Assembly (NCBI RefSeq): GCF_021568315.1
Contig: NZ_JAKGSI010000002.1
Span: 248,001 to 312,000, forward strand
Origin: Corynebacterium uropygiale
Lineage (GTDB): Bacteria > Actinomycetota > Actinomycetes > Mycobacteriales > Mycobacteriaceae
Reading direction: 5' to 3'
DNA length: 64,000 nucleotides
This document shows, piece after piece, positions 1 through 64,000 of this stretch (the stretch's first letter is position 1; each line of letters starts with the position of its first letter). The notes beneath the pieces were generated by a model. That model searched no databases. It was not told the DNA's origin and saw only the letters and a list, made by a program, of their open reading frames with translations. Made by a program: the position numbers and the translations under genes.

Positions 1-1201
1 TCTGGCCCGTGGCAAAGAAGAGGGCGCCGAGGTACAGCGGCAGACCCGAGCGGGCGAATTCTACGGTCTGGCCGTCGACCACCACAGAGTGGCCGGGGAG
101 ATTCGTCAGCGAGTACTCCGTGGCCAGAGTCTGCCAGGCGTGGGCCACGTCGGTGCCGCCCACGAGGAAGCCAATCGCCAGCAGCAAACCCCCTGCGGCG
201 ACGAAGGGGATCATGTAGCTCACGCCGGTCATGACGGCTTGCTGGATCCGCTTCGCCCAGCTGAGCTCCCCGCTGGGCGAGGAGTCCGGGGAGGAGCCCT
301 CGGCCGCGCCCGCGCCCTGGGCGTGGACCCGCGGGGCGTGAGGATCTGCGGCCGCAGCGATGGCCTCGTCGATCATGCGCGCCGGCTCATTGATCGCGCG
401 CTTGACGCCCGAGCTGATGACCGGCTTGCCAGCGAAGCGCTCGCGGTCCTTCACCCCGACATCCGTCGCGAAAATGACGGCGTCGGCTTGGCGGATGATG
501 TCCGGGTCGAGGGGAGTGACAGCGGAGGAGCCTTGGGTCTCGACGTCCAGCTGGACGTCAGCACGCTCAGCGGCGGTCTGCGTCAGGGAGTCCGCGGCCA
601 TGTACGTGTGAGCGATGCCGGTGGGACAGGCCGTGATCGCGACGATCCTCGTCACGCGTGAGCCTTCGGCGGGAGTTTCCTCCGGCGCGGTGGGGGCCGC
701 GGCGGTCTGCTTCTGTGCCGCGGCCTTCTTCTTTTTCTTCGCCGCAGCTGCGGCAATGACATTCTCCACGAGCCCAACGACCTCGCCGGGGGAGGCTGCG
801 CCTTCGAGCTGAGCGCGGAAGTCCTTGCGGACGAGCGCCCGTGCCAGCGCGGAGAGGATAACCAGGTGCTGCTTGCCTGCGCCCTCCGGGGCGGCGATGA
901 GGAAGACGAGGCGCGCTGGGCCGTCGGGGCCGGAGAAGTCGACGGGTTCGCTCAGCCGCGCGAAGGCGAGGGAGGCCTCCGTCACGGCGGCGGAACGGCA
1001 GTGCGGGATGGCGACGCCGCCGGGCACGCCGGTGGGCGAGCGGTGCTCGCGGGCCTGGGCGTCGGCGGTGAGGGTGGCGACGTCGGTGGCGCGTCCGGCG
1101 TCGGCGACGCGCTGGGCGAGTGCGGCGATCACGTCATCGGGTGTGGCGCCGAGGGAGGTATCGAGGGCAACGAGGTCCTCAGTGATGAGTGGGGTGCTCA
1201 T
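1..1201 (-). CDS. ptsF: Fructose-specific PTS EIIABC (partial, C-terminus outside window)
   Basis: Membrane permease that takes up fructose and phosphorylates it to fructose 1-phosphate. About 400 codons are inside the window; the gene runs off the left edge within the EIIC membrane domain. An EIIA domain comes first (phosphorylated His67 in GGVAIPHC). After a Lys/Ala linker follows EIIB (Cys192 in ITACPTGIAHTYMA), a second linker and the first EIIC membrane segment near residue 325. It starts 11 nt after fruK, with the AGGA of its ribosome site overlapping the fruK stop, so the two form one operon. Motifs and context make the assignment strong. Confidence 0.95.
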   Translation of the reverse strand, partial: MSTPLITEDLVALDTSLGATPDDVIAALAQRVADAGRATDVATLTADAQAREHRSPTGVPGGVAIPHCRSAAVTEASLAFARLSEPVDFSGPDGPARLVFLIAAPEGAGKQHLVILSALARALVRKDFRAQLEGAASPGEVVGLVENVIAAAAAKKKKKAAAQKQTAAAPTAPEETPAEGSRVTRIVAITACPTGIAHTYMAADSLTQTAAERADVQLDVETQGSSAVTPLDPDIIRQADAVIFATDVGVKDRERFAGKPVISSGVKRAINEPARMIDEAIAAAADPHAPRVHAQGAGAAEGSSPDSSPSGELSWAKRIQQAVMTGVSYMIPFVAAGGLLLAIGFLVGGTDVAHAWQTLATEYSLTNLPGHSVVVDGQTVEFARSGLPLYLGALFFATGQ

Positions 1202-1212
1202 GGTGGTGGGTC

Positions 1213-2184
1213 CTAATCGAAAGGAAGGGGGGTGATGCGAGTGCGATCGAGATCGAGGTCCGCGGGGTCGGGGATGGAGGTGCCGGGCAGGCTCGTGGCG
1301 GCGGAACCATAGGCGACGGCCTGGCGGAGGCACTGCTCAGAGGACAGATTCTGCGTGCGGGCGAGGATGAATCCGGCGAGAGAACAATCGCCAGCGCCCA
1401 CCGTGGAGACGACGGTGATGGGCGGCGGGGCGGCATGCCAGGCACCCTCGCGATTCACGAGGACGGCGCCGGAGCTACCCAGGGTGACGAGCACGTCCTT
1501 GAGGCCCTTGTCGAGGAGAGTCGCGGCGGCATCGAGGACGGCGGAGAACTGATGGTGCTGGGCATCGTCCTCAGCCTTGTGGCCATTGAGGCCGGCCAGC
1601 TGGCCCAGCTCCATGCCGTTGGGTTTGATGAGGTCGGGGGTGGCGGTGCCGAGGTTCTTGCCGAGCTCCACCATCGCGGCGTCGGAGGTGTCGACGGCGA
1701 TCCGCACCCGGGGGTGCGCCTCGCGCACGGCGGTGATGATCTGGGAGTACATGTCCTTCGGGCACCCCGGAGGAAGGGAGCCGGCCATGACGAGCCACTC
1801 CGCGTCCTCGAGCTCCCGGAGGAGGATCTGGATGAGGTTGCGCAGCTCGGCGTCGCTGAGGGTGGGGCCGGGGCCATTGAACTTGGTGGTCTCACCATCG
1901 GGCTCGGTGACCGTCGTGTTCGTGCGGACGGAATCGGCGATGGGCAGAGCGTGGTGGGGGAGGTTGATGTCCCCGACGAGCGTCGAGAAGAGATCGCGCT
2001 CGCCGGAGGGGAAGACCGCGAGCGTGGGGTGGCCAGCGCGGTGGACGGCGTGGGAGACGTTGATACCTTTTCCTCCCGCGACGCGAGTCACGGTCTGGAG
2101 GCGGTGAACGCTGCCGCGGTGGAGGGGTTCAGCGAGGGCCAGCGTGGCATCGATGCTGGGATTGAGGGTGAGGGTGACAATCAC
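1213..2184 (-). CDS. fruK: 1-phosphofructokinase (PfkB family)
   Basis: Cytoplasmic kinase converting fructose 1-phosphate, the product of the fructose PTS, to fructose 1,6-bisphosphate. At 323 residues it has normal family length. The PfkB signature GGKGIN lies at residues 37-42, and the C-terminal anion-hole/catalytic motif GAGD at 263-266 supplies the base Asp266. It is the first gene of the fruK-ptsF operon and is divergent from ptsI. A good promoter with repeated elements lies upstream (2276-2318), so sugar-dependent repression is expected. PfkB kinases are hard to tell apart by sequence, but the adjacent fructose PTS gene favours fruK over another sugar kinase. Confidence 0.93.
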   Translation of the reverse strand: MIVTLTLNPSIDATLALAEPLHRGSVHRLQTVTRVAGGKGINVSHAVHRAGHPTLAVFPSGERDLFSTLVGDINLPHHALPIADSVRTNTTVTEPDGETTKFNGPGPTLSDAELRNLIQILLRELEDAEWLVMAGSLPPGCPKDMYSQIITAVREAHPRVRIAVDTSDAAMVELGKNLGTATPDLIKPNGMELGQLAGLNGHKAEDDAQHHQFSAVLDAAATLLDKGLKDVLVTLGSSGAVLVNREGAWHAAPPPITVVSTVGAGDCSLAGFILARTQNLSSEQCLRQAVAYGSAATSLPGTSIPDPADLDLDRTRITPLPFD

Positions 2185-2275
2185 TGCGGATACCTCTGAG
2201 ACGGAGATCGGATTCGCTAGGCTGTGACGGGAGCATCACCTGAGGGGCGGGGATGAGTTTTTCGCCACATACCTT

Positions 2276-2318
2276 TTTGTTTGTGCCCATTTTATGTTTG
2301 GTTGTGCCCGTTTGTCAA
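2276..2318 (-). promoter_or_regulatory. fruK promoter with two operator-like direct repeats
   Basis: On the minus strand a perfect -35 TTGACA (2313-2318) is followed after 18 bp by -10 TAAAAT (2289-2294). Two 15-bp direct repeats, TTTGTTTGTGCCCAT (2276-2290) and TTTGGTTGTGCCCGT (2297-2311) as read on the plus strand, match at 13 of 15 positions and start 21 bp apart, two helical turns. One fills the spacer; the other begins at the -10 box and extends over the start site. This is repressor-operator geometry, probably for SugR or another DeoR-type regulator (inference). Confidence 0.65.
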
Positions 2319-2411
2319 GCGTTTTCTTTTTGGGTCGTTGCAGGTTGGGCAAAATTATGGTGTCCTGGAAGGAGTAAATCCCCTTCGTTTCGATAGGTAG
2401 GTGGCCCCCTT

Positions 2412-4112
2412 ATGTCTCCTTCTTCGCCCATTGTGCCCGTGTCTGGTACCGGAGTTGTGCCCGGTGTGGCCTATGCCGAAGTTGTCTGGATTCGTCCGCG
2501 GCCTGAGCTGCCGAAGGGCGGGAAGTCCATTCCGGAAGAGTCCCGCGAGGCAGAGTATGAGCGCTTCCAGGCCGCCGCAGCGACGGTGGCCGAGCGCCTG
2601 GAGGCCAGGGCCGCGAGCGCCGAGGGCGCTGCGTCGGAGGTGCTGACCGCCACGGCCGGCATGGTCCGCGACCGGGGATGGCAAAAAGCCGTACGAAAGA
2701 ACGTGAGAGGGGGACACTCGGCTGAGTACTCCGTGGTGACCGCCACGGATAAGTTCGTTTCCATGTTCGAGGCCGCCGGCGGCGTCATGGCGGAACGGAC
2801 GATGGACCTCAAGGACATCCGCGACCGCGTGATCGCCGAGCTGCGCGGTGAGCCCGAGCCCGGCCTGCCGGACGTCCAGGGCGAGGCGATCCTCTTTGCC
2901 GACGACCTCTCCCCGGCAGACACCGCCGCGCTGGACACCAGCCGCATCGTGGGTCTCGTCACCGAGCTGGGCGGCCCGACGAGCCACACGGCCATCATCG
3001 CCCGCCAGCTCAACGTCCCCTGTATTGTCGCCGCTGGCGCCGCTCTCCGCGAGATCGAGGCCGGGACGCAGGCCCTCGTCGATGGCGCTCTGGGGACCGT
3101 AACCCTCCAAGCAGACCCCGACGATGCCCGCCGCCAGGTCGAGGAGTCCCGCGCCCGGGCCGAGGCCATCGCCCGGTGGGAGGGGCCCGCCCAGACGAAG
3201 GATGGGCACCGCGTCCAGCTGCTCGCGAATGTCCAGGATGGCAACGCGGCGCGGATCGCCGCCGGCTCCCAGGCGGAGGGCATTGGCCTCTTCCGCACGG
3301 AGCTCTGCTTCCTCAGCGCGACGGAGGAGCCCAGCGTCGAGGAGCAGGCCGCCGTCTACCAGAAGGTCCTGGGCGCCTTCCCGGAGTCCAAGGTCGTCGT
3401 GCGCTCCCTCGACGCCGGCTCCGACAAGCCCATCGCCTACGCAAACATGGCGGAGGAGGAGAACCCGGCACTCGGTGTCCGCGGCCTGCGCATCGCGCGC
3501 GACAACGAGGCCCTGCTCACCCGTCAGCTCGACGCCATCGCCTTGGCCGCGCGCAACCTCGGCCGTGGCGAGGACGCCCCGACCTGGGTCATGGCCCCGA
3601 TGGTCGCCACGGCCCGCGAGGCCCAGTGGTTCGCCTCCCTCTGTGAGGAGCGCGGCCTTATCGCCGGCGCGATGATCGAGGTTCCCGCCGCGGCCCTCAT
3701 GGCGGACAAGATCATGCCTCACCTGCACTTCGTGTCCATCGGCACGAATGATCTGACGCAGTACACGATGGCCGCGGATCGGATGTCCCCGCAGCTGGCC
3801 TACCTCACCGACCCGTGGCAGCCCGCGGTCCTTCGCCTCATCAAGCACACGTGCGCGGAGGGCAAGCGGACGAAGACCGCCGTGGGCGTGTGCGGCGAGG
3901 CGGCGGCGGATCCGCTGCTCGCCTGCGTTCTCACTGGCCTTGGCGTGGATTCGCTCTCGGCGGCCTCGACGGCCGTGGCTGGCGTGGGTGCGCAGCTCGC
4001 CGAGGTTGATATGGAGACCTGCATCCGTGCTGCTGAGGCAGCCGTCGACGCCTCCGGCGCCCAGGCTGCCCGCGATGCTGTCCGCGAGATCATCGTGGGC
4101 CCGGCGTCCTAG
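2412..4112 (+). CDS. ptsI: PTS enzyme I, phosphoenolpyruvate-protein phosphotransferase
   Basis: Cytoplasmic enzyme I autophosphorylates from phosphoenolpyruvate and passes the phosphate to HPr, serving every PTS sugar permease. The protein has 566 residues, the usual length. The phospho-histidine signature GGPTSHTAIIARQ places the active His at residue 192. The C-terminal PEP-binding barrel shows the conserved FRTELCF, GVRGLRI, SIGTNDLTQYTM and VGVCGEAAADP blocks. It is transcribed divergently from fruK-ptsF, so both sides of fructose entry share one intergenic control region. TTGTGCCC, the core of the operator-like repeats, recurs twice just inside the coding region (2431 and 2455), which may be chance from Val-Pro codons. 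Confidence 0.96.
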   Translation: MSPSSPIVPVSGTGVVPGVAYAEVVWIRPRPELPKGGKSIPEESREAEYERFQAAAATVAERLEARAASAEGAASEVLTATAGMVRDRGWQKAVRKNVRGGHSAEYSVVTATDKFVSMFEAAGGVMAERTMDLKDIRDRVIAELRGEPEPGLPDVQGEAILFADDLSPADTAALDTSRIVGLVTELGGPTSHTAIIARQLNVPCIVAAGAALREIEAGTQALVDGALGTVTLQADPDDARRQVEESRARAEAIARWEGPAQTKDGHRVQLLANVQDGNAARIAAGSQAEGIGLFRTELCFLSATEEPSVEEQAAVYQKVLGAFPESKVVVRSLDAGSDKPIAYANMAEEENPALGVRGLRIARDNEALLTRQLDAIALAARNLGRGEDAPTWVMAPMVATAREAQWFASLCEERGLIAGAMIEVPAAALMADKIMPHLHFVSIGTNDLTQYTMAADRMSPQLAYLTDPWQPAVLRLIKHTCAEGKRTKTAVGVCGEAAADPLLACVLTGLGVDSLSAASTAVAGVGAQLAEVDMETCIRAAEAAVDASGAQAARDAVREIIVGPAS

Positions 4113-4131
4113 CCGCGCGGCGTAAACAGCG

Positions 4132-4164
4132 AGCGCCCGCTCTCCGTGATGGAGGGCGGGCGCT
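4132..4164. terminator. Hairpin between convergent ptsI and sugR
   Basis: AGCGCCCGC (4132-4140) pairs with GCGGGCGCT (4156-4164), and CTCC/GGAG extends the stem. It lies 20 bp after the ptsI stop and about 50 bp after the sugR stop. No clear T-run follows on either strand, so it is a likely but not canonical terminator. Confidence 0.5.
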
Positions 4165-4211
4165 TGAGCGTGCGGGGCTCGGGATGATGAAGCGGGGGCC
4201 GGGGGTGAGGC

Positions 4212-4991
4212 TTATTCCGCGAGGACGACCTCGATGTCATTGTCGCGGAGGGCGTGGACGAAGGACTCGGCGGCTCCGGTGTCGGTGATGACGACATCGA
4301 TGTCGGAGATGGAGGCGAAGCTCACGAGGAAGTCATTGCCCATCTTGGAGGAGTCGCACAAGACGACGACCTTGTGCGCATTGGTGACCATGGCGGACTT
4401 GATCGCGGCTTCCTGGGCGTCCGCGGTGGAGAGCCCGTGGTCAAGGGTGAGGGCGTTCGTGCCGATGAAGGCCACGTCGGCGCGCATGAGCGCGAGGGTG
4501 CGCAGGGCGGTGTCGCCGACGACCGCCTGGGTGATGGCCCGGACGCTGCCCCCGAGGAGCTGGACCTCACTGAGTCCTTTGTTCGCGAGGTCGAGCGCGG
4601 TGGCGAGGGAGTTGGTGACGATGGACCAATCCTTGGCGTGCGGCTGCTCCGCGATGAGGCTGGCCAGCGCCGTCACGGTCGTGCCGGCGTCGAGGAACAT
4701 GCCACCGTGGGGCTCGGGGAGGAACTCGAGCGCCGCCCGCGCGATGGCGGACTTGGCGGTGGGGGCGGAGCGGAAGCGCGTATCGAGGCTGAGCTCTGTT
4801 GTCTGGAAGCTCTGGCTAGCGACGGCGCCTCCGTGGACGCGGTGCACGATGCCTTCGCGATCGAGAACGGCGAGATCGCGTCGGATCGTCTCAGCCGTCA
4901 CGTCAAAGCGCCCGGCGAGTTCCGTAACGTTCACTCTCCCCTCGACAGCTGTGAGGGAAGCTATTTGGCGACGGCGTTCCTCTGCGTACAT
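4212..4991 (-). CDS. sugR: DeoR-family repressor of PTS and sugar genes, SugR
   Basis: Transcriptional repressor of PTS and glycolytic genes in corynebacteria, released by sugar phosphates. Starting at the third of three adjacent ATGs gives MYAEERRRQIA and 259 residues, the length I recall for C. glutamicum SugR; GAAGGA lies just upstream. An N-terminal winged helix (about residues 5-55, with VTAETIRRDLAVLDREG) is followed by the DeoR effector domain (GGMFLDAGTTVTAL, FIGTNALTLDHGLSTAD). Its place next to lexA matches C. glutamicum and separates it from the related FruR. A DeoR-like operator element sits at its own promoter, suggesting autoregulation (inference). Confidence 0.88.
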   Translation of the reverse strand: MYAEERRRQIASLTAVEGRVNVTELAGRFDVTAETIRRDLAVLDREGIVHRVHGGAVASQSFQTTELSLDTRFRSAPTAKSAIARAALEFLPEPHGGMFLDAGTTVTALASLIAEQPHAKDWSIVTNSLATALDLANKGLSEVQLLGGSVRAITQAVVGDTALRTLALMRADVAFIGTNALTLDHGLSTADAQEAAIKSAMVTNAHKVVVLCDSSKMGNDFLVSFASISDIDVVITDTGAAESFVHALRDNDIEVVLAE

Positions 4992-5085
4992 CATCATCCT
5001 TCGCTCTGTGCCCCCGGGGAGTCGCATGGCGGAGGCATGGTCATGCTCAGACCCCGAACAATGTTGTTATTGGTGGGATCTGAGC

Positions 5086-5104
5086 TTGGTTATGCCCGAT
5101 TATA
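5086..5104 (-). promoter_or_regulatory. sugR -10 box with abutting operator-like element
   Basis: On the minus strand a perfect -10 TATAAT (5099-5104) runs directly into TCGGGCATAACCAA (5086-5099). This matches the fruK repeat (ACGGGCACAACCAA) at 12 of 14 positions. In both promoters the element abuts the -10 box and covers the transcription start. No convincing -35 is seen. The 3' end of lexA starts 130 bp away; nothing else was recognised in 4992-5233. Confidence 0.5.
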
Positions 5105-5233
5105 CGTCAAATAGCCCCGACCTTGAGGAATGTGCAGAGATGGGCGCGTTGCGGGAGGATCGTAGCGCCGTGACAGGGAAAGGGGCCGGTCATGCTCCCC
5201 ACACTTGGGGGGAAGAGCGGTGTGGGAATCCGT

Positions 5234-5935
5234 CTAGAGCTTCCGAAGAACGCTGACGACCTTGCCCATGATTTCCGCGTGATCGCCGTTAATCGGAGCA
5301 AAGCTGTCATTGTGGGGAAGGAGCCACACCCCTGAGCTGTCACGGTGGAATTCCTTCACGGTCGCTTCTCCGTCGATCATGGCTGCGACGAACTCGCCGT
5401 TTTCTGCGACTGGCTGGGAACGGACGACGACCCAGTCGCCATCGAGGATCCCGGCGTCCTTCATCGACTCCCCGACGACGTGAAGCATGAAGAGGTCCCC
5501 GTCGCCGACGATGTCCTGGGGGAGGGGGAGGTAGTCGGTAATATTCTCCTCGGCAAGGATGGGGGAGCCGGCGGCGATGTCACCCACGATGGGGATGTAG
5601 CTGGCCGGGGAGCGATCGGCAGGCTGCTCGGCCGCAGGAAGCTTCGCCTTTTGCTGGGGGGTGGTGAACTGATCCTGAAGGCGAAGGTTGACGGTCCGAG
5701 GCTTGTTGGGATCCCGCCGGAGGAAGCCCTTTTCCTCAAGAACCTTGAGCTGGTAGGCAACGGACGACGTTGATTGCAGGCCGGTGGCATCGCCGATCTC
5801 ACGGATGCTGGGGGCGTAGCCGCGAAGCACGAGGGCATCGTGAATCACTTGAAGAATCCGTCGTTGACGCTCGCTGAGGCTGTCCCAGTCGGCCTTCTTG
5901 TTCTTGGAGGTACGCTCCCCCTTCTTGCGTGCCAT
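5234..5935 (-). CDS. lexA: SOS repressor LexA
   Basis: Represses DNA-damage genes and inactivates itself by RecA-stimulated cleavage. The protein has 233 residues. An N-terminal winged helix covers residues 19-80 ([26 protein letters not shown]). The cleavage bond is Ala122-Gly123, the catalytic nucleophile Ser157 (GESMKDAGI) and the general base Lys194 (ATVKEF). The ribosome site GAGGAG lies 7 nt before the ATG. It is divergent from the divS-like gene across a 228-bp region holding three imperfect SOS boxes, so autoregulation is expected as in C. glutamicum. Confidence 0.97.
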
Positions 5936-6010
5936 ACGTCGTCTCCTCGTCTTCCATTGACATGCCGGGTCGTGTTGTTGTTCCTCACTCTACATGAAGG
6001 GAGGGGGAAA

Positions 6011-6088
6011 TGGTACGGCTGTTCGAAAAATGTCGCGAAGTTCTGGACAGGTGTTCGAATCCGTGTTATAAATCGAACAGACGGGCGA
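6011..6088. promoter_or_regulatory. Three imperfect SOS (LexA) boxes between lexA and the divS-like gene
   Basis: Compared with the actinobacterial SOS box TCGAACANNTGTTCGA, three 16-mers each match 11 of 14 fixed positions: TGGTACGGCTGTTCGA (6011-6026), CTGGACAGGTGTTCGA (6043-6058) and TCGAACAGACGGGCGA (6073-6088). Each keeps one half-site almost or fully intact. They lie between the divergent lexA and divS-like starts, where LexA would control both. Confidence 0.7.
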
Positions 6089-6163
6089 TACGGCCCGGTT
6101 CACGTCCAGGGTGGTCGTTAGTGTGGGACCGTCCTTGGAGCACAACACGCGAAGGATGGAACA

Positions 6164-6526
6164 ATGTCGATCACTGTGAATATGCCGAAAAATCACTCTC
6201 TTGCTGCGTCGATGCCCCGGCCGCAGGCTGTGAAAGGGCAGGTGTGGGATCCCGCGAGCCGCATGGCTGTCCAGCCTCTCTCGGCGCATGTTCGAACGCT
6301 CAGTGTTGATGATCGAACATCCGCACACCCGCTTCATTCTCGGACTAAGGGGAGTTCCGGCATTCGCGGGATAGGGAAATCCGAGGTCGCCTCGCAGGGG
6401 ATTGTCCATTTCCTCATCGGTGGTGTGTTCGGATTGGCGCTCATGGGTGGCCTTCTCTTCCTGGATTCTGCCGATGACCTGCAACCGGTGGGCCCGATGC
6501 CTCAGAGTTCTTTCTCGGCGCAGTGA
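6164..6526 (+). CDS. divS: DivS-like SOS cell-division suppressor
   Basis: Small protein of 120 residues with one clear transmembrane helix near residues 83-103 (IVHFLIGGVFGLALMGGLLF) and only about 17 residues after it. It sits exactly where C. glutamicum has divS and M. tuberculosis has Rv2719c: between lexA (divergent) and nrdR (same strand). Those genes are SOS-induced and block division. GAAGG lies 8 nt before the ATG, and SOS boxes lie upstream. Unlike Rv2719c there is no C-terminal LysM domain, so any wall-binding or wall-hydrolysing part is missing. The name rests on position and topology, not on a conserved motif. Confidence 0.65.
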   Translation: MSITVNMPKNHSLAASMPRPQAVKGQVWDPASRMAVQPLSAHVRTLSVDDRTSAHPLHSRTKGSSGIRGIGKSEVASQGIVHFLIGGVFGLALMGGLLFLDSADDLQPVGPMPQSSFSAQ

Positions 6527-6574
6527 AGCCCTTAGGATAGGAGGGTCAGGTCCGAGAAGAATGAGGCGTGGTCG

Positions 6575-7033
6575 ATGCTCTGTCCCTTCTGTCAGAATTC
6601 TCAATCGCGAGTGATTGACTCTCGCGTCGTCGATGGCGGTACCACGATCCGTCGGCGTCGAGAATGCTCGCGCTGCGGGGGGCGTTTTACCACCGTGGAG
6701 AAAGCCGTCCTTCTCGTGGTGAAGCGCAACGGGGTGACCGAGCCTTTCAGTAGGGACAAACTCATCACGGGTGTCCGGCGAGCGTGCCAAGGGCGGGACG
6801 TCTCGGATGATTCTCTCAAGAGACTCGCCGCTGAGGTTGAGGAGGCTGTGCGGAGAAAGGGGAGTTCGCAGGTACCCACGAATGAGATCGGGCTTGCCAT
6901 CCTTGAGCCGCTCCGCCGCCTGGATGAGGTCGCCTACCTCCGATTTGCCTCCGTCTACAAGTCCTTTGAATCTGCCGAGGACTTCGAGAGCGAGATCCGC
7001 CTCATGCGCCGGCGCTTCCGCCATGAGGAATAA
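6575..7033 (+). CDS. nrdR: Ribonucleotide reductase repressor NrdR
   Basis: Zinc-finger and ATP-cone repressor of ribonucleotide reductase genes, sensing ATP/dATP. The protein has 152 residues. Zinc ligands Cys3, Cys6, Cys31 and Cys34 (MLCPFC, ECSRCGG) form the N-terminal ribbon, followed by the ATP-cone from about residue 46 ([24 protein letters not shown]). The ATG gives the usual Met-x-Cys-Pro-Phe-Cys start. It follows the divS-like gene by 48 bp on the same strand, as in related genomes, and may be partly co-expressed with it. Confidence 0.96.
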
Positions 7034-7077
7034 TCGCCAGCGCAGCAGGTAGGGGCGGCTGGATCGGAGGCGGGCTG

Positions 7078-10000
7078 CTAGCGGAGCTTGTCGATGGCCT
7101 TGCGAATCCGCTTGAGCGAGACCGGCTGCGCGGTGCCGAGCCGTTGAGCAAAGAGGCTGACGCGCAACTCCTCGATCATCCATTGGATGTCGCGAACCGC
7201 CGTGCTGGTGGCCCGGGTGCTTGGCAACTGCTTGAGCTTGTCTTCCAAGGAGTCCTGGGCCTCCCACACGATGTCTTGGCGATCGGCATCGCGATCAGGA
7301 TCGCGGTCCATATCCTCCAGCCGGATCTCCATGGCCTGGAGATAGCGGGGAACATGCTGAAGCCGGCTCAGCCCGTGAACACTGAGAGCATTCGGGGGGA
7401 ACATGAAGTCCAACTGCTGGCGCATGTCCTCGATGGCCTCGCCCGTCCACCCGTCGAGCTCCTGTCGCAGGCGGTCATAGCTGACCAGCGCAGGGGCGAC
7501 CGTCACGATCGTGCGTCGGACCAGAGAGGGCGCCTCGCGCACGACGTTATCTTTGAGCTTCCGGAACTCGGCGGGAGAGCGTACTGGGCCGCCATGCTCG
7601 AGGAGAAGATCGCGGAGGGAGGCGATCCGCGCGTCGTTGACCAGGCCCTTTGCCCCGCCATGGGGGTATCGCTCCACCGCCACCTTCTGCTGCAAGGGAA
7701 GGCCCTTAATCATAGGGTTGGGGGCGATCGTCACCGCCCGCATGAGGAGCGCGAGAGTGCTGGTCATCATCGCAGCGTCGGCGGCGGAACGAGTGGGGAG
7801 CACCTTCATGCGAAGACCGCGTTCATCGAGGACGAGGGCGGGATACGCCTCCACCTGCTGGCCGTCGACGGTGGTCATGACCGTCTCGGGGATGGTGCCG
7901 AGGGTATCCTCGGTCCATTCCTTCGCGACATCCGACTCCATCGTGCGGCTCACCTTGCTCACAGAGGAACGAATCTGCTGAGAGCGCCGCCGGCGGAGTG
8001 CCTCGATGTCTCGATCAGAATCGACGACCTTCTGCCGCTTGTCGACGGCCGCAATATTCATCCGGAGATAAGGCGGCAGCTTCGTGAGATCGAAATCGGA
8101 GGCGCTCACCCCGGTGGCCCCGAAGGTCCGCAGCACATCAGCGAGCTGCTCATAGAGCGAGCTCTCATAGGGAGTGAGCTGGGACAGCGCCTTCGTGGCA
8201 TAGTCCGGGGCGGGGACGAGGCCGCGCCGCCAGACCTTCGGGAGGGAACGGATGAGCTCGGTGATGAGCTCGTGGCGGAATCCGGGAACGAGCCAGGAGA
8301 AGGGCGTCGGATCGACACTGGCGAGCATGGGCAGGGGCACATGGACTGTGACTCCGTCCTCGGGGTGGCCCGGCTCGAAGCGGTAGGAGAGGGCGAACTC
8401 GTGCTCGGAGTGCGTCCACGTCCCCGGGAAATCCACCTCGGTGGCGGCGGAGGCCTCATCGCTGAGGAGCGCCTCCAGGTCCAGGTCCAGGAGATGGGGC
8501 TTCTTCCGCTGGGTCTTCTTCCACCAGTGGTCGAAGGTGGCTCCCGTCGTGATGGACTCGGGGAGGCGCTCGTCATAGAACTGGTAGAGCACGTCCTCAT
8601 CGGCGACGATGCCGCGACGCCGGAGCCGCTCCTCCACCTCCGTGGCCTCCGCGAGAGTCTCCCGGTTCTTGTGGAAGAACGCGTGGTGGGTGCTCCAGTC
8701 ACCCTCGATGAGGGCATGACGGATGAAGATCTCGCGGGCCGCCCGCGCGTCCACGGTGTGATAGGGGATCACGCGGTCCTCTACCACGGGAACTCCGTAG
8801 AGGGTGGAGCGCTGGTGTACCTGCGCGGCGGCCTTCTTCCTGGACCACGAGGGCTCAGAATAGTGATGCTTGAGCAGCTGGGGGGCGATGCTCTCGGCCC
8901 ACTGGGGATCGATGGCCGCGACCTGCCGCGCCCACAGGCGCGAGGTCTCGACGAGCTCTGCCGCCATGACGAACTGCGGGGGCTTCTTCGCCAGGGCGGA
9001 ACCGGGGAAGATACGGAAGCGCGTTTGGCGAGCCCCTCGGAACTCGTGCGATTCCGACTCCCGGATACCGATGTGGGAGAGAAGCCCGGCCAGAAGGGAA
9101 CGGTGGATGGCGTCGGGATCGCGCTCCTCGACGCGCTCGCTGGGCAGCGTCCACCCGAGGTCACGGATGACGTCATGGAGCTGTGCGACGAGGTCCCGCC
9201 ACTCCCGGATCCGGAGATAGTGCAGGTACTCCGCCTGCATGAGCTTGCGGAACTTGTTGCCGGAGAGCTCGCGCCGCTGCTCGGAGATGTAGTCCCAGAG
9301 CTTGAGCGTGCCGAGGAAGTCGCTCTTCTTGTCCTTGAACCGGGCGTGCTTCTGATCCGCTTGGGCCTGGAACTCGAGGGGTCGCTCGCGCACGTCCTGG
9401 ATGGTCATCGCAGCGACGATGACGATCGTGTCGCGCAGACACCCCCAGTGGTCGGCCTCGATGAGCATGCGGCCCATGCGGGGGTCGACGGGGATCTGGG
9501 CGAGCGTCGAGCCAATAGGGGTCAGCACCGGCTCATTGTGCTGCTCATCCCCGCTCAGCGCGCCGAGCTCGTGGAGGAGAAGGAGGCCATCGCGGATGGC
9601 TTTGTGCTCGGGCGGCTGGACGAAGGGGAATTGGCTGATGTCCCCGAGGCGGAGGTGCGCCATGTGGAGGATGACGCTGGCGAGATTGGTGCGGAGAATC
9701 TCGGGGTCGGTGAACTCCGGCCGGGAGAGGAAGTCCTCTTCGGAGTAGAGGCGGATCGCGATGCCCTCGGCGACTCGGCCGCAGCGCCCGGAGCGCTGAT
9801 TCGCGCTCGCCTGAGATATCGGTTCAATAGGTAATCGCTGAACTTTGGTGCGCACCGAGTAGCGGGAGATGCGTGCGGTCCCGGTGTCAACCACATAGCG
9901 GATACCGGGGACGGTCAGCGAGGTCTCCGCGATGTTCGTGGCCAGGACAATGCGTCGGCCCGAGTGGGGCGAGAAGACCCGGTGCTGCTCCTGGTTGGAG

Positions 10001-11004
10001 AGCCGGCCGAAGAGCGGGGTGACTTCCACGTTCTTCCAGCGGCGGCCCTCGATGGCTTCGGCGGCATCGCGGATATCGCGCTCGCCGGGGAAGAAGCAGA
10101 GGATATCGCCGGGGCCCTCGGCCATGAGCTCCTCGCAGGCCTGAAGGACGCCATCGAGGGGGTCGATGTCGACGAGTTTCTCTCCGCGCTCGACTTCCAG
10201 GGGGCGATAGCGCACCTCCACGGGATAGGTGCGGCCGGAGACCTCGATGATGGGCGCGGGGGTGCCGTCGGGGGCTGCGAAGTGCTCGGCGAAACTCTCC
10301 GGATCGATGGTCGCCGACGTGATGATGACCTTGAGGTCCGGGCGGCGGGGGAGGAGCTTCTTCAGGTAGCCGAGGAGGAAGTCGATGTTGAGGCTTCGTT
10401 CGTGTGCCTCGTCGATGATGATGGTGTCATAGGCCTCGAAGTAGCGGTCGCGCTGCATTTCCGCGAGGAGGATGCCGTCGGTCATGAGCTTGACCGACGT
10501 GGAGGCCGAGACGCGATCGTCGAAGCGGATGGCATAGCCGACGGCCTCACCGATGTTCTGGCCTAGCTCGTCGGCGATGCGCTCGGCGACTGTCCGGGCG
10601 GCGATGCGTCGCGGCTGCGTATGGCCGATGAGCCCTCGGCGCCCACGGCCGATGTCGAGGCAAATCTTGGGGATCTGGGTCGTCTTTCCCGACCCCGTCT
10701 CGCCGGCAATGATGACGACCTGGTTCTTCTCGATCGCCTCCGCGATGTCGTCGCGCCGCTCGCTCACCGGCAGCTGGGAGGGATACGCGATCTCCGGGAT
10801 CAGCGCGTCCCGGCGCGCAACACGCTGCTCAGCGTGGGCAAGATCCTTCTCAATAGCGCTGAGCGCCTGTGGCGAGCGGGCCTTCTTAAGCCTGCGACGG
10901 AAGCGACGCTCCTCAGCGATGCTCACCCCGTCCAGGCGGCGGTAGAGCTCCGCCTTCGACGGCGCGTGCGGGCGGGGAGACGAAGATGGAGAGTGCGAAG
11001 ACAT
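7078..11004 (-). CDS. hrpA: ATP-dependent RNA helicase HrpA (DEAH box)
   Basis: Large DEAH-box RNA helicase of 1308 residues, the full HrpA length. Motif I is GETGSGKTTQIPK near residue 99 and motif II DEAH near 198; SATI (motif III) and QRSGRCGR (motif VI) follow. The long C-terminal part matches the HrpA-specific extension. The HrpA family acts in ribosome or mRNA rescue and RNA processing in the cytoplasm. GAAGGG lies 6 nt before the ATG. The gene is downstream of oxyR on the same strand, separated by 90 bp, as in C. glutamicum. Confidence 0.95.
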   Translation of the reverse strand: MSSHSPSSSPRPHAPSKAELYRRLDGVSIAEERRFRRRLKKARSPQALSAIEKDLAHAEQRVARRDALIPEIAYPSQLPVSERRDDIAEAIEKNQVVIIAGETGSGKTTQIPKICLDIGRGRRGLIGHTQPRRIAARTVAERIADELGQNIGEAVGYAIRFDDRVSASTSVKLMTDGILLAEMQRDRYFEAYDTIIIDEAHERSLNIDFLLGYLKKLLPRRPDLKVIITSATIDPESFAEHFAAPDGTPAPIIEVSGRTYPVEVRYRPLEVERGEKLVDIDPLDGVLQACEELMAEGPGDILCFFPGERDIRDAAEAIEGRRWKNVEVTPLFGRLSNQEQHRVFSPHSGRRIVLATNIAETSLTVPGIRYVVDTGTARISRYSVRTKVQRLPIEPISQASANQRSGRCGRVAEGIAIRLYSEEDFLSRPEFTDPEILRTNLASVILHMAHLRLGDISQFPFVQPPEHKAIRDGLLLLHELGALSGDEQHNEPVLTPIGSTLAQIPVDPRMGRMLIEADHWGCLRDTIVIVAAMTIQDVRERPLEFQAQADQKHARFKDKKSDFLGTLKLWDYISEQRRELSGNKFRKLMQAEYLHYLRIREWRDLVAQLHDVIRDLGWTLPSERVEERDPDAIHRSLLAGLLSHIGIRESESHEFRGARQTRFRIFPGSALAKKPPQFVMAAELVETSRLWARQVAAIDPQWAESIAPQLLKHHYSEPSWSRKKAAAQVHQRSTLYGVPVVEDRVIPYHTVDARAAREIFIRHALIEGDWSTHHAFFHKNRETLAEATEVEERLRRRGIVADEDVLYQFYDERLPESITTGATFDHWWKKTQRKKPHLLDLDLEALLSDEASAATEVDFPGTWTHSEHEFALSYRFEPGHPEDGVTVHVPLPMLASVDPTPFSWLVPGFRHELITELIRSLPKVWRRGLVPAPDYATKALSQLTPYESSLYEQLADVLRTFGATGVSASDFDLTKLPPYLRMNIAAVDKRQKVVDSDRDIEALRRRRSQQIRSSVSKVSRTMESDVAKEWTEDTLGTIPETVMTTVDGQQVEAYPALVLDERGLRMKVLPTRSAADAAMMTSTLALLMRAVTIAPNPMIKGLPLQQKVAVERYPHGGAKGLVNDARIASLRDLLLEHGGPVRSPAEFRKLKDNVVREAPSLVRRTIVTVAPALVSYDRLRQELDGWTGEAIEDMRQQLDFMFPPNALSVHGLSRLQHVPRYLQAMEIRLEDMDRDPDRDADRQDIVWEAQDSLEDKLKQLPSTRATSTAVRDIQWMIEELRVSLFAQRLGTAQPVSLKRIRKAIDKLR

Positions 11005-11094
11005 ATCGGCCCTTCAGTGTACTTCCCGCAGTGGGAACGACGCGCGACCCCTCGGAGACAAACCCAGCGGGATGCCCTGCGGCTGGAGCGGGGA

Positions 11095-12045
11095 TTAGAG
11101 GAGGTGGGAGCTTTCCTCGGCGGTCTCCTTGAAAGCCTGGGAGATGAGCACGCCAAAAGCGTGGAACTCGTCTTCCCGGGCGCTCGAGTGGCGGTAGACC
11201 AACCCGATCTGGCGGCGCGCGGTGACCTCCGGGGCGAAGGTCGCGGTGGCGAGGCCGGGGCGCTGGCACTCCGTGGCCAGGGCGGAGATCGGGACGAGGG
11301 TGGAGCCCAAGCCGGCGATGACCAGCTGCATCACCGTCGTGAGGCTGGAGGCTCGGGTAATGGCGTGAGCCGCCTCGGAGGGGTTGACATTGGCCTGGCG
11401 GCAGAGCTCGACGATCTGGTCGTGGAGGCAGTGGCCGTCGTCGAGAAGGAGGAGGTCGAGCTTCTCAAGGCTAGAGAGGGAGAGGTTCGTGTGCCCGGCG
11501 AAGCGGTGGTCCTCCGGCACAACCACGACGAAATCCTCGTGGTAGAGGGGGATTTCCTTCATGCCCGTGATCTCGCTGGGGACGGCCATGAGTGCCACGT
11601 CAATGTGGCCATCGCGGAGGAGGTCCTCGAGGTGATGGGTTTGGTCCTCCACGATGCTGAGCTCGAGGTCTGGATAATCCTGCTTAATGAGTTCGAGCAG
11701 CCGGGGGAGGATGTACGGCGCGACTGTCGGGATGATGCCAATTGTCAACGTCCCGGTGAGCATTCCCTGCACCCCCTTGGAGCGGGAGAGGAAGGCGTCG
11801 GCGGCATCGAGGGTGGCCTTCGCGAGGGGAAGGAGCTCCAGGCCCGTGGGGGTCACGAGCACCTTGCGGGTAGAGCGCTCAATGAGCTGAATACCCAGGC
11901 CGTGCTCGAGGGCGACGAGCGCCTGGGAGAGCGAAGGCTGGGAGATGCCCAATTTCGACGCCGCGACGCCGAAGTGGCGGTTCTCGGCCACCGTCACGAA
12001 GGTTCGGAGTTGGGCCAGGGTTGGTCGGTAGTCTTTATTAAGCAC
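11095..12045 (-). CDS. oxyR: Peroxide-sensing LysR-type regulator OxyR
   Basis: H2O2 sensor and regulator of 316 residues. The LysR helix-turn-helix lies at residues 10-65. The redox pair Cys206 and Cys215 (GHCLHDQIVELC) has exactly the nine-residue spacing of E. coli Cys199/Cys208, so disulfide sensing should work. It is divergent from ahpC-ahpD, its classical targets. The only plausible start is a GTG 7 nt after a -10-like TATAGT (12053-12058), and no ribosome site is visible, so the mRNA may be leaderless. In corynebacteria OxyR often acts as a repressor; the mode here is not visible. Confidence 0.95.
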   Translation of the reverse strand: MLNKDYRPTLAQLRTFVTVAENRHFGVAASKLGISQPSLSQALVALEHGLGIQLIERSTRKVLVTPTGLELLPLAKATLDAADAFLSRSKGVQGMLTGTLTIGIIPTVAPYILPRLLELIKQDYPDLELSIVEDQTHHLEDLLRDGHIDVALMAVPSEITGMKEIPLYHEDFVVVVPEDHRFAGHTNLSLSSLEKLDLLLLDDGHCLHDQIVELCRQANVNPSEAAHAITRASSLTTVMQLVIAGLGSTLVPISALATECQRPGLATATFAPEVTARRQIGLVYRHSSAREDEFHAFGVLISQAFKETAEESSHLL

Positions 12046-12052
12046 GCCTATA

Positions 12053-12058
12053 ACTATA
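12053..12058 (-). promoter_or_regulatory. Possible -10 box for leaderless oxyR
   Basis: On the minus strand TATAGT ends 7 nt before the oxyR GTG, putting the expected transcription start at or next to the first coding base. No good -35 is seen. This is an inference from spacing. Confidence 0.35.
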
Positions 12059-12082
12059 ACGGATGTTGGTCAGAAAGTCCTA

Positions 12083-12111
12083 TTGACGCTTCCTGGAACC
12101 TTGTGCATAAT
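12083..12111 (+). promoter_or_regulatory. ahpC promoter
   Basis: -35 TTGACG (12083-12088) and -10 CATAAT (12106-12111) are separated by exactly 17 bp. The leader of about 85 nt contains a short GC hairpin (GGCCC-GTC-GGGCC region near 12127) and ends with AAAAGGAG before the ahpC ATG. Confidence 0.75.
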
Positions 12112-12201
12112 GGGACTCGTTGGCGGCCCGTCGGGCCGTCGCCACCGTAAGAGAGTTGCCGCTTCGGTGGACAGACAGATCCCTGAAAAGGAGTTTTCAC
12201 A

Positions 12202-12798
12202 ATGTCGATTCTGACTGTTGGCGAGAAGTTCCCCGAGTTCGAGCTCACCGCGCTCAAGGGCGGTGACCTCCACCAGGCTAATGCGCAGCAGCCTGAGGAT
12301 TACTTTGAGACCGTCTCCCTGGACAAGTACCAGGGCAAGTGGAAGGTTGTCTTCTTCTACCCGAAGGACTTCACCTTCGTGTGCCCGACCGAGATCGCCG
12401 CGTTCGGCAAGCTGAACGAGGAGTTCGAGGACCGCGACACCCAGATCCTCGGCGGTTCCACCGACAACGAGTTCTCCCACTTCAACTGGCGCGCCACCCA
12501 CCCGGAGCTGAAGGAGATCCCCTTCCCGATGTTCTCCGACATCCGCCACGATCTCATCCGCGCCCTCGGTGTGGAGAACGCTGACGGTGTTGCCGACCGT
12601 GCCACCTTCATCATCGATCCCGATGGCGTCATCCAGTTCGTCTCCGTGACCCCCGACGCCGTGGGCCGCAACGTTGACGAGGTCCTCCGTGTCCTCGACG
12701 CCCTCCAGTCCGAAGAGGTCTGCGCGTGCAACTGGCAGGCCAACGACCCGACCAAGAACATCAACAAGATGGATGTTGTTCAGGAGGCCCTGAAGTAA
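12202..12798 (+). CDS. ahpC: Alkyl hydroperoxide reductase subunit C (peroxiredoxin)
   Basis: Two-Cys peroxiredoxin that reduces H2O2, organic peroxides and peroxynitrite in the cytoplasm. The protein has 198 residues. Peroxidatic Cys61 sits in DFTFVCPTE. Cys174 and Cys176 near the C-terminus (EEVCACNWQ) form the extra-cysteine arrangement known from mycobacterial AhpC, which uses AhpD as reductant. The gene has a strong promoter and an AAAAGGAG ribosome site, and its stop overlaps the ahpD start (TAATG). Divergent oxyR points to peroxide control. Confidence 0.97.
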
Positions 12799-13322
12799 TG
12801 AGCATCGATAACCTTCGTTCCGGTCTTCCGGAGTACGCCAAGGACCTCAAGCTCAACCTTGGCTCTCTGAGCCGCTCGACCGAGCTCAACGAGCAGCAGC
12901 TCTGGGGCGCCCTGCTGGCCTCGGCTGCCGCGACCCGCAACGACACCGTGTTCTCGGAGATCTCCGAGGAGGCCTCCGAGCACCTCTCTGAGGAGGCGTT
13001 CAACGCCGCGCTGGGTGCTGCCAGCATCATGGCGATGAACAACGTTGCGTACCGCGCGAAGAGCTGGCTGGGCGATGACTACGCCCAGGTCAAGTTCGGC
13101 CTGCGGATGAACATCATCGCGAAGCCGGGCGTTGAGAAGGCCGACTTCGAGCTGTGGTCCCTCGCCGTGTCGACGATCAACGGCTGCGAGCACTGCTCCG
13201 TTGCTCACGACAAGACCGTCCGCTCCGAGGGGCTCACCAAGGAGCAGGTCTGGGAGGCCGTGAAGGTCGCCGCCGTTGTGCAGGCGATCGCCCAGGTCGT
13301 CCAGGTGGAGGCTGCCCGCTAA
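12798..13322 (+). CDS. ahpD: Alkylhydroperoxidase AhpD
   Basis: Adaptor and weak peroxidase that reduces AhpC using lipoylated dehydrogenase complexes. The protein has 174 residues. The catalytic set Glu118, Cys130, Cys133 and His137 (CEHCSVAH) falls at the same residue numbers as in M. tuberculosis AhpD, which also fixes the start at the ATG overlapping the ahpC stop by one base. It is translationally coupled to ahpC and followed by a strong terminator. Confidence 0.97.
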
Positions 13323-13345
13323 CACTATCCCATGTGTGTACCTCG

Positions 13346-13381
13346 GCACCGCCGATGAGCGCTCGTGCTCATCGGCGGTGC
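13346..13381 (+). terminator. Terminator of ahpC-ahpD
   Basis: A perfect 15-bp stem, GCACCGCCGATGAGC (13346-13360) with GCTCATCGGCGGTGC (13367-13381), has a 6-nt loop and is followed by TGCGTTGT. It lies 24 bp after the ahpD stop. Confidence 0.85.
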
Positions 13382-13436
13382 TGCGTTGTAGGGGGAGGCC
13401 CTACCCGGGGGCGGGGGTGGGGCGGGGGTGAAACCC

Positions 13437-13470
13437 GGGCCCTAGTGCTGTTCGGGCCCTAGTGCTGTTC
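13437..13470. repeat. 17-bp tandem duplication spanning the helicase stop codon
   Basis: GGGCCCTAGTGCTGTTC occurs twice with no gap (13437-13453 and 13454-13470). The second copy encodes the last three codons (Glu-Gln-His) and TAG stop of the minus-strand helicase gene; the first copy is its untranslated duplicate. Confidence 0.9.
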
Positions 13471-16014
13471 GAGGCGGAGCTCAGAGAGCCGGATTTCCCC
13501 GGCCTCGTCGGAGGCGTCGAGGTCGATCGTGGCGACCAACTGGAAGGAGCGGTCATCCTCCGGGTCCTTGATGATCTGGCGGGCTGTCCACGTCCTGCCG
13601 TTGTTTGCCTGGCGGTCTTCGATGCGGAAGTACTCCGGGCCGCGGGCGTCGGGGCCGAGATCGAGGTCGGCGTATTCATCGAAGTAGTCGTCGAGGGCGG
13701 GGCCCCACTCGGGGGTGGAGTCGGCGTCGAGGTAGTCGAGGAGTTCGGCCAGCCGCTCCTCCTTCTCAAAGGCAAAGAGCTCCACGATGCGGAAGAGGTA
13801 GTTCCGAATCATGATCGTGAAGGCCCGGCGATTCGCGCTGAGGGCATCAGGGTTCGTGACGCCGAAGGCGCGCTCCTTGTCGACGACCTCGGAGGACACC
13901 GGAGCGTCGGGGTCCGCCATGTGGGCCCACTCATCGAGGAGGGACGAGTCCACCTGGCGGACCATCTCACCCAGCCACTCGACGATGTCATCAAGCTCAT
14001 CGGTGTAATACTCATCGGGGACCGAGCGGGAGAGCGTGCGCCACGCATCCGTGAGATAGCGCAGGACGACGCCCTCCGAACGCCCCAGCCCGTAGGTGGC
14101 GATGAGGTCGGAGAAGGTCATGCCGTGCTCGATCATGTGCCGGACGACCGACTTCGGCGAAATGTCGAATTCCTTCACCCAAGGGTGCCCCTCGGCGAAC
14201 ACGGCGAAGGCTTGGTCAAGCTCCTCGACCAGCGGCATGGGGTAGGTAATTTCCTCGACGATCGCCATCCGCTCCGTGTAATCCACGCCCTCGTTCTTGA
14301 GCGCCGCGATTTCCTCGCCGCGTTCGGCGCGCTGCTGCGCCTGGAGGACCTGGCGCGGGTCGTCGAGGATCGCCTCGAATACGCTGATCACATCGAGGGT
14401 GAAGGAGTCCTTCTCCTTATCGAGGAGGGTGAGCGCAGCGAGCGCGAAGGGAGCCAGCGGCTGATTAAGGGCGAAGTCCCTGGGGAGGTCCTCGGTGAGG
14501 TGATAGCGCACCTTGCTGCCGTCGGCACCCTCCTCGCGCGTGACGATGCCGGCATTGAGCATGCCTCGCACGAGGTCGATGGTGGTGAGGATGTCATGAT
14601 TCTGCCGCGTGCGCGTGTTGTGGCTCCCGCGCAGCAGGTGCTTGAGGTGCGCGTACTGGTTCCCGGGGCGCGCCAGCACGTTGAGGAGCATGGAGTTCGA
14701 TACCTGGAATTGGGACGTGAGGTCTTCCGGCTCCTGGTGGGTGAGCCGCTCATAGGTTTTCTCCGTCCACGTGACCTCGCCCGGTCGAGCGGACTTCTTC
14801 CGCAGCTTCTTGAGCTTCTTCGGGTCGGAGCCCGCGCGCTCCCGGAGCCGCCAGTTCTCAATTTCATGCTCGGGGGCCTCGACGACGACGGTCCCCTCCG
14901 TGTCATATCCGGCTCGCCCGGCACGCCCGGCGATTTGGTGGAATTCGCGGGACTGGATAATGCGGTCTTTATGTCCGTCGAATTTCGCGAGCCCGGTCAT
15001 CAACACAGTGCGGATGGGAACATTAATACCCACGCCGAGGGTATCCGTTCCGCAGATGACTTTGAGGAGACCCGTTTGGGAGAGTTTTTCCACCAGCCGC
15101 CGGTATTTCGGCAGCATTCCCGCGTGGTGGATGCCAATTCCGCGGCGGAGGAGCTTGGAGAGCGTGCGCCCAAACGAGGAACTAAAGCGGAAATCCCCGA
15201 TCTCCGCTGCGATGTTCTCCTTGGTCTCCTTATCGATGATGCTCATCGAGGTGAGAGCCTGGGCGCGCTCCGTGGCTTCCCGTTGGGAGAAATGCACGAC
15301 ATAAATGGGGGCTTTGCCGGCCTCGAGGAGATTCTCAATGGTCTCGTGGACCGGCGTATACACATAGGAGAAATCGAGGGGCACGGGGCGCTCGGCGTGA
15401 GAGACGAGCGTGGTGGTGCGCCCGGTGCGTTCGCTGAGGTCCTTTTCGAGTGCGCTCGTATCCCCCAGAGTGGCGGACATGAGGATGAATTGGGCCCGGG
15501 GCAGTTCGAGGAGGGGAACTTGCCAGGCCCAACCGCGGTCGGGGTCGGAATAATAATGGAACTCGTCCATGATGACTTGGTCAATATTGGCCTCGGCACC
15601 GTCGCGAAGGGCGATATTGGCGACGACCTCCGCTGTGGCCGCGATAATCGGGGCGCGGCCATTCACCGTCGCATCGCCCGTCATCATTCCCACGTTTTCG
15701 GGGCCGAATGTGTCGCAGAGGGAGAAGAATTTCTCATTGACCAGTGCCTTAATGGGGGCGGTATAGAAGCTCCGCTGGCGACGCGCGAGCGCGAAGAAAT
15801 GGGCCGCGTTAGCCACCATGGATTTACCGGAACCCGTCGGCGTGGCGACGATGACATTATCCCCGGCGAGCGCCGCGAGAGAGGCCTCCTCCTGGGCAGG
15901 ATAGAGCGAAATTCCGCGTTCCCGCGTCCAGGCGAGAAAAGAATCGAAGATCGATTCATCGAGGAGGGAGTCGGGAACATCCTCAAGGTCAGGCAGCATC
16001 GCAGAAAGATTCAC
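13459..16014 (-). CDS. Superfamily 2 helicase, Ski2-like with C-terminal DUF3516
   Basis: Large cytoplasmic helicase of 851 residues. Motif I is ATPTGSGKS near residue 58, motif II DEFH near 150 (a variant of DEAD/DEVH), motif III SATLG near 184, and motif VI HQIAGRAGRAGYD near 365. The C-terminal half has no catalytic motif and matches the DUF3516 region found with such helicases in actinobacteria. The Ski2-like core suggests RNA unwinding, but the substrate is unknown. The gene is convergent with ahpCD and transcribed downstream of the PAC2 gene. The 3' end carries a 17-bp tandem duplication. Confidence 0.88.
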   Translation of the reverse strand: MNLSAMLPDLEDVPDSLLDESIFDSFLAWTRERGISLYPAQEEASLAALAGDNVIVATPTGSGKSMVANAAHFFALARRQRSFYTAPIKALVNEKFFSLCDTFGPENVGMMTGDATVNGRAPIIAATAEVVANIALRDGAEANIDQVIMDEFHYYSDPDRGWAWQVPLLELPRAQFILMSATLGDTSALEKDLSERTGRTTTLVSHAERPVPLDFSYVYTPVHETIENLLEAGKAPIYVVHFSQREATERAQALTSMSIIDKETKENIAAEIGDFRFSSSFGRTLSKLLRRGIGIHHAGMLPKYRRLVEKLSQTGLLKVICGTDTLGVGINVPIRTVLMTGLAKFDGHKDRIIQSREFHQIAGRAGRAGYDTEGTVVVEAPEHEIENWRLRERAGSDPKKLKKLRKKSARPGEVTWTEKTYERLTHQEPEDLTSQFQVSNSMLLNVLARPGNQYAHLKHLLRGSHNTRTRQNHDILTTIDLVRGMLNAGIVTREEGADGSKVRYHLTEDLPRDFALNQPLAPFALAALTLLDKEKDSFTLDVISVFEAILDDPRQVLQAQQRAERGEEIAALKNEGVDYTERMAIVEEITYPMPLVEELDQAFAVFAEGHPWVKEFDISPKSVVRHMIEHGMTFSDLIATYGLGRSEGVVLRYLTDAWRTLSRSVPDEYYTDELDDIVEWLGEMVRQVDSSLLDEWAHMADPDAPVSSEVVDKERAFGVTNPDALSANRRAFTIMIRNYLFRIVELFAFEKEERLAELLDYLDADSTPEWGPALDDYFDEYADLDLGPDARGPEYFRIEDRQANNGRTWTARQIIKDPEDDRSFQLVATIDLDASDEAGEIRLSELRLEQH

Positions 16015-16046
16015 AGCGACTAGCCTACTGGTCAGCGAGGCGGATA

Positions 16047-17225
16047 TCAGTCGGAGGAGGAATCATCCTCCGACTGGGAGCCATCGTCCCCGTTGTCCTG
16101 CTCCTCGTCCCCCCACGGCGACTCCGCCTCGTAGGGGTAGCCGTCGAGGGGGCCGGGGGAGGGCATGTCATCCGGGTAGCTGTGCGGGTTGATGAGGCCC
16201 CGAGGCTGCGGGTCCTCCGGGAGATCGAAGAGCGGAAGGGTCCAGTCCTCCTCGTCTTCGTCCGCGGCAGGTGGGGTGTCCTCAACTGGAGGCTGCGGGG
16301 ACCCGCCGTCGAGCTCGGCGAGGAACTGCTCGAACTCCGCGCCGATCTGCTCTCCCGAGGGGAGATTGGTTTCCCCGGGGAGCATCGCCTGCGGGTGGTC
16401 CTCCCGGTAGCGGCCCATCTCCTCGTCATACTGCTGTTCCAGGGAGGCCACGACGTTCTGGATCTCCCCATTATCCGCGATGCCCTCGCGAATCTGCTCC
16501 GCGATGCGCTGCGCATCCTGTTCGAGGGTGGCCAGCGGGAAGTCGAGCGGAAGGTTCTCCGAGATGGCCTCGAGGAGCTTGAGCGAGGCCTCCGGGTAAG
16601 GGGAGGCCGCCACATAGTGCGGCACCTGCGCCGTGTACCCCGCGACGTTGAGACCACGGTGATGGAGCTCACACTCCAAACGCATGGCGGCCGAGCCCGG
16701 CATCACCAGCCGCGTATCAAAGCCGAAGAGGTTCTGCACCAAGTCGGGGTCGTTGCCATGCGCGGACACGACGAGCGGCCGCGTGTGGGGGACCGCCATA
16801 GGAGCGGCGTAGAGGCTGATCGTGTGCGTCACCCCGAACTGCTCCACCAGGTCCGCCACCGCATGGGAGAACGCCTCCCAGCGCAGGTCCGGCTCCGGGC
16901 CCCGGAGCAGCAAGAAGGTCCTGTCCTTCAGATCCTTGACGACGCGCATGTCCAGGTCCAGCGGCTCGGTAGAGGTGAGGCGATTGTGATCGATCGTCAC
17001 GGCTGGGCGTCGAGAACGATAATCAATGAGCTCATCGTTGTTGAAGCGGGCGAGCGGCCGGCTGTCCAGGGAGGTCAGCAGGTGATCGGATGCGATCTCG
17101 ATGGCGTGGCCGGCGTCGGCATAACCCTGGAGCGCGACGATGAGCGGGGTGGGTTGGGAGACGTGAGTGTCAACAACCGGAGAAGGGTACTCCAGCTCAT
17201 ACATGCGCCCATTCGGGTTTGTCAT
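16047..17225 (-). CDS. PAC2 family protein (proteasome-assembly-chaperone fold)
   Basis: Protein of 392 residues. The PAC2 (DUF75) domain covers about residues 20-280, with PLIVALQGYADAGHA at its N-terminus, GVTHTISLYAAPMAVPHTRP in the middle and the ASPYPEAS block. The homologue in M. tuberculosis is Rv2714. The last 110 residues are unusually acidic and Pro-rich and look disordered (EEDWTLPLFDLPEDPQ, then a D/E/S-rich end). The structural family assists proteasome assembly in archaea and eukaryotes, but corynebacteria lack a 20S proteasome, so its role here is unknown. GAAGGTGA precedes the ATG. Confidence 0.85.
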   Translation of the reverse strand: MTNPNGRMYELEYPSPVVDTHVSQPTPLIVALQGYADAGHAIEIASDHLLTSLDSRPLARFNNDELIDYRSRRPAVTIDHNRLTSTEPLDLDMRVVKDLKDRTFLLLRGPEPDLRWEAFSHAVADLVEQFGVTHTISLYAAPMAVPHTRPLVVSAHGNDPDLVQNLFGFDTRLVMPGSAAMRLECELHHRGLNVAGYTAQVPHYVAASPYPEASLKLLEAISENLPLDFPLATLEQDAQRIAEQIREGIADNGEIQNVVASLEQQYDEEMGRYREDHPQAMLPGETNLPSGEQIGAEFEQFLAELDGGSPQPPVEDTPPAADEDEEDWTLPLFDLPEDPQPRGLINPHSYPDDMPSPGPLDGYPYEAESPWGDEEQDNGDDGSQSEDDSSSD

Positions 17226-17462
17226 GAGTCACCTTCTTCCTCGTCTCACGGTGTTATCCCCGGTGGAGGATCCATGCTCTATAACGGCATCGGCACGGAA
17301 TTCATTCCACAGTGGCCTATCATTCTAACGCACTGGCACACGAGGACCGATTTGTCCAGCGGCTCGCCCGTCGCCTGTGGATAAATCCGGTTCTCCACAG
17401 AAATGGCCCATCTGCTCGGAGGGCTCTGGCCAGCGGGGGCGATCCCCTCAAGAATGCCAGCT

Positions 17463-18524
17463 ATGACAGCAGCACAGTTTTTCTCGCCGGTGTCTTCGCC
17501 GAGCACAATTTTCGCGAACCTCCCCGCCATCCTTGGCTACTATCCCCACGAATCCGTCATCCTCCTGGGCTTTCTGCGCCAGGAGCCGGACCGTTTTACC
17601 TTGGGTCCCATCCTCCGCTCGGATTGCGCAGCCATCGATCACGACGATGGCCGCGCCGCCCTCCACTCCGCCTTCACACACATGGAGAACGTCCGGGCCG
17701 AGTTCATGGTTGCCCTCATTGTCTCGACGGACCCCCGCCGCCGATTCCGCTCGGCCCGGCGGCTCTACGAGGTGGATCGCGAGCGGGTGGGGGAGGTGCA
17801 CGTCGTCGCTTGCTTTGAGGCGGTGGAGATCTGCACCCGCGAGCCCTATTGGCTCTCCTGGTCCGGGACAGACGGCGTGCTGCCCGAAGCCTGGCGGTGC
17901 GGGCTCATCGGGAATGTCGTCGCCGCCCCGGCGATGGAACCCTTCCGACGCAAGGGGGAGCTTCCCGACCTCGACCGGGAATCCGCCTACCGCTTCTTCG
18001 ATCACGGCAACCCCCACATGGACGATGAGCAGCGAGAGTCCATCGAACTCCGCATCAATGAGAACACGCCCGATCTTCTCCGCGAGGTGGCCGACGCCAA
18101 GCACTCTGGACACCTCGAGGGCTGGAGGGAGGAGTGGCGCGAAACGATGATCCAGCTGCTCGCCGAGGTCGCGCGCCTGTCCAAGGCGGAGCTCAGCGCC
18201 CGCGAGGATCTCCTGGCACGGCTGGGGCTCATCTTGTCCGTGGACGCCACCCGGGACCTCTTCATGACCCTCATCGGGGAGCACAGCGAGGAGGTTCTCG
18301 CGGCCTCCATCGTGGCCGCCCGCACCTTCCGCGGGGTGATCCGGTGTAATGCGCTCTGCGCCTATTCGGCGGCGAGCATCGTGGAGGGATTCCCCATGCG
18401 CCTTTACCCGGCTCTCGTGGCCTCTCTCGACGAGGACCCCGGCCACTCCCTCACACATCTCCTCTTGCGATCGGGAATGACCGGGGCCTTTGAAAAAATT
18501 GTCTCGGCGGTGACCCGCTCCTAG
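17463..18524 (+). CDS. DUF4192 domain protein
   Basis: Protein of 353 residues from the chosen ATG, with no signal peptide or membrane segment. The N-terminal block [26 protein letters not shown] is the hallmark of the actinobacterial DUF4192 family. Function is not known. In-frame ATGs also occur at 17403 and 17454 and no clear ribosome site decides between them; 17463 places the conserved domain at the usual distance from the N-terminus. It is divergent from the PAC2 gene across about 237 bp, which contains a -10-like TATCAT near 17318. Its 3' end overlaps convergent galE by 4 bp. Confidence 0.8.
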
Positions 18525-19507
18525 CCGCGAGGGGCGGAGTGGGCACGCTCGCCGAGCTGACGGGTGAACTCCCAGGCGTCGCGGACGATGGTGTTCAGGT
18601 CCGTGCGGGTGGGGTTCCAGTGGAGCTCGCGCATGATCTTCTCGGAGGATGCGATGAGCACCGCCGGATCACCGGCGCGGCGCGGTGCAACCTCAGCCGG
18701 GATCGGATGCCCGGTGACCGTCCTGCAGGCCTCGATGACCTGCTTCACCGAGTAGCCATCGTCCGAGCCCAGGTTGTAGATCCGGTGGGTTCCCGGTTCA
18801 TTGGACTCCAGGGCGAGGAGGTGGGCGTCGGCAAGATCCCGGATGTGGATGTAGTCGCGGACGGCGGTGCCGTCTGCGGTGGGCCAGTCATCTCCGAAGA
18901 TAAAGATCTTCTCCCGATGTCCGAGGGCCACCTGCAGGATCAACGGGATGAGGTGGGTCTCGATCTCGCGGTTCTCACCGATGCTGCCGTAGGCCCCAGC
19001 CACGTTGAAGTAGCGCAGGCTCGTCGCCCCGATGCCATGAGCGTGGGCATAGGAGGTGATGGCGTAGTCGATGGAGAGCTTCGTTGCCCCATAGGGGTTC
19101 GTGGGGGCGGTGGGGAAGTCCTCCGTGATAGGTACGGAGGCCGGCTCGCCGTAGGTGGCGGCGGTGGAGGAGAACACAAGGTTGGAGACGTTGTGCGCCA
19201 CCATGGAGTCAAGGAGAGCGAGGGTGGTGGCCACGTTGCCGTGCCAGTACTCCTCGGGCATCTCGACGGACTCGCCGACGAGGGAACGCGCGGCGAAGTG
19301 CAGGACGGCGTCGAAGTTGCCTTCGCTGAGGACGGAATCGACGCAGTCCTTGACATCTCCCTCGACGAAGCGCGCTCCGGAGGGGATGGCCTCACGATTG
19401 CCGGTGCTGAGGTTGTCGATAACGGTGACGTCGTGCCCGTGCTCTAGGAGTACAGCAGCACAAACGCTGCCGACATAGCCGGCAGCGCCAGTGACGAGGA
19501 GTTTCAT
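18521..19507 (-). CDS. galE: UDP-glucose 4-epimerase
   Basis: Interconverts UDP-glucose and UDP-galactose; the product feeds galactan synthesis of the mycolata cell wall. The protein has 328 residues. The NAD-binding GAAGYVGS motif is at residues 8-14. Catalytic Ser/Thr in [10 protein letters not shown], and Tyr139 with Lys143 (YGATK), complete the short-chain dehydrogenase active site. It lies 9 bp after dtxR on the same strand, the conserved sigB-dtxR-galE order of corynebacteria, so it is probably co-transcribed with dtxR. Confidence 0.96.
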
Positions 19508-19516
19508 GATGGGGGT

Positions 19517-20197
19517 TTACACCTGTTCGATACGGATGGCATGGGCCATGTCATCGGAGAGGGCAATCTCGTTGCCGTTCACGGTGAGGACGATGTGCCC
19601 ATAGTTGTTGGCGATCTCGACCTCTGAGCCGATCACCGCGCCCGCGCGGGTCATCTCGGAGTACTGGTCGCGATCATTCTGAAGAATCTCGTTGAATTGG
19701 AGGAGCTTGCAGGTCCAGGACTCGCCGATCGGGATGTCCGCCGCGCGGATGCCGGGGGAGGTGGGGGTGGACCCGGTGTAGCCCAGCTCCTCGAGGCCGG
19801 GGATGGGGTTTCCGAAGGGGGAGTAGGTGGGGTCATCGAGCTTCTCGAGCATGTGGCGCTCAACCTCATCGCTCATGACGTGCTCCCAGCGGCAGGCTTC
19901 ATCGTGAACCTGGTGGAGATCCATCCCCAGGATGTCGGTGAGGAGGCGCTCAGCGAGGCGGTGCTTGCGCATCACCGCGACGGCTCGGGCACGGCCCTCG
20001 GCCGTCATCTCGAGGCTGCGATCAGGCCGGACGATGAGCAGGCCGTCGCGCTCCATACGGGCGACGGTCTGGGAGACGGTGGGGCCAGACTGCTCGAGGC
20101 GCTCCGCGATACGGGCTCGAAGCGGAACGATGCCTTCCTCTTCCAGCTCATACACGGTGCGCAGATACATCTCGGTGGTATCAACCAAGTCATTCAC
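19517..20197 (-). CDS. dtxR: Iron-dependent repressor DtxR
   Basis: Fe(II)-activated repressor of iron-uptake genes. The GTG at 20197 is preceded by GAAAGG at 8 nt and gives 226 residues, the length of C. diphtheriae DtxR. With this start all metal ligands take the known numbers: Met10, Cys102, Glu105, His106 (site 2) and His79, Glu83, His98 (site 1). The helix-turn-helix ([21 protein letters not shown]) is near identical, and the C-terminal SH3-like domain is present but more divergent. Upstream sigB is on the same strand, 130 bp away. Confidence 0.98.
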
Positions 20198-20327
20198 GTC
20201 TGAGACCTTTCTTCGGGAGTGAGGGCAACGAGGCACGGCTGGGTGGGATGAACCAGTAACTGAGAGATTACACGCATTGCCGCTGGGCCGGGTGCTAAAT
20301 CCTGGCTAAATGCTCACCCTCTTTCAG

Positions 20328-21326
20328 TTATTGGGCATAATCGCGAAGCCGTGCCGCGCGATCTCCATCCCTCAACTTACTCATCACTTCGCGCTCGATT
20401 TGTCGCACTCGTTCGCGTGACAGCCCGAAGCGGCGGCCAATCTGGTCAAGGGTGCGGGGGACTCCGTCGTCGAGCCCGTAGCGGAGACGGATGACGTCTT
20501 GCTCTCGCTCCTCCAGGGTGGAGAGGACCGAGCGGATGTCGGAGTGGCGCAGGGAGGCGACGACGGCGGTTTCCGCGTCGGTCGCTTCCGCATCCTCAAT
20601 GAAGTCGCCGAGTGGGGCTTCCTCATCGGCGCCCACCGGCATGTCGAGGCTCACCGGATCGCGGGACTGGCGAAGGAGCATCTCGATCTTGGATTCCTCG
20701 ATGCCCGATTCTTCGGCGAGCTCCTCATTGGTGGCCTCCCGGCCGAGGTTCTGGTAGAGCTCCCGCTTAATGCGCGACAGCTTGTTGACCTGCTCAACGA
20801 GGTGGACGGGGAGCCTAATGGTGCGCGACTGATCCGCCATGCCGCGGGTAATTGCCTGGCGAATCCACCAGGTGGCATAGGTGGAGAACTTAAATCCCTT
20901 GGAATAATCGAATTTCTCCATGGCGCGAATGAGCCCGAGATTCCCCTCCTGGATGAGGTCCAAGAGCGGCATTCCGCGGCCGGTATAACGCTTGGCCAGG
21001 GAGACAACAAGCCGGAGATTGGCCTCAAGAATGTGGGACCGGGCCTTCTTCCCTTGGCGAGCGAGGACCTTGAGGTCACGCTTCATCGCGCGGGTGTGCT
21101 TCCGGTTGGGGTCATTAAGGAGATATTCGGCATAAAGCCCGACTTCGATTTGTTGGGCGAGCTCTACTTCATCTTCTGCGCTGAGCAGGGCGGTTTTCCC
21201 GATGCCATTAAGATAAACGCGGACGAGGTCCTGTGAGGGATTATCGTTGGTTTGTCCCCGGCGACTTCCGCGGTCATTGTCCTGATCTACTTCGTCATCA
21301 TGGTCGTGCAGGGACGCCTGCGTCAT
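20328..21326 (-). CDS. sigB: Primary-like group 2 sigma factor SigB
   Basis: Stationary-phase and stress sigma factor of corynebacteria. The protein has 332 residues: a short acidic N-terminus, region 1.2 ([17 protein letters not shown]), region 2 ([37 protein letters not shown]), region 3 and region 4 ([26 protein letters not shown]). It lacks the long N-terminal extension of SigA found at 28-30 kb, which distinguishes the two. GAGGAGG precedes the ATG. It lies upstream of dtxR-galE, as in C. glutamicum. Confidence 0.96.
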
Positions 21327-21391
21327 GTACGCCTCCTCAGGTTTAGCCTTTCCTACCGCTTCAACGCGGCGGAGTGAGAAATAGTTCCTTC

Positions 21392-21408
21392 ACCCCCTAT
21401 CAGGGGGT
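21392..21408 (-). terminator. Short hairpin between dtd and sigB
   Basis: ACCCCCT and AGGGGGT form a perfect 7-bp stem around ATC, 7 bp after the dtd stop on the minus strand, followed by an A/T-containing stretch. It lies 65 bp upstream of sigB, so it could instead belong to the sigB promoter. Confidence 0.4.
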
Positions 21409-21415
21409 CGGGGAT

Positions 21416-21853
21416 TTAGGGGCACTCCACCAGGACAGTGAAGGGGCCATCGTTGACCGAGGACACGGCCATCATCGCGCCAAACCGGCCCTCCTCGACG
21501 TGCAGTCCGCGCTCGCGGAGACCCGCCGCGATCTTCTTCATGACGGGCTCAGCCTCGGGGCCGGGGGCGGCATCCGACCACGATGGGCGCCGGCCCTTCG
21601 CCGTCCGCCCCATGAGGGTGAACTGGCTGACGAGGAGGATGGGGGCGCCTGCTTCGGTGGCGCTGCGCTCGCCGTCGAGAATGCGCAGCTCCGCGATCTT
21701 GCGGACCATGGTCTCCCAGGCGGTGTCGGAGTCCTCGCGGCCCACTCCCACGAGGGCGAGAATGCCGCCCGTATCCGGCGCGTCGATGGAGCCGACGACC
21801 TCGTCGTCGACGCTCACCGCCGCCTCGGTCACTCGGGTCAGTACTGCTTTCAT
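21416..21853 (-). CDS. dtd: D-aminoacyl-tRNA deacylase
   Basis: Hydrolyses D-aminoacyl-tRNAs, and glycyl-tRNA(Ala), protecting translation. The protein has 145 residues, the normal DTD length. Conserved SQFTLMG (about residue 76) and the C-terminal NDGP-F-T motif (about 134; usually GPVT, here GPFT) form the active site. GGAGG precedes the ATG, which follows the stop of the upstream methyltransferase gene by one base, so the two are translationally coupled. Confidence 0.94.
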
Positions 21854-21854
21854 G

Positions 21855-23444
21855 TCATACCTCCGGAAGTATCATCCCATGGCGGACACAGTCGACGACA
21901 GCCGCCCGCACATCCTCCTCCACGCTACTGCCCTCGGGCGAGCGCGCCTGCGGGTCGACGCCGTGAACAGTCGCCCAGAGCTGGAGGACATCGCGCAGCG
22001 TCATCCCCTGGGGATGAAGGCCGGAGAGGATGCTCAGCAAGGCTTCGTCGATCTCGTGGCTAAACCTGGGCCCATCGGTCCGCGTGATGCGAAGCGTTGC
22101 GCGCTGGAAACCCATCCCGGACTCCTCATCGGGCAGTGCGATGTCCTCCTTCGCGAGCCCGGGGCGCAGGCGATAGCGCGCGTCGAGGAGAGAATCTGGC
22201 GTCTGCTCGCGCAGCCAGCGCACGCGCTCGAAGTACTCCTCAATCTCGGGGGCGAGGGGGTCGCTCATGCCCTGAGGGAGGTCTTCGGCGAGAACCTCGC
22301 TCGGAGCATCCCCGATGCGCTCGATCGCGATGATCCCCATGCCGATACCCCGCACCCCGGCGCGCTCAAAGTGCTCCAGCCACTCCTGGGTTCGCTGCTG
22401 GGCGGCGGGGTCGCGGACATCGAGGCCCTCGTCCGCGATCCACGTTCCCACGTAGAGTTCCGGGTCGACGAGGTCCCGCTGGATCACCCAGGCAGTAACT
22501 CCCTGCTCGGGCATCCACGACGCGACGCGCTGCTGCCACGGGGTACTCTCCGTATCCACCCACGCCCCGAGGAGGAAGGCCTGTCCATCCTCCGCGAGGT
22601 GTTCGCAGGCGCCCTGGATGACGCGTTCGGTTGCGCCGTCGAGGTCGAACCCGGAGTCGCGATAGACGTGCCCCACGGTGGGTGTCGCGACGACGAAAGG
22701 CGGATTGGCCACGATGCGGTCGAAGAGCTCGCCGGCCACGGGCTCGAACCAGGAGCCGCAGCGCACGGAGAGCGAGGGGGCGTCCTCCTGGGGCGCGGCG
22801 AGGCAGGTCGCGCGGGCGAAGGCGAGGGCGGGCGGGTGGACGTCGGTGGCGACGATCTCCCGGGCGCAGCGCCACTGGCCCAGCGTCTGGATCCCCGAAC
22901 CGCAGCCGAGGTCGAGGACGCGGCCGGTCGGTGTGGTGGGGGTGGCGTCGAGGAGGGAGAGGCTGGCGGCCCCCACGCCGAGGACGTGATCCCGGCCGGG
23001 CACGTGGCGGGTGAAGGAGGCATCGCGGTCGGAGAACACCCAGTGCTGGGCACCGTCGATGATGTGGGGTCGGATGTCGATGCCGGCCTGGAGGGAGGAA
23101 GGATCCTCGGGGGATGGGCGGAGGATCGTGGCTGCGCGCACGTCGGCGGTGAGCTCCTCGCCGAGGAGGGCGACGAGCTCATCGGATGCCATGGAATCAC
23201 CCAGGATGAGAAGACGCACCCACTGGACGCGGCGCTTTAGGGAGGGGTCCTCGCGGAGGCGGCGCGCGCAGCGGTACCGGACGGCGCCCGGCTCGCCGCG
23301 GTGGAGGGTGGCCATGGTGGTGGGGCCTAACAGGTCGAGGAGGCCGTCGGAGTCATAACCATCAGCGCGGAAGCGGGCGACGAGGGCGGGTACCCACCGC
23401 TCGGCGTCGTCGCCGAGGGTGGTGTGGTCCTGCGAGGAGGTCAC
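21855..23444 (-). CDS. SAM-dependent methyltransferase of the NPPF type, function unknown
   Basis: Protein of 529 residues. A 160-residue N-terminal region precedes a class I methyltransferase core: motif [12 protein letters not shown] near residue 175 and the catalytic-type NPPFVVATP near 240, the signature of enzymes that methylate amide or exocyclic amino nitrogens. A C-terminal part of about 200 residues has no recognised motif. The substrate could be a protein Gln or an RNA/DNA base; nothing in the sequence decides. The GTG start follows the DUF3099 gene stop directly (TAA-GTG), and dtd follows after one base, so DUF3099-methyltransferase-dtd is one operon. Confidence 0.8.
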
Positions 23445-23957
23445 TTAGTCTGTCCCTTTCGATGAAGACGAGGAGGGGTCGGAGGGGGCTGTGGGATCGG
23501 AGTGATCGATGACATCGGGGAGGTTGTCTGCTTCGTCCGGCGCGGCGCCGAGGGCCGCGGCACGGGTCTGCTCGAGCTCCCACTCCGCTTGCTCGCGCGC
23601 CAGGGCGGGCTTATACACCTTGGGGGCCCGGGGATCGCGCGGCTCTCCCCGAAGATTCGCGATGACCACCGCAATCCAGGGCAGCGGGATGGAGATGAAG
23701 AAGATCCCGCCGCTTAGCCAGATGTTTCCCCACCACCAATACAAGAGCAAGGCCACGATAATGAGGGGGATGCGTGAGGCCTGGATCCACGCGTAGACGC
23801 GCTCCCGGTGATGGAGATCCTCCACGGGGGAGCGTCGGGCATCAGTGATGAGCTGCGCGCGGTGGCGGCCGAGAATCCCATGGCGCCACCAGCGACGAGC
23901 TGGGCGGATGTGCCCCTGCGGTTCCTCGGGAGTACCGTCGATAGTCTCCTCACTCAT
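23445..23957 (-). CDS. DUF3099 membrane protein
   Basis: Protein of 170 residues starting at the ATG that gives MSEETIDG. The family core QLITDARRSPVEDLHHRERVY is followed by two membrane helices (about residues 64-80 and 84-100, rich in Trp and Ile) and a Pro/Asp-rich tail ending in a run of serines. DUF3099 proteins are actinobacterial inner-membrane proteins of unknown role. It is first in an operon with the methyltransferase and dtd, and divergent from the DUF3039 gene. Confidence 0.82.
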   Translation of the reverse strand: MSEETIDGTPEEPQGHIRPARRWWRHGILGRHRAQLITDARRSPVEDLHHRERVYAWIQASRIPLIIVALLLYWWWGNIWLSGGIFFISIPLPWIAVVIANLRGEPRDPRAPKVYKPALAREQAEWELEQTRAAALGAAPDEADNLPDVIDHSDPTAPSDPSSSSSKGTD

Positions 23958-24029
23958 GCTCTCAGGGTAGCGTCCTAGAGTAAGAGGGGAAGCAGAACCC
24001 TGGCGCACGGAGAGAAAGGGAGGTACGGC

Positions 24030-24287
24030 ATGATGGACGTCGTGAATAGCAGTACGGCCACAAAAACCATCGAGCGCCCTGACACTCGGGAAAGGACGAG
24101 CACGGGGGATGACACCCCACAGTTCTTCCACTACGTGAAGAAGGACAGCATCGTCGAGTCCGCAGTGAATGGCACCATGGTGGTGGCGCTGTGTGGGGAG
24201 ACATTTCCGGTGCGCAAGCAGGCAAAACCCGGATCCCCCGTCTGTCCCGATTGTGAACGCATCTACCGAGGTTTACGCAAGAAGTGA
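24030..24287 (+). CDS. DUF3039 small zinc-ribbon-like protein
   Basis: Protein of 85 residues with a Cys pattern typical of DUF3039: VVALCGETFPVRK, then SPVCPDCERIY near the C-terminus, probably a zinc site. GGGAGG lies 6 nt before the ATG pair. Its stop overlaps the GTG start of the following helicase by 4 bp (GTGA), so the two are translated together. That suggests the small protein works with, or regulates, the helicase, though its function is unknown. Confidence 0.85.
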   Translation: MMDVVNSSTATKTIERPDTRERTSTGDDTPQFFHYVKKDSIVESAVNGTMVVALCGETFPVRKQAKPGSPVCPDCERIYRGLRKK

Positions 24288-26023
24288 GTTTTGAGGATCT
24301 CCGAGTTTGGCAGCGTGAGGCCCTCCAGAAGTTTCTCGCCACGAAGCCGCGAGATTTCCTCGCGGTAGCGACGCCCGGGGCCGGCAAAACAACCTTCGCC
24401 CTCCGGGTGGCCACCGAATTGACCCGCGACCGCAGTGTGGAGCGGGTCTTCGTTGTTGTCCCCACCGAACACCTCAAAGTGCAGTGGGCGGAGGCGGCGT
24501 CGCGCGTGGGGCTCTCCCTGGACCCCAAATTCAAAAACACCGACGCCATCAACCCCTCCTATGACGGGGTCGTCGTCACCTATGCCCAGGTGGGCATGCA
24601 CCCCTTCAAGCACAATGCTCTCACGAGCAACAAGCGCACCCTCGTGATTCTCGACGAGATCCACCACGCAGGTGACGCCAAGAGCTGGGGCGATGGCATC
24701 CGGGAGGCCTATCGCAACGCCGAACACCGCCTCGCCCTCACGGGCACCCCGTTCCGCTCGGACGATTCCCCCATCCCCTTCGTCCGCTACGAGGAAGACG
24801 GGGAAGGACACCTGGTCAGCCGCTCTGATCACGCCTACGGCTACGGGGATGCGCTGGCCGATGGCGTCGTCCGGCCCGTCGTCTTCCTGGCCTACTCGGG
24901 AGAAGCCCGCTGGCGTGATAGCGCCGGGGAGGAATACGCCGCCCGCCTCGGCGAGCCTCTCAACCCCGAGCAGCAGGCCCGCGCGTGGAAGACAGCGCTG
25001 GATCCCAAGGGCGAATGGATCCCCGCCGTGCTCCAGGCCGCCCACACCCGGCTCCAGCAGCTTCGACGCAACATGCCCGACGCCGGCGGCCTCGTCATCG
25101 CGACGGACAAGACCACAGCCCGCGCCTACGCGAAGATTCTCCGCACGCTGTCGAGCACCCCGGTGACCGTCGTCCTGTCTGACGAGGTGGGAGCGAGCGA
25201 GCGCATCGCCGAGTTTTCAGCGAGCCGGGATGAGTGGATGGTCGCTGTGCGCATGGTCTCGGAGGGTGTGGACGTCCCGCGGCTGGCCGTCGGCGTGTAC
25301 GCCACCTCGGCCTCCACGCCGCTCTTCTTTGCGCAGGCCATTGGGCGTTTTGTGCGCTCGCGCATGCCCGGAGAGACCGCGAGCGTCTTCCTGCCCAGCG
25401 TGCCTGTCCTCCTTGACCTGGCGGCCAAGCTGGAGACGAGCCGCGACCACGTCCTCGGCAAACCGCACCGAGACAAAGACGGCTGGGATGATGAGCTGCT
25501 CCAGCAGGCCAACCGCGAGGAGAACGAGCCCGACGAGGCGCCCCGCTACGAGTCCCTCGGAGCGGATGCGGAGCTCGACTCCCTCATCTACGACGGCTCC
25601 ACCTATGGCACGGCCACTTTCGCCGGCTCCGATGAAGAGGCCGACTACCTCGGCCTTCCTGGCTTGCTCGATGCCGAACAGATGAAGGCGCTCCTGCGTA
25701 AGCGGCAGGAGGAACAGCTCGACGCCCGCGATGCAGAGGCCAAGCGCGCCAAGGAGGCGGAGGCAGAGGCGGCGAAGGCTCCCGCGGCCGCCGCGCAGTC
25801 CGGGACGCGGGATCCGAAGGAGGAGAGCGGGGGAGTCGCGAGCCAGGAGATCCCCCAGCTCCGGAAGGAGCTCAACACGCTCGTGTCGATCACCGCGGGG
25901 CGGACGGGGCGTCCCCACGGGGCGATTCACAATGAGGCGCGCCGGGCCTGCGGCGGGCCACCAACCGCCCTGTGTAGCGCGGAGCAATTGCGTGACCGCA
26001 TCGCCTATCTGCGCCGCTGGTAG
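24284..26023 (+). CDS. DEAD/DEAH-box SF2 helicase (UvrB/RAD25-like core)
   Basis: Protein of 579 residues. Motif I TPGAGKTTFAL is near residue 31, motif II DEIHH near 125, motif III LTGTPFRSD near 150 and motif VI QAIGRFVRSR near 352. The C-terminal third holds an Ala/Glu/Lys-rich coiled-coil-like stretch (about residues 475-510) and a short terminal domain resembling a small DNA- or RNA-binding module (GRPHGAIHNEARRACG). It is widely conserved in actinobacteria. The core resembles RAD25/XPB-type DNA helicases, but the role is not established. The GTG start overlaps the DUF3039 stop. Confidence 0.87.
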   Translation: MSFEDLRVWQREALQKFLATKPRDFLAVATPGAGKTTFALRVATELTRDRSVERVFVVVPTEHLKVQWAEAASRVGLSLDPKFKNTDAINPSYDGVVVTYAQVGMHPFKHNALTSNKRTLVILDEIHHAGDAKSWGDGIREAYRNAEHRLALTGTPFRSDDSPIPFVRYEEDGEGHLVSRSDHAYGYGDALADGVVRPVVFLAYSGEARWRDSAGEEYAARLGEPLNPEQQARAWKTALDPKGEWIPAVLQAAHTRLQQLRRNMPDAGGLVIATDKTTARAYAKILRTLSSTPVTVVLSDEVGASERIAEFSASRDEWMVAVRMVSEGVDVPRLAVGVYATSASTPLFFAQAIGRFVRSRMPGETASVFLPSVPVLLDLAAKLETSRDHVLGKPHRDKDGWDDELLQQANREENEPDEAPRYESLGADAELDSLIYDGSTYGTATFAGSDEEADYLGLPGLLDAEQMKALLRKRQEEQLDARDAEAKRAKEAEAEAAKAPAAAAQSGTRDPKEESGGVASQEIPQLRKELNTLVSITAGRTGRPHGAIHNEARRACGGPPTALCSAEQLRDRIAYLRRW

Positions 26024-26043
26024 GAGCCTACAGTGGGGTGCTC

Positions 26044-26076
26044 GGCGGGCGCGAGGGGTAGCCCTTGGCGCCCGCC
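26044..26076 (+). terminator. Hairpin after the helicase gene
   Basis: GGCGGGCGC (26044-26052) pairs with GCGCCCGCC (26068-26076), a 9-bp stem 20 bp after the helicase stop. The T-run is weak (TCCCGT). Confidence 0.5.
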
Positions 26077-26130
26077 TCCCGTAACGTGTGGGGAGACGTG
26101 TGAGTTCACAACAACGAATGAAAGGTGACT

Positions 26131-26646
26131 ATGTCATCCTCGTACCCAGACTATGACAGTCCCATTGATGAAAACGGTCAGGGATATCCTGAGTACCCGT
26201 CCGCCGGCAAGCACGCCTACCCGGGAAACGGGGAGCCCACGGGTTACCCGACGGCTCCCGGTGCGACGGTCCCGAATGGTAAGAAGAACGGCCTCGCGCT
26301 GTGGGGGCTCATCCTCGGGATCATCGCCATCGTGCTGAGCTTCTTCGTCATTCCCGCGCCCTTGGCATTCATCGTGTCCATCGCCGGCATTATCGTCTCC
26401 GCGCTGGGCCTGACCAAGGCGAAGAACTTTCACCCGCTGCTGGCCCGGAAGGGGATGGCCATCGCGGGGCTCGTGGTGTCGATCATCGCGCTCATCATCT
26501 CCGCGATCGTGTCGATCGTCATCATCTCCTTCGCCGGGATGATTGCGGACACCACCGACTCCTGCTTGCAGTACCAGAATGACTCGACCCAGTTTGAGCA
26601 GTGCATTCAGGAGCAGCTGGAAAAGCGCGGCGAGTCCAACGTCTAA
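26131..26646 (+). CDS. DUF4190 membrane protein
   Basis: Protein of 171 residues. A Tyr/Pro/Gly-rich N-terminus of about 50 residues is followed by a DUF4190-type core: two helices (ALWGLILGIIAIVLSFFVI, FIVSIAGIIVSALGL), the KGMAIAGLVVSII motif, and a short extracytoplasmic C-terminus with two cysteines (DSCLQYQ, QCIQE) that could form a disulfide. AAAGG lies 5 nt before the ATG. Function is unknown. It is followed after 3 bp by the DUF418 gene and is probably its operon partner. Confidence 0.75.
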   Translation: MSSSYPDYDSPIDENGQGYPEYPSAGKHAYPGNGEPTGYPTAPGATVPNGKKNGLALWGLILGIIAIVLSFFVIPAPLAFIVSIAGIIVSALGLTKAKNFHPLLARKGMAIAGLVVSIIALIISAIVSIVIISFAGMIADTTDSCLQYQNDSTQFEQCIQEQLEKRGESNV

Positions 26647-26649
26647 GGC

Positions 26650-27957
26650 ATGATGTCTTCTTCGCGTTTTAGTGCAGCGTCTCGACGCCTCTACTTCCCC
26701 GACGTTGCCCGGGGGCTCATGCTCCTGGGCATCGCCGGGGCCAATGCGACCCAAGGCTGGGTCAGCACCCAGGGGGCGAGCATGGCGCGCGATTACGGGG
26801 GAGTGTACGGCGACAGCCTGTGGGATCGGATCGCCGTGGTGGTGGGCTGCCTGTTCTTCCACGTGCGTGGTCTGCCGATGTTCTCGACGCTCCTCGGCAT
26901 CGGCTTCGGCATGATCACGGTGAGCCTCATGCGGCGAGGATATCCGCGCTCCGCTGCGCGTCGGCTCCTCATTCGCCGCTATGGTTTCCTGGCCCTGTTC
27001 GGGGTCGTGCATACTGTCTTCCTCTTCTGGGGAGACATCATGTGCTTCTACGGGCTGGCGGGCATCCTTCTTGCGCTGATGATTGGGTTCCGGGATAAGG
27101 TGCTCCTCCTCCTGGGCTCGCTGGTGTGGGTGGTGAGCCTGGTGCTGACGGTGATCGCCTCGCTGATACCCGATCCGGACGTGGGAGGGGACGCCTCCTC
27201 ATTCTTCGGCAGCGCGGGCGATGTGTCTTTGACCACGCATAGTTACCTGGGGCAAGTCGGCGGCGGCCTGGCTATTGCCCTGGCTCAGGTCATTTCTTTC
27301 CCGATGGAGGTTGTCCTGCTCGGGCTTCCCATTGTGCTTGGCTACCTCGCTGCGAAGCGAGGGATTATCCACAACATCCAGGCGCACCGGAAGCTGCTGT
27401 GGGCGTGGGTCATTGTGGCGCTGCTCGTCATCCTGTGCGTGGGGCTGCCCCTCGGCCTCGCGCAAATCGGGGTGATCGGCGGGGCTGCCCAGTGGGAGAT
27501 GCTCAACCAGAGCTTCGGCGTCCTCACCGGCCCGGGCATCGTGGCCGGATTGGCGCTGGCCCTCGACCCGCTGCAGCGTCGTGTCGCCCGTTCCGAGGCG
27601 CGAGGCGAGCACCCACGCATTCCCCGTGCCCTCTGGCCCTTTGCCGCGTTGGGGAAGCGCTCCATGAGCGGTTACGTGGGGCAATCCGTCCTCTTTAGCA
27701 TCCTTGTGACCAGTTATGGATTGGGTCTCACGCGTGATAGCGGGGCGTGGAAGGTGACGCTCATGGCCATCCTCGTCTGGTTCCTCACCCTCCTGGGTGC
27801 GTGCCTGTGCGAGGCTCTGGGCAAGCCCGGTCCTCTGGAGTGGCTCCACCGTCACTTGGCGTATGGGCGTCAAGGCTTGCCCCCGCGCTATGAGGGGCCG
27901 GTGGAGCCGCCGGTGGGGGAGCGAGCGCTCGTCTATCCCGGGAATGAGTCACCGTGA
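26650..27957 (+). CDS. DUF418 integral membrane protein
   Basis: Polytopic membrane protein of 435 residues with about ten hydrophobic segments. The N-terminal FPDVARGLMLLGIAGAN motif and the C-terminal GKRSMSGYVGQSVLFS block are the DUF418 family signatures (YeiB-like, related to acyltransferase-3 membrane folds). The activity is unproven; family members are suspected to be transporters or acyl-transfer proteins. It begins at an ATG-ATG 3 bp after the DUF4190 gene and ends at a strong convergent terminator shared with sigA. Confidence 0.82.
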   Translation: MMSSSRFSAASRRLYFPDVARGLMLLGIAGANATQGWVSTQGASMARDYGGVYGDSLWDRIAVVVGCLFFHVRGLPMFSTLLGIGFGMITVSLMRRGYPRSAARRLLIRRYGFLALFGVVHTVFLFWGDIMCFYGLAGILLALMIGFRDKVLLLLGSLVWVVSLVLTVIASLIPDPDVGGDASSFFGSAGDVSLTTHSYLGQVGGGLAIALAQVISFPMEVVLLGLPIVLGYLAAKRGIIHNIQAHRKLLWAWVIVALLVILCVGLPLGLAQIGVIGGAAQWEMLNQSFGVLTGPGIVAGLALALDPLQRRVARSEARGEHPRIPRALWPFAALGKRSMSGYVGQSVLFSILVTSYGLGLTRDSGAWKVTLMAILVWFLTLLGACLCEALGKPGPLEWLHRHLAYGRQGLPPRYEGPVEPPVGERALVYPGNESP

Positions 27958-28006
27958 GCCTGATCTGAGGAGCGTCCCTGACGTCCCCGACGCCTCCAGA
28001 TATGTG

Positions 28007-28043
28007 CCGACGCCCCGCTGGGAGTGATCCAGCGGGGCGTCGG
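28007..28043. terminator. Bidirectional terminator between DUF418 gene and sigA
   Basis: A perfect 15-bp stem, CCGACGCCCCGCTGG (28007-28021) with CCAGCGGGGCGTCGG (28029-28043), has a 7-nt loop. It lies between two convergent genes, about 50 bp after one stop and 38 bp after the other. No T-run follows. Confidence 0.7.
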
Positions 28044-28081
28044 CGTCGATCCTGGCCTGATGAGGGGCTCGGCGCTCGGGG

Positions 28082-29797
28082 TTAATCGAGGTAGTCGCGC
28101 AGCACCTGGGAGCGGGAGGGGTGGCGCAGCTTCGACATGGTCTTGGACTCGATTTGGCGGATGCGCTCCCTTGTTACGCCGTAGACCTGGCCGATTTCGT
28201 CGAGGGTGCGCGGCATCCCGTCGGTGAGCCCGAAGCGGAGGCGCACAACGCCGGCCTCGCGCTCGGAGAGGGTCTTCAAGACGTCCTGGAGCTGGTCCTG
28301 GAGGAGGGTGAAGCTCACGGCATCGACGGCGATGACCGCCTCGGAGTCCTCGATGAAGTCCCCAAGCTGAGAGTCGCCCTCATCGCCGATTGTCTGGTCG
28401 AGGGAGATCGGCTCGCGGGCGTACTGCTGGATCTCGAGGACCTTCTCCTCCGTGATGTCCATCTCCTTGGCGAGCTCGAGCGGGGTGGGCTCGCGGCCAA
28501 GGTCCTGGAGAAGCTCTCGCTGGATCCGGCCCAGCTTGTTGATGACCTCCACCATGTGCACGGGGATGCGGATGGTGCGGGCCTGATCGGCCATCGCGCG
28601 CGTGATGGCCTGGCGGATCCACCAGGTGGCATAGGTGGAGAACTTGTAGCCTTTGGTGTAGTCGAACTTCTCCACCGCGCGGATGAGGCCGAGGTTGCCT
28701 TCTTGAATGAGGTCGAGGAAAGCCATGCCGCGGCCCGTGTAGCGCTTGGCAAGCGACACAACGAGGCGGAGGTTCGCCTCCAAGAGGTGGTTCTTCGCCT
28801 TGCGGCCGTCGCGGGCGATGGTGCGAAGATCGCGCTTCACCATGGGGGTGAGCTTGGCCTTCTTATCGCCGGCCTTGAGCGCCTTCTCCATCTCCTCCAT
28901 GCGATAAGTGGCGTAGAGGCCAGCCTCAATGCGCTTGGCGAGGGAGACCTCCTGCTCCGCGTTGAGCAGCGCGACCTTGCCGATCTGCTTGAGGTAGGCG
29001 CGCACGGAGTCCGCCGAGGCGGTGAGCTCCGCGTCCTTGCGGGCCTGGCGCAGGGCGGCGGACTCGTCCTCGTCCCAGACGGAGGACTCCTCCTCAGAGT
29101 CATCCTCTTCGTCATCGCTGTCCGAGTCATCGTCCTCGCCCAGCGGAGGGGTGTAGTCGTCTTCGTCGCTGGCCTCATCGAGCTCGTCGACATCGGCGAC
29201 CCCGTCGATATCATCCTCCGAGTCGACGTCCTCGTTGAGGAAGTCCTCATCGTTGTGGAGCTCCTCGTTGAGCTCGTCGTCGAGATTCTCAGAGGTCTTC
29301 TCGGGAGACGTCGCCTTGCTCGAGGTGCTTGCCTTCGTGGAGCGCGTGGACGTCTTCTTGGCCGTGCTCTTCTTCGTCGCCTTCTTGGCGGTGGACTTCC
29401 GCGTGGACTTCTTCGTCGTCTTCTTCGCGCTCTTCTTGGCTGTCTTCTTTGCCGTGGACTTGCGCGCGGTTTTCTTCGCGGTTTTCTTGGCCGTCTTCTT
29501 CGCAGACTTATTGGCGCTCTTCTTCGCGGTGGAGGAGGACGCCGACGCAGACTCGGCGGAGGAGTCAGCGGAGGACGAGGAGGAGGCGGGCGTGCTGGCC
29601 GCAGAGTTCGCCGACGACGCGGCCTCTGCCGAGCTCGACGATGCCGCGGAGCGGGGCTTCCGAGCTGTTGCTGAGCGGGAGGCCTTTCGCGCCGTCTTCT
29701 TCGCGGTGCTCTTCTTCGCTACGGACTTAGCTCGAGGCACAGCGGTACCGCCCTCGTCGTGAGCGAGACCCTGTTCGGAAGATTCAGTGGCTGCCAC
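28082..29797 (-). CDS. sigA: Primary sigma factor SigA (RpoD) with extended N-terminus
   Basis: Housekeeping sigma factor of 571 residues from a GTG with GAAAGG 6 nt upstream. Residues 15-155 are a Lys/Ala/Ser/Thr-rich tract with many AKK units, like histone H1 tails. Residues 160-250 are strongly acidic. Regions 1.2-4.2 follow: [77 protein letters not shown]. The charged N-terminus exists in other actinobacteria but is long here. The 262-bp upstream gap holds two TACAAT -10-like hexamers on the minus strand (29915-29920 and 30004-30009) without clear -35 boxes. Confidence 0.96.
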
Positions 29798-30059
29798 GTA
29801 CGCCCTTTCGCATGTACTCGTACTCATTGGGGTGAAGCCGCACCGGGACGTATCCTCACGATACGGTCCTACCGGCACCGCGTTCTTCGCGGTCAAACGG
29901 GACCCACCCTAGCAATTGTAGAGCCGTTCACGTGTGTTGTGGTGACGTCAACGGAACCGCTCTGATGCGAGGAGTGGGTCATGCGGCTAAGGAACGGTGG
30001 ACCATTGTAGAGGATTCCCAGGGAATGGGTGCACAGTGTCCACCGCTTGGCCGTCGGCC

Positions 30060-30812
30060 TTAAGGCTGGAACTCCTCGTTCGCCGCCATGGCCGCGCCGA
30101 CGATGCCCGCGCGATTCTTCAGCTCGGCGGCCACGACGGGTGTCTCACAGGTGAGGAGGGGCACCCACTTGTCGAACTTGCGGGAGATGCCTCCCCCCAC
30201 GATGAAGAGGGATGGGGAGAAGAGCTTCTCATAGGCGATGAGCACCTTGCTCACCTGCTTGGCCCACTTCTTCCACGAGAGGTCCTTCTTCTCCTTGACC
30301 GCCGAGGAGGCGCGGTGCTCGGCCTCCTTGCCGTCCACTTCGATGTGGCCAATTTCACTATTGGGGAAGAGGTGGCCGTTCATGAGGAAGGCCGAACCGA
30401 TGCCGGTCCCGAATGTGAGGAAGATGACAGCGCCCTCCCGGGCGGCGTCGGTTCCGTAGCGCGCCTCAGCGAGGCCGGCGGCATCCGCGTCGTTGAGGAC
30501 GCTCACGGGGCGGTCCCCGAGGTGCGCGCCGAAGAGCTCCGTCACGTTCGTGCCAATCCAGCTCGGATCGATGTTTGCGGCGCTGCGGGCCACGTGATCG
30601 CGGATCACGCAGGGGAGTGTGATGCCGACGGGCCCATCCCACTCCGCGATGTCGATGATCTCCGCGACTGTCTGTGCGACAGCCTCCGGCGTCGCAGGGT
30701 GAGGGGTGAGAATCTTGATGCGGTCCCCGATGAACTCGCCAGTGTCGAGGTCGACCTTCGCTCCCTTAATTCCGGAGCCACCGACGTCGATTCCGAAGCT
30801 GATTGTGCTCAT
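30060..30812 (-). CDS. ppgK: Polyphosphate glucokinase
   Basis: ROK-family kinase phosphorylating glucose with polyphosphate or ATP. The protein has 250 residues starting MSTISFGIDVGGSGIKG, where DVGGSGIKG is the phosphate-binding loop. The polyphosphate-glucokinase block LFPNSEIGHIEVDGKEAEHRAS and the C-terminal VGGGISRKFDKW are present. The chosen ATG lies 7 nt after a -10-like TACGAT with no ribosome site, so a leaderless mRNA is likely. The gene is divergent from suhB with only 38 bp between starts. Confidence 0.93.
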   Translation of the reverse strand: MSTISFGIDVGGSGIKGAKVDLDTGEFIGDRIKILTPHPATPEAVAQTVAEIIDIAEWDGPVGITLPCVIRDHVARSAANIDPSWIGTNVTELFGAHLGDRPVSVLNDADAAGLAEARYGTDAAREGAVIFLTFGTGIGSAFLMNGHLFPNSEIGHIEVDGKEAEHRASSAVKEKKDLSWKKWAKQVSKVLIAYEKLFSPSLFIVGGGISRKFDKWVPLLTCETPVVAAELKNRAGIVGAAMAANEEFQP

Positions 30813-30850
30813 ACCACGCATCGTACCGAGAGAGCTTGCACAATGGAGCC

Positions 30851-31687
30851 ATGACTGATCTGGCTGAAGAATTGCGAGACCTGGCCGTCGATATTGCGCG
30901 GGGAGCGGCGGAGATCATCGTGGAGAAGCGCCGCGCGCTGGGGGACATCCGAGAGTATGCGACGACGAAATCCAGCGCCGTGGACCCGGTGACCGTCGTC
31001 GATACCCTTGCGGAAGAGTACATCGCGGGGGAGCTGGGGCGCCGGCGCCCGGAGGATGGGCTCATCGGTGAGGAGGGGTCTCGGCACACCTCGGGCTCGG
31101 GGATCTCCTGGATCATCGATCCCATCGACGGGACGGTGAACTTCCTCTATGGGATCCCGCACTTCGCGGTGTCGCTGGCGGCCGCGCGGGACGGGAAGGT
31201 CATCGCGGGAGCAGTGATCGACGTGAGCAGCCGCGCTGTCTACCACGCGGTGGCTGGTGGCGGAGCCTTCGTGGACGTGGATGGTGAGCGGCACGAGCTC
31301 CGGGTGAATGCGCCCCGATCGTTGGGGGAGAGCCTCGTGGCCACCGGATTTGCTTATACCTCCGCGCGCCGCGAGGCGCAGGCGAGGATCCTGAGCTCGG
31401 TTCTGCCGCGCGTGCGGGATATTCGACGCGAAGGCTCGGCCGCGCTGGACCTGTGTTCTCTCGCGGCGGGTCGCGTCGACATCTATTACGAGCACGGGAT
31501 CAACTGCTGGGATTATGCGGCGGGCGCGCTCATTGCCGAGGAAGCGGGGGCGAGGGTTCAGACTCCGGCCCTGTCTGCCCCGGGCTCCGAGGGGAATCTG
31601 GTGTGGGCGGCGGCGCCGAGCGTCGCTGAGGATTTCCGGGCAGCGATGGAGGCCGAGGGGGCGCTTGCGCCGCTGCGCCAGAGATAG
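30851..31687 (+). CDS. suhB: Inositol monophosphatase family protein
   Basis: Mg-dependent sugar-phosphate phosphatase of 278 residues. Metal ligands Glu74 (GEEG), Asp90 and Asp93 (DPIDGTVNF) and the C-terminal WDYAAGALI motif are intact. In corynebacteria this family makes myo-inositol for PI and mycothiol; the exact substrate (inositol 1-phosphate, histidinol phosphate or fructose bisphosphate) is not fixed by sequence. The ATG is preceded by GGAG at only 2 nt and by CACAAT, so translation may be leaderless. It is divergent from ppgK at 38 bp. Confidence 0.88.
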   Translation: MTDLAEELRDLAVDIARGAAEIIVEKRRALGDIREYATTKSSAVDPVTVVDTLAEEYIAGELGRRRPEDGLIGEEGSRHTSGSGISWIIDPIDGTVNFLYGIPHFAVSLAAARDGKVIAGAVIDVSSRAVYHAVAGGGAFVDVDGERHELRVNAPRSLGESLVATGFAYTSARREAQARILSSVLPRVRDIRREGSAALDLCSLAAGRVDIYYEHGINCWDYAAGALIAEEAGARVQTPALSAPGSEGNLVWAAAPSVAEDFRAAMEAEGALAPLRQR

Positions 31688-31781
31688 CGGGAAAATGGCC
31701 GGTGAGCTGCTCGGATGACAAGGTTTTTATGGCTCGCTATGATCCCTCCCGATGACCTCAACAGCAGAGGAGGAACAAAGG

Positions 31782-32039
31782 ATGAGCAGCGAAGAGACCG
31801 TGTCCCTCGAGGGGCTCAAGGCATCCGAATCTGACAGCACCGTCATGGATGAAGACGGGGATGTCGTTGAGCCTTTGCAGCTCGACCCCCGCGACGTGAG
31901 CGATGAGGAAATCAACCTCACGGTGAAGCCGCGTCAGTCCAACGAGTTCACCTGTTCCGAGTGCTTCCTCGTGCAGAAGAAGAGCATGATTGCGCACGTC
32001 GAGAGCGATGGCAGCATGATCTGCCGCGACTGCGCCTAA
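31782..32039 (+). CDS. DUF4193 small zinc-ribbon protein
   Basis: Acidic protein of 85 residues. The N-terminal half is Asp/Glu-rich; the C-terminal half has [12 protein letters not shown] and MICRDCA, four cysteines in two CxxC pairs that should bind zinc. This matches the actinobacterial DUF4193 family, encoded next to dut and DUF3093 genes. AGGAGG lies 8 nt before the ATG at 31782. An upstream in-frame ATG at 31752 has no ribosome site. Its end overlaps the convergent DUF3093 gene by 4 bp. Function is unknown; it might interact with RNA polymerase (speculation). Confidence 0.85.
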
Positions 32040-32551
32040 GCGTCCTTTGCCGTGGATGCCTTCGCGGCGAGATCGGGCACGAAGGCCGCCAGGACTGCAT
32101 CGGGGTTCTTGGCCCCGATGAGCCAGTAGGGTGTGGGGTCCTGGGGGTCGTCGAGAACGAGCATGACCATCGTTTTCACCCAGCCATGGGAGACGACGAA
32201 GGCCGCTGGATCGAGCTGCCGCCCCATCGCGTTGCGCTGGGCCGAGGGGGGAACGGCGAGGCAGCGGGAGACGACTGTCGAGGGCAGTGTGGCCTGGCCG
32301 ACGTGCAGCCACCTGGTGCCCCGAGCATCTTCGGCGACGGTGAGCCTGGTGGAGGACATGCTGAGCAGCCACCAGATCAGCAGCACCCCCAGCACCACGG
32401 CGGGGATGATGTACCACATCACGGAGCGGTTGTGACCAATTTGCCCGCTGATCAGCGCCACGACGCAGGCGCCCAGGATCCACCAGTAGAAGGGGACCCA
32501 CTGGCGCTCGTGGTAGAGGGTTCTGGTCGACGATTGATCTTCGGCACTCAC
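32036..32551 (-). CDS. DUF3093 membrane protein
   Basis: Protein of 171 residues with two N-terminal membrane helices (about residues 22-38 and 44-65, [19 protein letters not shown]) and a C-terminal cytoplasmic-looking domain with [17 protein letters not shown], the DUF3093 family signature. Role is unknown. It is conserved next to dut across actinobacteria and is divergent from dut here, with about 48 bp between the starts. Confidence 0.85.
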
Positions 32552-32599
32552 AGGATGTCAGTGTACTCATGGGCCCGAAAGACCGTAGGGTGGGAAGGC

Positions 32600-33043
32600 G
32601 TGAGTGATGTGACCGTAAAGATTCAGAGGCTCGACCCCGATCTTCCCCTGCCCGAACGCGCGCACCGCGGCGATGCGGGCGTCGATCTCCGTTCCGCGGA
32701 GAACGTCACCATCGCCCCGGGGGAGCGGGTCCTCGTGAGCACAGGTATCGCCATTGCGCTGCCGCTCGGCACCGTGGGGCTCATCCACCCCCGCTCGGGC
32801 CTGGCCGCGCGGGAGGGCCTGAGCATCGTCAACACCCCGGGCACGATTGACGCCGACTACCGCGGCGAGATCAAGGTGTGTCTCATCAACCTTGACCGCT
32901 CTCGGCCCATCACCATCGAGCGCGGGATGAGGATTGCGCAGCTGGTGGTCCAGAAGGTGGAGCTCTGCTCCTTCGAGGAGGTCACTGAGCTCGACGCCAC
33001 CGAGCGCGGCACCGGCGGGTACGGCTCCACCGGGACCCAGTAG
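32600..33043 (+). CDS. dut: dUTP diphosphatase
   Basis: Trimeric dUTPase that removes dUTP and supplies dUMP for thymidylate synthesis. The protein has 147 residues. All five motifs are visible: AGVDLRS (1), PRSGLA (2), [13 protein letters not shown] (3, with catalytic Asp), [10 protein letters not shown] (4) and the Gly-rich C-terminal arm [10 protein letters not shown] (5). GTG codons at 32600 and 32609 could both start it; GGGAAGG is close to the first and 11 nt from the second, so the start is uncertain by three residues. Confidence 0.95.
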
Positions 33044-33106
33044 ACCCAGTAGACGTAGTAGTAGCCAGTAGAAGAACGACCACGACGCACGGAGGAAAAG
33101 CACAGC

Positions 33107-33898
33107 ATGGGCTGGTTTTCACGATCGAAGAAGAAGGACGAACCGCAGGACGATCAGGCGCAGGAGGCCGCTACTCCGCAGCCGTCAGAAGCCCCCGAGG
33201 CAGAGACACCGGAAGAGGCCGGAGCCCAGGACGCGGCCCCGCGTCCCGAGGGCGCCGTCGGCCCCTTTGACGGGGACACCGTCGACATTGAGGAATTCGA
33301 CTTCTCGGACTTCTCCGACGCGGTCCTTGACCTTTCGAGCCTGAAGATCCCGCTTCCCAAGGAATCCCAGGTGCAGGTGGAGATGGGGCCGCAGGGTCCG
33401 CGCATGATTCACATCGTCACCCGCTACGGGCGGATCACTCCGGTGGCTTTTGCCGAGCCGCGCTCGGAGTCGATGTGGCGAGAATCCACCGTCGAGATCC
33501 GCGAGGGCATGCGGGAGCAGGGCCTCCAGCCGCGCATCGAGCAGGGCCCGTGGGGCCGGGAGGTCGTGGCGGATAACGAGGGTGGCCAGGTACGCATCAT
33601 CGGTATCGACGGCCCGCGGTGGCTCCTTCGCTTCACGACGGCTGCCCCGGCGGAGCACGCCGAGAACCTCGCAGAACTCAGCCGCGAGATCGCCGCGCGG
33701 ACCTTCGTCTATCGTGGTGAGAACGCCATCCTGGCGGGAAGCTCGCTCCCGGTGGTCTTGCCGAATCTCCTCGCTGACCAGGTCCGCCAGGAGATGCAGC
33801 GGCGTGCCCAGGCTGAGCAGAATGGCCAGAATGGCGCCCAGCCGCCCGCTGGTGGGGAAGGGGCTACCCCGGCAGGCCCCCAGCCCACCGAGAACTAG
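33107..33898 (+). CDS. DUF3710 protein
   Basis: Soluble protein of 263 residues. A charged, Pro/Glu-rich N-terminus of about 55 residues leads into the DUF3710 domain (about 65-225) with DLSSLKIPLPKESQVQVEMGP and IIGIDGPRWLLRFTT. A Gln/Asn/Pro-rich tail follows. It is an actinobacterial family of unknown function, conserved immediately after dut. GGAGG precedes the ATG. The 60-bp gap after dut contains repeated CAGTAGAC-like units (33040-33070). Confidence 0.85.
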   Translation: MGWFSRSKKKDEPQDDQAQEAATPQPSEAPEAETPEEAGAQDAAPRPEGAVGPFDGDTVDIEEFDFSDFSDAVLDLSSLKIPLPKESQVQVEMGPQGPRMIHIVTRYGRITPVAFAEPRSESMWRESTVEIREGMREQGLQPRIEQGPWGREVVADNEGGQVRIIGIDGPRWLLRFTTAAPAEHAENLAELSREIAARTFVYRGENAILAGSSLPVVLPNLLADQVRQEMQRRAQAEQNGQNGAQPPAGGEGATPAGPQPTEN

Positions 33899-33930
33899 CC
33901 CTACCGAGACACACCCAAGGAGTTCAAGGA

Positions 33931-35190
33931 ATGCCTCAGGAGAAGCCGGCCCCGGCGGTTGGGGAGCAGCACACTCTCAGAATCACGCGGATGGCCCACG
34001 GCGGCGAAGGAATTGGCACCCTCGACGGCCGCGTGGTCTTCGTGCGGGGCGCGTATCCGGGGGACGAGGTGAGCGTCGAACTCCGCCAGGTGAAGAAGAA
34101 TTTTGCCCGCGGGGAGATCGTCGACATTGTGACGCCTTCGCCCTCTCGTGTTCCCCAGCGCTGTCCCGCCACCGCGGCGGGAGCAGGGTGCACGGACTTT
34201 GGTGACCTCGACCCCACGAAGGAAGCCCCGCTCAAGAAGGAGATCCTTGCGGACCAGCTCGCGAGGATGGCCCGGGGGGTCTCGCTCCCGCCCATCGAGG
34301 TGATCGACCTTGCCCCCGCCGACGGCTGGCGGACGCGGGTGCGCCTCGGCGTGGACGCGGAGGGGCGCGCCGGCTTCCGTGCTGCTCGCTCCAACGAGAT
34401 CATCACCGGCTACCCCTCCTCCCAAATCCCTGAGGAGCTGTGCGCGGACATCCTGTGCCCGGATGGCCGGCGCTTCCAGCCGGGGTCTGAACTCATCATC
34501 GCGGGGGATAGCGAGGGGCAGCGCCACATTGTTGAGTCCAAGAAGAGCGGCCGGGGCAAGCGCGTCGAGCGGGTGGAGGACGTCATCGAGGGCAGCGGCA
34601 TTGCTGTGCAGCGCGTGCTGGGTCGGACCTTCCACGTCCCCGCGACGGCCTTCTGGCAGGCGCACCGCAACGCCGCCGGATGCTATTCCGGGCTCATTCG
34701 GACGTGGCTCTACGAGGAGATCGAGGACCTCGAGCTTCACGGGGAGCGGCCCGTCGCGTGGGATCTTTACGGCGGGGTGGGGTTGTTCGTCCCGGTGCTG
34801 GGGGACTCCCTCGGCGAGGATGCGCATATCGATTCCGTCGAGCTCTCCCGCGCCGCGCGCCACGAGCAGCCCGATCTGGCTGACTATGACGTCACCTTCC
34901 ACAGCACGTCCGTGGAGAAGGCGATCCCGGGCTTGGAGCGTCCGGACGTCGTCGTACTCGACCCGCCGCGCACGGGAGCAGGTGCACAGGTGATTAGCGC
35001 TGTGGCCTCGGCGGGTCCTGGGCTGGTCATCCATATCGGCTGTGATCCGGCAACCTTCGCGCGCGATGTACGCCAATGGTCCGAGGAGGGGTACCAGGCG
35101 CTCAGGCTCACCCTCGTTAACGCGTTCCCCGGGACGCACCACTTCGAGGTTCTCGGCCTCTTCGCACGGACCCAGGACGACTCTCGGTAG
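33931..35190 (+). CDS. TRAM-domain RNA (uracil-5-)-methyltransferase, RlmCD/TrmA family
   Basis: Methyltransferase of 419 residues. An N-terminal TRAM domain (about 10-70, THE ITRMAHGGEGIGTLDGRVVFVRGAYPGDEV block) is followed by a linker with Cys residues and a class I core containing DLYGGVGLF (motif I), VVLDPPRTGAG (motif IV) and IGCDPATFARD (catalytic-Cys region). These mark the m5U RNA methyltransferases that act on 23S rRNA or tRNA; the target uridine is not determined by sequence. It is conserved between the DUF3710 gene and dxs. Confidence 0.88.
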   Translation: MPQEKPAPAVGEQHTLRITRMAHGGEGIGTLDGRVVFVRGAYPGDEVSVELRQVKKNFARGEIVDIVTPSPSRVPQRCPATAAGAGCTDFGDLDPTKEAPLKKEILADQLARMARGVSLPPIEVIDLAPADGWRTRVRLGVDAEGRAGFRAARSNEIITGYPSSQIPEELCADILCPDGRRFQPGSELIIAGDSEGQRHIVESKKSGRGKRVERVEDVIEGSGIAVQRVLGRTFHVPATAFWQAHRNAAGCYSGLIRTWLYEEIEDLELHGERPVAWDLYGGVGLFVPVLGDSLGEDAHIDSVELSRAARHEQPDLADYDVTFHSTSVEKAIPGLERPDVVVLDPPRTGAGAQVISAVASAGPGLVIHIGCDPATFARDVRQWSEEGYQALRLTLVNAFPGTHHFEVLGLFARTQDDSR

Positions 35191-35273
35191 GATGAGAGCA
35201 GCGTGCCGCCCTTCCTCTGGGGCGGCTGTGACTCTCCCTCAAGCATTCGGCAGGAAGGATTGAGGAACACTCG

Positions 35274-37193
35274 ATGGATGTTCTCGCAGGGATTCGCAGC
35301 CCCGAAGATCTGCGCCGCCTCTCGGCTTCTGAAGTGGAGACGCTCGCGACGGAAATCCGGCAGTTTCTGATCGAGAAGGTCTCCGCGACCGGGGGACACC
35401 TCGGCCCCAACCTCGGGGTTGTGGAGCTCAGCATCGCGTTGCACCGGGTGTTCGACTCGCCCCGCGAGCCCATCATCTTCGACACGAGCCACCAGTCCTA
35501 CGTCCACAAGATCCTCACGGGGCGGGCCGATCAATTCGATCACCTGCGCCAGCAGGGCGGACTCTCTGGCTACACCTGCCGCTCCGAGAGCGAACACGAT
35601 TGGACGGAATCCTCCCACGCCTCCGCGGCTCTCAGCTATGCCGACGGCCTCAGCAAGGCCAAAGCCCTCAGCGGGCACCACAAGGACAATGTTGTGGCGG
35701 TAGTCGGCGATGGCGCCCTCACCGGCGGCATGTGCTGGGAGGCGCTCAACAACATCGCCGCAGATCATGACCGCAACGTGGTCATCGTCGTCAATGACAA
35801 TGGCCGGAGTTATGCGCCGACGATCGGCGGTTTCGCGGAAAACCTTGCGCAGCTGCGGATGCAGCCGGTCTATGACAGCGTGATGGAGCATGGCAAGAAC
35901 ACCCTCAACAACATGGGATGGGTGGGGCGCCGAACCTTCGAGGCCCTCCACGCCTTCAAAGAGGGGGTCAAGTCCACAGTCTTGCCTAGCGAGATGTTTC
36001 CCGAGCTCGGCATGAAGTACGTGGGCCCCGTGAATGGGCACGACCTCGTCGCCGTGGAGGAGGCCCTCACCTACGCACGGGACTTCTCCGGCCCGCTCAT
36101 CGTCCACGTCGTGACGGAGAAGGGACGCGGCTTCCGGCCTGCTGAGGCAGATACCGACCAGCTCATGCACACGACGGGGATCATCGACCCCATCACCGGC
36201 GAGCCTAAGTCCGCCGCGAGCCCCGGATGGACGGAGATCTTCACCGAGGAGCTCCTCGACGCCGCCGCCGAGCGCAACGACATCGTCGCCATCACCGCGG
36301 CGATGGCCGGCCCCACCGGACTCCTGCCCTTCAAGGACCGTTTCCCGGACCGCTTCTTCGACGTCGGCATCGCCGAGCAGCACGCCCTCACCTCCGCGGC
36401 GGGCCTCGCCCTGGGTGGAATGAAGCCCGTCGTGGCGCTCTATTCCACCTTCCTTAACCGGGCCATTGACCAGCTCATCATGGACGTGGGGCTTCTCAAG
36501 CAGCCGGTGAGCATTGTCCTTGATCGGGCCGGCATCACGGGCTCCGACGGAGCCAGCCATAACGGCATCTGGGACATCACCCTCACCTCGGTGGTGCCCG
36601 GCATCCGCATCGCAGCCCCTCGCGATGCCCAACAGCTCCGCGAGCAATTCCGCGAGTCCCTCGCCATCACCGACGGGCCGAGCATCGTCCGCTACCCGAA
36701 GGGCGGCTTACCCACGGAGCAGCCGGCCCTCAACCGTTATGAGGATGGTGTGGACGTGCTGGCTCAGGAGAAGGCACCCGTCGACACCCACGAGGCCCCC
36801 TCTGTGCTCCTCGTGGGCGTGGGCACCTGCGCGGGGGATTTCGCTGAGATCGCGGGGGACATCGCCGCTCAGGGCGTCACTGTCACGGTGGTGGATCCGC
36901 GCTGGGTGGTGCCCATCGCCCCCTCGCTGCTCGAGCTGGCGCAGGAACACGACCTCGTCGTCTGTGCAGAAGATGGGCTTATCCACGGTGGGGTGGGCAG
37001 CCTGCTCAGCGAGGCGATGGACGCCGCAGGCATCGACGTTCCCCGACGGTGTTGCGGCTTCCCCCGGGTGTTCCCCCAGCATGCCTCTCGCTCCGAGCTC
37101 ATGGCGGAACTCGAGCTCGACGCTCCTGGCCTGCGCCGCCAAGTGAGCGAGTGGATTGAGGAGCTCTTCGGCCAGGCAGAGGACGGGCAGTAG
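35274..37193 (+). CDS. dxs: 1-deoxy-D-xylulose-5-phosphate synthase
   Basis: First enzyme of the MEP isoprenoid pathway: thiamine-diphosphate-dependent condensation of pyruvate and glyceraldehyde 3-phosphate. The protein has 639 residues. [21 protein letters not shown] and [16 protein letters not shown] form the N-terminal ThDP site, [16 protein letters not shown] the Mg/ThDP loop and [10 protein letters not shown] the catalytic Glu block of the second domain, with a transketolase C-terminal domain last. GAAGGATTGAGGAA precedes the ATG. It is convergent with rnd, 31 bp apart. Confidence 0.97.
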
Positions 37194-37224
37194 CGCTTCC
37201 TCGGCTCCGCTCGGGCCGGTAGGT

Positions 37225-38466
37225 CTAGCTGCTGCCGAGGACTCGGGCGAGCACCGGGGCGGCGAAGTTCACCTGCCAGGGGCGCGCGCCATGCTCGCGG
37301 AGGAAGGCGCAGGCCCCGAAGGGCGTGGAGATCTGCTTGTTGTGGTAGATCTCCCAGCCCAGATCGCGCAGCAGCGCGGGGCTTAGCACATTGTCGGCTG
37401 GGAAGCCCTGGGAGGCGGCCTGCCGGCCCATCTCTGACTTCAGCTTCGCAAAGGGAGCGTAGCTCTCGGGGAAGAAGCGCTTCCACGTCTTTACGGAGGG
37501 CGCCCCCTCATGATCCCGCTGGGCTGGCCGGGGGTAGGAGCGCGAGGGCTTGCTCAGAGCGCGGTTGGTGACGTCGAGCCACACCGCGGCCCGGCGACGC
37601 ACCCCCTTCACGTGGCGCATCTCCTCGAGCGTGTGCGGGCAGTTCCGCGCGATCTCCAGCAGCGCTTTGGAGGATAGCACCCTGCCGTGTGCGATGTCTC
37701 GACGGCGGGCCTCTTTCTCCCGGGCGGTCCACAGTGCCTTGGCGACGGCAAGCTGCCGCGGCGACTTGAGGGAGTCCACCCCTTTGAGGTCGCGCCAGGA
37801 GGAGGGCTCGGGGGCCGTGATCCCAGCGTGGGTGCGTCGGACGTACTCAAATTCCTGGCGAGCGCACTCCCAGCGGCCTTGGGACTCGAGGAGCACGGTG
37901 ACGGCGTCCGCGAGGTCAAGAAGAAGGGCGACGTCGAGAGCCGCGTAGCGCAGCCACTCCTCGGGCAAGGGGCGCTGGGACCAATCCTCGGCACCGTGCC
38001 CCTTGGCCAGGCTGTGTCCAAGGAGGAGGGCACACATGTGGGAGAGGTTGACCCGGTCAATGCCCGCGAGCCGGCCGCCCAACTCCGTGTCGATGAGCTC
38101 CGGGGGGTAGCAGCCCAGCCAGGCCAGGCAGGGGAGGTCCGTGTGCGCGGCGTGAATAATCCAGGGGATGGTGGAGAGTACCGGGCTGAGGATGCGTCGG
38201 AACTCCTCGCGGTGGCCCTCCGGGTCGATGAGGATGATCCCGCTGTCCTGGCGGTGGAGCTGGATGAGGAAGGCGCGGTCATCGTAGCGGAAGCCGGAGG
38301 CCCGCTCCGTATCCACCGCGAGGGGGCCATGCCCGCGCCGCAGGAGCGTCGCTGCCCGCTCAAAGCCCTGTGCATCGCAGAAGAGCGGGATGTGCTCCTG
38401 CTGTGGTTTCTCTAAGACGGGAACGGTGGAAGTGTCGGCGTCGAGATCAAGGGCGCGTGGGCTCAT
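37225..38466 (-). CDS. rnd: Ribonuclease D-like 3'-5' exonuclease with HRDC domain
   Basis: DEDD exoribonuclease of 413 residues trimming stable RNA 3' ends. Exo I is DTERASGFRY (Asp and Glu near residue 52), Exo II HAAHTDLPCLAWLG near 105 and Exo III YAALDVALLLDL near 173. An HRDC domain spans about 240-320 (KALWTAREKEARRRDIAHGRVL). The start overlaps the stop of the upstream DUF3000 gene (ATGA), so the two are translationally coupled. Confidence 0.94.
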   Translation of the reverse strand: MSPRALDLDADTSTVPVLEKPQQEHIPLFCDAQGFERAATLLRRGHGPLAVDTERASGFRYDDRAFLIQLHRQDSGIILIDPEGHREEFRRILSPVLSTIPWIIHAAHTDLPCLAWLGCYPPELIDTELGGRLAGIDRVNLSHMCALLLGHSLAKGHGAEDWSQRPLPEEWLRYAALDVALLLDLADAVTVLLESQGRWECARQEFEYVRRTHAGITAPEPSSWRDLKGVDSLKSPRQLAVAKALWTAREKEARRRDIAHGRVLSSKALLEIARNCPHTLEEMRHVKGVRRRAAVWLDVTNRALSKPSRSYPRPAQRDHEGAPSVKTWKRFFPESYAPFAKLKSEMGRQAASQGFPADNVLSPALLRDLGWEIYHNKQISTPFGACAFLREHGARPWQVNFAAPVLARVLGSS

Positions 38467-39059
38467 GGACGGAGAGAGCGCACCCCTTCCGGCGGGAGTC
38501 CGGCCACCTGCGCGAGGACCGCGGCAAATCCCTCGACGTGGGTGCGTAGTTCCTCGGTGCTGGCGGCGGTCCAGGACGCGCGCATTTCCACCTGGTAGCT
38601 GCGCGGCGGGCCGCCGATCTCGCCGAAGCGGACGGAGGCCGTGGCCGTGACGGTGCCGCCCAGGCTCGAGTACTCCGCCCCCGCGGAGTCGAGACCCTCA
38701 TGCAGCCACTGCCAGGCGACGTCCGGAAGCATCGGATCGGAGGCGAGCTCATCGTCCATATCGGCCTGGATGTAGGCCACGAGGCGCATGGAGCCATCCC
38801 AGGCCTCCTCGGCGCGCGGATCGTGGAGGAGAATGAGCCGGCCAAAGGCATCCCCCTCGCCGATCTCCGGGTCGATCTCCAAGCCCACGGCGTGACTGTA
38901 CGGGGCAAGCCGTTGCGGCGGGCGGATCGTTCCGAGCGTGACCTCGGGGCGTAAACGCGCCGCGTGCATGGACTCCACAGCAGCCGAGAACGCAGACGGG
39001 GGAGTGGCATCCCCATCCGTGTCCTGAGAATTCTGAGAGATCGATTCCTGGTTGATCAC
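38463..39059 (-). CDS. DUF3000 protein
   Basis: Protein of 198 residues from a GTG at 39059. The DUF3000 family core is seen in FSAAVESMHAARLRPEVTLG, RLAPYSHAVGLEI and GRLILLHDPRAEEAWDG. No membrane segment or catalytic motif is recognised. The family occurs in actinobacteria, nearly always upstream of the RNase D gene and next to hemQ, as here. Its 4-bp overlap with rnd implies a linked function, possibly in RNA turnover (inference only). Confidence 0.85.
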   Translation of the reverse strand: MINQESISQNSQDTDGDATPPSAFSAAVESMHAARLRPEVTLGTIRPPQRLAPYSHAVGLEIDPEIGEGDAFGRLILLHDPRAEEAWDGSMRLVAYIQADMDDELASDPMLPDVAWQWLHEGLDSAGAEYSSLGGTVTATASVRFGEIGGPPRSYQVEMRASWTAASTEELRTHVEGFAAVLAQVAGLPPEGVRSLRP

Positions 39060-39206
39060 GTCCCCCAAGCTAATGCTCAGTTGTGCAGAGTCGGTGGAGG
39101 CACGCCGACGCACGCAGGGCGCCGTTGCGCCTAGTGGCCGTCGTGCCATATCCAACTTATGATGGACAGAGTTCATCACTCGAGTAGGAAAGGAACGCTC
39201 CAGGCC

Positions 39207-39908
39207 GTGGCAAAGCTTGATTTTGAGAAACTGAATGCGATGCAACGCTATACTCAATGGGCCACGTTCCGGGCCATCCCCGGAGCACTGGGAACTGAGC
39301 GTGACGCCATCATCGACCAAGCCCGCCAATTCTTCCGCGAGGTGGAAGACGAGGGCGTGGTGACGGTCCGTGGCATCTACAACATCACTGGTCTGCGGGC
39401 TGAAGCGGACCTCATGATCTGGTGGCATGCCGAGGAGTTCTCGGATATTCAGGATGTCCTCGCGCGCTTCCGCCGCGACACCGTCCTGGGCCAGTCGATG
39501 GAGCTCAACTGGATCGGCAACGCGCTGCACCGTCCCGCGGAATTCAACAAGTCGCACCTCCCGAGCTTCATCATGGGCGAGGACCCGGGTGCCTGGCTCA
39601 CCGTGTACCCCTTCGTCCGTTCCTATGATTGGTACCTCATGGATCCGAAGGAACGACGCCGCATCCTCGCCAACCACGGCTCCGCAGCGCGCGACTTCCC
39701 GGATGTGCGGGCCAACACCGTGGAGGCCTTCGCCCTCGGTGACTACGAGTGGATGCTGGCCTTCGAGGCCCCGAGCCTCGACCGGATCGTTGACCTCATG
39801 CACACCATGCGCTACACCGAGGCCCGTCTCCACGTCCGGAAGGAGATCCCCTTCTTCACTGGCCGTCGTGTGGAGGACGTCGCCGACGTCATCCGTGTGC
39901 TGCCCTAA
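39207..39908 (+). CDS. hemQ: Coproheme decarboxylase HemQ/ChdC
   Basis: Last enzyme of the coproporphyrin-dependent heme pathway, decarboxylating coproheme to heme b with H2O2. The GTG at 39207 gives 233 residues starting [10 protein letters not shown]. With it, catalytic Tyr134 ([13 protein letters not shown]) and axial His157 (RRILANHG) fall within one residue of the C. diphtheriae enzyme (Tyr135, His158). The upstream in-frame ATG at 39159 would add 16 residues of no family likeness. It is divergent from DUF3000, in the conserved dxs-rnd-DUF3000-hemQ-msrB block. Confidence 0.95.
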
Positions 39909-39943
39909 GTGGCCTTATCGGTAGCCTGACAGCTGACAGCCTG

Positions 39944-39975
39944 ACGCCCCCTACGCCGTGTGCGGGAGGGGGCGT
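39944..39975. terminator. Terminator between convergent hemQ and msrB
   Basis: ACGCCCCCT (39944-39952) pairs perfectly with AGGGGGCGT (39967-39975) around a 14-nt loop, followed on the plus strand by TGTGCT. It lies 36 bp after the hemQ stop and 9 bp after the msrB stop. Confidence 0.7.
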
Positions 39976-39983
39976 TGTGCTGC

Positions 39984-40409
39984 CTACTTATCCTCCCCGG
40001 GGCTGGACTGGGCAGGCTCCAGGGTGAGGCAGATGGAGTTGATGCAATAGCGCAGGTCCGTGGGGGTGTCGTAGCCCTCGCCGGCAAAGACGTGCCCGAG
40101 ATGCGAATGGCACCGGGCGCAGAGGACCTCCGTGCGCACCATCCCGAGGGAGCGATCCTCGCGCTCGATGATGCGGTCCCCGGCGAGAGGGGAGAAGAAG
40201 GACGGCCAGCCGCAGTGGGAGGAGAATTTCTCGGTGCTGCGGAAGAGCTCGGCGCCGCAGGCGCGGCAGCGATAGACGCCCTCGGTGGTCGTCGAGGTGT
40301 ACTCCCCCTCAAAGGGGGCCTCGGTGCCGGCCTGGCGGAGAACGCGGAACTCCTCGGCGCTCAGCCGGCGGCGCCACTCGGACTCCGGGATGGCCTGAAA
40401 ATCAGTCAT
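39984..40409 (-). CDS. msrB: Peptide-methionine (R)-S-oxide reductase MsrB
   Basis: Repairs methionine R-sulfoxide in proteins. The protein has 141 residues. Two CxxC zinc pairs (CRACG and CARCH) flank the SHCGWPSFF block, and the catalytic cysteine lies in RYCINSICL. GAAGGAGGA precedes the ATG. The start overlaps the stop of aftC by 4 bp (ATGA), the same order as in C. glutamicum and M. tuberculosis. Confidence 0.95.
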   Translation of the reverse strand: MTDFQAIPESEWRRRLSAEEFRVLRQAGTEAPFEGEYTSTTTEGVYRCRACGAELFRSTEKFSSHCGWPSFFSPLAGDRIIEREDRSLGMVRTEVLCARCHSHLGHVFAGEGYDTPTDLRYCINSICLTLEPAQSSPGEDK

Positions 40410-41671
40410 GCTGTCCTCCTTCGCGTGCCTGCTGTTGCCGTCTGTGCGCGACGCTCCTGCCACCACCACGCGCCGAGGGGCGCGGCGATTGCGGCGATGA
40501 TGATGCCCCAGCCTACGGTAGCGACGAAGACTGGCACCCATCGGCTGAACGTCGGGGAAAAATCGGTGCTCCAGCTCCACGGGGCGAGCACAAGGCAGAC
40601 GCCCACCCAGAAGGGCCAGGTGTGGGCGACGCTGCGCGGGAGAAAAACCGTCGCGAGGAGGGGGAAAAGCAGCATGGAGTAGTACATCTGCCCCAGCGAG
40701 GAGAGGAAGAACACGCCCGTGAGCAGCACCCCGGAGGTGGTGAAGGACCACATGATGGGGTCGGTGTCCCTCCAGCGCAGAAGGAGGATGACGCTCAGCG
40801 CAACGAGGAGCGCGAAGAGAAGCGTCCAGAAGATCTCCCAGCCCGAGGGCATGCCAAGGTAGAGCGCCATCCCCGGGAGGGAGGCGTTGGCGTAGTCGCG
40901 GGTCTCGCCGAGGTAGGGCATGACGACCCGGACGTAGTCGGCGGCGCCGGGGACCACCGGCCATGCGAGGAGATTGCTGAGGACCGGAATCCCGATCCCC
41001 GCCGCCAGCGTGCTGAGGTGCCCGCGCATGAGGGGAAGGAAGAGCAGCGGTGCAAAGAGCGGCTTGATGACGATGGCGAGCCCCAACGCGATCCCGCCGA
41101 GGAGGCGTCGATCCCCATGGAGACAGGCGAGGAACACCGTCATGAGCAGCAGGAGGATCCCGTTGATGTTGGAAAAGCCCAAGGTGTTCACGACCGACTC
41201 CGTGAGGAAGGCCAGCCCCAGCGCGGCTGGCACCACGGGCGAGCCGGGGCGGATACCCACCATGCGGAGAATCCACACGATGGCCCCCGCGATAGCCAGC
41301 GCATTGACGATGATAAACACCGCCCGCGCCGCGTCGAGGTGCGTGAGCGCCCCCAAAGGGGAGAGGATGAGCGTGGCCCCGGGGTTGTAGAGGTAGTGGG
41401 GGTCCACGTGTGCGTAATTCTCGCTGTATACGGGCACCCCATCCCACATGCGCCGGACGGCCAGGAAGACGGTAGTGAAATCATCCGTGACGCCTCGGTT
41501 GAGGGAGCGCACGCACACCGTATAGGCCATGATGATGGCCGCCAGAGGCCAGAGCGCCCGTCTGGCCACACGAGCGTGGTCGGGAGGGAGGGGGCGCTGC
41601 CACGTCGAGGCCTCCGCGGGAAGGGGAGCCCCGCGCCACCGGTCAAGCACAGCCATTACAGGATTCGTCAC
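40406..41671 (-). CDS. aftC: GT87-family arabinofuranosyltransferase, AftC-like
   Basis: Polytopic membrane protein of 421 residues with about ten helices. The extracytoplasmic GVTDDFTTVFLAVRRMWDGVPVYSENY region carries the conserved acidic DD pair of GT87 enzymes near residue 63. In C. glutamicum and M. tuberculosis the gene next to msrB encodes AftC, which adds alpha-1,3 branches to the arabinan of arabinogalactan from decaprenyl-phospho-arabinose. The call rests on this synteny plus the family fold; another GT87 mannosyl- or arabinosyltransferase cannot be excluded by sequence alone. Confidence 0.8.
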   Translation of the reverse strand: MTNPVMAVLDRWRGAPLPAEASTWQRPLPPDHARVARRALWPLAAIIMAYTVCVRSLNRGVTDDFTTVFLAVRRMWDGVPVYSENYAHVDPHYLYNPGATLILSPLGALTHLDAARAVFIIVNALAIAGAIVWILRMVGIRPGSPVVPAALGLAFLTESVVNTLGFSNINGILLLLMTVFLACLHGDRRLLGGIALGLAIVIKPLFAPLLFLPLMRGHLSTLAAGIGIPVLSNLLAWPVVPGAADYVRVVMPYLGETRDYANASLPGMALYLGMPSGWEIFWTLLFALLVALSVILLLRWRDTDPIMWSFTTSGVLLTGVFFLSSLGQMYYSMLLFPLLATVFLPRSVAHTWPFWVGVCLVLAPWSWSTDFSPTFSRWVPVFVATVGWGIIIAAIAAPLGAWWWQERRAQTATAGTRRRTA

Positions 41672-41697
41672 TGTTCCTAGAGTAGTGGACCGCCCCC

Positions 41698-42468
41698 TCA
41701 GACCCCGCGAGCGCGCCGATAGCGGAGAAACAGCACGCCCTCGGCATCGGCGGCCACGGCCTCAGGTGTGTAGCGGCGCGAAGCCTCCCGCTCGCCCGCG
41801 GCATCGACGAGCGGCAACGCGCAATGGGTGGGCATGTGTGGGTCAAGGGAGAGGTGGAGGATGTCGACGACGTCCTCAGCGAGGACACGGCTATAGAGCG
41901 ACGGCCCGCCCTCGACGCTGATTCGGGCATAGCCGGCCTCGCGCAGGGCGCACAGGACAACCCGGGGGGAGAGGGAGCGGAGAAGGAGGACCTCGGCCCC
42001 CGCCTGCTCCAGGGCGCGGCGCCGGGCGGCGTGTTCCTTTCGGTCCGTTGCTGGAACCGTGCTGATGACGAGCGGCGGGGCCTCGAGAGGGGCGCCAAGA
42101 ACCTCGGAGGATGGCTCAAGGGAGAGCGAGGGGGTGAGTATGGCGAGGCGCGGGAGCGAGGGGCGGCCGTCGTGCTCGCGCCGGAGACGAAGATCATCCG
42201 GCAGGGACATGGGGCGATAGCCCTCCGTGCGAACCGTGGCGGCGCTGACGAGGACGGCATCAGACCATTCCCGGAGCTCGGTGAGGAGGCGGGCATCCGC
42301 GGCGGAGCCCATGGAGCCGCTCGATCCCTCGACGGCCGCGGATCCATTGAGCGCCATGATGCCGACCATGCGCGTTTGCGGGGTTCCGCAGGGGAGAAGA
42401 GGGCCGAGGAGGGTGGAGACCTTGTGTGGCTCGTGGAGGCGATGCGGGGCGAGGGGATTGACGCTCAT
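41698..42468 (-). CDS. RibD C-terminal (pyrimidine reductase/DHFR-like) domain protein
   Basis: Protein of 256 residues with the RibD_C/dihydrofolate-reductase fold: MVGIMALNGSAAVEGSSG, DAVLVSAATVRTEGYRP and the NADPH-site ISVEGGPSLYSRVL. There is no deaminase domain, so it is not a complete RibD. The syntenic M. tuberculosis gene (Rv2671) has been linked to folate-analogue reduction when overproduced. It probably reduces a flavin or folate precursor. It lies upstream of aftC on the same strand, 26 bp away. Confidence 0.85.
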   Translation of the reverse strand: MSVNPLAPHRLHEPHKVSTLLGPLLPCGTPQTRMVGIMALNGSAAVEGSSGSMGSAADARLLTELREWSDAVLVSAATVRTEGYRPMSLPDDLRLRREHDGRPSLPRLAILTPSLSLEPSSEVLGAPLEAPPLVISTVPATDRKEHAARRRALEQAGAEVLLLRSLSPRVVLCALREAGYARISVEGGPSLYSRVLAEDVVDILHLSLDPHMPTHCALPLVDAAGEREASRRYTPEAVAADAEGVLFLRYRRARGV

Positions 42469-42524
42469 AGGGCCACCCTAGGCCAGGCGGAGGGACAAGC
42501 AGGGTGGGGCTTGGGCGGGTACAA

Positions 42525-42554
42525 GAAAACCCCGAGGTAGGAAGTACCTCGGGG
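42525..42554 (-). terminator. Terminator of tRNA-Val(CAC)
   Basis: CCCCGAGGTA and TACCTCGGGG form a perfect 10-bp stem (42530-42539 with 42545-42554) with a 5-nt loop; on the minus strand TTTTC follows directly. Confidence 0.9.
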
Positions 42555-42557
42555 TGA

Positions 42558-42632
42558 TGGTGGTCCTAGCTGGGATCGAACCAGCGACCTTTCCGGTGTG
42601 AACGGAACGCTCTTCCACTGAGCCATAGGACC
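42558..42632 (-). tRNA. tRNA-Val (anticodon CAC)
   Basis: Cloverleaf with acceptor GGTCCTA/TAGGACC, anticodon stem TTCCG/CGGAA, loop TTCACAC (anticodon CAC) and T-arm CTGGTTCGATCCCAG. CCA is encoded (42558-42560 on the minus strand). It reads GTG codons and stands alone, opposite to the plus-strand tRNA operon. Confidence 0.95.
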
Positions 42633-42818
42633 GCGTGTCACGGTGACGGGATAAGAATCTAGCATGTCCGGAGCGAAAGGTACTAATCCGCAGGTCGTGG
42701 TGGGAATTGCTGAGGCTTCCGTGATGAGGCGGGGGTGTGAGGGGAGAGGGAATCACGGCGGTGTCATTCGTTGAAACGGGGGCGGATAGATCGCATTTTT
42801 CTTTGCCTAGCTGGGAAT

Positions 42819-42847
42819 TTGGACTTTCCTTCAAGTCTCGCTAAAGT
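42819..42847 (+). promoter_or_regulatory. Promoter of the six-gene tRNA operon
   Basis: -35 TTGGAC (42819-42824) and -10 TAAAGT (42842-42847) have an exact 17-bp spacer, 43 bp before the first tRNA. Otherwise the gap 42633-42890 shows nothing recognisable. Confidence 0.75.
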
Positions 42848-42890
42848 ATCTAGCGCACCACGGCACGACGTGATCGTGTCGGATATGCAT

Positions 42891-42966
42891 GCGGATGTAG
42901 CGCAGTTGGTAGCGCATCACCTTGCCAAGGTGAGGGTCGCGAGTTCGAGTCTCGTCATCCGCTCCA
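42891..42966 (+). tRNA. tRNA-Gly (anticodon GCC), copy 1
   Basis: Acceptor GCGGATG/CATCCGC, anticodon loop TTGCCAA (GCC), T-arm GCGAGTTCGAGTCTCGT, and encoded CCA (42964-42966). First gene of the tRNA operon; identical in body to copies 2 and 3. Confidence 0.96.
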
Positions 42967-42983
42967 AGCCTTCACGGGCTCCT

Positions 42984-43058
42984 GCGCGATTAGCTCAGCG
43001 GGAGAGCGCTTCCCTGACACGGAAGAGGTCACTGGTTCAATCCCAGTATCGCGCACCA
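42984..43058 (+). tRNA. tRNA-Val (anticodon GAC), copy 1
   Basis: Acceptor GCGCGAT pairs fully with ATCGCGC. The anticodon loop is CTGACAC (GAC) and CCA is encoded (43056-43058). It reads GTC/GTT codons. Confidence 0.96.
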
Positions 43059-43084
43059 GACACAGGAGTGATCCTGAGTCGTTT

Positions 43085-43157
43085 GCGGATGTAGCGCAGT
43101 TGGTAGCGCATCACCTTGCCAAGGTGAGGGTCGCGAGTTCGAGTCTCGTCATCCGCT
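43085..43157 (+). tRNA. tRNA-Gly (anticodon GCC), copy 2, no encoded CCA
   Basis: Same 73-nt body as copy 1, but the bases after the discriminator are CTG instead of CCA because the 176-bp repeat ends there. CCA must be added by the nucleotidyltransferase. Confidence 0.95.
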
Positions 43158-43188
43158 CTGGTACGCCGTACCTGAGGCGGTACGCCAC

Positions 43189-43259
43189 GGTGGAATGGCC
43201 GAGTGGTGAGGCAACGGTCTGCAAAACCGTGCACACGGGTTCGATTCCCGTTTCCACCT
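43189..43259 (+). tRNA. tRNA-Cys (anticodon GCA)
   Basis: 71-nt cloverleaf: acceptor GGTGGAA/TTCCACC, anticodon loop CTGCAAA (GCA), T-arm CGGGTTCGATTCCCG, discriminator T. CAA rather than CCA follows. It lies between the two copies of the 176-bp repeat. Confidence 0.95.
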
Positions 43260-43267
43260 CAAATCAT

Positions 43268-43342
43268 GCGCGTTTAGCTCAGCGGGAGAGCGCTTCCCTG
43301 ACACGGAAGAGGTCACTGGTTCAATCCCAGTATCGCGCACCA
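43268..43342 (+). tRNA. tRNA-Val (anticodon GAC), copy 2, acceptor mismatch
   Basis: Identical to copy 1 except for base 6 (T at 43273 instead of A), which opposes T67 and breaks one acceptor-stem pair (GCGCGTT against ATCGCGC). CCA is encoded (43340-43342). It may still work, but less efficiently. Confidence 0.93.
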
Positions 43343-43368
43343 GACACAGGAGTGATCCTGAGTCGTTT

Positions 43369-43444
43369 GCGGATGTAGCGCAGTTGGTAGCGCATCACCT
43401 TGCCAAGGTGAGGGTCGCGAGTTCGAGTCTCGTCATCCGCTCCA
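43369..43444 (+). tRNA. tRNA-Gly (anticodon GCC), copy 3
   Basis: Same body as copies 1 and 2, with encoded CCA (43442-43444). Last gene of the operon, followed by a strong terminator. Confidence 0.96.
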
Positions 43445-43463
43445 TATCACCCTGTTGATAGCA

Positions 43464-43498
43464 GCGGCCCCGGCATAGAGCCGGGGCCGCTTTTCTGT
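43464..43498 (+). terminator. Terminator of the tRNA operon
   Basis: GCGGCCCCGGC (43464-43474) pairs perfectly with GCCGGGGCCGC (43480-43490) with a 5-nt loop, followed by TTTTCTGT. Confidence 0.93.
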
Positions 43499-43565
43499 AT
43501 ATATAAGGAATCGCGCGGGGAAGCGAGGGCTACGCGAGGCGAGGAAGGAGGGGCGGAGATGCAAT

Positions 43566-43604
43566 TCTCCCCCGGTGCATCGTTGGCCGAGCATCCGGGG
43601 GAGA
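43566..43604. other. Long hairpin in the 3' region of the first small-peptide gene
   Basis: TCTCCCCCGG (43566-43575) pairs perfectly with CCGGGGGAGA (43595-43604) around a 19-nt loop. It lies 55 bp beyond the stop of the minus-strand peptide gene and lacks a T-run. Apart from this and the next hairpin, 43499-43658 holds nothing recognised. Confidence 0.6.
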
Positions 43605-43618
43605 AAGAAGGGAGAGAG

Positions 43619-43646
43619 CTCGAGAGGGGCCGGGGCTCCTCTCGAG
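43619..43646 (-). terminator. Hairpin just after the first small-peptide gene
   Basis: CTCGAGAGG (43619-43627) pairs perfectly with CCTCTCGAG (43638-43646), 12 bp past the minus-strand stop at 43659. No T-run; it may be a terminator or a 3' stabilising structure. Confidence 0.5.
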
Positions 43647-43658
43647 GATCAGGGGCTA

Positions 43659-43865
43659 TTAGTTAGCGCCCTCGGTAGCAGCCTCAGCGCCATCGGCAGC
43701 GTTAGCGGCGGAGGAGCCGTCCTCGCTGCTCAGAGCGGAGCTGAGATCAACGCCGCTGGTGATGGTCTTGAAAGCCTGGACAGCAACGCCCACCCAGTTC
43801 TGGGACGCGATGTTGGTCGCGAGGTGGAGGACAGAGGAGCCGAAGTTGAGGAAAAGATCGCCCAT
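43659..43865 (-). CDS. Small amphipathic acidic peptide 1, PSM-beta-like (or PorA/H-like)
   Basis: 68 residues without signal peptide or cysteine. Residues 1-45 alternate hydrophobic and polar (MGDLFLNFGSSVLHLATNI, then ASQNWVGVAVQAFKTITSGV), as in an amphipathic helix. The tail is Ser/Ala/Glu-rich (DGSSAANAADGAEAATEGAN). The QNW and I-x-S-G-V spacing resembles staphylococcal beta-type phenol-soluble modulins (recalled, not searched). The alternative is a corynebacterial PorA/PorH-type leaderless porin, also short, acidic and helical. AAAGGA lies about 10 nt before the ATG. The tail resembles that of the next gene, so the two are probably paralogues. Confidence 0.75.
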   Translation of the reverse strand: MGDLFLNFGSSVLHLATNIASQNWVGVAVQAFKTITSGVDLSSALSSEDGSSAANAADGAEAATEGAN

Positions 43866-43936
43866 TGTGTCAGATTCCTTTACGTGTCGATGAATGGCAC
43901 AGAGTGCGCTACGTCATATCGGTGGCGCAAGTATAT

Positions 43937-43979
43937 ATGAAAAGCGGCCGATGACCACCAACCAAGATCATCGGCCGCT
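43937..43979 (-). terminator. Terminator of the second small-peptide gene
   Basis: AGCGGCCGATGA (43943-43954) pairs perfectly with TCATCGGCCGCT (43968-43979), a 12-bp stem, followed on the minus strand by TTTTC. Between it and the stop at 44033 lies a second inverted repeat built of CCATATGG units (43990-44016). Confidence 0.9.
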
Positions 43980-44032
43980 GTTCTCACCACCCATATGGGG
44001 GACAGAACCCATATGGTGTGACGAGGCTTGTC

Positions 44033-44224
44033 TTAGGCGGCAGCCTCAGCGCCAGCCTCAGCAGCGTCGCCCTGGGAGGAGCCGTCGATGACGGAGGAGC
44101 CGAGCTCGACGGTGTTGGAGACGGTGCTGACGATGCTCTTGGCGAACTCGCCCCACTCGCCGGAGATGGCGTTGGTGACGATGCCGACGATGGACTCACC
44201 GAGAGCCTGCAGAGATTCAGCCAT
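44033..44224 (-). CDS. Small amphipathic acidic peptide 2, beta-class phenol-soluble-modulin-like
   Basis: 63 residues without signal peptide. Residues 10-46 (ESIVGIVTNAISGEWGEFAK, then SIVSTVSNTVELGSSVI) align without gaps to staphylococcal PSM-beta1 as I recall it, sharing about 12 of 33 positions, including VT-AI and SIVS-V-N-V-L. The tail is Gly/Ala/Glu-rich, like peptide 1. GGAAGGAAA precedes the ATG, with a promoter at 44321-44349 and a strong terminator after the gene. PSM-betas are secreted surfactant peptides; a mycolate-modified porin of the PorA/PorH type is the main alternative. No matching exporter gene is in the window. Confidence 0.8.
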   Translation of the reverse strand: MAESLQALGESIVGIVTNAISGEWGEFAKSIVSTVSNTVELGSSVIDGSSQGDAAEAGAEAAA

Positions 44225-44320
44225 GATAGGTTTCCTTCCGTAACGTTTAGGTCTACGAGAACTTTCCGAAGAGGTTCGGATAAACCCTCGCGCAGCGGAG
44301 GTTTCCGCTGACAAGAACCA

Positions 44321-44349
44321 ATAGTAGGGACGCGCAACCCCTCAAACAA
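44321..44349 (-). promoter_or_regulatory. Promoter of the second small-peptide gene
   Basis: On the minus strand -35 TTGTTT (44344-44349) and -10 TACTAT (44321-44326) have a 17-bp spacer, predicting a leader of about 90 nt. Confidence 0.55.
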
Positions 44350-44358
44350 TGGTCTTTC

Positions 44359-44381
44359 GGCCCAACTTTTGGGCCTTTTTT
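44359..44381 (+). terminator. Orphan plus-strand intrinsic terminator
   Basis: GGCCCAA (44359-44365) pairs with TTGGGCC (44369-44375) around CTT, followed by six Ts (44376-44381). No plus-strand gene precedes it after the tRNA operon, which already ended at 43498. It faces against the two small-peptide genes. Confidence 0.8.
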
Positions 44382-44426
44382 GGTAACTTTCGACCACCCC
44401 GGAGTAGACGAAAGGAGATAAAAAGC

Positions 44427-44454
44427 TTGACTTTTATCACTTGAGTCACATTAT
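44427..44454 (+). promoter_or_regulatory. Candidate promoter upstream of the copper cluster
   Basis: -35 TTGACT (44427-44432) and -10 CATTAT (44449-44454) with a 16-bp spacer. If used for copC, the leader would be about 420 nt. Confidence 0.45.
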
Positions 44455-44569
44455 TCCCATGAATAACAGGATCGCGTGCGGGTGAACGCGACTGTCAAGA
44501 GGCGCGACCCTTGCGGAGTATCTCTTCCGTGCTCGCCCCTCGTCTTGACTGCGCAGAAAAGGCTCTGAC

Positions 44570-44884
44570 ATGCGCAAACGCCGTCGTTCGATGGCAAGAA
44601 ATAGACGATGCGCGTGGATCATGCCGAGATCTGCCCTCCCGCGCTGCGTACCGGAAGAGCATCTGGCGCGTCGGAGGCCCCCTGAGGAGAGGGCAGTGGA
44701 CGTCGAGAAGGGCGGAGGCTCACGGGTAGGGTTGAGAGGAGTTGGGCGGCGAGTGCCGTCGGCCATGCCGACGCCGCCCCGTCACTATGCCTCGTGGCGG
44801 GAACTTTTGAGCACCCCTGTCCGACAAGTTCACCAGTACCGTTTCGCGGTACGAGGAGCAGAGAGAAAGGACGTGGCCGCCTGA
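44570..44884 (+). CDS. Possible leader ORF translationally coupled to copC
   Basis: 104 codons starting at an ATG with AAAAGG 7 nt upstream and ending in a TGA that overlaps the copC ATG (TGATG). The predicted protein is Arg-rich with no recognised domain and atypical composition (MRKRRRSMARNRR at its start), so it may not be a conserved protein. The overlap and the poorly placed copC ribosome site (about 12 nt) favour coupling, as in a leader or a real small gene. Apart from the elements listed, nothing else was recognised in the 659-bp gap 44225-44883. Confidence 0.3.
   Translation: MRKRRRSMARNRRCAWIMPRSALPRCVPEEHLARRRPPEERAVDVEKGGGSRVGLRGVGRRVPSAMPTPPRHYASWRELLSTPVRQVHQYRFAVRGAERKDVAA
44744..44852 (+). 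other. Two hairpins in the leader before copC
   Basis: GGGCGGC plus GTCGGC (44744-44750, 44758-44763) pair with GCCGAC plus GCCGCCC (44767-44779), a 13-bp stem with a 7-nt bulge. GTACCG/CGGTAC (44836-44841, 44847-44852) forms a second hairpin ending 31 nt before the copC ATG. They may be a control element of the copper operon, or chance in GC-rich DNA. Confidence 0.4.
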
Positions 44885-45465
44885 TGGCGTCTTCCGTTAT
44901 TCGCCCATCGAGGTGCGTCGCTGCGGCAGCAGCACTGGTGGTGGGTGGCGCCGTTGCGGGGATCCCGGCGGCGCAGGCCCACGACGTTGTCATCGACGCG
45001 AATCCGCCGGTCGACGGCGTGGTGGAGGAGTTTCCTCGCGAGATTACCTTGACGTTCTCCGGGGAGCCGCAGCCCGCGTTCAACATGTTTGCCATCAGCA
45101 ATACGGATACCGGAGAGATCCTGTACTCCGGGGAGCCGAAGCTCGATGGCCGTTATCTCTCCATCGCCACCCCCGATGATGTCCACCCGGGTCCCGGCAC
45201 GTACACCATCGGCTTCCAGATCACGTCCTCCGACGGGCACGCCACCCGGGGGAGTACGGATTTTCGAGTGGGTGACGGCGGCGCGTCCGCTGCTGCGGGC
45301 TCCTCGTCCGCCAACCAGCCCGGTACGACCAGTGGTAGCGAAGAGCAGGACACAGGCTCCCCGCTTGCGTGGATTGCTGGCGCCATCGGCGTCCTCCTCG
45401 TGGTGGGCATTATTGCCGTGGTTATCCTGCGCCGTCGAGCATTGGGCAACGAACAGGACTCATAA
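44884..45465 (+). CDS. copC: CopC-domain copper-binding protein with C-terminal anchor
   Basis: Exported protein of 193 residues. A signal peptide ends at about AAQA-HDV (residue 32/33), which would leave His33 as the first mature residue, the CopC copper ligand. The CopC fold covers 33-130 (ANPPVDGVVEEFPREITLTFSGE, TSSDGHATRGSTDFRV). After a Ser/Gly/Thr linker a helix near 165-185 (WIAGAIGVLLVVGIIAVVILRRR) anchors it. It binds copper outside the membrane. No CopD is fused or adjacent. It is 33 bp upstream of the PCuAC gene in an apparent three-gene operon. Confidence 0.9.
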   Translation: MASSVIRPSRCVAAAAALVVGGAVAGIPAAQAHDVVIDANPPVDGVVEEFPREITLTFSGEPQPAFNMFAISNTDTGEILYSGEPKLDGRYLSIATPDDVHPGPGTYTIGFQITSSDGHATRGSTDFRVGDGGASAAAGSSSANQPGTTSGSEEQDTGSPLAWIAGAIGVLLVVGIIAVVILRRRALGNEQDS

Positions 45466-45498
45466 CCTCTCATTTCCTGAAGGAAGGGACTATTCACC

Positions 45499-46095
45499 AT
45501 GAAGCACTACGCACTGAAGACGGCGGGCGTCATCGCCGCGGCCGCCCTGGCCCTGGCTGGCTGTTCGAACTCTGAGCAGGCGAGCACCGAGGGCTCGAGC
45601 GCAGCGGATAAGGCCAGCTCCGCGGCCTCCTCTGCGGCGAGCTCCGCCACCGAGAAGCCGGACTCTGACCACGCCCTCACCCTCGAGGACGGCGTTGTCC
45701 GTGCGACCACCGAGGGCAAGGACATGACCGCCGCCTTCGGCACGATCCACAACAACACGGACAAGGACATCAACATCGTCGGTGTCCACTCTGATGACAT
45801 CAAGGCCAACATGTTCCAGCTCCATGAGGTTGTCGACGGCGTCATGAAGGAGAAGGAAGGCGGGTTCGTCGTTCCGGCGAACGGGGACCTCAAGCTCCAG
45901 CCGGGTGGCAACCACTTCATGTTCATGGAGATCCAGGAGCCCGTCCAGGCTGGTGACGAGGTGGACCTCGAGGTGAAGCTGGCGGACGGCTCCACCGTCG
46001 ACTTCGATGACGTCCCGGTGCGCACCTTCGGTGCCGGTGACGAGGACTACGGCGACTTCCAGGACAACGGCGAGCATGAGCACCACCACCACTAA
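45499..46095 (+). CDS. PCu(A)C-type copper chaperone lipoprotein
   Basis: Lipoprotein of 198 residues with lipobox LAGC (Cys22) and a Ser/Ala linker. The PCuAC fold has the copper set His109, Met116, His139 and Met141 (LHEVVDGVM, GGNHFMFM). Family members deliver Cu(I) to the CuA centre of cytochrome oxidase. The C-terminus is an extra His tract (HEHHHH), possibly another metal site. AAGGAAGG precedes the ATG. Its last 20 nt overlap the start of the DyP peroxidase gene, so the two are tightly coupled. Confidence 0.92.
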   Translation: MKHYALKTAGVIAAAALALAGCSNSEQASTEGSSAADKASSAASSAASSATEKPDSDHALTLEDGVVRATTEGKDMTAAFGTIHNNTDKDINIVGVHSDDIKANMFQLHEVVDGVMKEKEGGFVVPANGDLKLQPGGNHFMFMEIQEPVQAGDEVDLEVKLADGSTVDFDDVPVRTFGAGDEDYGDFQDNGEHEHHHH

Positions 46096-47407
46096 TGAGC
46101 AGCCAGGCCAGGATCCGCACGGCGTGAGCCGCCGAGGTTTCCTGGCCGGCATGCCGGTGGCGGTCGGCGGAGCGGCGGTGGCGCTGTCGGCACAGGCAGC
46201 CCCCGCCGCCCGCGCCGAGGACGGCCGCGGACCCACCCCGCAGAGCACAGAGAGTGAGCAGCTGGCCTCGCAGACCATTCCCTTTGATGGGAAGAACCAG
46301 GCGGGTATCGCCGAGCCGGAGCAGGCCTACATGAACCTGCTGGGGCTCAACATCAAGCCTGGTCGTGGGCTCAAGGACATGACCTTCCTCATGCGCTCGT
46401 GGACGGCGGATATGCGTCGGCTCACTCAAGGGAAGAACCCTCTGGGCAGTTTGGAAAAGGAGCTCTCGACGAGCCCCGCCAACCTCACGGTGACCTGTGG
46501 GTATGGCCCGGGATTCTTCTCGGCGATCGGCGCAGAACGCGCGAAGCCGTCATGGCTCAAGCCGCTGCCCGCCTACAAGACGGACAAGCTTGAGGAGCAG
46601 TGGGGTCAGACGGATCTGGCTCTCCAAGTCTGCTGCGATGACCCCGTCACTCTTGCTTTTGCTGTGCGGCACCTGCTGCGATCGAGTATTGATTACGTCG
46701 AGGTCGCATGGGTGCAGCAGGGGTTCATGAACGCCGACGGCACGCTCGCCGAAGGCGCAACCCCCCGCAATCTCTTCGGACAGAAGGACGGCACCGTCAA
46801 CCCGCGGAGCTCCGAGGAACTCAATGATCACGTGTGGATCACCGAGGGGCCCGAGTGGCAGAAGAACGGCACGTGCATGATCGCGCGCCGGATCTTCATG
46901 AACCTCGACACGTGGGAGCTTCTGGACCGGACGTCCCGGGAGGTGGTCATCGGGCGAGACCTGGAGAATGGTGCGCCGCTTTCTGGCGGTGAAGAGTTCG
47001 ACGACATCGACCCGAAGAAGGCCGACCGGACGGGCTTGCCCATCATTGATCCGATGAGCCACGCCGCCCGAGCCAAGGCGCCGAAGGATAAGCCAGAGCA
47101 GGTGATCAAGCGCAGGCCATACCAGTACAGCCTGCCGCCGGATCCCAAGGTCGTGGCGGCGATGACCCGCCCCGATGATGAGGCGGCGATCATCTCCAAT
47201 GTGGGGCTCGTCTTCATCTGCTTCCAGAAGGATCCGCTCAAGCAGTTTGATCCGATCCAGAAGCGGCTTGCCGAGGGCGATCGCCTCAACCAGTGGATCA
47301 CCCACATCGGATCCGCCGTCTATTTCGTTCCTCCGGGAGTGAGTAAGGACGGCACGGAGGGCGACAAGTACTGGGGAGCCAGTCTGCTCGAGTCGCTGCA
47401 GCACTGA
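46076..47407 (+). CDS. Tat-exported DyP-type heme peroxidase (EfeB-like)
   Basis: Protein of 443 residues. A Tat signal (SRRGFLAG near residue 19, followed by an Ala-rich hydrophobic stretch to AARA) sends it folded across the membrane. The DyP motif GQKDGTVNP and the EfeB-like block RRIFMNLDTWELLDR...IGRDLENGAPLSG are present; the proximal heme His is probably in PMSHAARAK. EfeB enzymes oxidise heme or ferrous iron or act as peroxidases. No efeU or efeO lies beside it, and its partners here are copper proteins, so its role may be oxidative protection during copper handling (inference). Confidence 0.9.
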   Translation: MSTTTTNEQPGQDPHGVSRRGFLAGMPVAVGGAAVALSAQAAPAARAEDGRGPTPQSTESEQLASQTIPFDGKNQAGIAEPEQAYMNLLGLNIKPGRGLKDMTFLMRSWTADMRRLTQGKNPLGSLEKELSTSPANLTVTCGYGPGFFSAIGAERAKPSWLKPLPAYKTDKLEEQWGQTDLALQVCCDDPVTLAFAVRHLLRSSIDYVEVAWVQQGFMNADGTLAEGATPRNLFGQKDGTVNPRSSEELNDHVWITEGPEWQKNGTCMIARRIFMNLDTWELLDRTSREVVIGRDLENGAPLSGGEEFDDIDPKKADRTGLPIIDPMSHAARAKAPKDKPEQVIKRRPYQYSLPPDPKVVAAMTRPDDEAAIISNVGLVFICFQKDPLKQFDPIQKRLAEGDRLNQWITHIGSAVYFVPPGVSKDGTEGDKYWGASLLESLQH

Positions 47408-47439
47408 GTAAGATAAGGGGAACAGCTGCATTCCCCCAC

Positions 47440-47470
47440 GCACCGGGTATGTCATCGGCATACCCGGTGC
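47440..47470 (+). terminator. Terminator of the copC-PCuAC-DyP operon
   Basis: GCACCGGGTATG (47440-47451) pairs perfectly with CATACCCGGTGC (47459-47470), a 12-bp stem 33 bp after the DyP stop; no T-run. Confidence 0.65.
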
Positions 47471-47554
47471 GGCTGTCATGGAGCTGTGAGAATCTGTACG
47501 CGGGTGAGCGGCCAGGTATGCCGCCACCCTCGAGCGCAAAGGAGCGCACCACGC

Positions 47555-49621
47555 ATGGTGAACGCCATCGAAACCTCGCCCGCCTATGAGCCTTTCCTGG
47601 TTCCGGCGGGCACTGCCGCTGGGGCGGCAATGAAGGAGCTCAACCTTCCGAACAAGGGGCCGGACGCCGTCGTCTGCGTGCGGGACCCCGAGGGCACGCT
47701 GCGGGATCTCGCCTTCGTGCCCGAGACCGACACGGAATGCACTCCGATTGCCGCCTCCACCGAGGAGGGTCGATCGGTCATCCGTCACTCTTGCGCCCAC
47801 GTGCTGGCGCAGGCCGTCCAGGCGGAATTCCCGGGCACCAAGCTGGGCATCGGCCCGGCCATCGAGAACGGCTTCTACTACGACTTCGACGTCGAGGAGC
47901 CCTTCACCCCCGAGGACCTCAAGCGCTTGGAAAAGCGCATGAAGAAGATCATCAAGTCCGGCCAGCGATTCGAGAAATTCGTCTTCGCTTCCCCGGAGGA
48001 GGCCAGCGAGGCCCTGCGGGATGAGCCCTACAAGCTGGAGCTCGTCGTCGATAAGTCCAAGGGCGATGTCTCTGAGGACGATGACGAGTCCGTCGACGTC
48101 GGCGGCACGCAGCTCACCGGGTACCGCAACGTCAACCCTCGGACGGGGGAGACGGAGTGGTTCGATCTCTGCCGCGGGCCCCACGTCCCGACCACCCGCT
48201 ACATCGCGGCGTTCACCCTGACCCGTTCCTCGGCGGCCTATTGGCGTGGCGACCAGAAGAATGCCGGCCTCCAGCGCATTTATGGCACCGCCTGGGAGTC
48301 CAAGGAAGCGCAGGATGAGTACCTCGACATGCTCGTGGAGGCGGAGAAGCGCGATCACCGGCGCCTCGGTACCGAGCTGGATCTCTTCAGCTTCCCGGAC
48401 GCGATCGGCTCCGGCCTGCCCGTCTTCCACGTCAAGGGCGGGATCGTGCGCAACGAGATGGAGCAGCACTCGCGTCGTCGGCACGAGGAGGCGGGCTACA
48501 ACTTCGTCTACACCCCGCACATCACGAAGGGCGACCTCTTCAAGCAGTCCGGTCACCTCGACTTCTATGCTGACGGCATGTTCCCGCCGATGCAGCTCGA
48601 CGGCGAATACGACGAGGAGGGGCACTGCACCAAGCAGCCCCAGGACTACTACGTCAAGCCGATGAACTGCCCCATGCACAACCTCATCTACTCCTCGCGC
48701 GGGCGCTCCTACCGTGAGCTGCCGCTGCGCTTCTTCGAGTTCGGTACGGTGTACCGCTACGAGAAGTCCGGCGTTGTGCACGGCCTCACCCGCGCGCGCG
48801 GCTTCACGCAGGATGATGCGCACATTTACTGCACCGAGGAGCAGCTCGAAGAGGAGCTCACCAATGTGCTGCAGTTCGTGCTCTCGCTGCTCTCGGATTA
48901 TGGTCTCGACGACTTCTACCTGGAGCTTTCCACCCGGGACGACGGCAAGTCCGTGGGCACCGACGAGATCTGGGAGATGTCCACGCGGATCCTCGAGCGG
49001 GTCGCGGTGAACTCCGGGCTCGAGCTCGTGCCGGATCCGGGCGGAGCCGCCTTCTACGGCCCGAAGATCTCCGTCCAGGCGCGCGACGCTATCGGCCGGA
49101 CCTGGCAGATGTCGACGGTGCAGCTGGACTTCAACCTGCCTGAGCGCTTCAACCTGGAGTACACCGCACCCGATGGCTCCAAGAAGCGGCCGATCATGAT
49201 CCACCGTGCGCTCTTCGGCTCCATCGAGCGTTTCTTCGGCGTGCTGCTCGAGCACTACGCCGGCGCCTTCCCGGCCTGGCTGGCGCCCGAGCAGGTCATG
49301 GGCATCCCCGTTGCGGATGACTGCATCCCGCACCTGCAGGAGTTCAGCGATACGCTGCGCGCCCGCGGGATCAGGGCTCACGTCGACTGCTCCGATGACC
49401 GCATGCAGAAGAAGATCCGCACCCACACGCAGAACAAGGTGCCGTTCATGGTGCTGGCTGGCGCCCGCGACGTGGCCGCCCAGGCGGTGAGCTTCCGCTT
49501 CCTCGATGGCACCCAGGTCAATGGCGTGCCGGTGGCGGAGGCTGCGGACCTCATCGAGGAATGGGTACGCTCTCAGCGAAATGACCAGCCCACGAAGGAG
49601 AACTTCGGCAACCGTGACTAA
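47555..49621 (+). CDS. thrS: Threonyl-tRNA synthetase
   Basis: Class II synthetase of 688 residues from the ATG after AAAGGAG. A TGS-like domain covers residues 15-70, the editing domain about 75-240 ([12 protein letters not shown] with its zinc-type histidines, and [12 protein letters not shown]), and the catalytic core contains motif 2 ([20 protein letters not shown]) and the zinc ligands Cys in MNCPMHN. The anticodon domain is C-terminal. No T-box leader was recognised in the 147 bp upstream. It overlaps the HIT gene by 8 bp and heads the PI/PIM lipid operon. Confidence 0.96.
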
Positions 49622-50216
49622 GCGATCTGACCATGATGAGCACAGCAGCTCCGGGGAGAACACCTACACCGACTCCGGTGTGGGGACCCCCGACCGGCTG
49701 GAGAGGCTGTGGGCGCCCTACCGGATGGACTACATCCGCAAGTGCCCGCAGGTGAAAGACGCTGAGAAGCCGGCGGACCCCTTCGTCCGTGCGCCGCAGC
49801 TCAGCGACGAGGACGGCCTCATCATCGCGCGAGGCCGCGAGGTCTATGCCCTCCTCAATCTTTTCCCCTATAACTCCGGCCACCTCATGGTCGTTCCGTA
49901 TCGTAAGGTCGCGCAGCTGGAGGACCTCACTCCTTCAGAGTGCGCAGAGTTGATGTCCTTCGCGCAGCACGCCATCCGCGTACTCAAGCGGGTCTCCCGC
50001 CCGGAGGGCATCAACGTGGGATTCAACCTCGGCCGGGCAGCCGGCGGCTCCGTGGGGGATCACCTCCACCTGCACGTCGTGCCGCGCTGGCCCGGGGATT
50101 CTAACTTCATGACAGTGCTAGACGGGACCAAGGTTCTGCCCGAGCTCTTGAAGCAGACTCGGCTTATCCTGGCAGAGGAGTGGTCACGCCTCGCAGAGGA
50201 GGACAAGGATGCTTAG
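49614..50216 (+). CDS. HIT-domain hydrolase/AP4A phosphorylase-like
   Basis: Protein of 200 residues from a GTG that overlaps the thrS stop. The HIT histidine triad [12 protein letters not shown] is at about residue 145, preceded by [16 protein letters not shown]. Families with this fold hydrolyse or phosphorolyse dinucleoside polyphosphates; the M. tuberculosis homologue is an AP4A phosphorylase. Synthetases make AP4A, which gives the neighbourhood some logic. The N-terminal 40 residues are polar and unmatched. Confidence 0.9.
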
Positions 50217-50862
50217 CGTGCACGGCCGCCGCCCGATGGCGGTGATCCTTGAGCCCATCGCTACCGCCTTACTCAAAGCGGGGGTCACGCCGAACACGGT
50301 GACCATCGGCGGCGCGGTGGTCACGGCGGTCATCGCCCTGGCCCTCATCCCGACGGGGCACCTCTTCCTCGCGGCGGTGCTCTCCGGCATCTTCGCCGCT
50401 CTTGACATGGTGGACGGCACGATGACCCGCCGGCGGGGAGGCGGCACGAGCTTCGGCGCCACTCTCGACGCCAGCTGTGACCGCGTCACCGATGGCATCC
50501 TCTTTGCCGCCATCACGTGGTGGCTGGTCTACTCCGACCACGCCCACCCCGCGATCGTGGCGGCGAGCCTGTGCGTCCTCATCACCAGCCAGGTGATTTC
50601 CTACGTCAAGGCGCGCGCGGAGGCCGGCGGCATCGAGATCATTGGCGGTCTCGTGGAGCGCCCGGAGCGCCTCATCCTCGGCTTGGTGGGGATTGGCCTC
50701 GAGGGGCTCGGGGTGCCCTATGCCGTGGAGGTGGCGATCGTGCTGCTCGCCGTCGGCTCCATCGCGACGGTCATCCAGCGCCTCATCATGGCCTCGCGTG
50801 ACCCGCAGGCCCAGGCGCCCATGGCACCGCCCGCGGGATCACCGGAGGCATCGAGGGGATGA
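50209..50862 (+). CDS. pgsA: Phosphatidylinositol phosphate synthase (CDP-alcohol phosphotransferase)
   Basis: Membrane enzyme of 217 residues joining CDP-diacylglycerol and inositol 1-phosphate. The metal motif is D-x2-DG-x2-x-R-x8-G-x3-D-x3-D (DMVDGTMTRRRGG and FGATLDASCDRVTD), with Thr in place of the usual Ala before Arg. About six helices are seen. It overlaps the HIT gene by 8 bp and precedes patA and pimA, the conserved actinobacterial order for PI and PI-mannoside synthesis. Confidence 0.93.
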   Translation: MLSVHGRRPMAVILEPIATALLKAGVTPNTVTIGGAVVTAVIALALIPTGHLFLAAVLSGIFAALDMVDGTMTRRRGGGTSFGATLDASCDRVTDGILFAAITWWLVYSDHAHPAIVAASLCVLITSQVISYVKARAEAGGIEIIGGLVERPERLILGLVGIGLEGLGVPYAVEVAIVLLAVGSIATVIQRLIMASRDPQAQAPMAPPAGSPEASRG

Positions 50863-51767
50863 CGGTTCAGGAGTCTCTCGCCGCGGCGGGCTACCTCATG
50901 GGCTGGAGGGTCGCCAGGTTGCTGCCCGAGCGGCTCGTGCTGCGCGTCGCGTACCGTGCCGCCGACTGGGCCTGTGACCAGGGGAAGGGCATGGATCAGC
51001 TGCGCCGAAACCTCGCCCGGGTGGTGGGCCAGGAGAACGTGACCCGGGAGCTTGTGCGTCGGTCTATGCGCTCCTATGCCCGCTACTGGGTGGAGGCTTT
51101 CCGCCTGCCGTCGATGCACACGCGCCCCGACCTCATCGAGCGCCTCGAGGAGACGATCGAGGGGAAGGAGCACCTCGAGGCGAGCGTCGCGAAGGGGAAG
51201 GGCGTTGTGCTCGTGCTCCCGCACTCGGGGAATTGGGATATGGCGGGGGTGTTCCTCGTGCACCACTGTGGAGCGTTCACGACGGTAGCCGAGCGCCTCA
51301 AACCGGAGGTCTTGTATCAGGCCTTCGTCGATTTCCGCACCTCCCTCGGCTTCCAGGTGCTGCCGCTGACAGGTGAGGGCTCCGCCTATCCCCGGCTCAA
51401 GGCCGTGCTGGAGAGCGGGGGAATCGTCTGCCTGCTGGGGGAGCGCGATATTCGCCAGCGGGGAGTGCCCACCTCTTTCTTCGGGGAGGAAACCACCATG
51501 CCGGCCGGCCCGGTGAAGCTCGCGGAGGAGACGGACGCGGCGCTGCACGTCGTCCACTCGTGGTACCCCGAGGAAGGGCGCTGGGGGCTGCGGTGCGGGC
51601 CGGAGATCCCCGTCACGAACTTGGCGGACACGGTGCAGCGCGTGGCCACGCAGATGGAGGAGAACATCCGGCGCCACCCGGCGGATTGGCACCTCCTCCA
51701 GCCGCTGTGGCCGGAGGACGTCGAGCGCCGACGCCGGCTCAAGAACCGCACGCAGGGGGCGAAGTGA
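50859..51767 (+). CDS. patA: Phosphatidylinositol mannoside acyltransferase (LpxL/HtrB family)
   Basis: Protein of 302 residues with the HtrB-like acyltransferase motif LPHSGNWDMAG (H-x4-D type, near residue 122) and the second block VCLLGERDIRQRG. In mycobacteria and corynebacteria the gene between pgsA and pimA acylates the mannose of PIM1/PIM2 on the cytoplasmic face. It overlaps pgsA (ATGA) and pimA (GTGA) by 4 bp each. The substrate is inferred from this context. Confidence 0.9.
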   Translation: MTVQESLAAAGYLMGWRVARLLPERLVLRVAYRAADWACDQGKGMDQLRRNLARVVGQENVTRELVRRSMRSYARYWVEAFRLPSMHTRPDLIERLEETIEGKEHLEASVAKGKGVVLVLPHSGNWDMAGVFLVHHCGAFTTVAERLKPEVLYQAFVDFRTSLGFQVLPLTGEGSAYPRLKAVLESGGIVCLLGERDIRQRGVPTSFFGEETTMPAGPVKLAEETDAALHVVHSWYPEEGRWGLRCGPEIPVTNLADTVQRVATQMEENIRRHPADWHLLQPLWPEDVERRRRLKNRTQGAK

Positions 51768-52867
51768 GAATCGGACTGGTCTGCCCGTATAGCTTCGATG
51801 AACCTGGCGGCGTCCAGGCGCACATCCTCGATCTTGCGCGCCACCTGCGCCAGCGTGGGCACGTGGTGCGCGTGATCGGTCCGTGCTCCCCGGAAACGGA
51901 GGTCCCGAGCTTTGTCCAGCGCGGCGGGCGGAGCATCCCGATCCCGTACAACGGCTCGGTGGCGCGCCTGGCCTTCGGGCCCCGGGTGTTTCGTCGGATG
52001 CGCACCTTCATCGCGGATGGACAGTTCGACATCCTTCACATCCACGAGCCCAACTCACCGAGCTTCTCCATGGCGGCTCTCAAAGTGGCGACGGGACCGC
52101 TCGTCGCCACCTATCACGCTTCCTCCGAGCGCTCGATGATCCTCCGCATCTTCCTGCCCATCCTCAAGCCCTACCTGGAGAAGATCCGCGGCGGAATTGC
52201 CGTCTCGGAGATGGCCCGGCGCTGGCAGGTGGAGCAGCTGGGCGGGGATCCGGTCCTCATCCCCAACGGGGTGGAGACGGCCGTCTACGAGCAGGCCTGG
52301 CGCCGCCACCGCCACGACGAGCCCGGCCCGGTCCACATCGCCTTCCTCGGGCGCCTCGATGAGCAGCGCAAAGGGCTCGACGTCCTCCACTCGGCGGTGC
52401 CCCAACTCGGGCGATCGGTGCGCGTGAGCGTCATGGGGGCGGGTTCCCCGCGCAGCGTGGAGGGGGTCGATTTCCTCGGGCGCGTGTCCGAGGAGGAGAA
52501 GGCGGACGTGCTCGGCTCCGCAGACATCTACGTTGCCCCGAACCTGGGAGGGGAGAGCTTCGGCATCGTCCTCGTCGAGGCGATGGCCGCGGGCTGTGCC
52601 GTCGTTGCGAGCGATCTGCCCGCCTTCCGGGCGGTGTGCGATGCCGACGCCGAGGAACCCGCAGGCCGGCTCTTCCCGACCGGCTCCGTCGAGGGGCTCG
52701 TGGAGGCGCTGCGCGAACTCATCGATGACCCGGCGAGGCGCCGTCGCCTCGTGGACGCCGGGCGACGGCGGGCTGCCCTCTATGATTGGGCGCACGTCAC
52801 CGACCGCGTCATCCGCATCTACGATACTGTCGCGGACGGCAGCCGGGTGGGCCTCGACAGGGAGTAG
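51764..52867 (+). CDS. pimA: Phosphatidylinositol alpha-mannosyltransferase PimA
   Basis: GT4-family GT-B glycosyltransferase of 367 residues adding the first mannose from GDP-mannose to PI. It starts VRIGLVCPYSFDEPGGVQ, the Gly-rich loop of PimA. HEPNSPSFS, VATYHASSERS and the nucleotide-sugar motif ESFGIVLVEAMAAG (E-x7-E) are intact. The GTG overlaps the patA stop by 4 bp. It is soluble and membrane-associated, acting at the inner leaflet. Confidence 0.95.
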   Translation: MRIGLVCPYSFDEPGGVQAHILDLARHLRQRGHVVRVIGPCSPETEVPSFVQRGGRSIPIPYNGSVARLAFGPRVFRRMRTFIADGQFDILHIHEPNSPSFSMAALKVATGPLVATYHASSERSMILRIFLPILKPYLEKIRGGIAVSEMARRWQVEQLGGDPVLIPNGVETAVYEQAWRRHRHDEPGPVHIAFLGRLDEQRKGLDVLHSAVPQLGRSVRVSVMGAGSPRSVEGVDFLGRVSEEEKADVLGSADIYVAPNLGGESFGIVLVEAMAAGCAVVASDLPAFRAVCDADAEEPAGRLFPTGSVEGLVEALRELIDDPARRRRLVDAGRRRAALYDWAHVTDRVIRIYDTVADGSRVGLDRE

Positions 52868-52870
52868 AAC

Positions 52871-53356
52871 ATGACGCTGACTGTTTTTCTGTGGGTTCTC
52901 GTGGCCGTGCTCATCACGGCGGGGCTGAGCTGGGCGTATATGGTGGCCCAGCGGCTTAATCGCCTGCACATTCGGACGGATTCGGCGCGGGCGCAGCTCC
53001 AGGCTGCCCTCGACCGCCGCGCCGCCGTCTGCGCCGCCCTCTATCCCGACGTCCGCGAGCTCGCCGCCCACACCGAGGCCATCCCGCTCACCCCCGAGCG
53101 CTTCGAGGACCGTGCCCGCCAGGAGGCGGAGCTCTCCCGCGCCATCGCGAAGGCCCACGAGGAGTACAGCCCCCAAATCGTCGACGCCAACGCCAGGCTC
53201 CAGCTCGCGCACCGCTTTTATAACGACGCCGTGCGCTCCACCCGGCAGCTGCGCACCCGCCCGCTGGTACGCGCCCTGCGGCTCGGAGGGACGGCCGCGC
53301 TGCCGGAGTACTTCGAGTTCGTCGAGGACACAGTCCTCGACGAGCGCCCCCAATAA
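52871..53356 (+). CDS. LemA-like membrane-anchored coiled-coil protein
   Basis: Protein of 161 residues. One N-terminal helix (LWVLVAVLITAGLSWAYMV, residues 7-25) is followed by a long charged helical region with heptad-like spacing (RLNRLHIRTDSARAQLQAAL, QEAELSRAIAKAHEEYSPQI, VDANARLQLAHRFYND). The last two stretches resemble LemA (A-R-x4-A-x-x-x-YN-x-A-V). Function is unknown. It begins 3 bp after pimA and appears to be the last gene of the lipid operon, suggesting a membrane-linked role. Confidence 0.75.
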   Translation: MTLTVFLWVLVAVLITAGLSWAYMVAQRLNRLHIRTDSARAQLQAALDRRAAVCAALYPDVRELAAHTEAIPLTPERFEDRARQEAELSRAIAKAHEEYSPQIVDANARLQLAHRFYNDAVRSTRQLRTRPLVRALRLGGTAALPEYFEFVEDTVLDERPQ

Positions 53357-53469
53357 GGCCGCCCAGCCGCTGACTCTCCCCACGGCGGGGGTGGGGGCCG
53401 CCGCAGCATTGAACAGGGTTCTATGATGTTGTGGTCATCGTCACCGCAGAAGAGAAAGGGCGCGTCAGC

Positions 53470-54375
53470 GTGACTGAGAACAAGGGACAGCAGGAGTCGA
53501 CGGGCACCGCGCGGGTGAAGCGCGGGCTCGCAGAGATGCTCAAGGGCGGCGTCATCATGGATGTCGTCACGCCTGAGCAGGCGAAGATCGCCGAGGACGC
53601 GGGTGCCACCGCCGTCATGGCGCTGGAGCGCGTCCCCGCCGACATCCGCGCGCAGGGTGGCGTGAGCCGGATGTCCGATCCGGACATGATTGAGGGCATT
53701 ATCGACGCCGTGTCCATCCCCGTCATGGCGAAGGCACGCATCGGGCACTTCGTGGAGGCCCAGGTGCTGCAGTCTCTGGGCGTCGACTTCATTGATGAAT
53801 CCGAAGTGCTCACCCCGGCGGATTACGCGAACCACATCGACAAGTTCGATTTCACGGTGCCTTTCGTGTGCGGGGCGACGAACCTCGGCGAGGCGCTGCG
53901 CCGCATCAACGAGGGCGCGGCCATGATCCGTTCCAAGGGCGAAGCCGGGACGGGGGACGTCTCCAACGCGGTGACCCACATGCGCACCATCCGCGCGGAG
54001 ATCAAGCGGCTCGGCTCCCTGCCGAAGGATGAGCTCTATGTTGCCGCGAAGGAACTCCAGGCCCCCTATGAGCTCGTTCGGGAGGTCGCGGACACCGGGC
54101 GGCTGCCCGTCGTGCTCTTCACCGCCGGCGGAATCGCCACCCCGGCCGATGCCGCGATGATGATGCAGATGGGAGCGGAGGGCGTGTTCGTGGGATCCGG
54201 CATCTTCAAGTCTGGTGATCCGGTCAAGCGCGCCCGCGCGATCGTCGCCGCCACCCAGAACTACGATGACCCGGCAACGATCGCCGAGGTTTCTCGCGGC
54301 CTCGGCGAGGCGATGGTGGGGATCAACGTCGACGAGATTCCCGCCCCGCACCGGCTCGCCGAGCGCGGCTGGTAA
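53470..54375 (+). CDS. pdxS: Pyridoxal 5'-phosphate synthase subunit PdxS
   Basis: Makes PLP from ribose 5-phosphate, glyceraldehyde 3-phosphate and ammonia supplied by PdxT. The protein has 301 residues from a GTG with GAAAGGG about 10 nt upstream. An earlier GTG at 53431 lies only 4 bp after a -10-like TATGAT and is less likely. Catalytic Asp in [13 protein letters not shown], and the two lysines ([10 protein letters not shown] and [10 protein letters not shown]), are present. It heads a pdxS-tesB-pdxT-yebC group. Confidence 0.96.
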
Positions 54376-54396
54376 GCGCACCCCAAGGAGGTAGCC

Positions 54397-55263
54397 GTGA
54401 CCGACATTGAAGTGATCCTCGGGCTCGAGCGCATCGACCGCGACATCTTCCGCGGCCCGGCCGTCGAGTCCGATCTCACCCGAACCTTCGGCGGGCAGGT
54501 CGCCGCGCAGGCGCTCGTCGCGGCGGTGCAGACGGTCGGCCCAGAGCGGCCGGTGCACTCCTTGCACGGCTATTTCATCGCGCCGGGGAAGGCCGCCGAA
54601 CCGACGATCTTCCTCGTGGATCGCGTGCGCGATGGGAGGAGCTTCGCCACCCGCCAGGTGCGGGCCGTCCAAGACGGCACGACGATCTTCTCCATGCACG
54701 CGAGTTTTCACCGCCAGGATGACGTCGGCCCCGAACACTCCGACGCCATGCGGGAGGTGCCGCGCCCGGAGGAGATCGGGGAGGACAGGTCCCAGCTTTC
54801 CGCGAGTTCGCGGGCGCTCCTCGACGAGTGGTGCGACTGGGACATCCGCGTGGTTCCCCAGGATGCCTATCCGCACAATCCGTACTCGGCGGGGCAGCAG
54901 GTGGTCTGGTTCCGCTCGAAGAAGCGCCTGCCGGATGATGACACCTTCCACGTCTGCACCCTCGCCTACATGTCCGATATGACGCTGCTCCACTGCGCGA
55001 TGGTTCCGCACCCCGGCTTCCCCGTGCAGATGGCCTCCCTCGACCACGCGATGTGGTTCCTCCGCCCCTTCCGCGCCGACGAGTGGCTGCTCTATGACCA
55101 GGTCACGCCGTCCTCCGCGGGTGGGCGCTCCCTCGTCCACGGGAGGATCTTCGATGAGCAGGGGAACCTCGTGGCGATCGTCACCCAGGAGGGGCTCACG
55201 CGGACGCTGCGCGAGGGCAGCAAGTCGATCCCGATCGCCAAGCTCCAGGAAGGAGAACAGTGA
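54397..55263 (+). CDS. tesB: Acyl-CoA thioesterase II (TesB)
   Basis: Double-hotdog thioesterase of 288 residues hydrolysing acyl-CoA. The N-terminal hotdog begins DIFRGPAVESDLTRTFGGQVAAQAL; the C-terminal one has the ASLDHAMWFLRPFRADEWLLYDQ block with catalytic Asp, and GRSLVHGRIFDEQG. AAGGAGG lies before the GTG. It sits between pdxS and pdxT, an order shared with mycobacteria; no metabolic link is obvious. Confidence 0.94.
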   Translation: MTDIEVILGLERIDRDIFRGPAVESDLTRTFGGQVAAQALVAAVQTVGPERPVHSLHGYFIAPGKAAEPTIFLVDRVRDGRSFATRQVRAVQDGTTIFSMHASFHRQDDVGPEHSDAMREVPRPEEIGEDRSQLSASSRALLDEWCDWDIRVVPQDAYPHNPYSAGQQVVWFRSKKRLPDDDTFHVCTLAYMSDMTLLHCAMVPHPGFPVQMASLDHAMWFLRPFRADEWLLYDQVTPSSAGGRSLVHGRIFDEQGNLVAIVTQEGLTRTLREGSKSIPIAKLQEGEQ

Positions 55264-55904
55264 CAACGGTTGGAATCCTCGCCCTGCAGGGTGGGGTCGC
55301 GGAGCACCAGCGCAGCCTCCGTGCCCTCGGCATTGAGCCGGTCCTCGTGCGGCGGACAGAGCACCTCGACGGCCTTGACGCGCTCATCCTGCCCGGGGGC
55401 GAGTCGACGACGATGTGCACGCTCCTTCGCCTCGGCGGGCTGCGCGAGCCGCTGGCCGGGCTCATCGGTGAGGGGCTGCCCACCTATGGGACCTGCGCCG
55501 GCATGATCCTGCTGGCCAAGAAGGTCCTCGATACTCGCCCCGATGCCCGCGGCTTCGAGGCCATGGACATCACGGTGCGACGCAACGCCTTTGGCCGCCA
55601 GGCGGACTCCTTCGAGTGCGACCTGGACTGCGAGGGCATGGGCGGAATGAGCCTGCCCGCCGTGTTCATCCGGGCGCCCAAGGTGGAGGAGTGCGGCCCC
55701 GGCGTGAGGGTGCTCGCCCGAGTACCGGACGGGGAGCATATCCCTGCGCAGCATCGCGGCGCCGTGGTGGCCGTCGAACAGGGCTCGATGCTCGCGACGG
55801 CCTTCCACCCGGAGGTGACCGTCGACACCCGATTCCACCGATACTTCCTCGAGCGGGCAGGCGTTCTCCCCGCCGAGGGCGCTGCGTATAATCGCAAGGG
55901 TTAA
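55260..55904 (+). CDS. pdxT: PLP synthase glutaminase subunit PdxT
   Basis: Class I glutaminase of 214 residues delivering ammonia to PdxS. ILALQGGVAEH begins the protein, LPGGESTTM is the oxyanion strand, nucleophile Cys is in YGTCAGMILLA (about residue 79), and the His-Glu pair is in TAFHPEVT (about 183-185). The GTG start overlaps the tesB stop by 4 bp. It reads through to yebC with only a weak GC hairpin between. Confidence 0.95.
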   Translation: MTTVGILALQGGVAEHQRSLRALGIEPVLVRRTEHLDGLDALILPGGESTTMCTLLRLGGLREPLAGLIGEGLPTYGTCAGMILLAKKVLDTRPDARGFEAMDITVRRNAFGRQADSFECDLDCEGMGGMSLPAVFIRAPKVEECGPGVRVLARVPDGEHIPAQHRGAVVAVEQGSMLATAFHPEVTVDTRFHRYFLERAGVLPAEGAAYNRKG

Positions 55905-55953
55905 ACCGCCGAGCCGGGGCTTTCCCGGCGGTACGCAATGAGGAAGGACAAGA

Positions 55954-56709
55954 ATGTCAGGGCACTCAAAGTGGGCGACCACCAAGCACAAGAAGGCCGC
56001 TAACGACGCCAAGCGTGGCAAGGAATTTGCCAAGCTCATTAAGAACATCGAGGTCGCTGCCCGTACCGGTGGTGGGGATCCTGCCGCAAACCCCACCCTC
56101 GACGACATGATCAAGAAGGCCAAGAAGGCCTCCGTCCCCAACGACAACATCGAGCGCGCCCGCAAGCGCGGTTCCGGCGAAGAAGCCGGCGGCGCCGACT
56201 GGGAATCCGTCATGTACGAGGGCTACGGCCCCAACGGTGTGGCCATGCTCATTGAGTGCCTCACCGATAACCGCAACCGTGCCGCCAGCGAGGTGCGCAC
56301 CGCCATGACGAAGAACGGCGGGAGCATGGCGGACTCCGGCGCGGTGTCCTACATGTTTAGCCGCAAGGGCGTGGTCCTCGTCAACAAGGGCGAGCTCACC
56401 GAGGACGATGTCCTCATGGCCGTGCTCGACGCCGGCGCCGAGGAGGTTAACGACCTGGGCGAGAAGTTCGAGGTCGTCTCCGCGCCGAGTGACACCACCG
56501 CGGTGAAGGAGGGCCTGAAGGAGGCCGGCATCGAGGTGGACGACTCCGAGCAGGACTTCCGCGCGAGCGTCGAGGTCGCCCTGGAGGCCGGCGATGCCCG
56601 CAAGATTATGAGGCTCATCGACGCACTCGAAGACTCCGACGATGTCCAGAATGTGTTCACCAACATGAGCCTGAGCGACGAGGTGCTTGCAGAGCTCAAC
56701 GCGGAATAA
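55954..56709 (+). CDS. yebC: YebC/TACO1 family protein
   Basis: Protein of 251 residues with the invariant start [22 protein letters not shown] and the three-domain YebC layout ([39 protein letters not shown]). Once called a transcriptional regulator, the family is now associated with relieving ribosome stalling at proline stretches. AGGAAGGA precedes the ATG. Its position upstream of ruvC is conserved in many bacteria. Confidence 0.96.
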
Positions 56710-56731
56710 GCTGCGCAGACCCACCCCTTCC

Positions 56732-56747
56732 TCAAACATATGTGCTA
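56732..56747. promoter_or_regulatory. SOS (LexA) box before ruvCAB
   Basis: TCAAACATATGTGCTA matches TCGAACANNTGTTCGA at 11 of 14 fixed positions. It lies 50-65 bp upstream of the ruvC start, where it would overlap the promoter. Confidence 0.65.
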
Positions 56748-56796
56748 AGTTGAGTCTCGATGACGCGCTTCGACGCACAGTGAAAGGAAGGCGCCC

Positions 56797-57351
56797 GTGG
56801 TGAGAGTATCGGTGGAAGGCCTCAGAGTGATGGGGATTGATCCGGGACTGACTCGCTGCGGGCTTTCTGTTGTCCAGGCGGGGAGGGGGCGCGCGGTTCT
56901 CCCGATCTCCGTGGGGGTGGCGCGCACTCCGGTCGACGCCCCGCTGACTCACCGGCTCCTCGACCTCTCCCAGGGTGTGTCCGAGTGGATGGACGAGTAT
57001 CAGCCGGACGTCGTGGCCATCGAGCGGGTGTTTGAGCGCGGGAACGTCTCGACGGTCATGAACACGGCCCACGCGGTGGGGGTCCTCATACTCGCTGCGG
57101 CGGAGCGGGGGATCGACGTTCACCAGTACACGCCCAGCGAAGTGAAGAAGTCCATCTCCGGGAACGGGAGGGCCGATAAGAAGCAGATGACCACCATGAT
57201 TACCCGCATCCTCGGGCTCTCGGAGCCGCCGCGCCCCGCCGATGCCGCGGACGCCCTGGCCCTGGCCGTGTGTCACTGCTGGCGTGCGCCCATGATCGCG
57301 CGCCACCGGCAAGCGGAAGAGCTTCTCAAAACCCAGCAGCGCTCCCACTAG
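56797..57351 (+). CDS. ruvC: Holliday junction resolvase RuvC
   Basis: Endonuclease of 184 residues cutting Holliday junctions in the RuvABC complex. The acidic active site is intact: Asp in [11 protein letters not shown], Glu in [10 protein letters not shown] and the Asp pair in [11 protein letters not shown]. The GTG (56797) has AAGGAAGG 6 nt upstream; a second GTG follows directly. First gene of ruvCAB, behind an SOS box. Confidence 0.96.
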
Positions 57352-57407
57352 TCCCCGTCGCCCCTCCGTCCGAGCACTCCCGTCCACCAATCAGGAAAGC
57401 GAGCAGC

Positions 57408-58037
57408 ATGATCGCCTCTTTACGCGGAACCGTTATTGATATCAGCCTCACCGGGGCGGTGGTGGAGTGCGCTGGCGTGGGCTATGGCTTTCTGGCCAGC
57501 CCGAGGACTCTGAGCACGCTCGTGCGCGGGGAGGAAGCCATGGTACTCACCAGCATGGTGGTGCGCGATTCCGACATCCAGCTTTTCGGCTTCTCCTCCG
57601 CGGAGAGCCGGGAGATGTTCCACCTTTTGCGCGGCGTGTCCGGGCTGGGCCCAAAGATTGCGCTCGCCGTGGACTCGGTGTTCAGCCCCGCCGAGGTCGC
57701 CCGCGCCATCCGGGAGAAGGACGCTCGTTCCCTGCAGAGGGTGCCCGGGGTGGGCAAGAGGATGGCGGACCGCATGATTGTGGACCTCCAGGACAAGGTT
57801 GCCGCCTTCGCTGAGCCTGCGGATGTGGGGGAGAGCGTGGCCGGCGAGGCCGCGGGGGTGGCCGCCGCGGCCCCCTCGGGCGCGGTGGCGCAGCAGGTCA
57901 CGGAGGCCCTTGTATCGCTCGGCTTCCCGGAAAAGACCGCCACCTCGGCCGTGGAGGCGGTCCTCGCCGAGCACCCGGAGGCGGACACATCCGACGCGCT
58001 CCGTGAGTCCCTGAGCAGGATTGGAGGTGCGCGCTGA
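57408..58037 (+). CDS. ruvA: Holliday junction DNA-binding protein RuvA
   Basis: Tetrameric junction-binding protein of 209 residues. The OB-fold ([20 protein letters not shown]) is followed by two helix-hairpin-helix motifs ([14 protein letters not shown] and [19 protein letters not shown]) and, after an Ala/Gly-rich linker, the C-terminal RuvB-contact domain ([20 protein letters not shown]). Its stop shares one base with the ruvB ATG (TGATG). Confidence 0.96.
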
Positions 58038-59134
58038 TGGCGAATATCGAAAAGACGGAGTTCCGGCTGCCGGAGGAGCCGCAGGGCTCGCGGGCGTCCT
58101 CGCGTCGGGACACCGTCGACCCCGCTGCCCAGGCGGGCGAGCAGGATGCGGAGCTCAACCTTCGTCCCAAGTCCCTCGCGGAGTTCATCGGCCAGCCCAA
58201 GGTGTGCGATCAGTTGGGGCTGGTCCTCAACGGGGCGCGCCGCCGCGGCGTGACCCCGGACCACGTGTTGCTCTCCGGGCCGCCCGGGCTGGGGAAGACA
58301 ACGATGGCGATGATCATCGCGCAGGAGCTGGGTACGAGCCTTCGCATGACCTCCGGGCCTGCGCTGGAGCGGGCGGGGGACCTCGCCGCCATGCTCTCCA
58401 ACATCATGGAGGGTGACGTCCTCTTCATCGATGAGATCCACCGCATCGCCCGCCCGGCGGAGGAGATGCTCTACATGGCGATGGAAGATTTCCGCATCGA
58501 CGTCATCGTGGGCAAAGGCCCGGGGGCTACCTCCATCCCGCTCGATATTCCCCCCTTCACCCTCGTGGGGGCGACGACGCGCGCCGGCATGCTCACCGGC
58601 CCGCTCCGCGACCGCTTCGGCTTCACCGCGCAGATGGAGTTCTACGGGGTCGAGGACCTCACCCGTGTGGTGGATCGCGCCGCGCGGATCCTCGGCGTGC
58701 ACATCGACCATGAGGCCTCGACGGAGATCGCCTCCCGCTCGCGGGGCACGCCGCGCATCGCGAACCGCCTGCTGAGGAGGGTCCGCGACTATGCGGACGT
58801 CCACGGCGATGGGCGCATCGACCTGGCCGCCGCGCAGGGGGCCCTCGAGGTCTTCGACGTGGACTCGCTGGGGCTTGACCGCCTCGACCGTGCGGTCCTC
58901 TCCGTGCTAGTCAAGGGGCACGGTGGCGGTCCCGTGGGCGTGAACACGCTGGCGGTGGCCGTCGGGGAGGAGCCCTCTACGGTGGAGGAGGTGTGCGAGC
59001 CCTACCTCGTGCGCGCCGGCATGATCGCGCGTACCGGGCGAGGCCGTGTGGCGACGGCGCGGGCCTGGCTCCACCTCGGGCTGGAACCGCCAGAGGGCGC
59101 CCTGGGCGTGCACGATACGCACTCCGAGGAGTAG
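58037..59134 (+). CDS. ruvB: Holliday junction branch-migration ATPase RuvB
   Basis: AAA+ hexameric motor of 365 residues. Walker [12 protein letters not shown] is near residue 80, Walker [10 protein letters not shown] near 130, sensor [20 protein letters not shown] near 180, the arginine-finger region follows, and a winged-helix domain is C-terminal ([18 protein letters not shown]). The first 30 residues are a variable charged extension. It follows ruvA by a one-base overlap. Confidence 0.97.
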
Positions 59135-59171
59135 GCCGGCGCCCGCCCGGTGTGGCAGACTGGGAGGCACT

Positions 59172-59630
59172 ATGTCTCAAGGAAACAGTCTTCTTCTGCT
59201 CATCCTGCTCCTCGTTGTCTTCTTCCTGCCGGTCTTCTTGGCCTCGCGCCGGAATCGCCGCCAGATGGAGAAGCTCAACGCCTTCCGCGCTGGGCTGGCC
59301 CACGGTGATGAGGTCATCACCGCCTCCGGTGTCCACGGCCGGGTCGTCGGCCTCACCGAGAATGAGGTGCGCCTGGAGATCGCCCCCAAGGTGGAGATCA
59401 CGGTGGAGCGGATGGGCATCGTCCGTTATGCCAACGAGGCCGAGCACGCGGCCCCCGGCGAGGTGAGCGGCGCTCCGGCCGAGGCGGCGCCCGAGGTGCC
59501 CGAGGCCCCCGCCACTGAGATGAATGATGAGCGGGCTTCGGGCGTCGAGAACCCGGAGGATGCGCTCGAAAGCTCGCGGGAGGAGCCCACGGAGTGGGGG
59601 CGCGAGGAAGGAAAGCCGTCCAACTCCTAA
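59172..59630 (+). CDS. yajC: Preprotein translocase subunit YajC
   Basis: Small SecDF partner of 152 residues with one N-terminal membrane helix (LLLLILLLVVFFLPVFLAS, residues 7-25) and the YajC core FRAGLAHGDEVITASGVHGRVVGL. The last 65 residues are an acidic, Pro/Glu-rich tail typical of actinobacterial members. Located before secD, as usual, but separated from it by a terminator and a 185-bp gap. Confidence 0.94.
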   Translation: MSQGNSLLLLILLLVVFFLPVFLASRRNRRQMEKLNAFRAGLAHGDEVITASGVHGRVVGLTENEVRLEIAPKVEITVERMGIVRYANEAEHAAPGEVSGAPAEAAPEVPEAPATEMNDERASGVENPEDALESSREEPTEWGREEGKPSNS

Positions 59631-59673
59631 CCGGGGAACACCGTCCTGAGCTGCTGTGATGGCACAGGCATGT

Positions 59674-59707
59674 GGCCGTCCTTGCTGAGTAAGTAAGGGC
59701 GGCCTTT
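59674..59707 (+). terminator. Terminator between yajC and secD
   Basis: GGCCGTCCTT (59674-59683) pairs with AAGGGCGGCC (59695-59704), ten pairs with one G-T, followed by TTTATC. A -10-like TACGAT (59748-59753) beyond it suggests that secD has its own promoter. Confidence 0.75.
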
Positions 59708-59815
59708 ATCACGTGAGCCGGTGCACCGCGGGGGAGGGGCCATGACGTACGATGAACCATCGGATCCATCCAAGCCTGTATTCGTGGCCCCGAGCCACCA
59801 CGCGAGGAGAGTATT

Positions 59816-61672
59816 TTGTCCGCATCATCTGCTTCACGGGGTCGGACGGTGGCGGCGACGTCACAGAGCCGCCGTCACCGTGCCCGATTCTTCCTAGCGC
59901 TCTTTGTGCTGTTGGTGATCGTCGTCTACGCGCTGATCTTCTTTACCGGAGATCGCCAGGCAGCCACCAAGTTGGGCATTGACCTGCAGGGAGGTACCCG
60001 CATCACCCTCGTCCCGCAGGGCGAGGAGCCCACCCAAGACCAGCTCCAGCAGGCGCGCACCATCATGGAGCAGCGCGTCAACGGCATGGGCGTCTCGGAT
60101 GCCGAGGTGGTCATCGACGGCAACACGCTGGTCATCACCGTGGCGGGGGAGGACACCTCGCAGGCGCGCATGGTGGGCCAAACCTCCCAGCTGCTCTTCC
60201 GCCCGGTGGCGCACCCCGAGGCTCCGGACGTGGCCAAGCTGTCCAGCACACTCCAGGAGATGGCCAATCGCTGGGTGGAGTACCGGGTGCTGAGCCCGGA
60301 GCAGGCCACGGAGAAGACGAAGACCTACGTCGATCAGGCCAACCAGGCGCTCGCCCAGATGCCGGGGCAGCAGAAGCTCACGGCCCCGAAAATTAGCGCC
60401 ACCCCGCGCCCGGAGCCGAAGAACTCCCTGGAGATCGCCAAGCAGCGTCGGGAGACGACGCAGATGCTCGGCAAGGATCGTCAGTCGACGGATCCCACCG
60501 TGCAGGAGGCCGCGCGGGCGCTCCTCGTCTGCGATGAGTCCACGGACCAGCTGGCGGGAACCGATGACCCGGCGAAGCCGCTCGTCACCTGTGACCAGGC
60601 GAGCGGGCAAGCCTATCTCCTTGACCCCGCCCCTCTGCTGGAGGGACAGCCGGGCAAGGAGGGCCAGCGCCTCACCGGCGCATCCATCAACACGGATCGC
60701 CCGATCAACGGTGGCATGAACCCCGACACGGGCCAGATGGAGATCACCTTCTCCTTCAAGTCCGACAACGGGGAAACCGGCGGCCAGACCTGGGCCAAGC
60801 TCACCCAGGAGTACCTCCACCAGCAGGTCGCTATCACGCTGGACTCGAAGGTCATTTCCGCCCCGCAGATTCAGAGCGCCACCCCCGTCGGGGCCGTCAC
60901 CTCCATCACAGGGGACTTCAGCCAGCAGGAGGCCCAGGACCTGGCGAACAACCTCCGCTACGGCGCCCTTCCGCTCTCCTTCGCGGGCCCGGATGGTGAG
61001 GCCGGCGGCACGGTGGTGACGGTGCCCGCCTCCCTGGGTACCGCCTCGCTCAAGGCGGGCCTTGTGGCCGGCGTGGTGGGACTCATCCTCGTGGCGATCT
61101 TCGTCTTCGCCTACTACCGTCTCTTCGGCGTGTTCGCCCTGCTCAGCCTTGCCGCCTCCGGCGCGGTGATTTATGGCGTGCTCGTGCTGCTGGGCCGGTG
61201 GATCGGCTATTCGCTGGACCTCTCGGGCGTGGCGGGCCTGATCATCGGTATCGGCACGACGGCGGACTCCTTCATCGTCCTCTACGAGCGCATCAAGGAT
61301 GAGGTGCGCAACGGCCGGACCTTCCGCTCCGCGGTCCCCCGCGGGTGGGATAGCGCCCGTCGCACGATCATCACCGGCAACATGGTGACCTTCATCGCGG
61401 CCGTCGCGATTTACTTCCTGGCCATCGGAGAGGTGAAGGGCTTCGCGTTCACCCTGGGCCTCACCACGATCTTCGATATTGCGGTGACCTTCCTCGTCAC
61501 CGCGCCGCTCATCCTCCTCACCTCGCGGCGCCCCTTCTGGGCCAAGCCGTCGGTGAATGGCATGGGGCACGCGTTCGCCCACGCCGCGGAGGAATCCCGT
61601 CGAGCCTCTACCGCGGAGGTGGAGGCTGCCTCGGAGGAACCCTCAGCTGCTCATGAGACGGAGGAGAAATAA
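59816..61672 (+). CDS. secD: Protein translocase subunit SecD
   Basis: Membrane protein of 618 residues that, with SecF, uses the proton gradient to pull exported proteins across. Start TTG at 59816 with GAGGAG about 7 nt upstream. Helix 1 (about 25-45) precedes the LGIDLQGGTRITL motif. A large extracytoplasmic domain carries a long Gln/Glu-rich insertion (about 150-260). The last five helices contain LVGIGTTADSFIVLYERIKDE-like residues (IIGIGTTADSFIVLYERIKD). Its TAA overlaps the secF ATG. Confidence 0.96.
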   Translation: MSASSASRGRTVAATSQSRRHRARFFLALFVLLVIVVYALIFFTGDRQAATKLGIDLQGGTRITLVPQGEEPTQDQLQQARTIMEQRVNGMGVSDAEVVIDGNTLVITVAGEDTSQARMVGQTSQLLFRPVAHPEAPDVAKLSSTLQEMANRWVEYRVLSPEQATEKTKTYVDQANQALAQMPGQQKLTAPKISATPRPEPKNSLEIAKQRRETTQMLGKDRQSTDPTVQEAARALLVCDESTDQLAGTDDPAKPLVTCDQASGQAYLLDPAPLLEGQPGKEGQRLTGASINTDRPINGGMNPDTGQMEITFSFKSDNGETGGQTWAKLTQEYLHQQVAITLDSKVISAPQIQSATPVGAVTSITGDFSQQEAQDLANNLRYGALPLSFAGPDGEAGGTVVTVPASLGTASLKAGLVAGVVGLILVAIFVFAYYRLFGVFALLSLAASGAVIYGVLVLLGRWIGYSLDLSGVAGLIIGIGTTADSFIVLYERIKDEVRNGRTFRSAVPRGWDSARRTIITGNMVTFIAAVAIYFLAIGEVKGFAFTLGLTTIFDIAVTFLVTAPLILLTSRRPFWAKPSVNGMGHAFAHAAEESRRASTAEVEAASEEPSAAHETEEK

Positions 61673-62769
61673 TGAAGACCAGTCTCTACACCGGGACGGG
61701 CGGTGTTGACGTCGTCGGACGCCGCAAGCTGTGGTACGGCATCGCCATCGTCTGTATCCTCATCTCCTTCCTCGCGATGGCCTTCCGCGGCTTCGAGTGG
61801 AGCATCGACTTCGAAGGCGGCACCCGCATGTCGATGCCCGCCGGCGAGCTCCAGGTGGAGCAGGTGGAGGACACGTTTATCGACGCAACGGGCGTCACCC
61901 CGGAGCTCACGCAGATCGTGGGCGCAGGCGATTCCCGCACGCTCGAGATCAACTCCGAGCGCTTGAGCGACGATCAGATCTCCGCCGCCCGCGAGGCCAT
62001 TTTCGACGCCTACCAGCCGAAGGACGCCAGCGGCACGCCCACGCCGGATGCCATCGGTGACTCGACGGTCTCCGAGTCCTGGGGCTCCACGATCACCGAT
62101 CGCATGCTCCTCGCGGTGGGTGTGTTCCTCGTCCTCGTGTTCATCTACATCGCCCTGCGGCTGCAGCGGACGATGGCCATCGCCGGTATGCTCGCGCTGC
62201 TCGTCGACGCGATCGTCATCTCCGGCTTCTACGCGCTGTGCGGTTTTGAGGTCTCCCCGGCCACCGTCATCGGCCTTCTCACGGTTTTGTCCTTCTCGAT
62301 CTATGACACGGTCATCGTGTTCGACAAGGTCAATGAGAACACCGTGGGGCTCTTTGACTCGCATCGCCGGACCTTCGCCGAGCAGGCTAACCTGGCGGTG
62401 AACCAGACCCTCATGCGTTCGATTTCTACGTCGGTGATTTCGGCTCTGCCGATTCTGGCGCTCATGATTGTTGCTGTCTGGCTGCTGGGGGTGGGCACGC
62501 TGAAGGACCTCGCGCTCATTCAGCTCATCGGCGTCATCGAGGGCGTGTTCTCCTCGATCTTCCTCGCCACCCCGCTGCTCGTGGGGATGGAGGGACGCCG
62601 GAAGAAGATCCGCCAGCACACCGCGGCCGTCGAGCGCGTCCGCCAGGGGCTGAGCCCCGAGGAGGACGCGGAGGCGGAGGGGGACGAGGCATCGTCTCGC
62701 GGTAGCCGTCGTGTCGAGAGCCCGCAGAGGATCAACCCCGGCGCGAGCTGGCGACCCAACCGTTCATAG
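61672..62769 (+). CDS. secF: Protein translocase subunit SecF
   Basis: Partner of SecD, 365 residues with six helices. The FEGGTRM loop after helix 1 and the FSIYDTVIVFDKVNEN motif of helix 4 (with its proton-path Asp) are present. The C-terminal 60 residues are charged and Arg/Ser-rich, a cytoplasmic tail. It starts one base into the secD stop (TAATG). Confidence 0.96.
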   Translation: MKTSLYTGTGGVDVVGRRKLWYGIAIVCILISFLAMAFRGFEWSIDFEGGTRMSMPAGELQVEQVEDTFIDATGVTPELTQIVGAGDSRTLEINSERLSDDQISAAREAIFDAYQPKDASGTPTPDAIGDSTVSESWGSTITDRMLLAVGVFLVLVFIYIALRLQRTMAIAGMLALLVDAIVISGFYALCGFEVSPATVIGLLTVLSFSIYDTVIVFDKVNENTVGLFDSHRRTFAEQANLAVNQTLMRSISTSVISALPILALMIVAVWLLGVGTLKDLALIQLIGVIEGVFSSIFLATPLLVGMEGRRKKIRQHTAAVERVRQGLSPEEDAEAEGDEASSRGSRRVESPQRINPGASWRPNRS

Positions 62770-62779
62770 GAGCATCGTG

Positions 62780-64000
62780 ATGATGACTCTCCACCGCCGT
62801 GTTCGCCGTGCTGCGCTCGCGGCGGTTCTTGTCTGTGGAATGGGTGTTGCGGGCTGTCAGAGCGGACCGGGTCATACCGGGGCGGACTATGACGGCGCGC
62901 CTATTTACCTCACGCAGCGTCCGGCGCTCACCCTCAATGCGGCAAGCCTCGAGGGGGCCTCCTCGGATGCCGCGGTGCTGGCCGCGCGGATCTATCCCGG
63001 AGCCATGATCGCAGGCCCGGGTGGGCAGATGCTGCCCAATACGGATCTGGTCGGTGCCGAGCGCCTGCCTGGGGAGGACACCCGGATCCGCTACACCCTC
63101 AGCGAGGGGGCTACCTACTCCGATGGGCACCCCATGAGCTGTGATGATTATCTTCTCGCCGCGACGGCAGCCATGATGCCCGAGGCCTTCGGGTCGGTGG
63201 TCCCCGTGGCCTCCCACATCGCGGAGATACAGTGCGCGCCGGATGGCCGCACCACCGAGGTGAGCTTCGAGCCAAGTTATGGCCAGCGCTGGCAGCAGCT
63301 CTTCGGCCCCGGGACGGTGCTGCCCTTCCATACCATCGTCGCGCGGGCGGGGATGGACCCGGCGGAGGCGCGGGAGGCGCTCGTCGACGGGGACGCGGAG
63401 CGGCTCGCCCCGCTCATCGACGTCTGGCGCCACGGGTTTGACCCCACCCGTCCCGACCCGGAGCTCCAGGTGTCCAGCGGGCCCTATCGTCTCGCGGGGG
63501 TGAGCGCGCAGGGGGACCTGCACCTCGCGGTCAATGAGTACTATCCCGGGGACCGCCCCCACATCCCGGATGTTTATCTGCGTCCCGGCCGAGGGGATGT
63601 CGCGTCTCCGAATGAGGCGACGCCGGTGCTCGCCGACCTCGTCGATAAAGACCCGAGCGCCGTGTCCCGCGAGGATTCCGCGCCCCCGCTGCGAATCAAC
63701 CAGGAGGTGAGCGAGCGGACCGATTCCCTCGTCCTCGCCTCCGCGGGGGTGATGGAGGATCAGGAGGCGCGTCGGGCGCTTGCGAGCTGCGTCGATAGCG
63801 CTGCGGTGGCGAAAGCCTCCAGCGATGTCGCGGGCATGACCGTGCCGTGGGTAAGCACGAGGGTCACCGCCCCCTCCGATCCCACCTATGGCCGCGTGGG
63901 CGCTCAGGTGGATGCCGAGGCCCAGGGGCACCCGGAGGATACTGAGGCACTCCAGGGGCGGACCGTGCGCGTGGCGTACCTCGCCCCGCACACGCGTTAC
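62780..64000 (+). CDS. Family 5 peptide/solute-binding lipoprotein (partial, C-terminus outside window)
   Basis: 407 codons inside the window. A signal peptide with lipobox VAGC (Cys26) precedes a solute-binding family 5 (DppA/OppA-like) domain: YTLSEGATYSDGHPMSCDDYLLAA and SSGPYRLAGVSAQGDLHLAVNEYYPG are typical. No permease or ATPase gene is adjacent. Its position after secF matches M. tuberculosis Rv2585c, usually an orphan binding protein before apt and relA. AGGAG lies 7 nt before the ATG; a GTG at 62777 is an alternative. Confidence 0.88.
   Translation, partial: MMTLHRRVRRAALAAVLVCGMGVAGCQSGPGHTGADYDGAPIYLTQRPALTLNAASLEGASSDAAVLAARIYPGAMIAGPGGQMLPNTDLVGAERLPGEDTRIRYTLSEGATYSDGHPMSCDDYLLAATAAMMPEAFGSVVPVASHIAEIQCAPDGRTTEVSFEPSYGQRWQQLFGPGTVLPFHTIVARAGMDPAEAREALVDGDAERLAPLIDVWRHGFDPTRPDPELQVSSGPYRLAGVSAQGDLHLAVNEYYPGDRPHIPDVYLRPGRGDVASPNEATPVLADLVDKDPSAVSREDSAPPLRINQEVSERTDSLVLASAGVMEDQEARRALASCVDSAAVAKASSDVAGMTVPWVSTRVTAPSDPTYGRVGAQVDAEAQGHPEDTEALQGRTVRVAYLAPHTRY

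Follow-up and report, generated by a model that had tools for sequence, protein, structure and literature searches.

A pair of leaderless acidic peptides in Corynebacterium uropygiale with similarity to PSM-beta and a possible place in the mycomembrane

The window analysed here is a stretch of 64,000 nucleotides from the genome of Corynebacterium uropygiale, and it carries two small neighbouring genes, A and B, between a tRNA cluster and a gene for CopC (Table 1). The other neighbours recognised with Pfam are, besides CopC, genes for a PCu(A)C copper chaperone and a Dyp-type peroxidase. Both peptides were judged by eye to be leaderless. They are the sole open reading frames of 55–80 aa in the window that pass a filter for acidic short peptides; set post hoc, it excluded Cys and Pro, allowed a single Arg or His at most, and required a ribosome site and a charge no higher than −5.

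Table 1. Features of the A/B locus, in positions of the window.
Feature	Position	Strand	Basis
Peptide A gene	44033..44224	minus	ATG frame, 63 aa, net charge −8, leaderless
Peptide B gene	43659..43865	minus	ATG frame, 68 aa, net charge −6, leaderless, acidic paralogue of A (by alignment)
Ribosome-binding site of A (GGAAGG)	44234..44239	minus	purine-rich
Ribosome-binding site of B (AAAGGA)	43876..43881	minus	purine-rich
First hairpin of the A–B gap	43983..44025	minus	folding analysis
Second hairpin of the A–B gap, then TTTT (terminator-like after A)	43943..43979	minus	folding and C. poyangense alignment
Promoter-like match upstream of B (TGGTCA, 16 nt, TATACT)	43930..43957	minus	consensus match only
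Conserved block upstream of A	44361..44400	minus	common to three other genomes

A and B are real genes. Both have counterparts in C. poyangense, in the same order and again adjoining a tRNA cluster, with identities of 71% for A and 58% for B. Third codon positions hold most of the changes in both genes; dN is 0.18 and dS 0.54 over the first 52 codons of A, and dS is saturated over the first 44 codons of B. The original prediction of two minus-strand genes for acidic peptides is therefore upheld by the ATG frames, the ribosome sites (one for each gene, as proposed) and the conservation in C. poyangense, and the Ser/Ala/Glu-rich tail said to be common to the two peptides is present in their alignment. 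Codon adaptation relative to groEL2 is 0.71 for A, compared with a maximum of 0.69 over 59 mechanically picked window frames of at least 120 aa. The value for B (0.52) is unremarkable, and a peptide pair encoded between groEL2 and ppk2 of the same genome, described below, has values of 0.61 and 0.66.

B is followed immediately downstream by six tRNA genes (window 42891-43444) encoded on the other strand, three of them Gly(gcc) and two Val(gac). Their order is Gly, Val, Gly, Cys, Val, Gly, versus Cys, Gly, Val, Gly in C. poyangense. The gap between A and B contains two hairpins, with z of −5.11 here and −4.15 in C. poyangense. When the second stem is compared with that of C. poyangense, at least two pairs are changed on both sides and the loop is unchanged. 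An independent promoter and a strong terminator had been predicted for "peptide 2", a name that is ambiguous, as the Pfam match belongs to the 63-aa peptide and the promoter-like match precedes the 68-aa gene. The promoter part stands as a match before the 68-aa gene, but the strong hairpin with its T run follows the 63-aa gene, and only a 9-bp stem without a T run, noted by eye, is found 3′ of the 68-aa gene.

The conserved block upstream of A contains GGCCNAAAAGT and accompanies A genes across different neighbourhoods. No tRNA was found within the fetched stretch of two of the three other carriers (G049 and G058), so the A gene lies at another site there. The pattern would fit a single regulator or RNA element that travels with the gene. 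Other candidate elements were rejected. GGCCNAAAA, considered as a regulon sign common with porH, precedes 3 of 10 A-type genes, has one copy close to the groEL2-ppk2 pair of this genome, and precedes none of the 27 porH genes of other genomes. The loop TCTTGGTTGGTGG, considered as a widespread element, was matched 33 times, in 26 of 141 genomes, and a reversed control pattern 19 times, a small excess. An Rfam scan of positions 43400-44900 returned eight weak matches, none at its gathering score. A scan for sigma-D promoters gave no sense-strand match before A or B or in any other region examined. It is indecisive for A and B, as the motif also missed the sense strand of the positive controls, porH and protX of C. 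glutamicum, and its one match is antisense, before C. glutamicum porH.

Peptide A matches the Pfam family PSMbeta (PF05480) with 42.2 bits (E 6.9e-11, cut-off 25), and the alignment covers residues 7-46 of A and positions 3-42 of the 43 in the profile. B has no Pfam match, PF05480 included. It aligns gap-free to A across the first 44 residues, and a profile comparison of the two gives a probability of 96 and an E of 4e-9; judged by sequence, B is a paralogue of A. The predicted assignment to the PSM-beta family is thus supported directly for A and, for B, by way of its paralogue. In the reverse direction, an A-type profile of 13 sequences (12 from genomes and 1 from a protein collection) finds the solved PSM-beta2 (5kgz) across equal spans of 37 residues with E 0.0014. 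A phage baseplate protein, which is unrelated, ranks just above it at 0.0011, and a profile of A and B together finds 5kgz at E 0.05. The forward score of A could be partly circular, depending on the content of the Pfam seed. Homology to PSM-beta is likely, and the case for it rests mainly on one profile, with a borderline reverse search; convergence of short amphipathic helices is a possible source of the match.

The match itself is not new, since a database label exists for C. poyangense, in which the relative P0003 is already named "beta-class phenol-soluble modulin" at NCBI. A search of the accessible literature found no study of PSM-beta-like peptides in Corynebacterium. The present analysis adds the paralogue B, the tail with its Ser-Ser pairs, a locus apart from porHA and the narrow distribution. 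Both peptides are also longer than the PSM-beta domain alone, with a tail outside it; A has 63 and B 68 aa, compared with 44 aa in the solved PSM-beta2, and two A-type rows from other genomes have 47 and 49 aa.

PF05480 is above its cut-off in 12 of 242 Corynebacterium genomes, and the A-type profile finds 14. Among 376 Actinomycetota genomes drawn from 231 genera, only that of the window matched. Further named carriers of the A family are C. kalidii and an unclassified Corynebacterium bin from faeces. Clear B genes are found in 2 of the 242 genomes, that of the window and C. poyangense, and so in only 2 of the 14 A-family genomes. In ten other genomes the B matches are weak, and some of them are A-type genes or different LGSS peptides; P0005 is a further B-type protein. 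Single A-type or LGSS peptides adjoin rpiB at loci L006 and L039 (Pfam) and, by eye, at L038 (opposite-strand frames). A shortened A-like frame (L041:1471-1581), on a 58-kb contig of genome G066, lies beside a Mur-ligase-type frame that by eye is CapB/PgsB-like.

A and B might be true secreted PSM-beta-like surfactants that aid spreading or the structure of biofilms and are perhaps weakly lytic. Such peptides would account for the PF05480 score of A, for the 12 Corynebacterium genomes above the cut-off, for the modulin name of the C. poyangense relative and for the equal 37-residue spans shared with PSM-beta2, and strongly biased codons, as in A, would also suit a peptide that is released in quantity. 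They would fit less well with the rank of the reverse match beneath a phage protein, or with peptides of 63-68 aa that extend past a 43-position domain and carry net charges of −8 and −6; and the draw of actinobacterial genomes, with no other match, argues against a wider actinobacterial modulin family. The secreted cytolytic or surfactant role put forward in the original prediction finds nothing in the sequence in its favour. An envelope protein agrees better with the tail and with how strongly biased the codons of A are, as it does with hosts that produce mycolate and with the leaderless mycomembrane peptides that the genus is known to have. We therefore consider secretion possible but doubtful.

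Porins of the PorA/PorH type had been named as the rival to the modulin assignment, with clear best hits to those families as the result that would overturn it. Neither A nor B matched the NCBIfam PorA/PorH models (NF033938, NF033937, NF033925) at E up to 10, whereas C. glutamicum PorH (NF033938) and PorA (NF033925) were each above cut-off. The PorH query sequence has a 100% match to a genome sequence. Alignments for profile comparison were built from 30 fetched loci and hold 27 rows for PorH (three loci omitted, two without a printed frame and L081 by choice) and 25 for PorA (five omitted, two without a printed frame and L081, L085 and L086 by choice). In these comparisons A had no similarity to PorH or PorA, and B none to PorH. 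At E 0.01 the PorH profile matches 124 and the PorA profile 109 of the 242 Corynebacterium genomes. C. poyangense has both kinds of peptide; its PorH and PorA matches lie between groEL2 and ppk2 and its A and B genes elsewhere, and in the genome of the window, too, A and B are not at groEL2-ppk2. Orthology with PorH/PorA was accordingly rejected on family models, profile comparison and locus.

In the genome of the window, the groEL2-ppk2 interval (L102:7072-7603, contig C5) is filled by peptides of 78 and 84 aa. These have no NCBIfam or Pfam match, and the genome has no PorH or PorA profile match. The pair is either a set of porins that has diverged strongly or a substitute for them, and the name porHA applies to it by position only. 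According to the accessible portion of PMC3792995, the C. jeikeium locus was likewise assigned by position before its channel was shown. Because another small-peptide pair occupies the groEL2-ppk2 position, A and B are an extra pair. The view that they are an ordinary PorH/PorA, a diverged copy of the two-component porin, draws on the adjacency of two leaderless, acidic, helical peptides, as in porH-porA; it is already largely refuted by the model searches, the profile comparisons and the locus, by the coexistence of both kinds in C. poyangense and by the other pair at the porin locus here, and we hold it to be improbable. Two further candidates were set aside. Mutual exclusion with canonical PorH was suggested by a single-sequence search, which found no PorH in the 14 A-family genomes, yet the PorH profile matches 5 of the 14. 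The A6 family, tried as a homologue, has profile scores that are high with B and moderate with A, but the common stretches are Ser/Ala/Gly-rich.

An amphipathic N-terminal helix had been predicted for both peptides. The amphipathicity is present but modest, as a best 18-residue helical moment as high as the observed one arises in 1.0% of the shuffles of A and in 3.3% of those of B; the N-terminal placement fails in A, where the best amphipathic stretch is the second helix. AlphaFold models, both of low confidence, place helices at residues 2-20, 24-47 and 55-62 of A (pLDDT 60.3) and at 3-22, 24-48 and 53-66 of B (pLDDT 58.5), so that in each predicted structure a short linker joins a helical hairpin to a helix in the tail. 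All 16 distinct A- and B-type sequences contain a Trp, which falls where the predicted hairpin turns; in seven of them the sequence reads W-x-G. This Trp recalls the helix-turn-helix of WXG100 proteins, and A and B could on that account be miniature type VII substrates. WXG100 proteins are of ∼100 aa, compared with 63-68 aa here, no WXG100 match was obtained at E up to 10, and A and B have no Tyr for a YxxxD/E signal. Moreover, in the accessible portion of a published study, deletion of type VII genes did not lower the surface exposure of C. glutamicum PorH, and we give this reading almost no credence. A leaderless two-peptide bacteriocin is quite improbable as well: no immunity or transporter gene was recognised among the neighbours examined (the tRNAs, CopC, PCu(A)C and Dyp-type peroxidase) and 12 of 14 A-family genomes have no clear B, even though the peptides are short, leaderless, paired and amphipathic and entries of the solved PSM-beta2 chain are also named antibacterial protein.

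Ser-Ser pairs occur at residues 43-44 and 49-50 of A and at 10-11, 42-43, 46-47 and 51-52 of B, and at least one such pair is present in 13 of 13 A-type and 3 of 3 B-type rows. The A-type rows total 32 pairs against a shuffle mean of 15.4 and the B-type rows 14 against 4.5, and neither total was reached in 300 shuffles, the rows in each set being related and non-independent. PorH (pairs in 23 of 27 rows, 47 vs 14.4 expected) and PorA (21 of 25 rows, 28 vs 10.6 expected) show the excess too, again over related rows, and the four rows of the LGSS family A7 do not (12 vs 15.0 expected). A leaderless peptide family with members of 59 and 63 aa and repeated LGSS motifs was observed at five loci (L046 and L049-L052); both members are present in four, and L049 has only the 63-aa one, with a TetR-type regulator near it. 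In the low-confidence models the linker holds Ser49/50 of A and Ser51/52 of B, and Ser43/44 of A lie inside the second modelled helix.

Genes for the mycolate synthase Pks13 are present in 14 of 14 A-family genomes, with 67% identity for that of the window's genome. By gene content, the host of A and B would make mycolic acids. To our knowledge few corynebacteria lack Pks13, and its presence in all 14 is for that reason weak support. PorA, PorH and ProtX, of 45, 57 and 38 aa, are described in the accessible portions of four papers as leaderless, helical mycomembrane peptides, mycoloylated by MytC/Cmt1 at Ser15, Ser56 and Ser37, respectively (PMC5310785, PMC11927696, PMC12632848, PMC9671496). 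The sequence contexts of these mapped acceptors are LSGS in PorA, FSS in PorH and ASS in ProtX. Published site mapping in C. glutamicum places acceptor serines amid Ser, Gly and Ala in flexible stretches, and in a PorA model, likewise, the serine that accepts the mycolate belongs to a linker that joins two helices. According to the literature, a strict mycoloylation motif does not exist.

With about even confidence, we propose that A and B are small proteins of the mycomembrane, built on a PSM-beta-type helical hairpin and with a tail that is likely O-mycoloylated. The physical class of the peptides, the Ser-Ser pairs, the codon bias of A, Pks13, the conserved upstream block and the gap hairpins point towards the envelope, and of the readings considered an envelope role with mycolate anchoring suits them best. 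The peptides would be exported without a signal peptide by the route of PorA, PorH and ProtX. An enzyme of the MytC/Cmt1 type would transfer mycolate to serines such as Ser49/50 of A and Ser51/52 of B, and the amphipathic hairpin would insert into the mycolic-acid outer membrane, where A and B may serve as a pore or as surface proteins beside the groEL2-ppk2 peptide pair. That such envelope proteins form a pore is the most uncertain part of this scheme. A two-component A+B pore like the PorA:PorH complex modelled in PMC12632848 is possible, and it cannot be general because of the 12 A-family genomes without a clear B. More tentatively, the PSM-beta fold may have been put to a further use, in peptides that a lipid anchors in the outer membrane. 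A group of corynebacterial mycomembrane proteins and the PSM-betas of staphylococci would then form one family, in which a Ser-Ser tail gained in the corynebacterial branch made a mycoloylated envelope protein or pore out of a free amphipathic peptide.

The label "phenol-soluble modulin", which one relative received from automatic annotation, suggests a toxin, and is misleading if A and B are mycomembrane proteins. In that case the set of small envelope peptides of corynebacteria exceeds PorA, PorH and ProtX. If the PSM-beta homology is true, modulins that are released and peptides that are anchored in a membrane are linked by evolution.

Compared with known systems, A resembles PSM-beta (PF05480; PSM-beta2, PDB 5kgz) in being leaderless, amphipathic, helical and over the profile cut-off. 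Unlike PSM-beta, A and B have an acidic Ser/Ala tail past the domain at 63-68 aa and belong to a mycolate-producing actinobacterium, and B is missed by the PF05480 model. With PorH/PorA they share small size, the leaderless, acidic and helical character, the adjacent gene pair and Ser-Ser motifs; they differ in model match, profile similarity and locus, and C. poyangense has both kinds. ProtX (cg2875, 38 aa, mycoloylated at Ser37), likened here by description and not by alignment, is likewise leaderless and amphipathic, is encoded outside the porHA locus and ends in a Ser-Ser acceptor; it is shorter than A and B, a single gene, and has no Pfam match. PorACj of C. jeikeium (40 aa), also likened by description and not by sequence, sits between groEL2 and ppk2, unlike A and B, and is, in the accessible portion of its published account, a homo-oligomeric example of a single leaderless peptide able to form a cell-wall channel.
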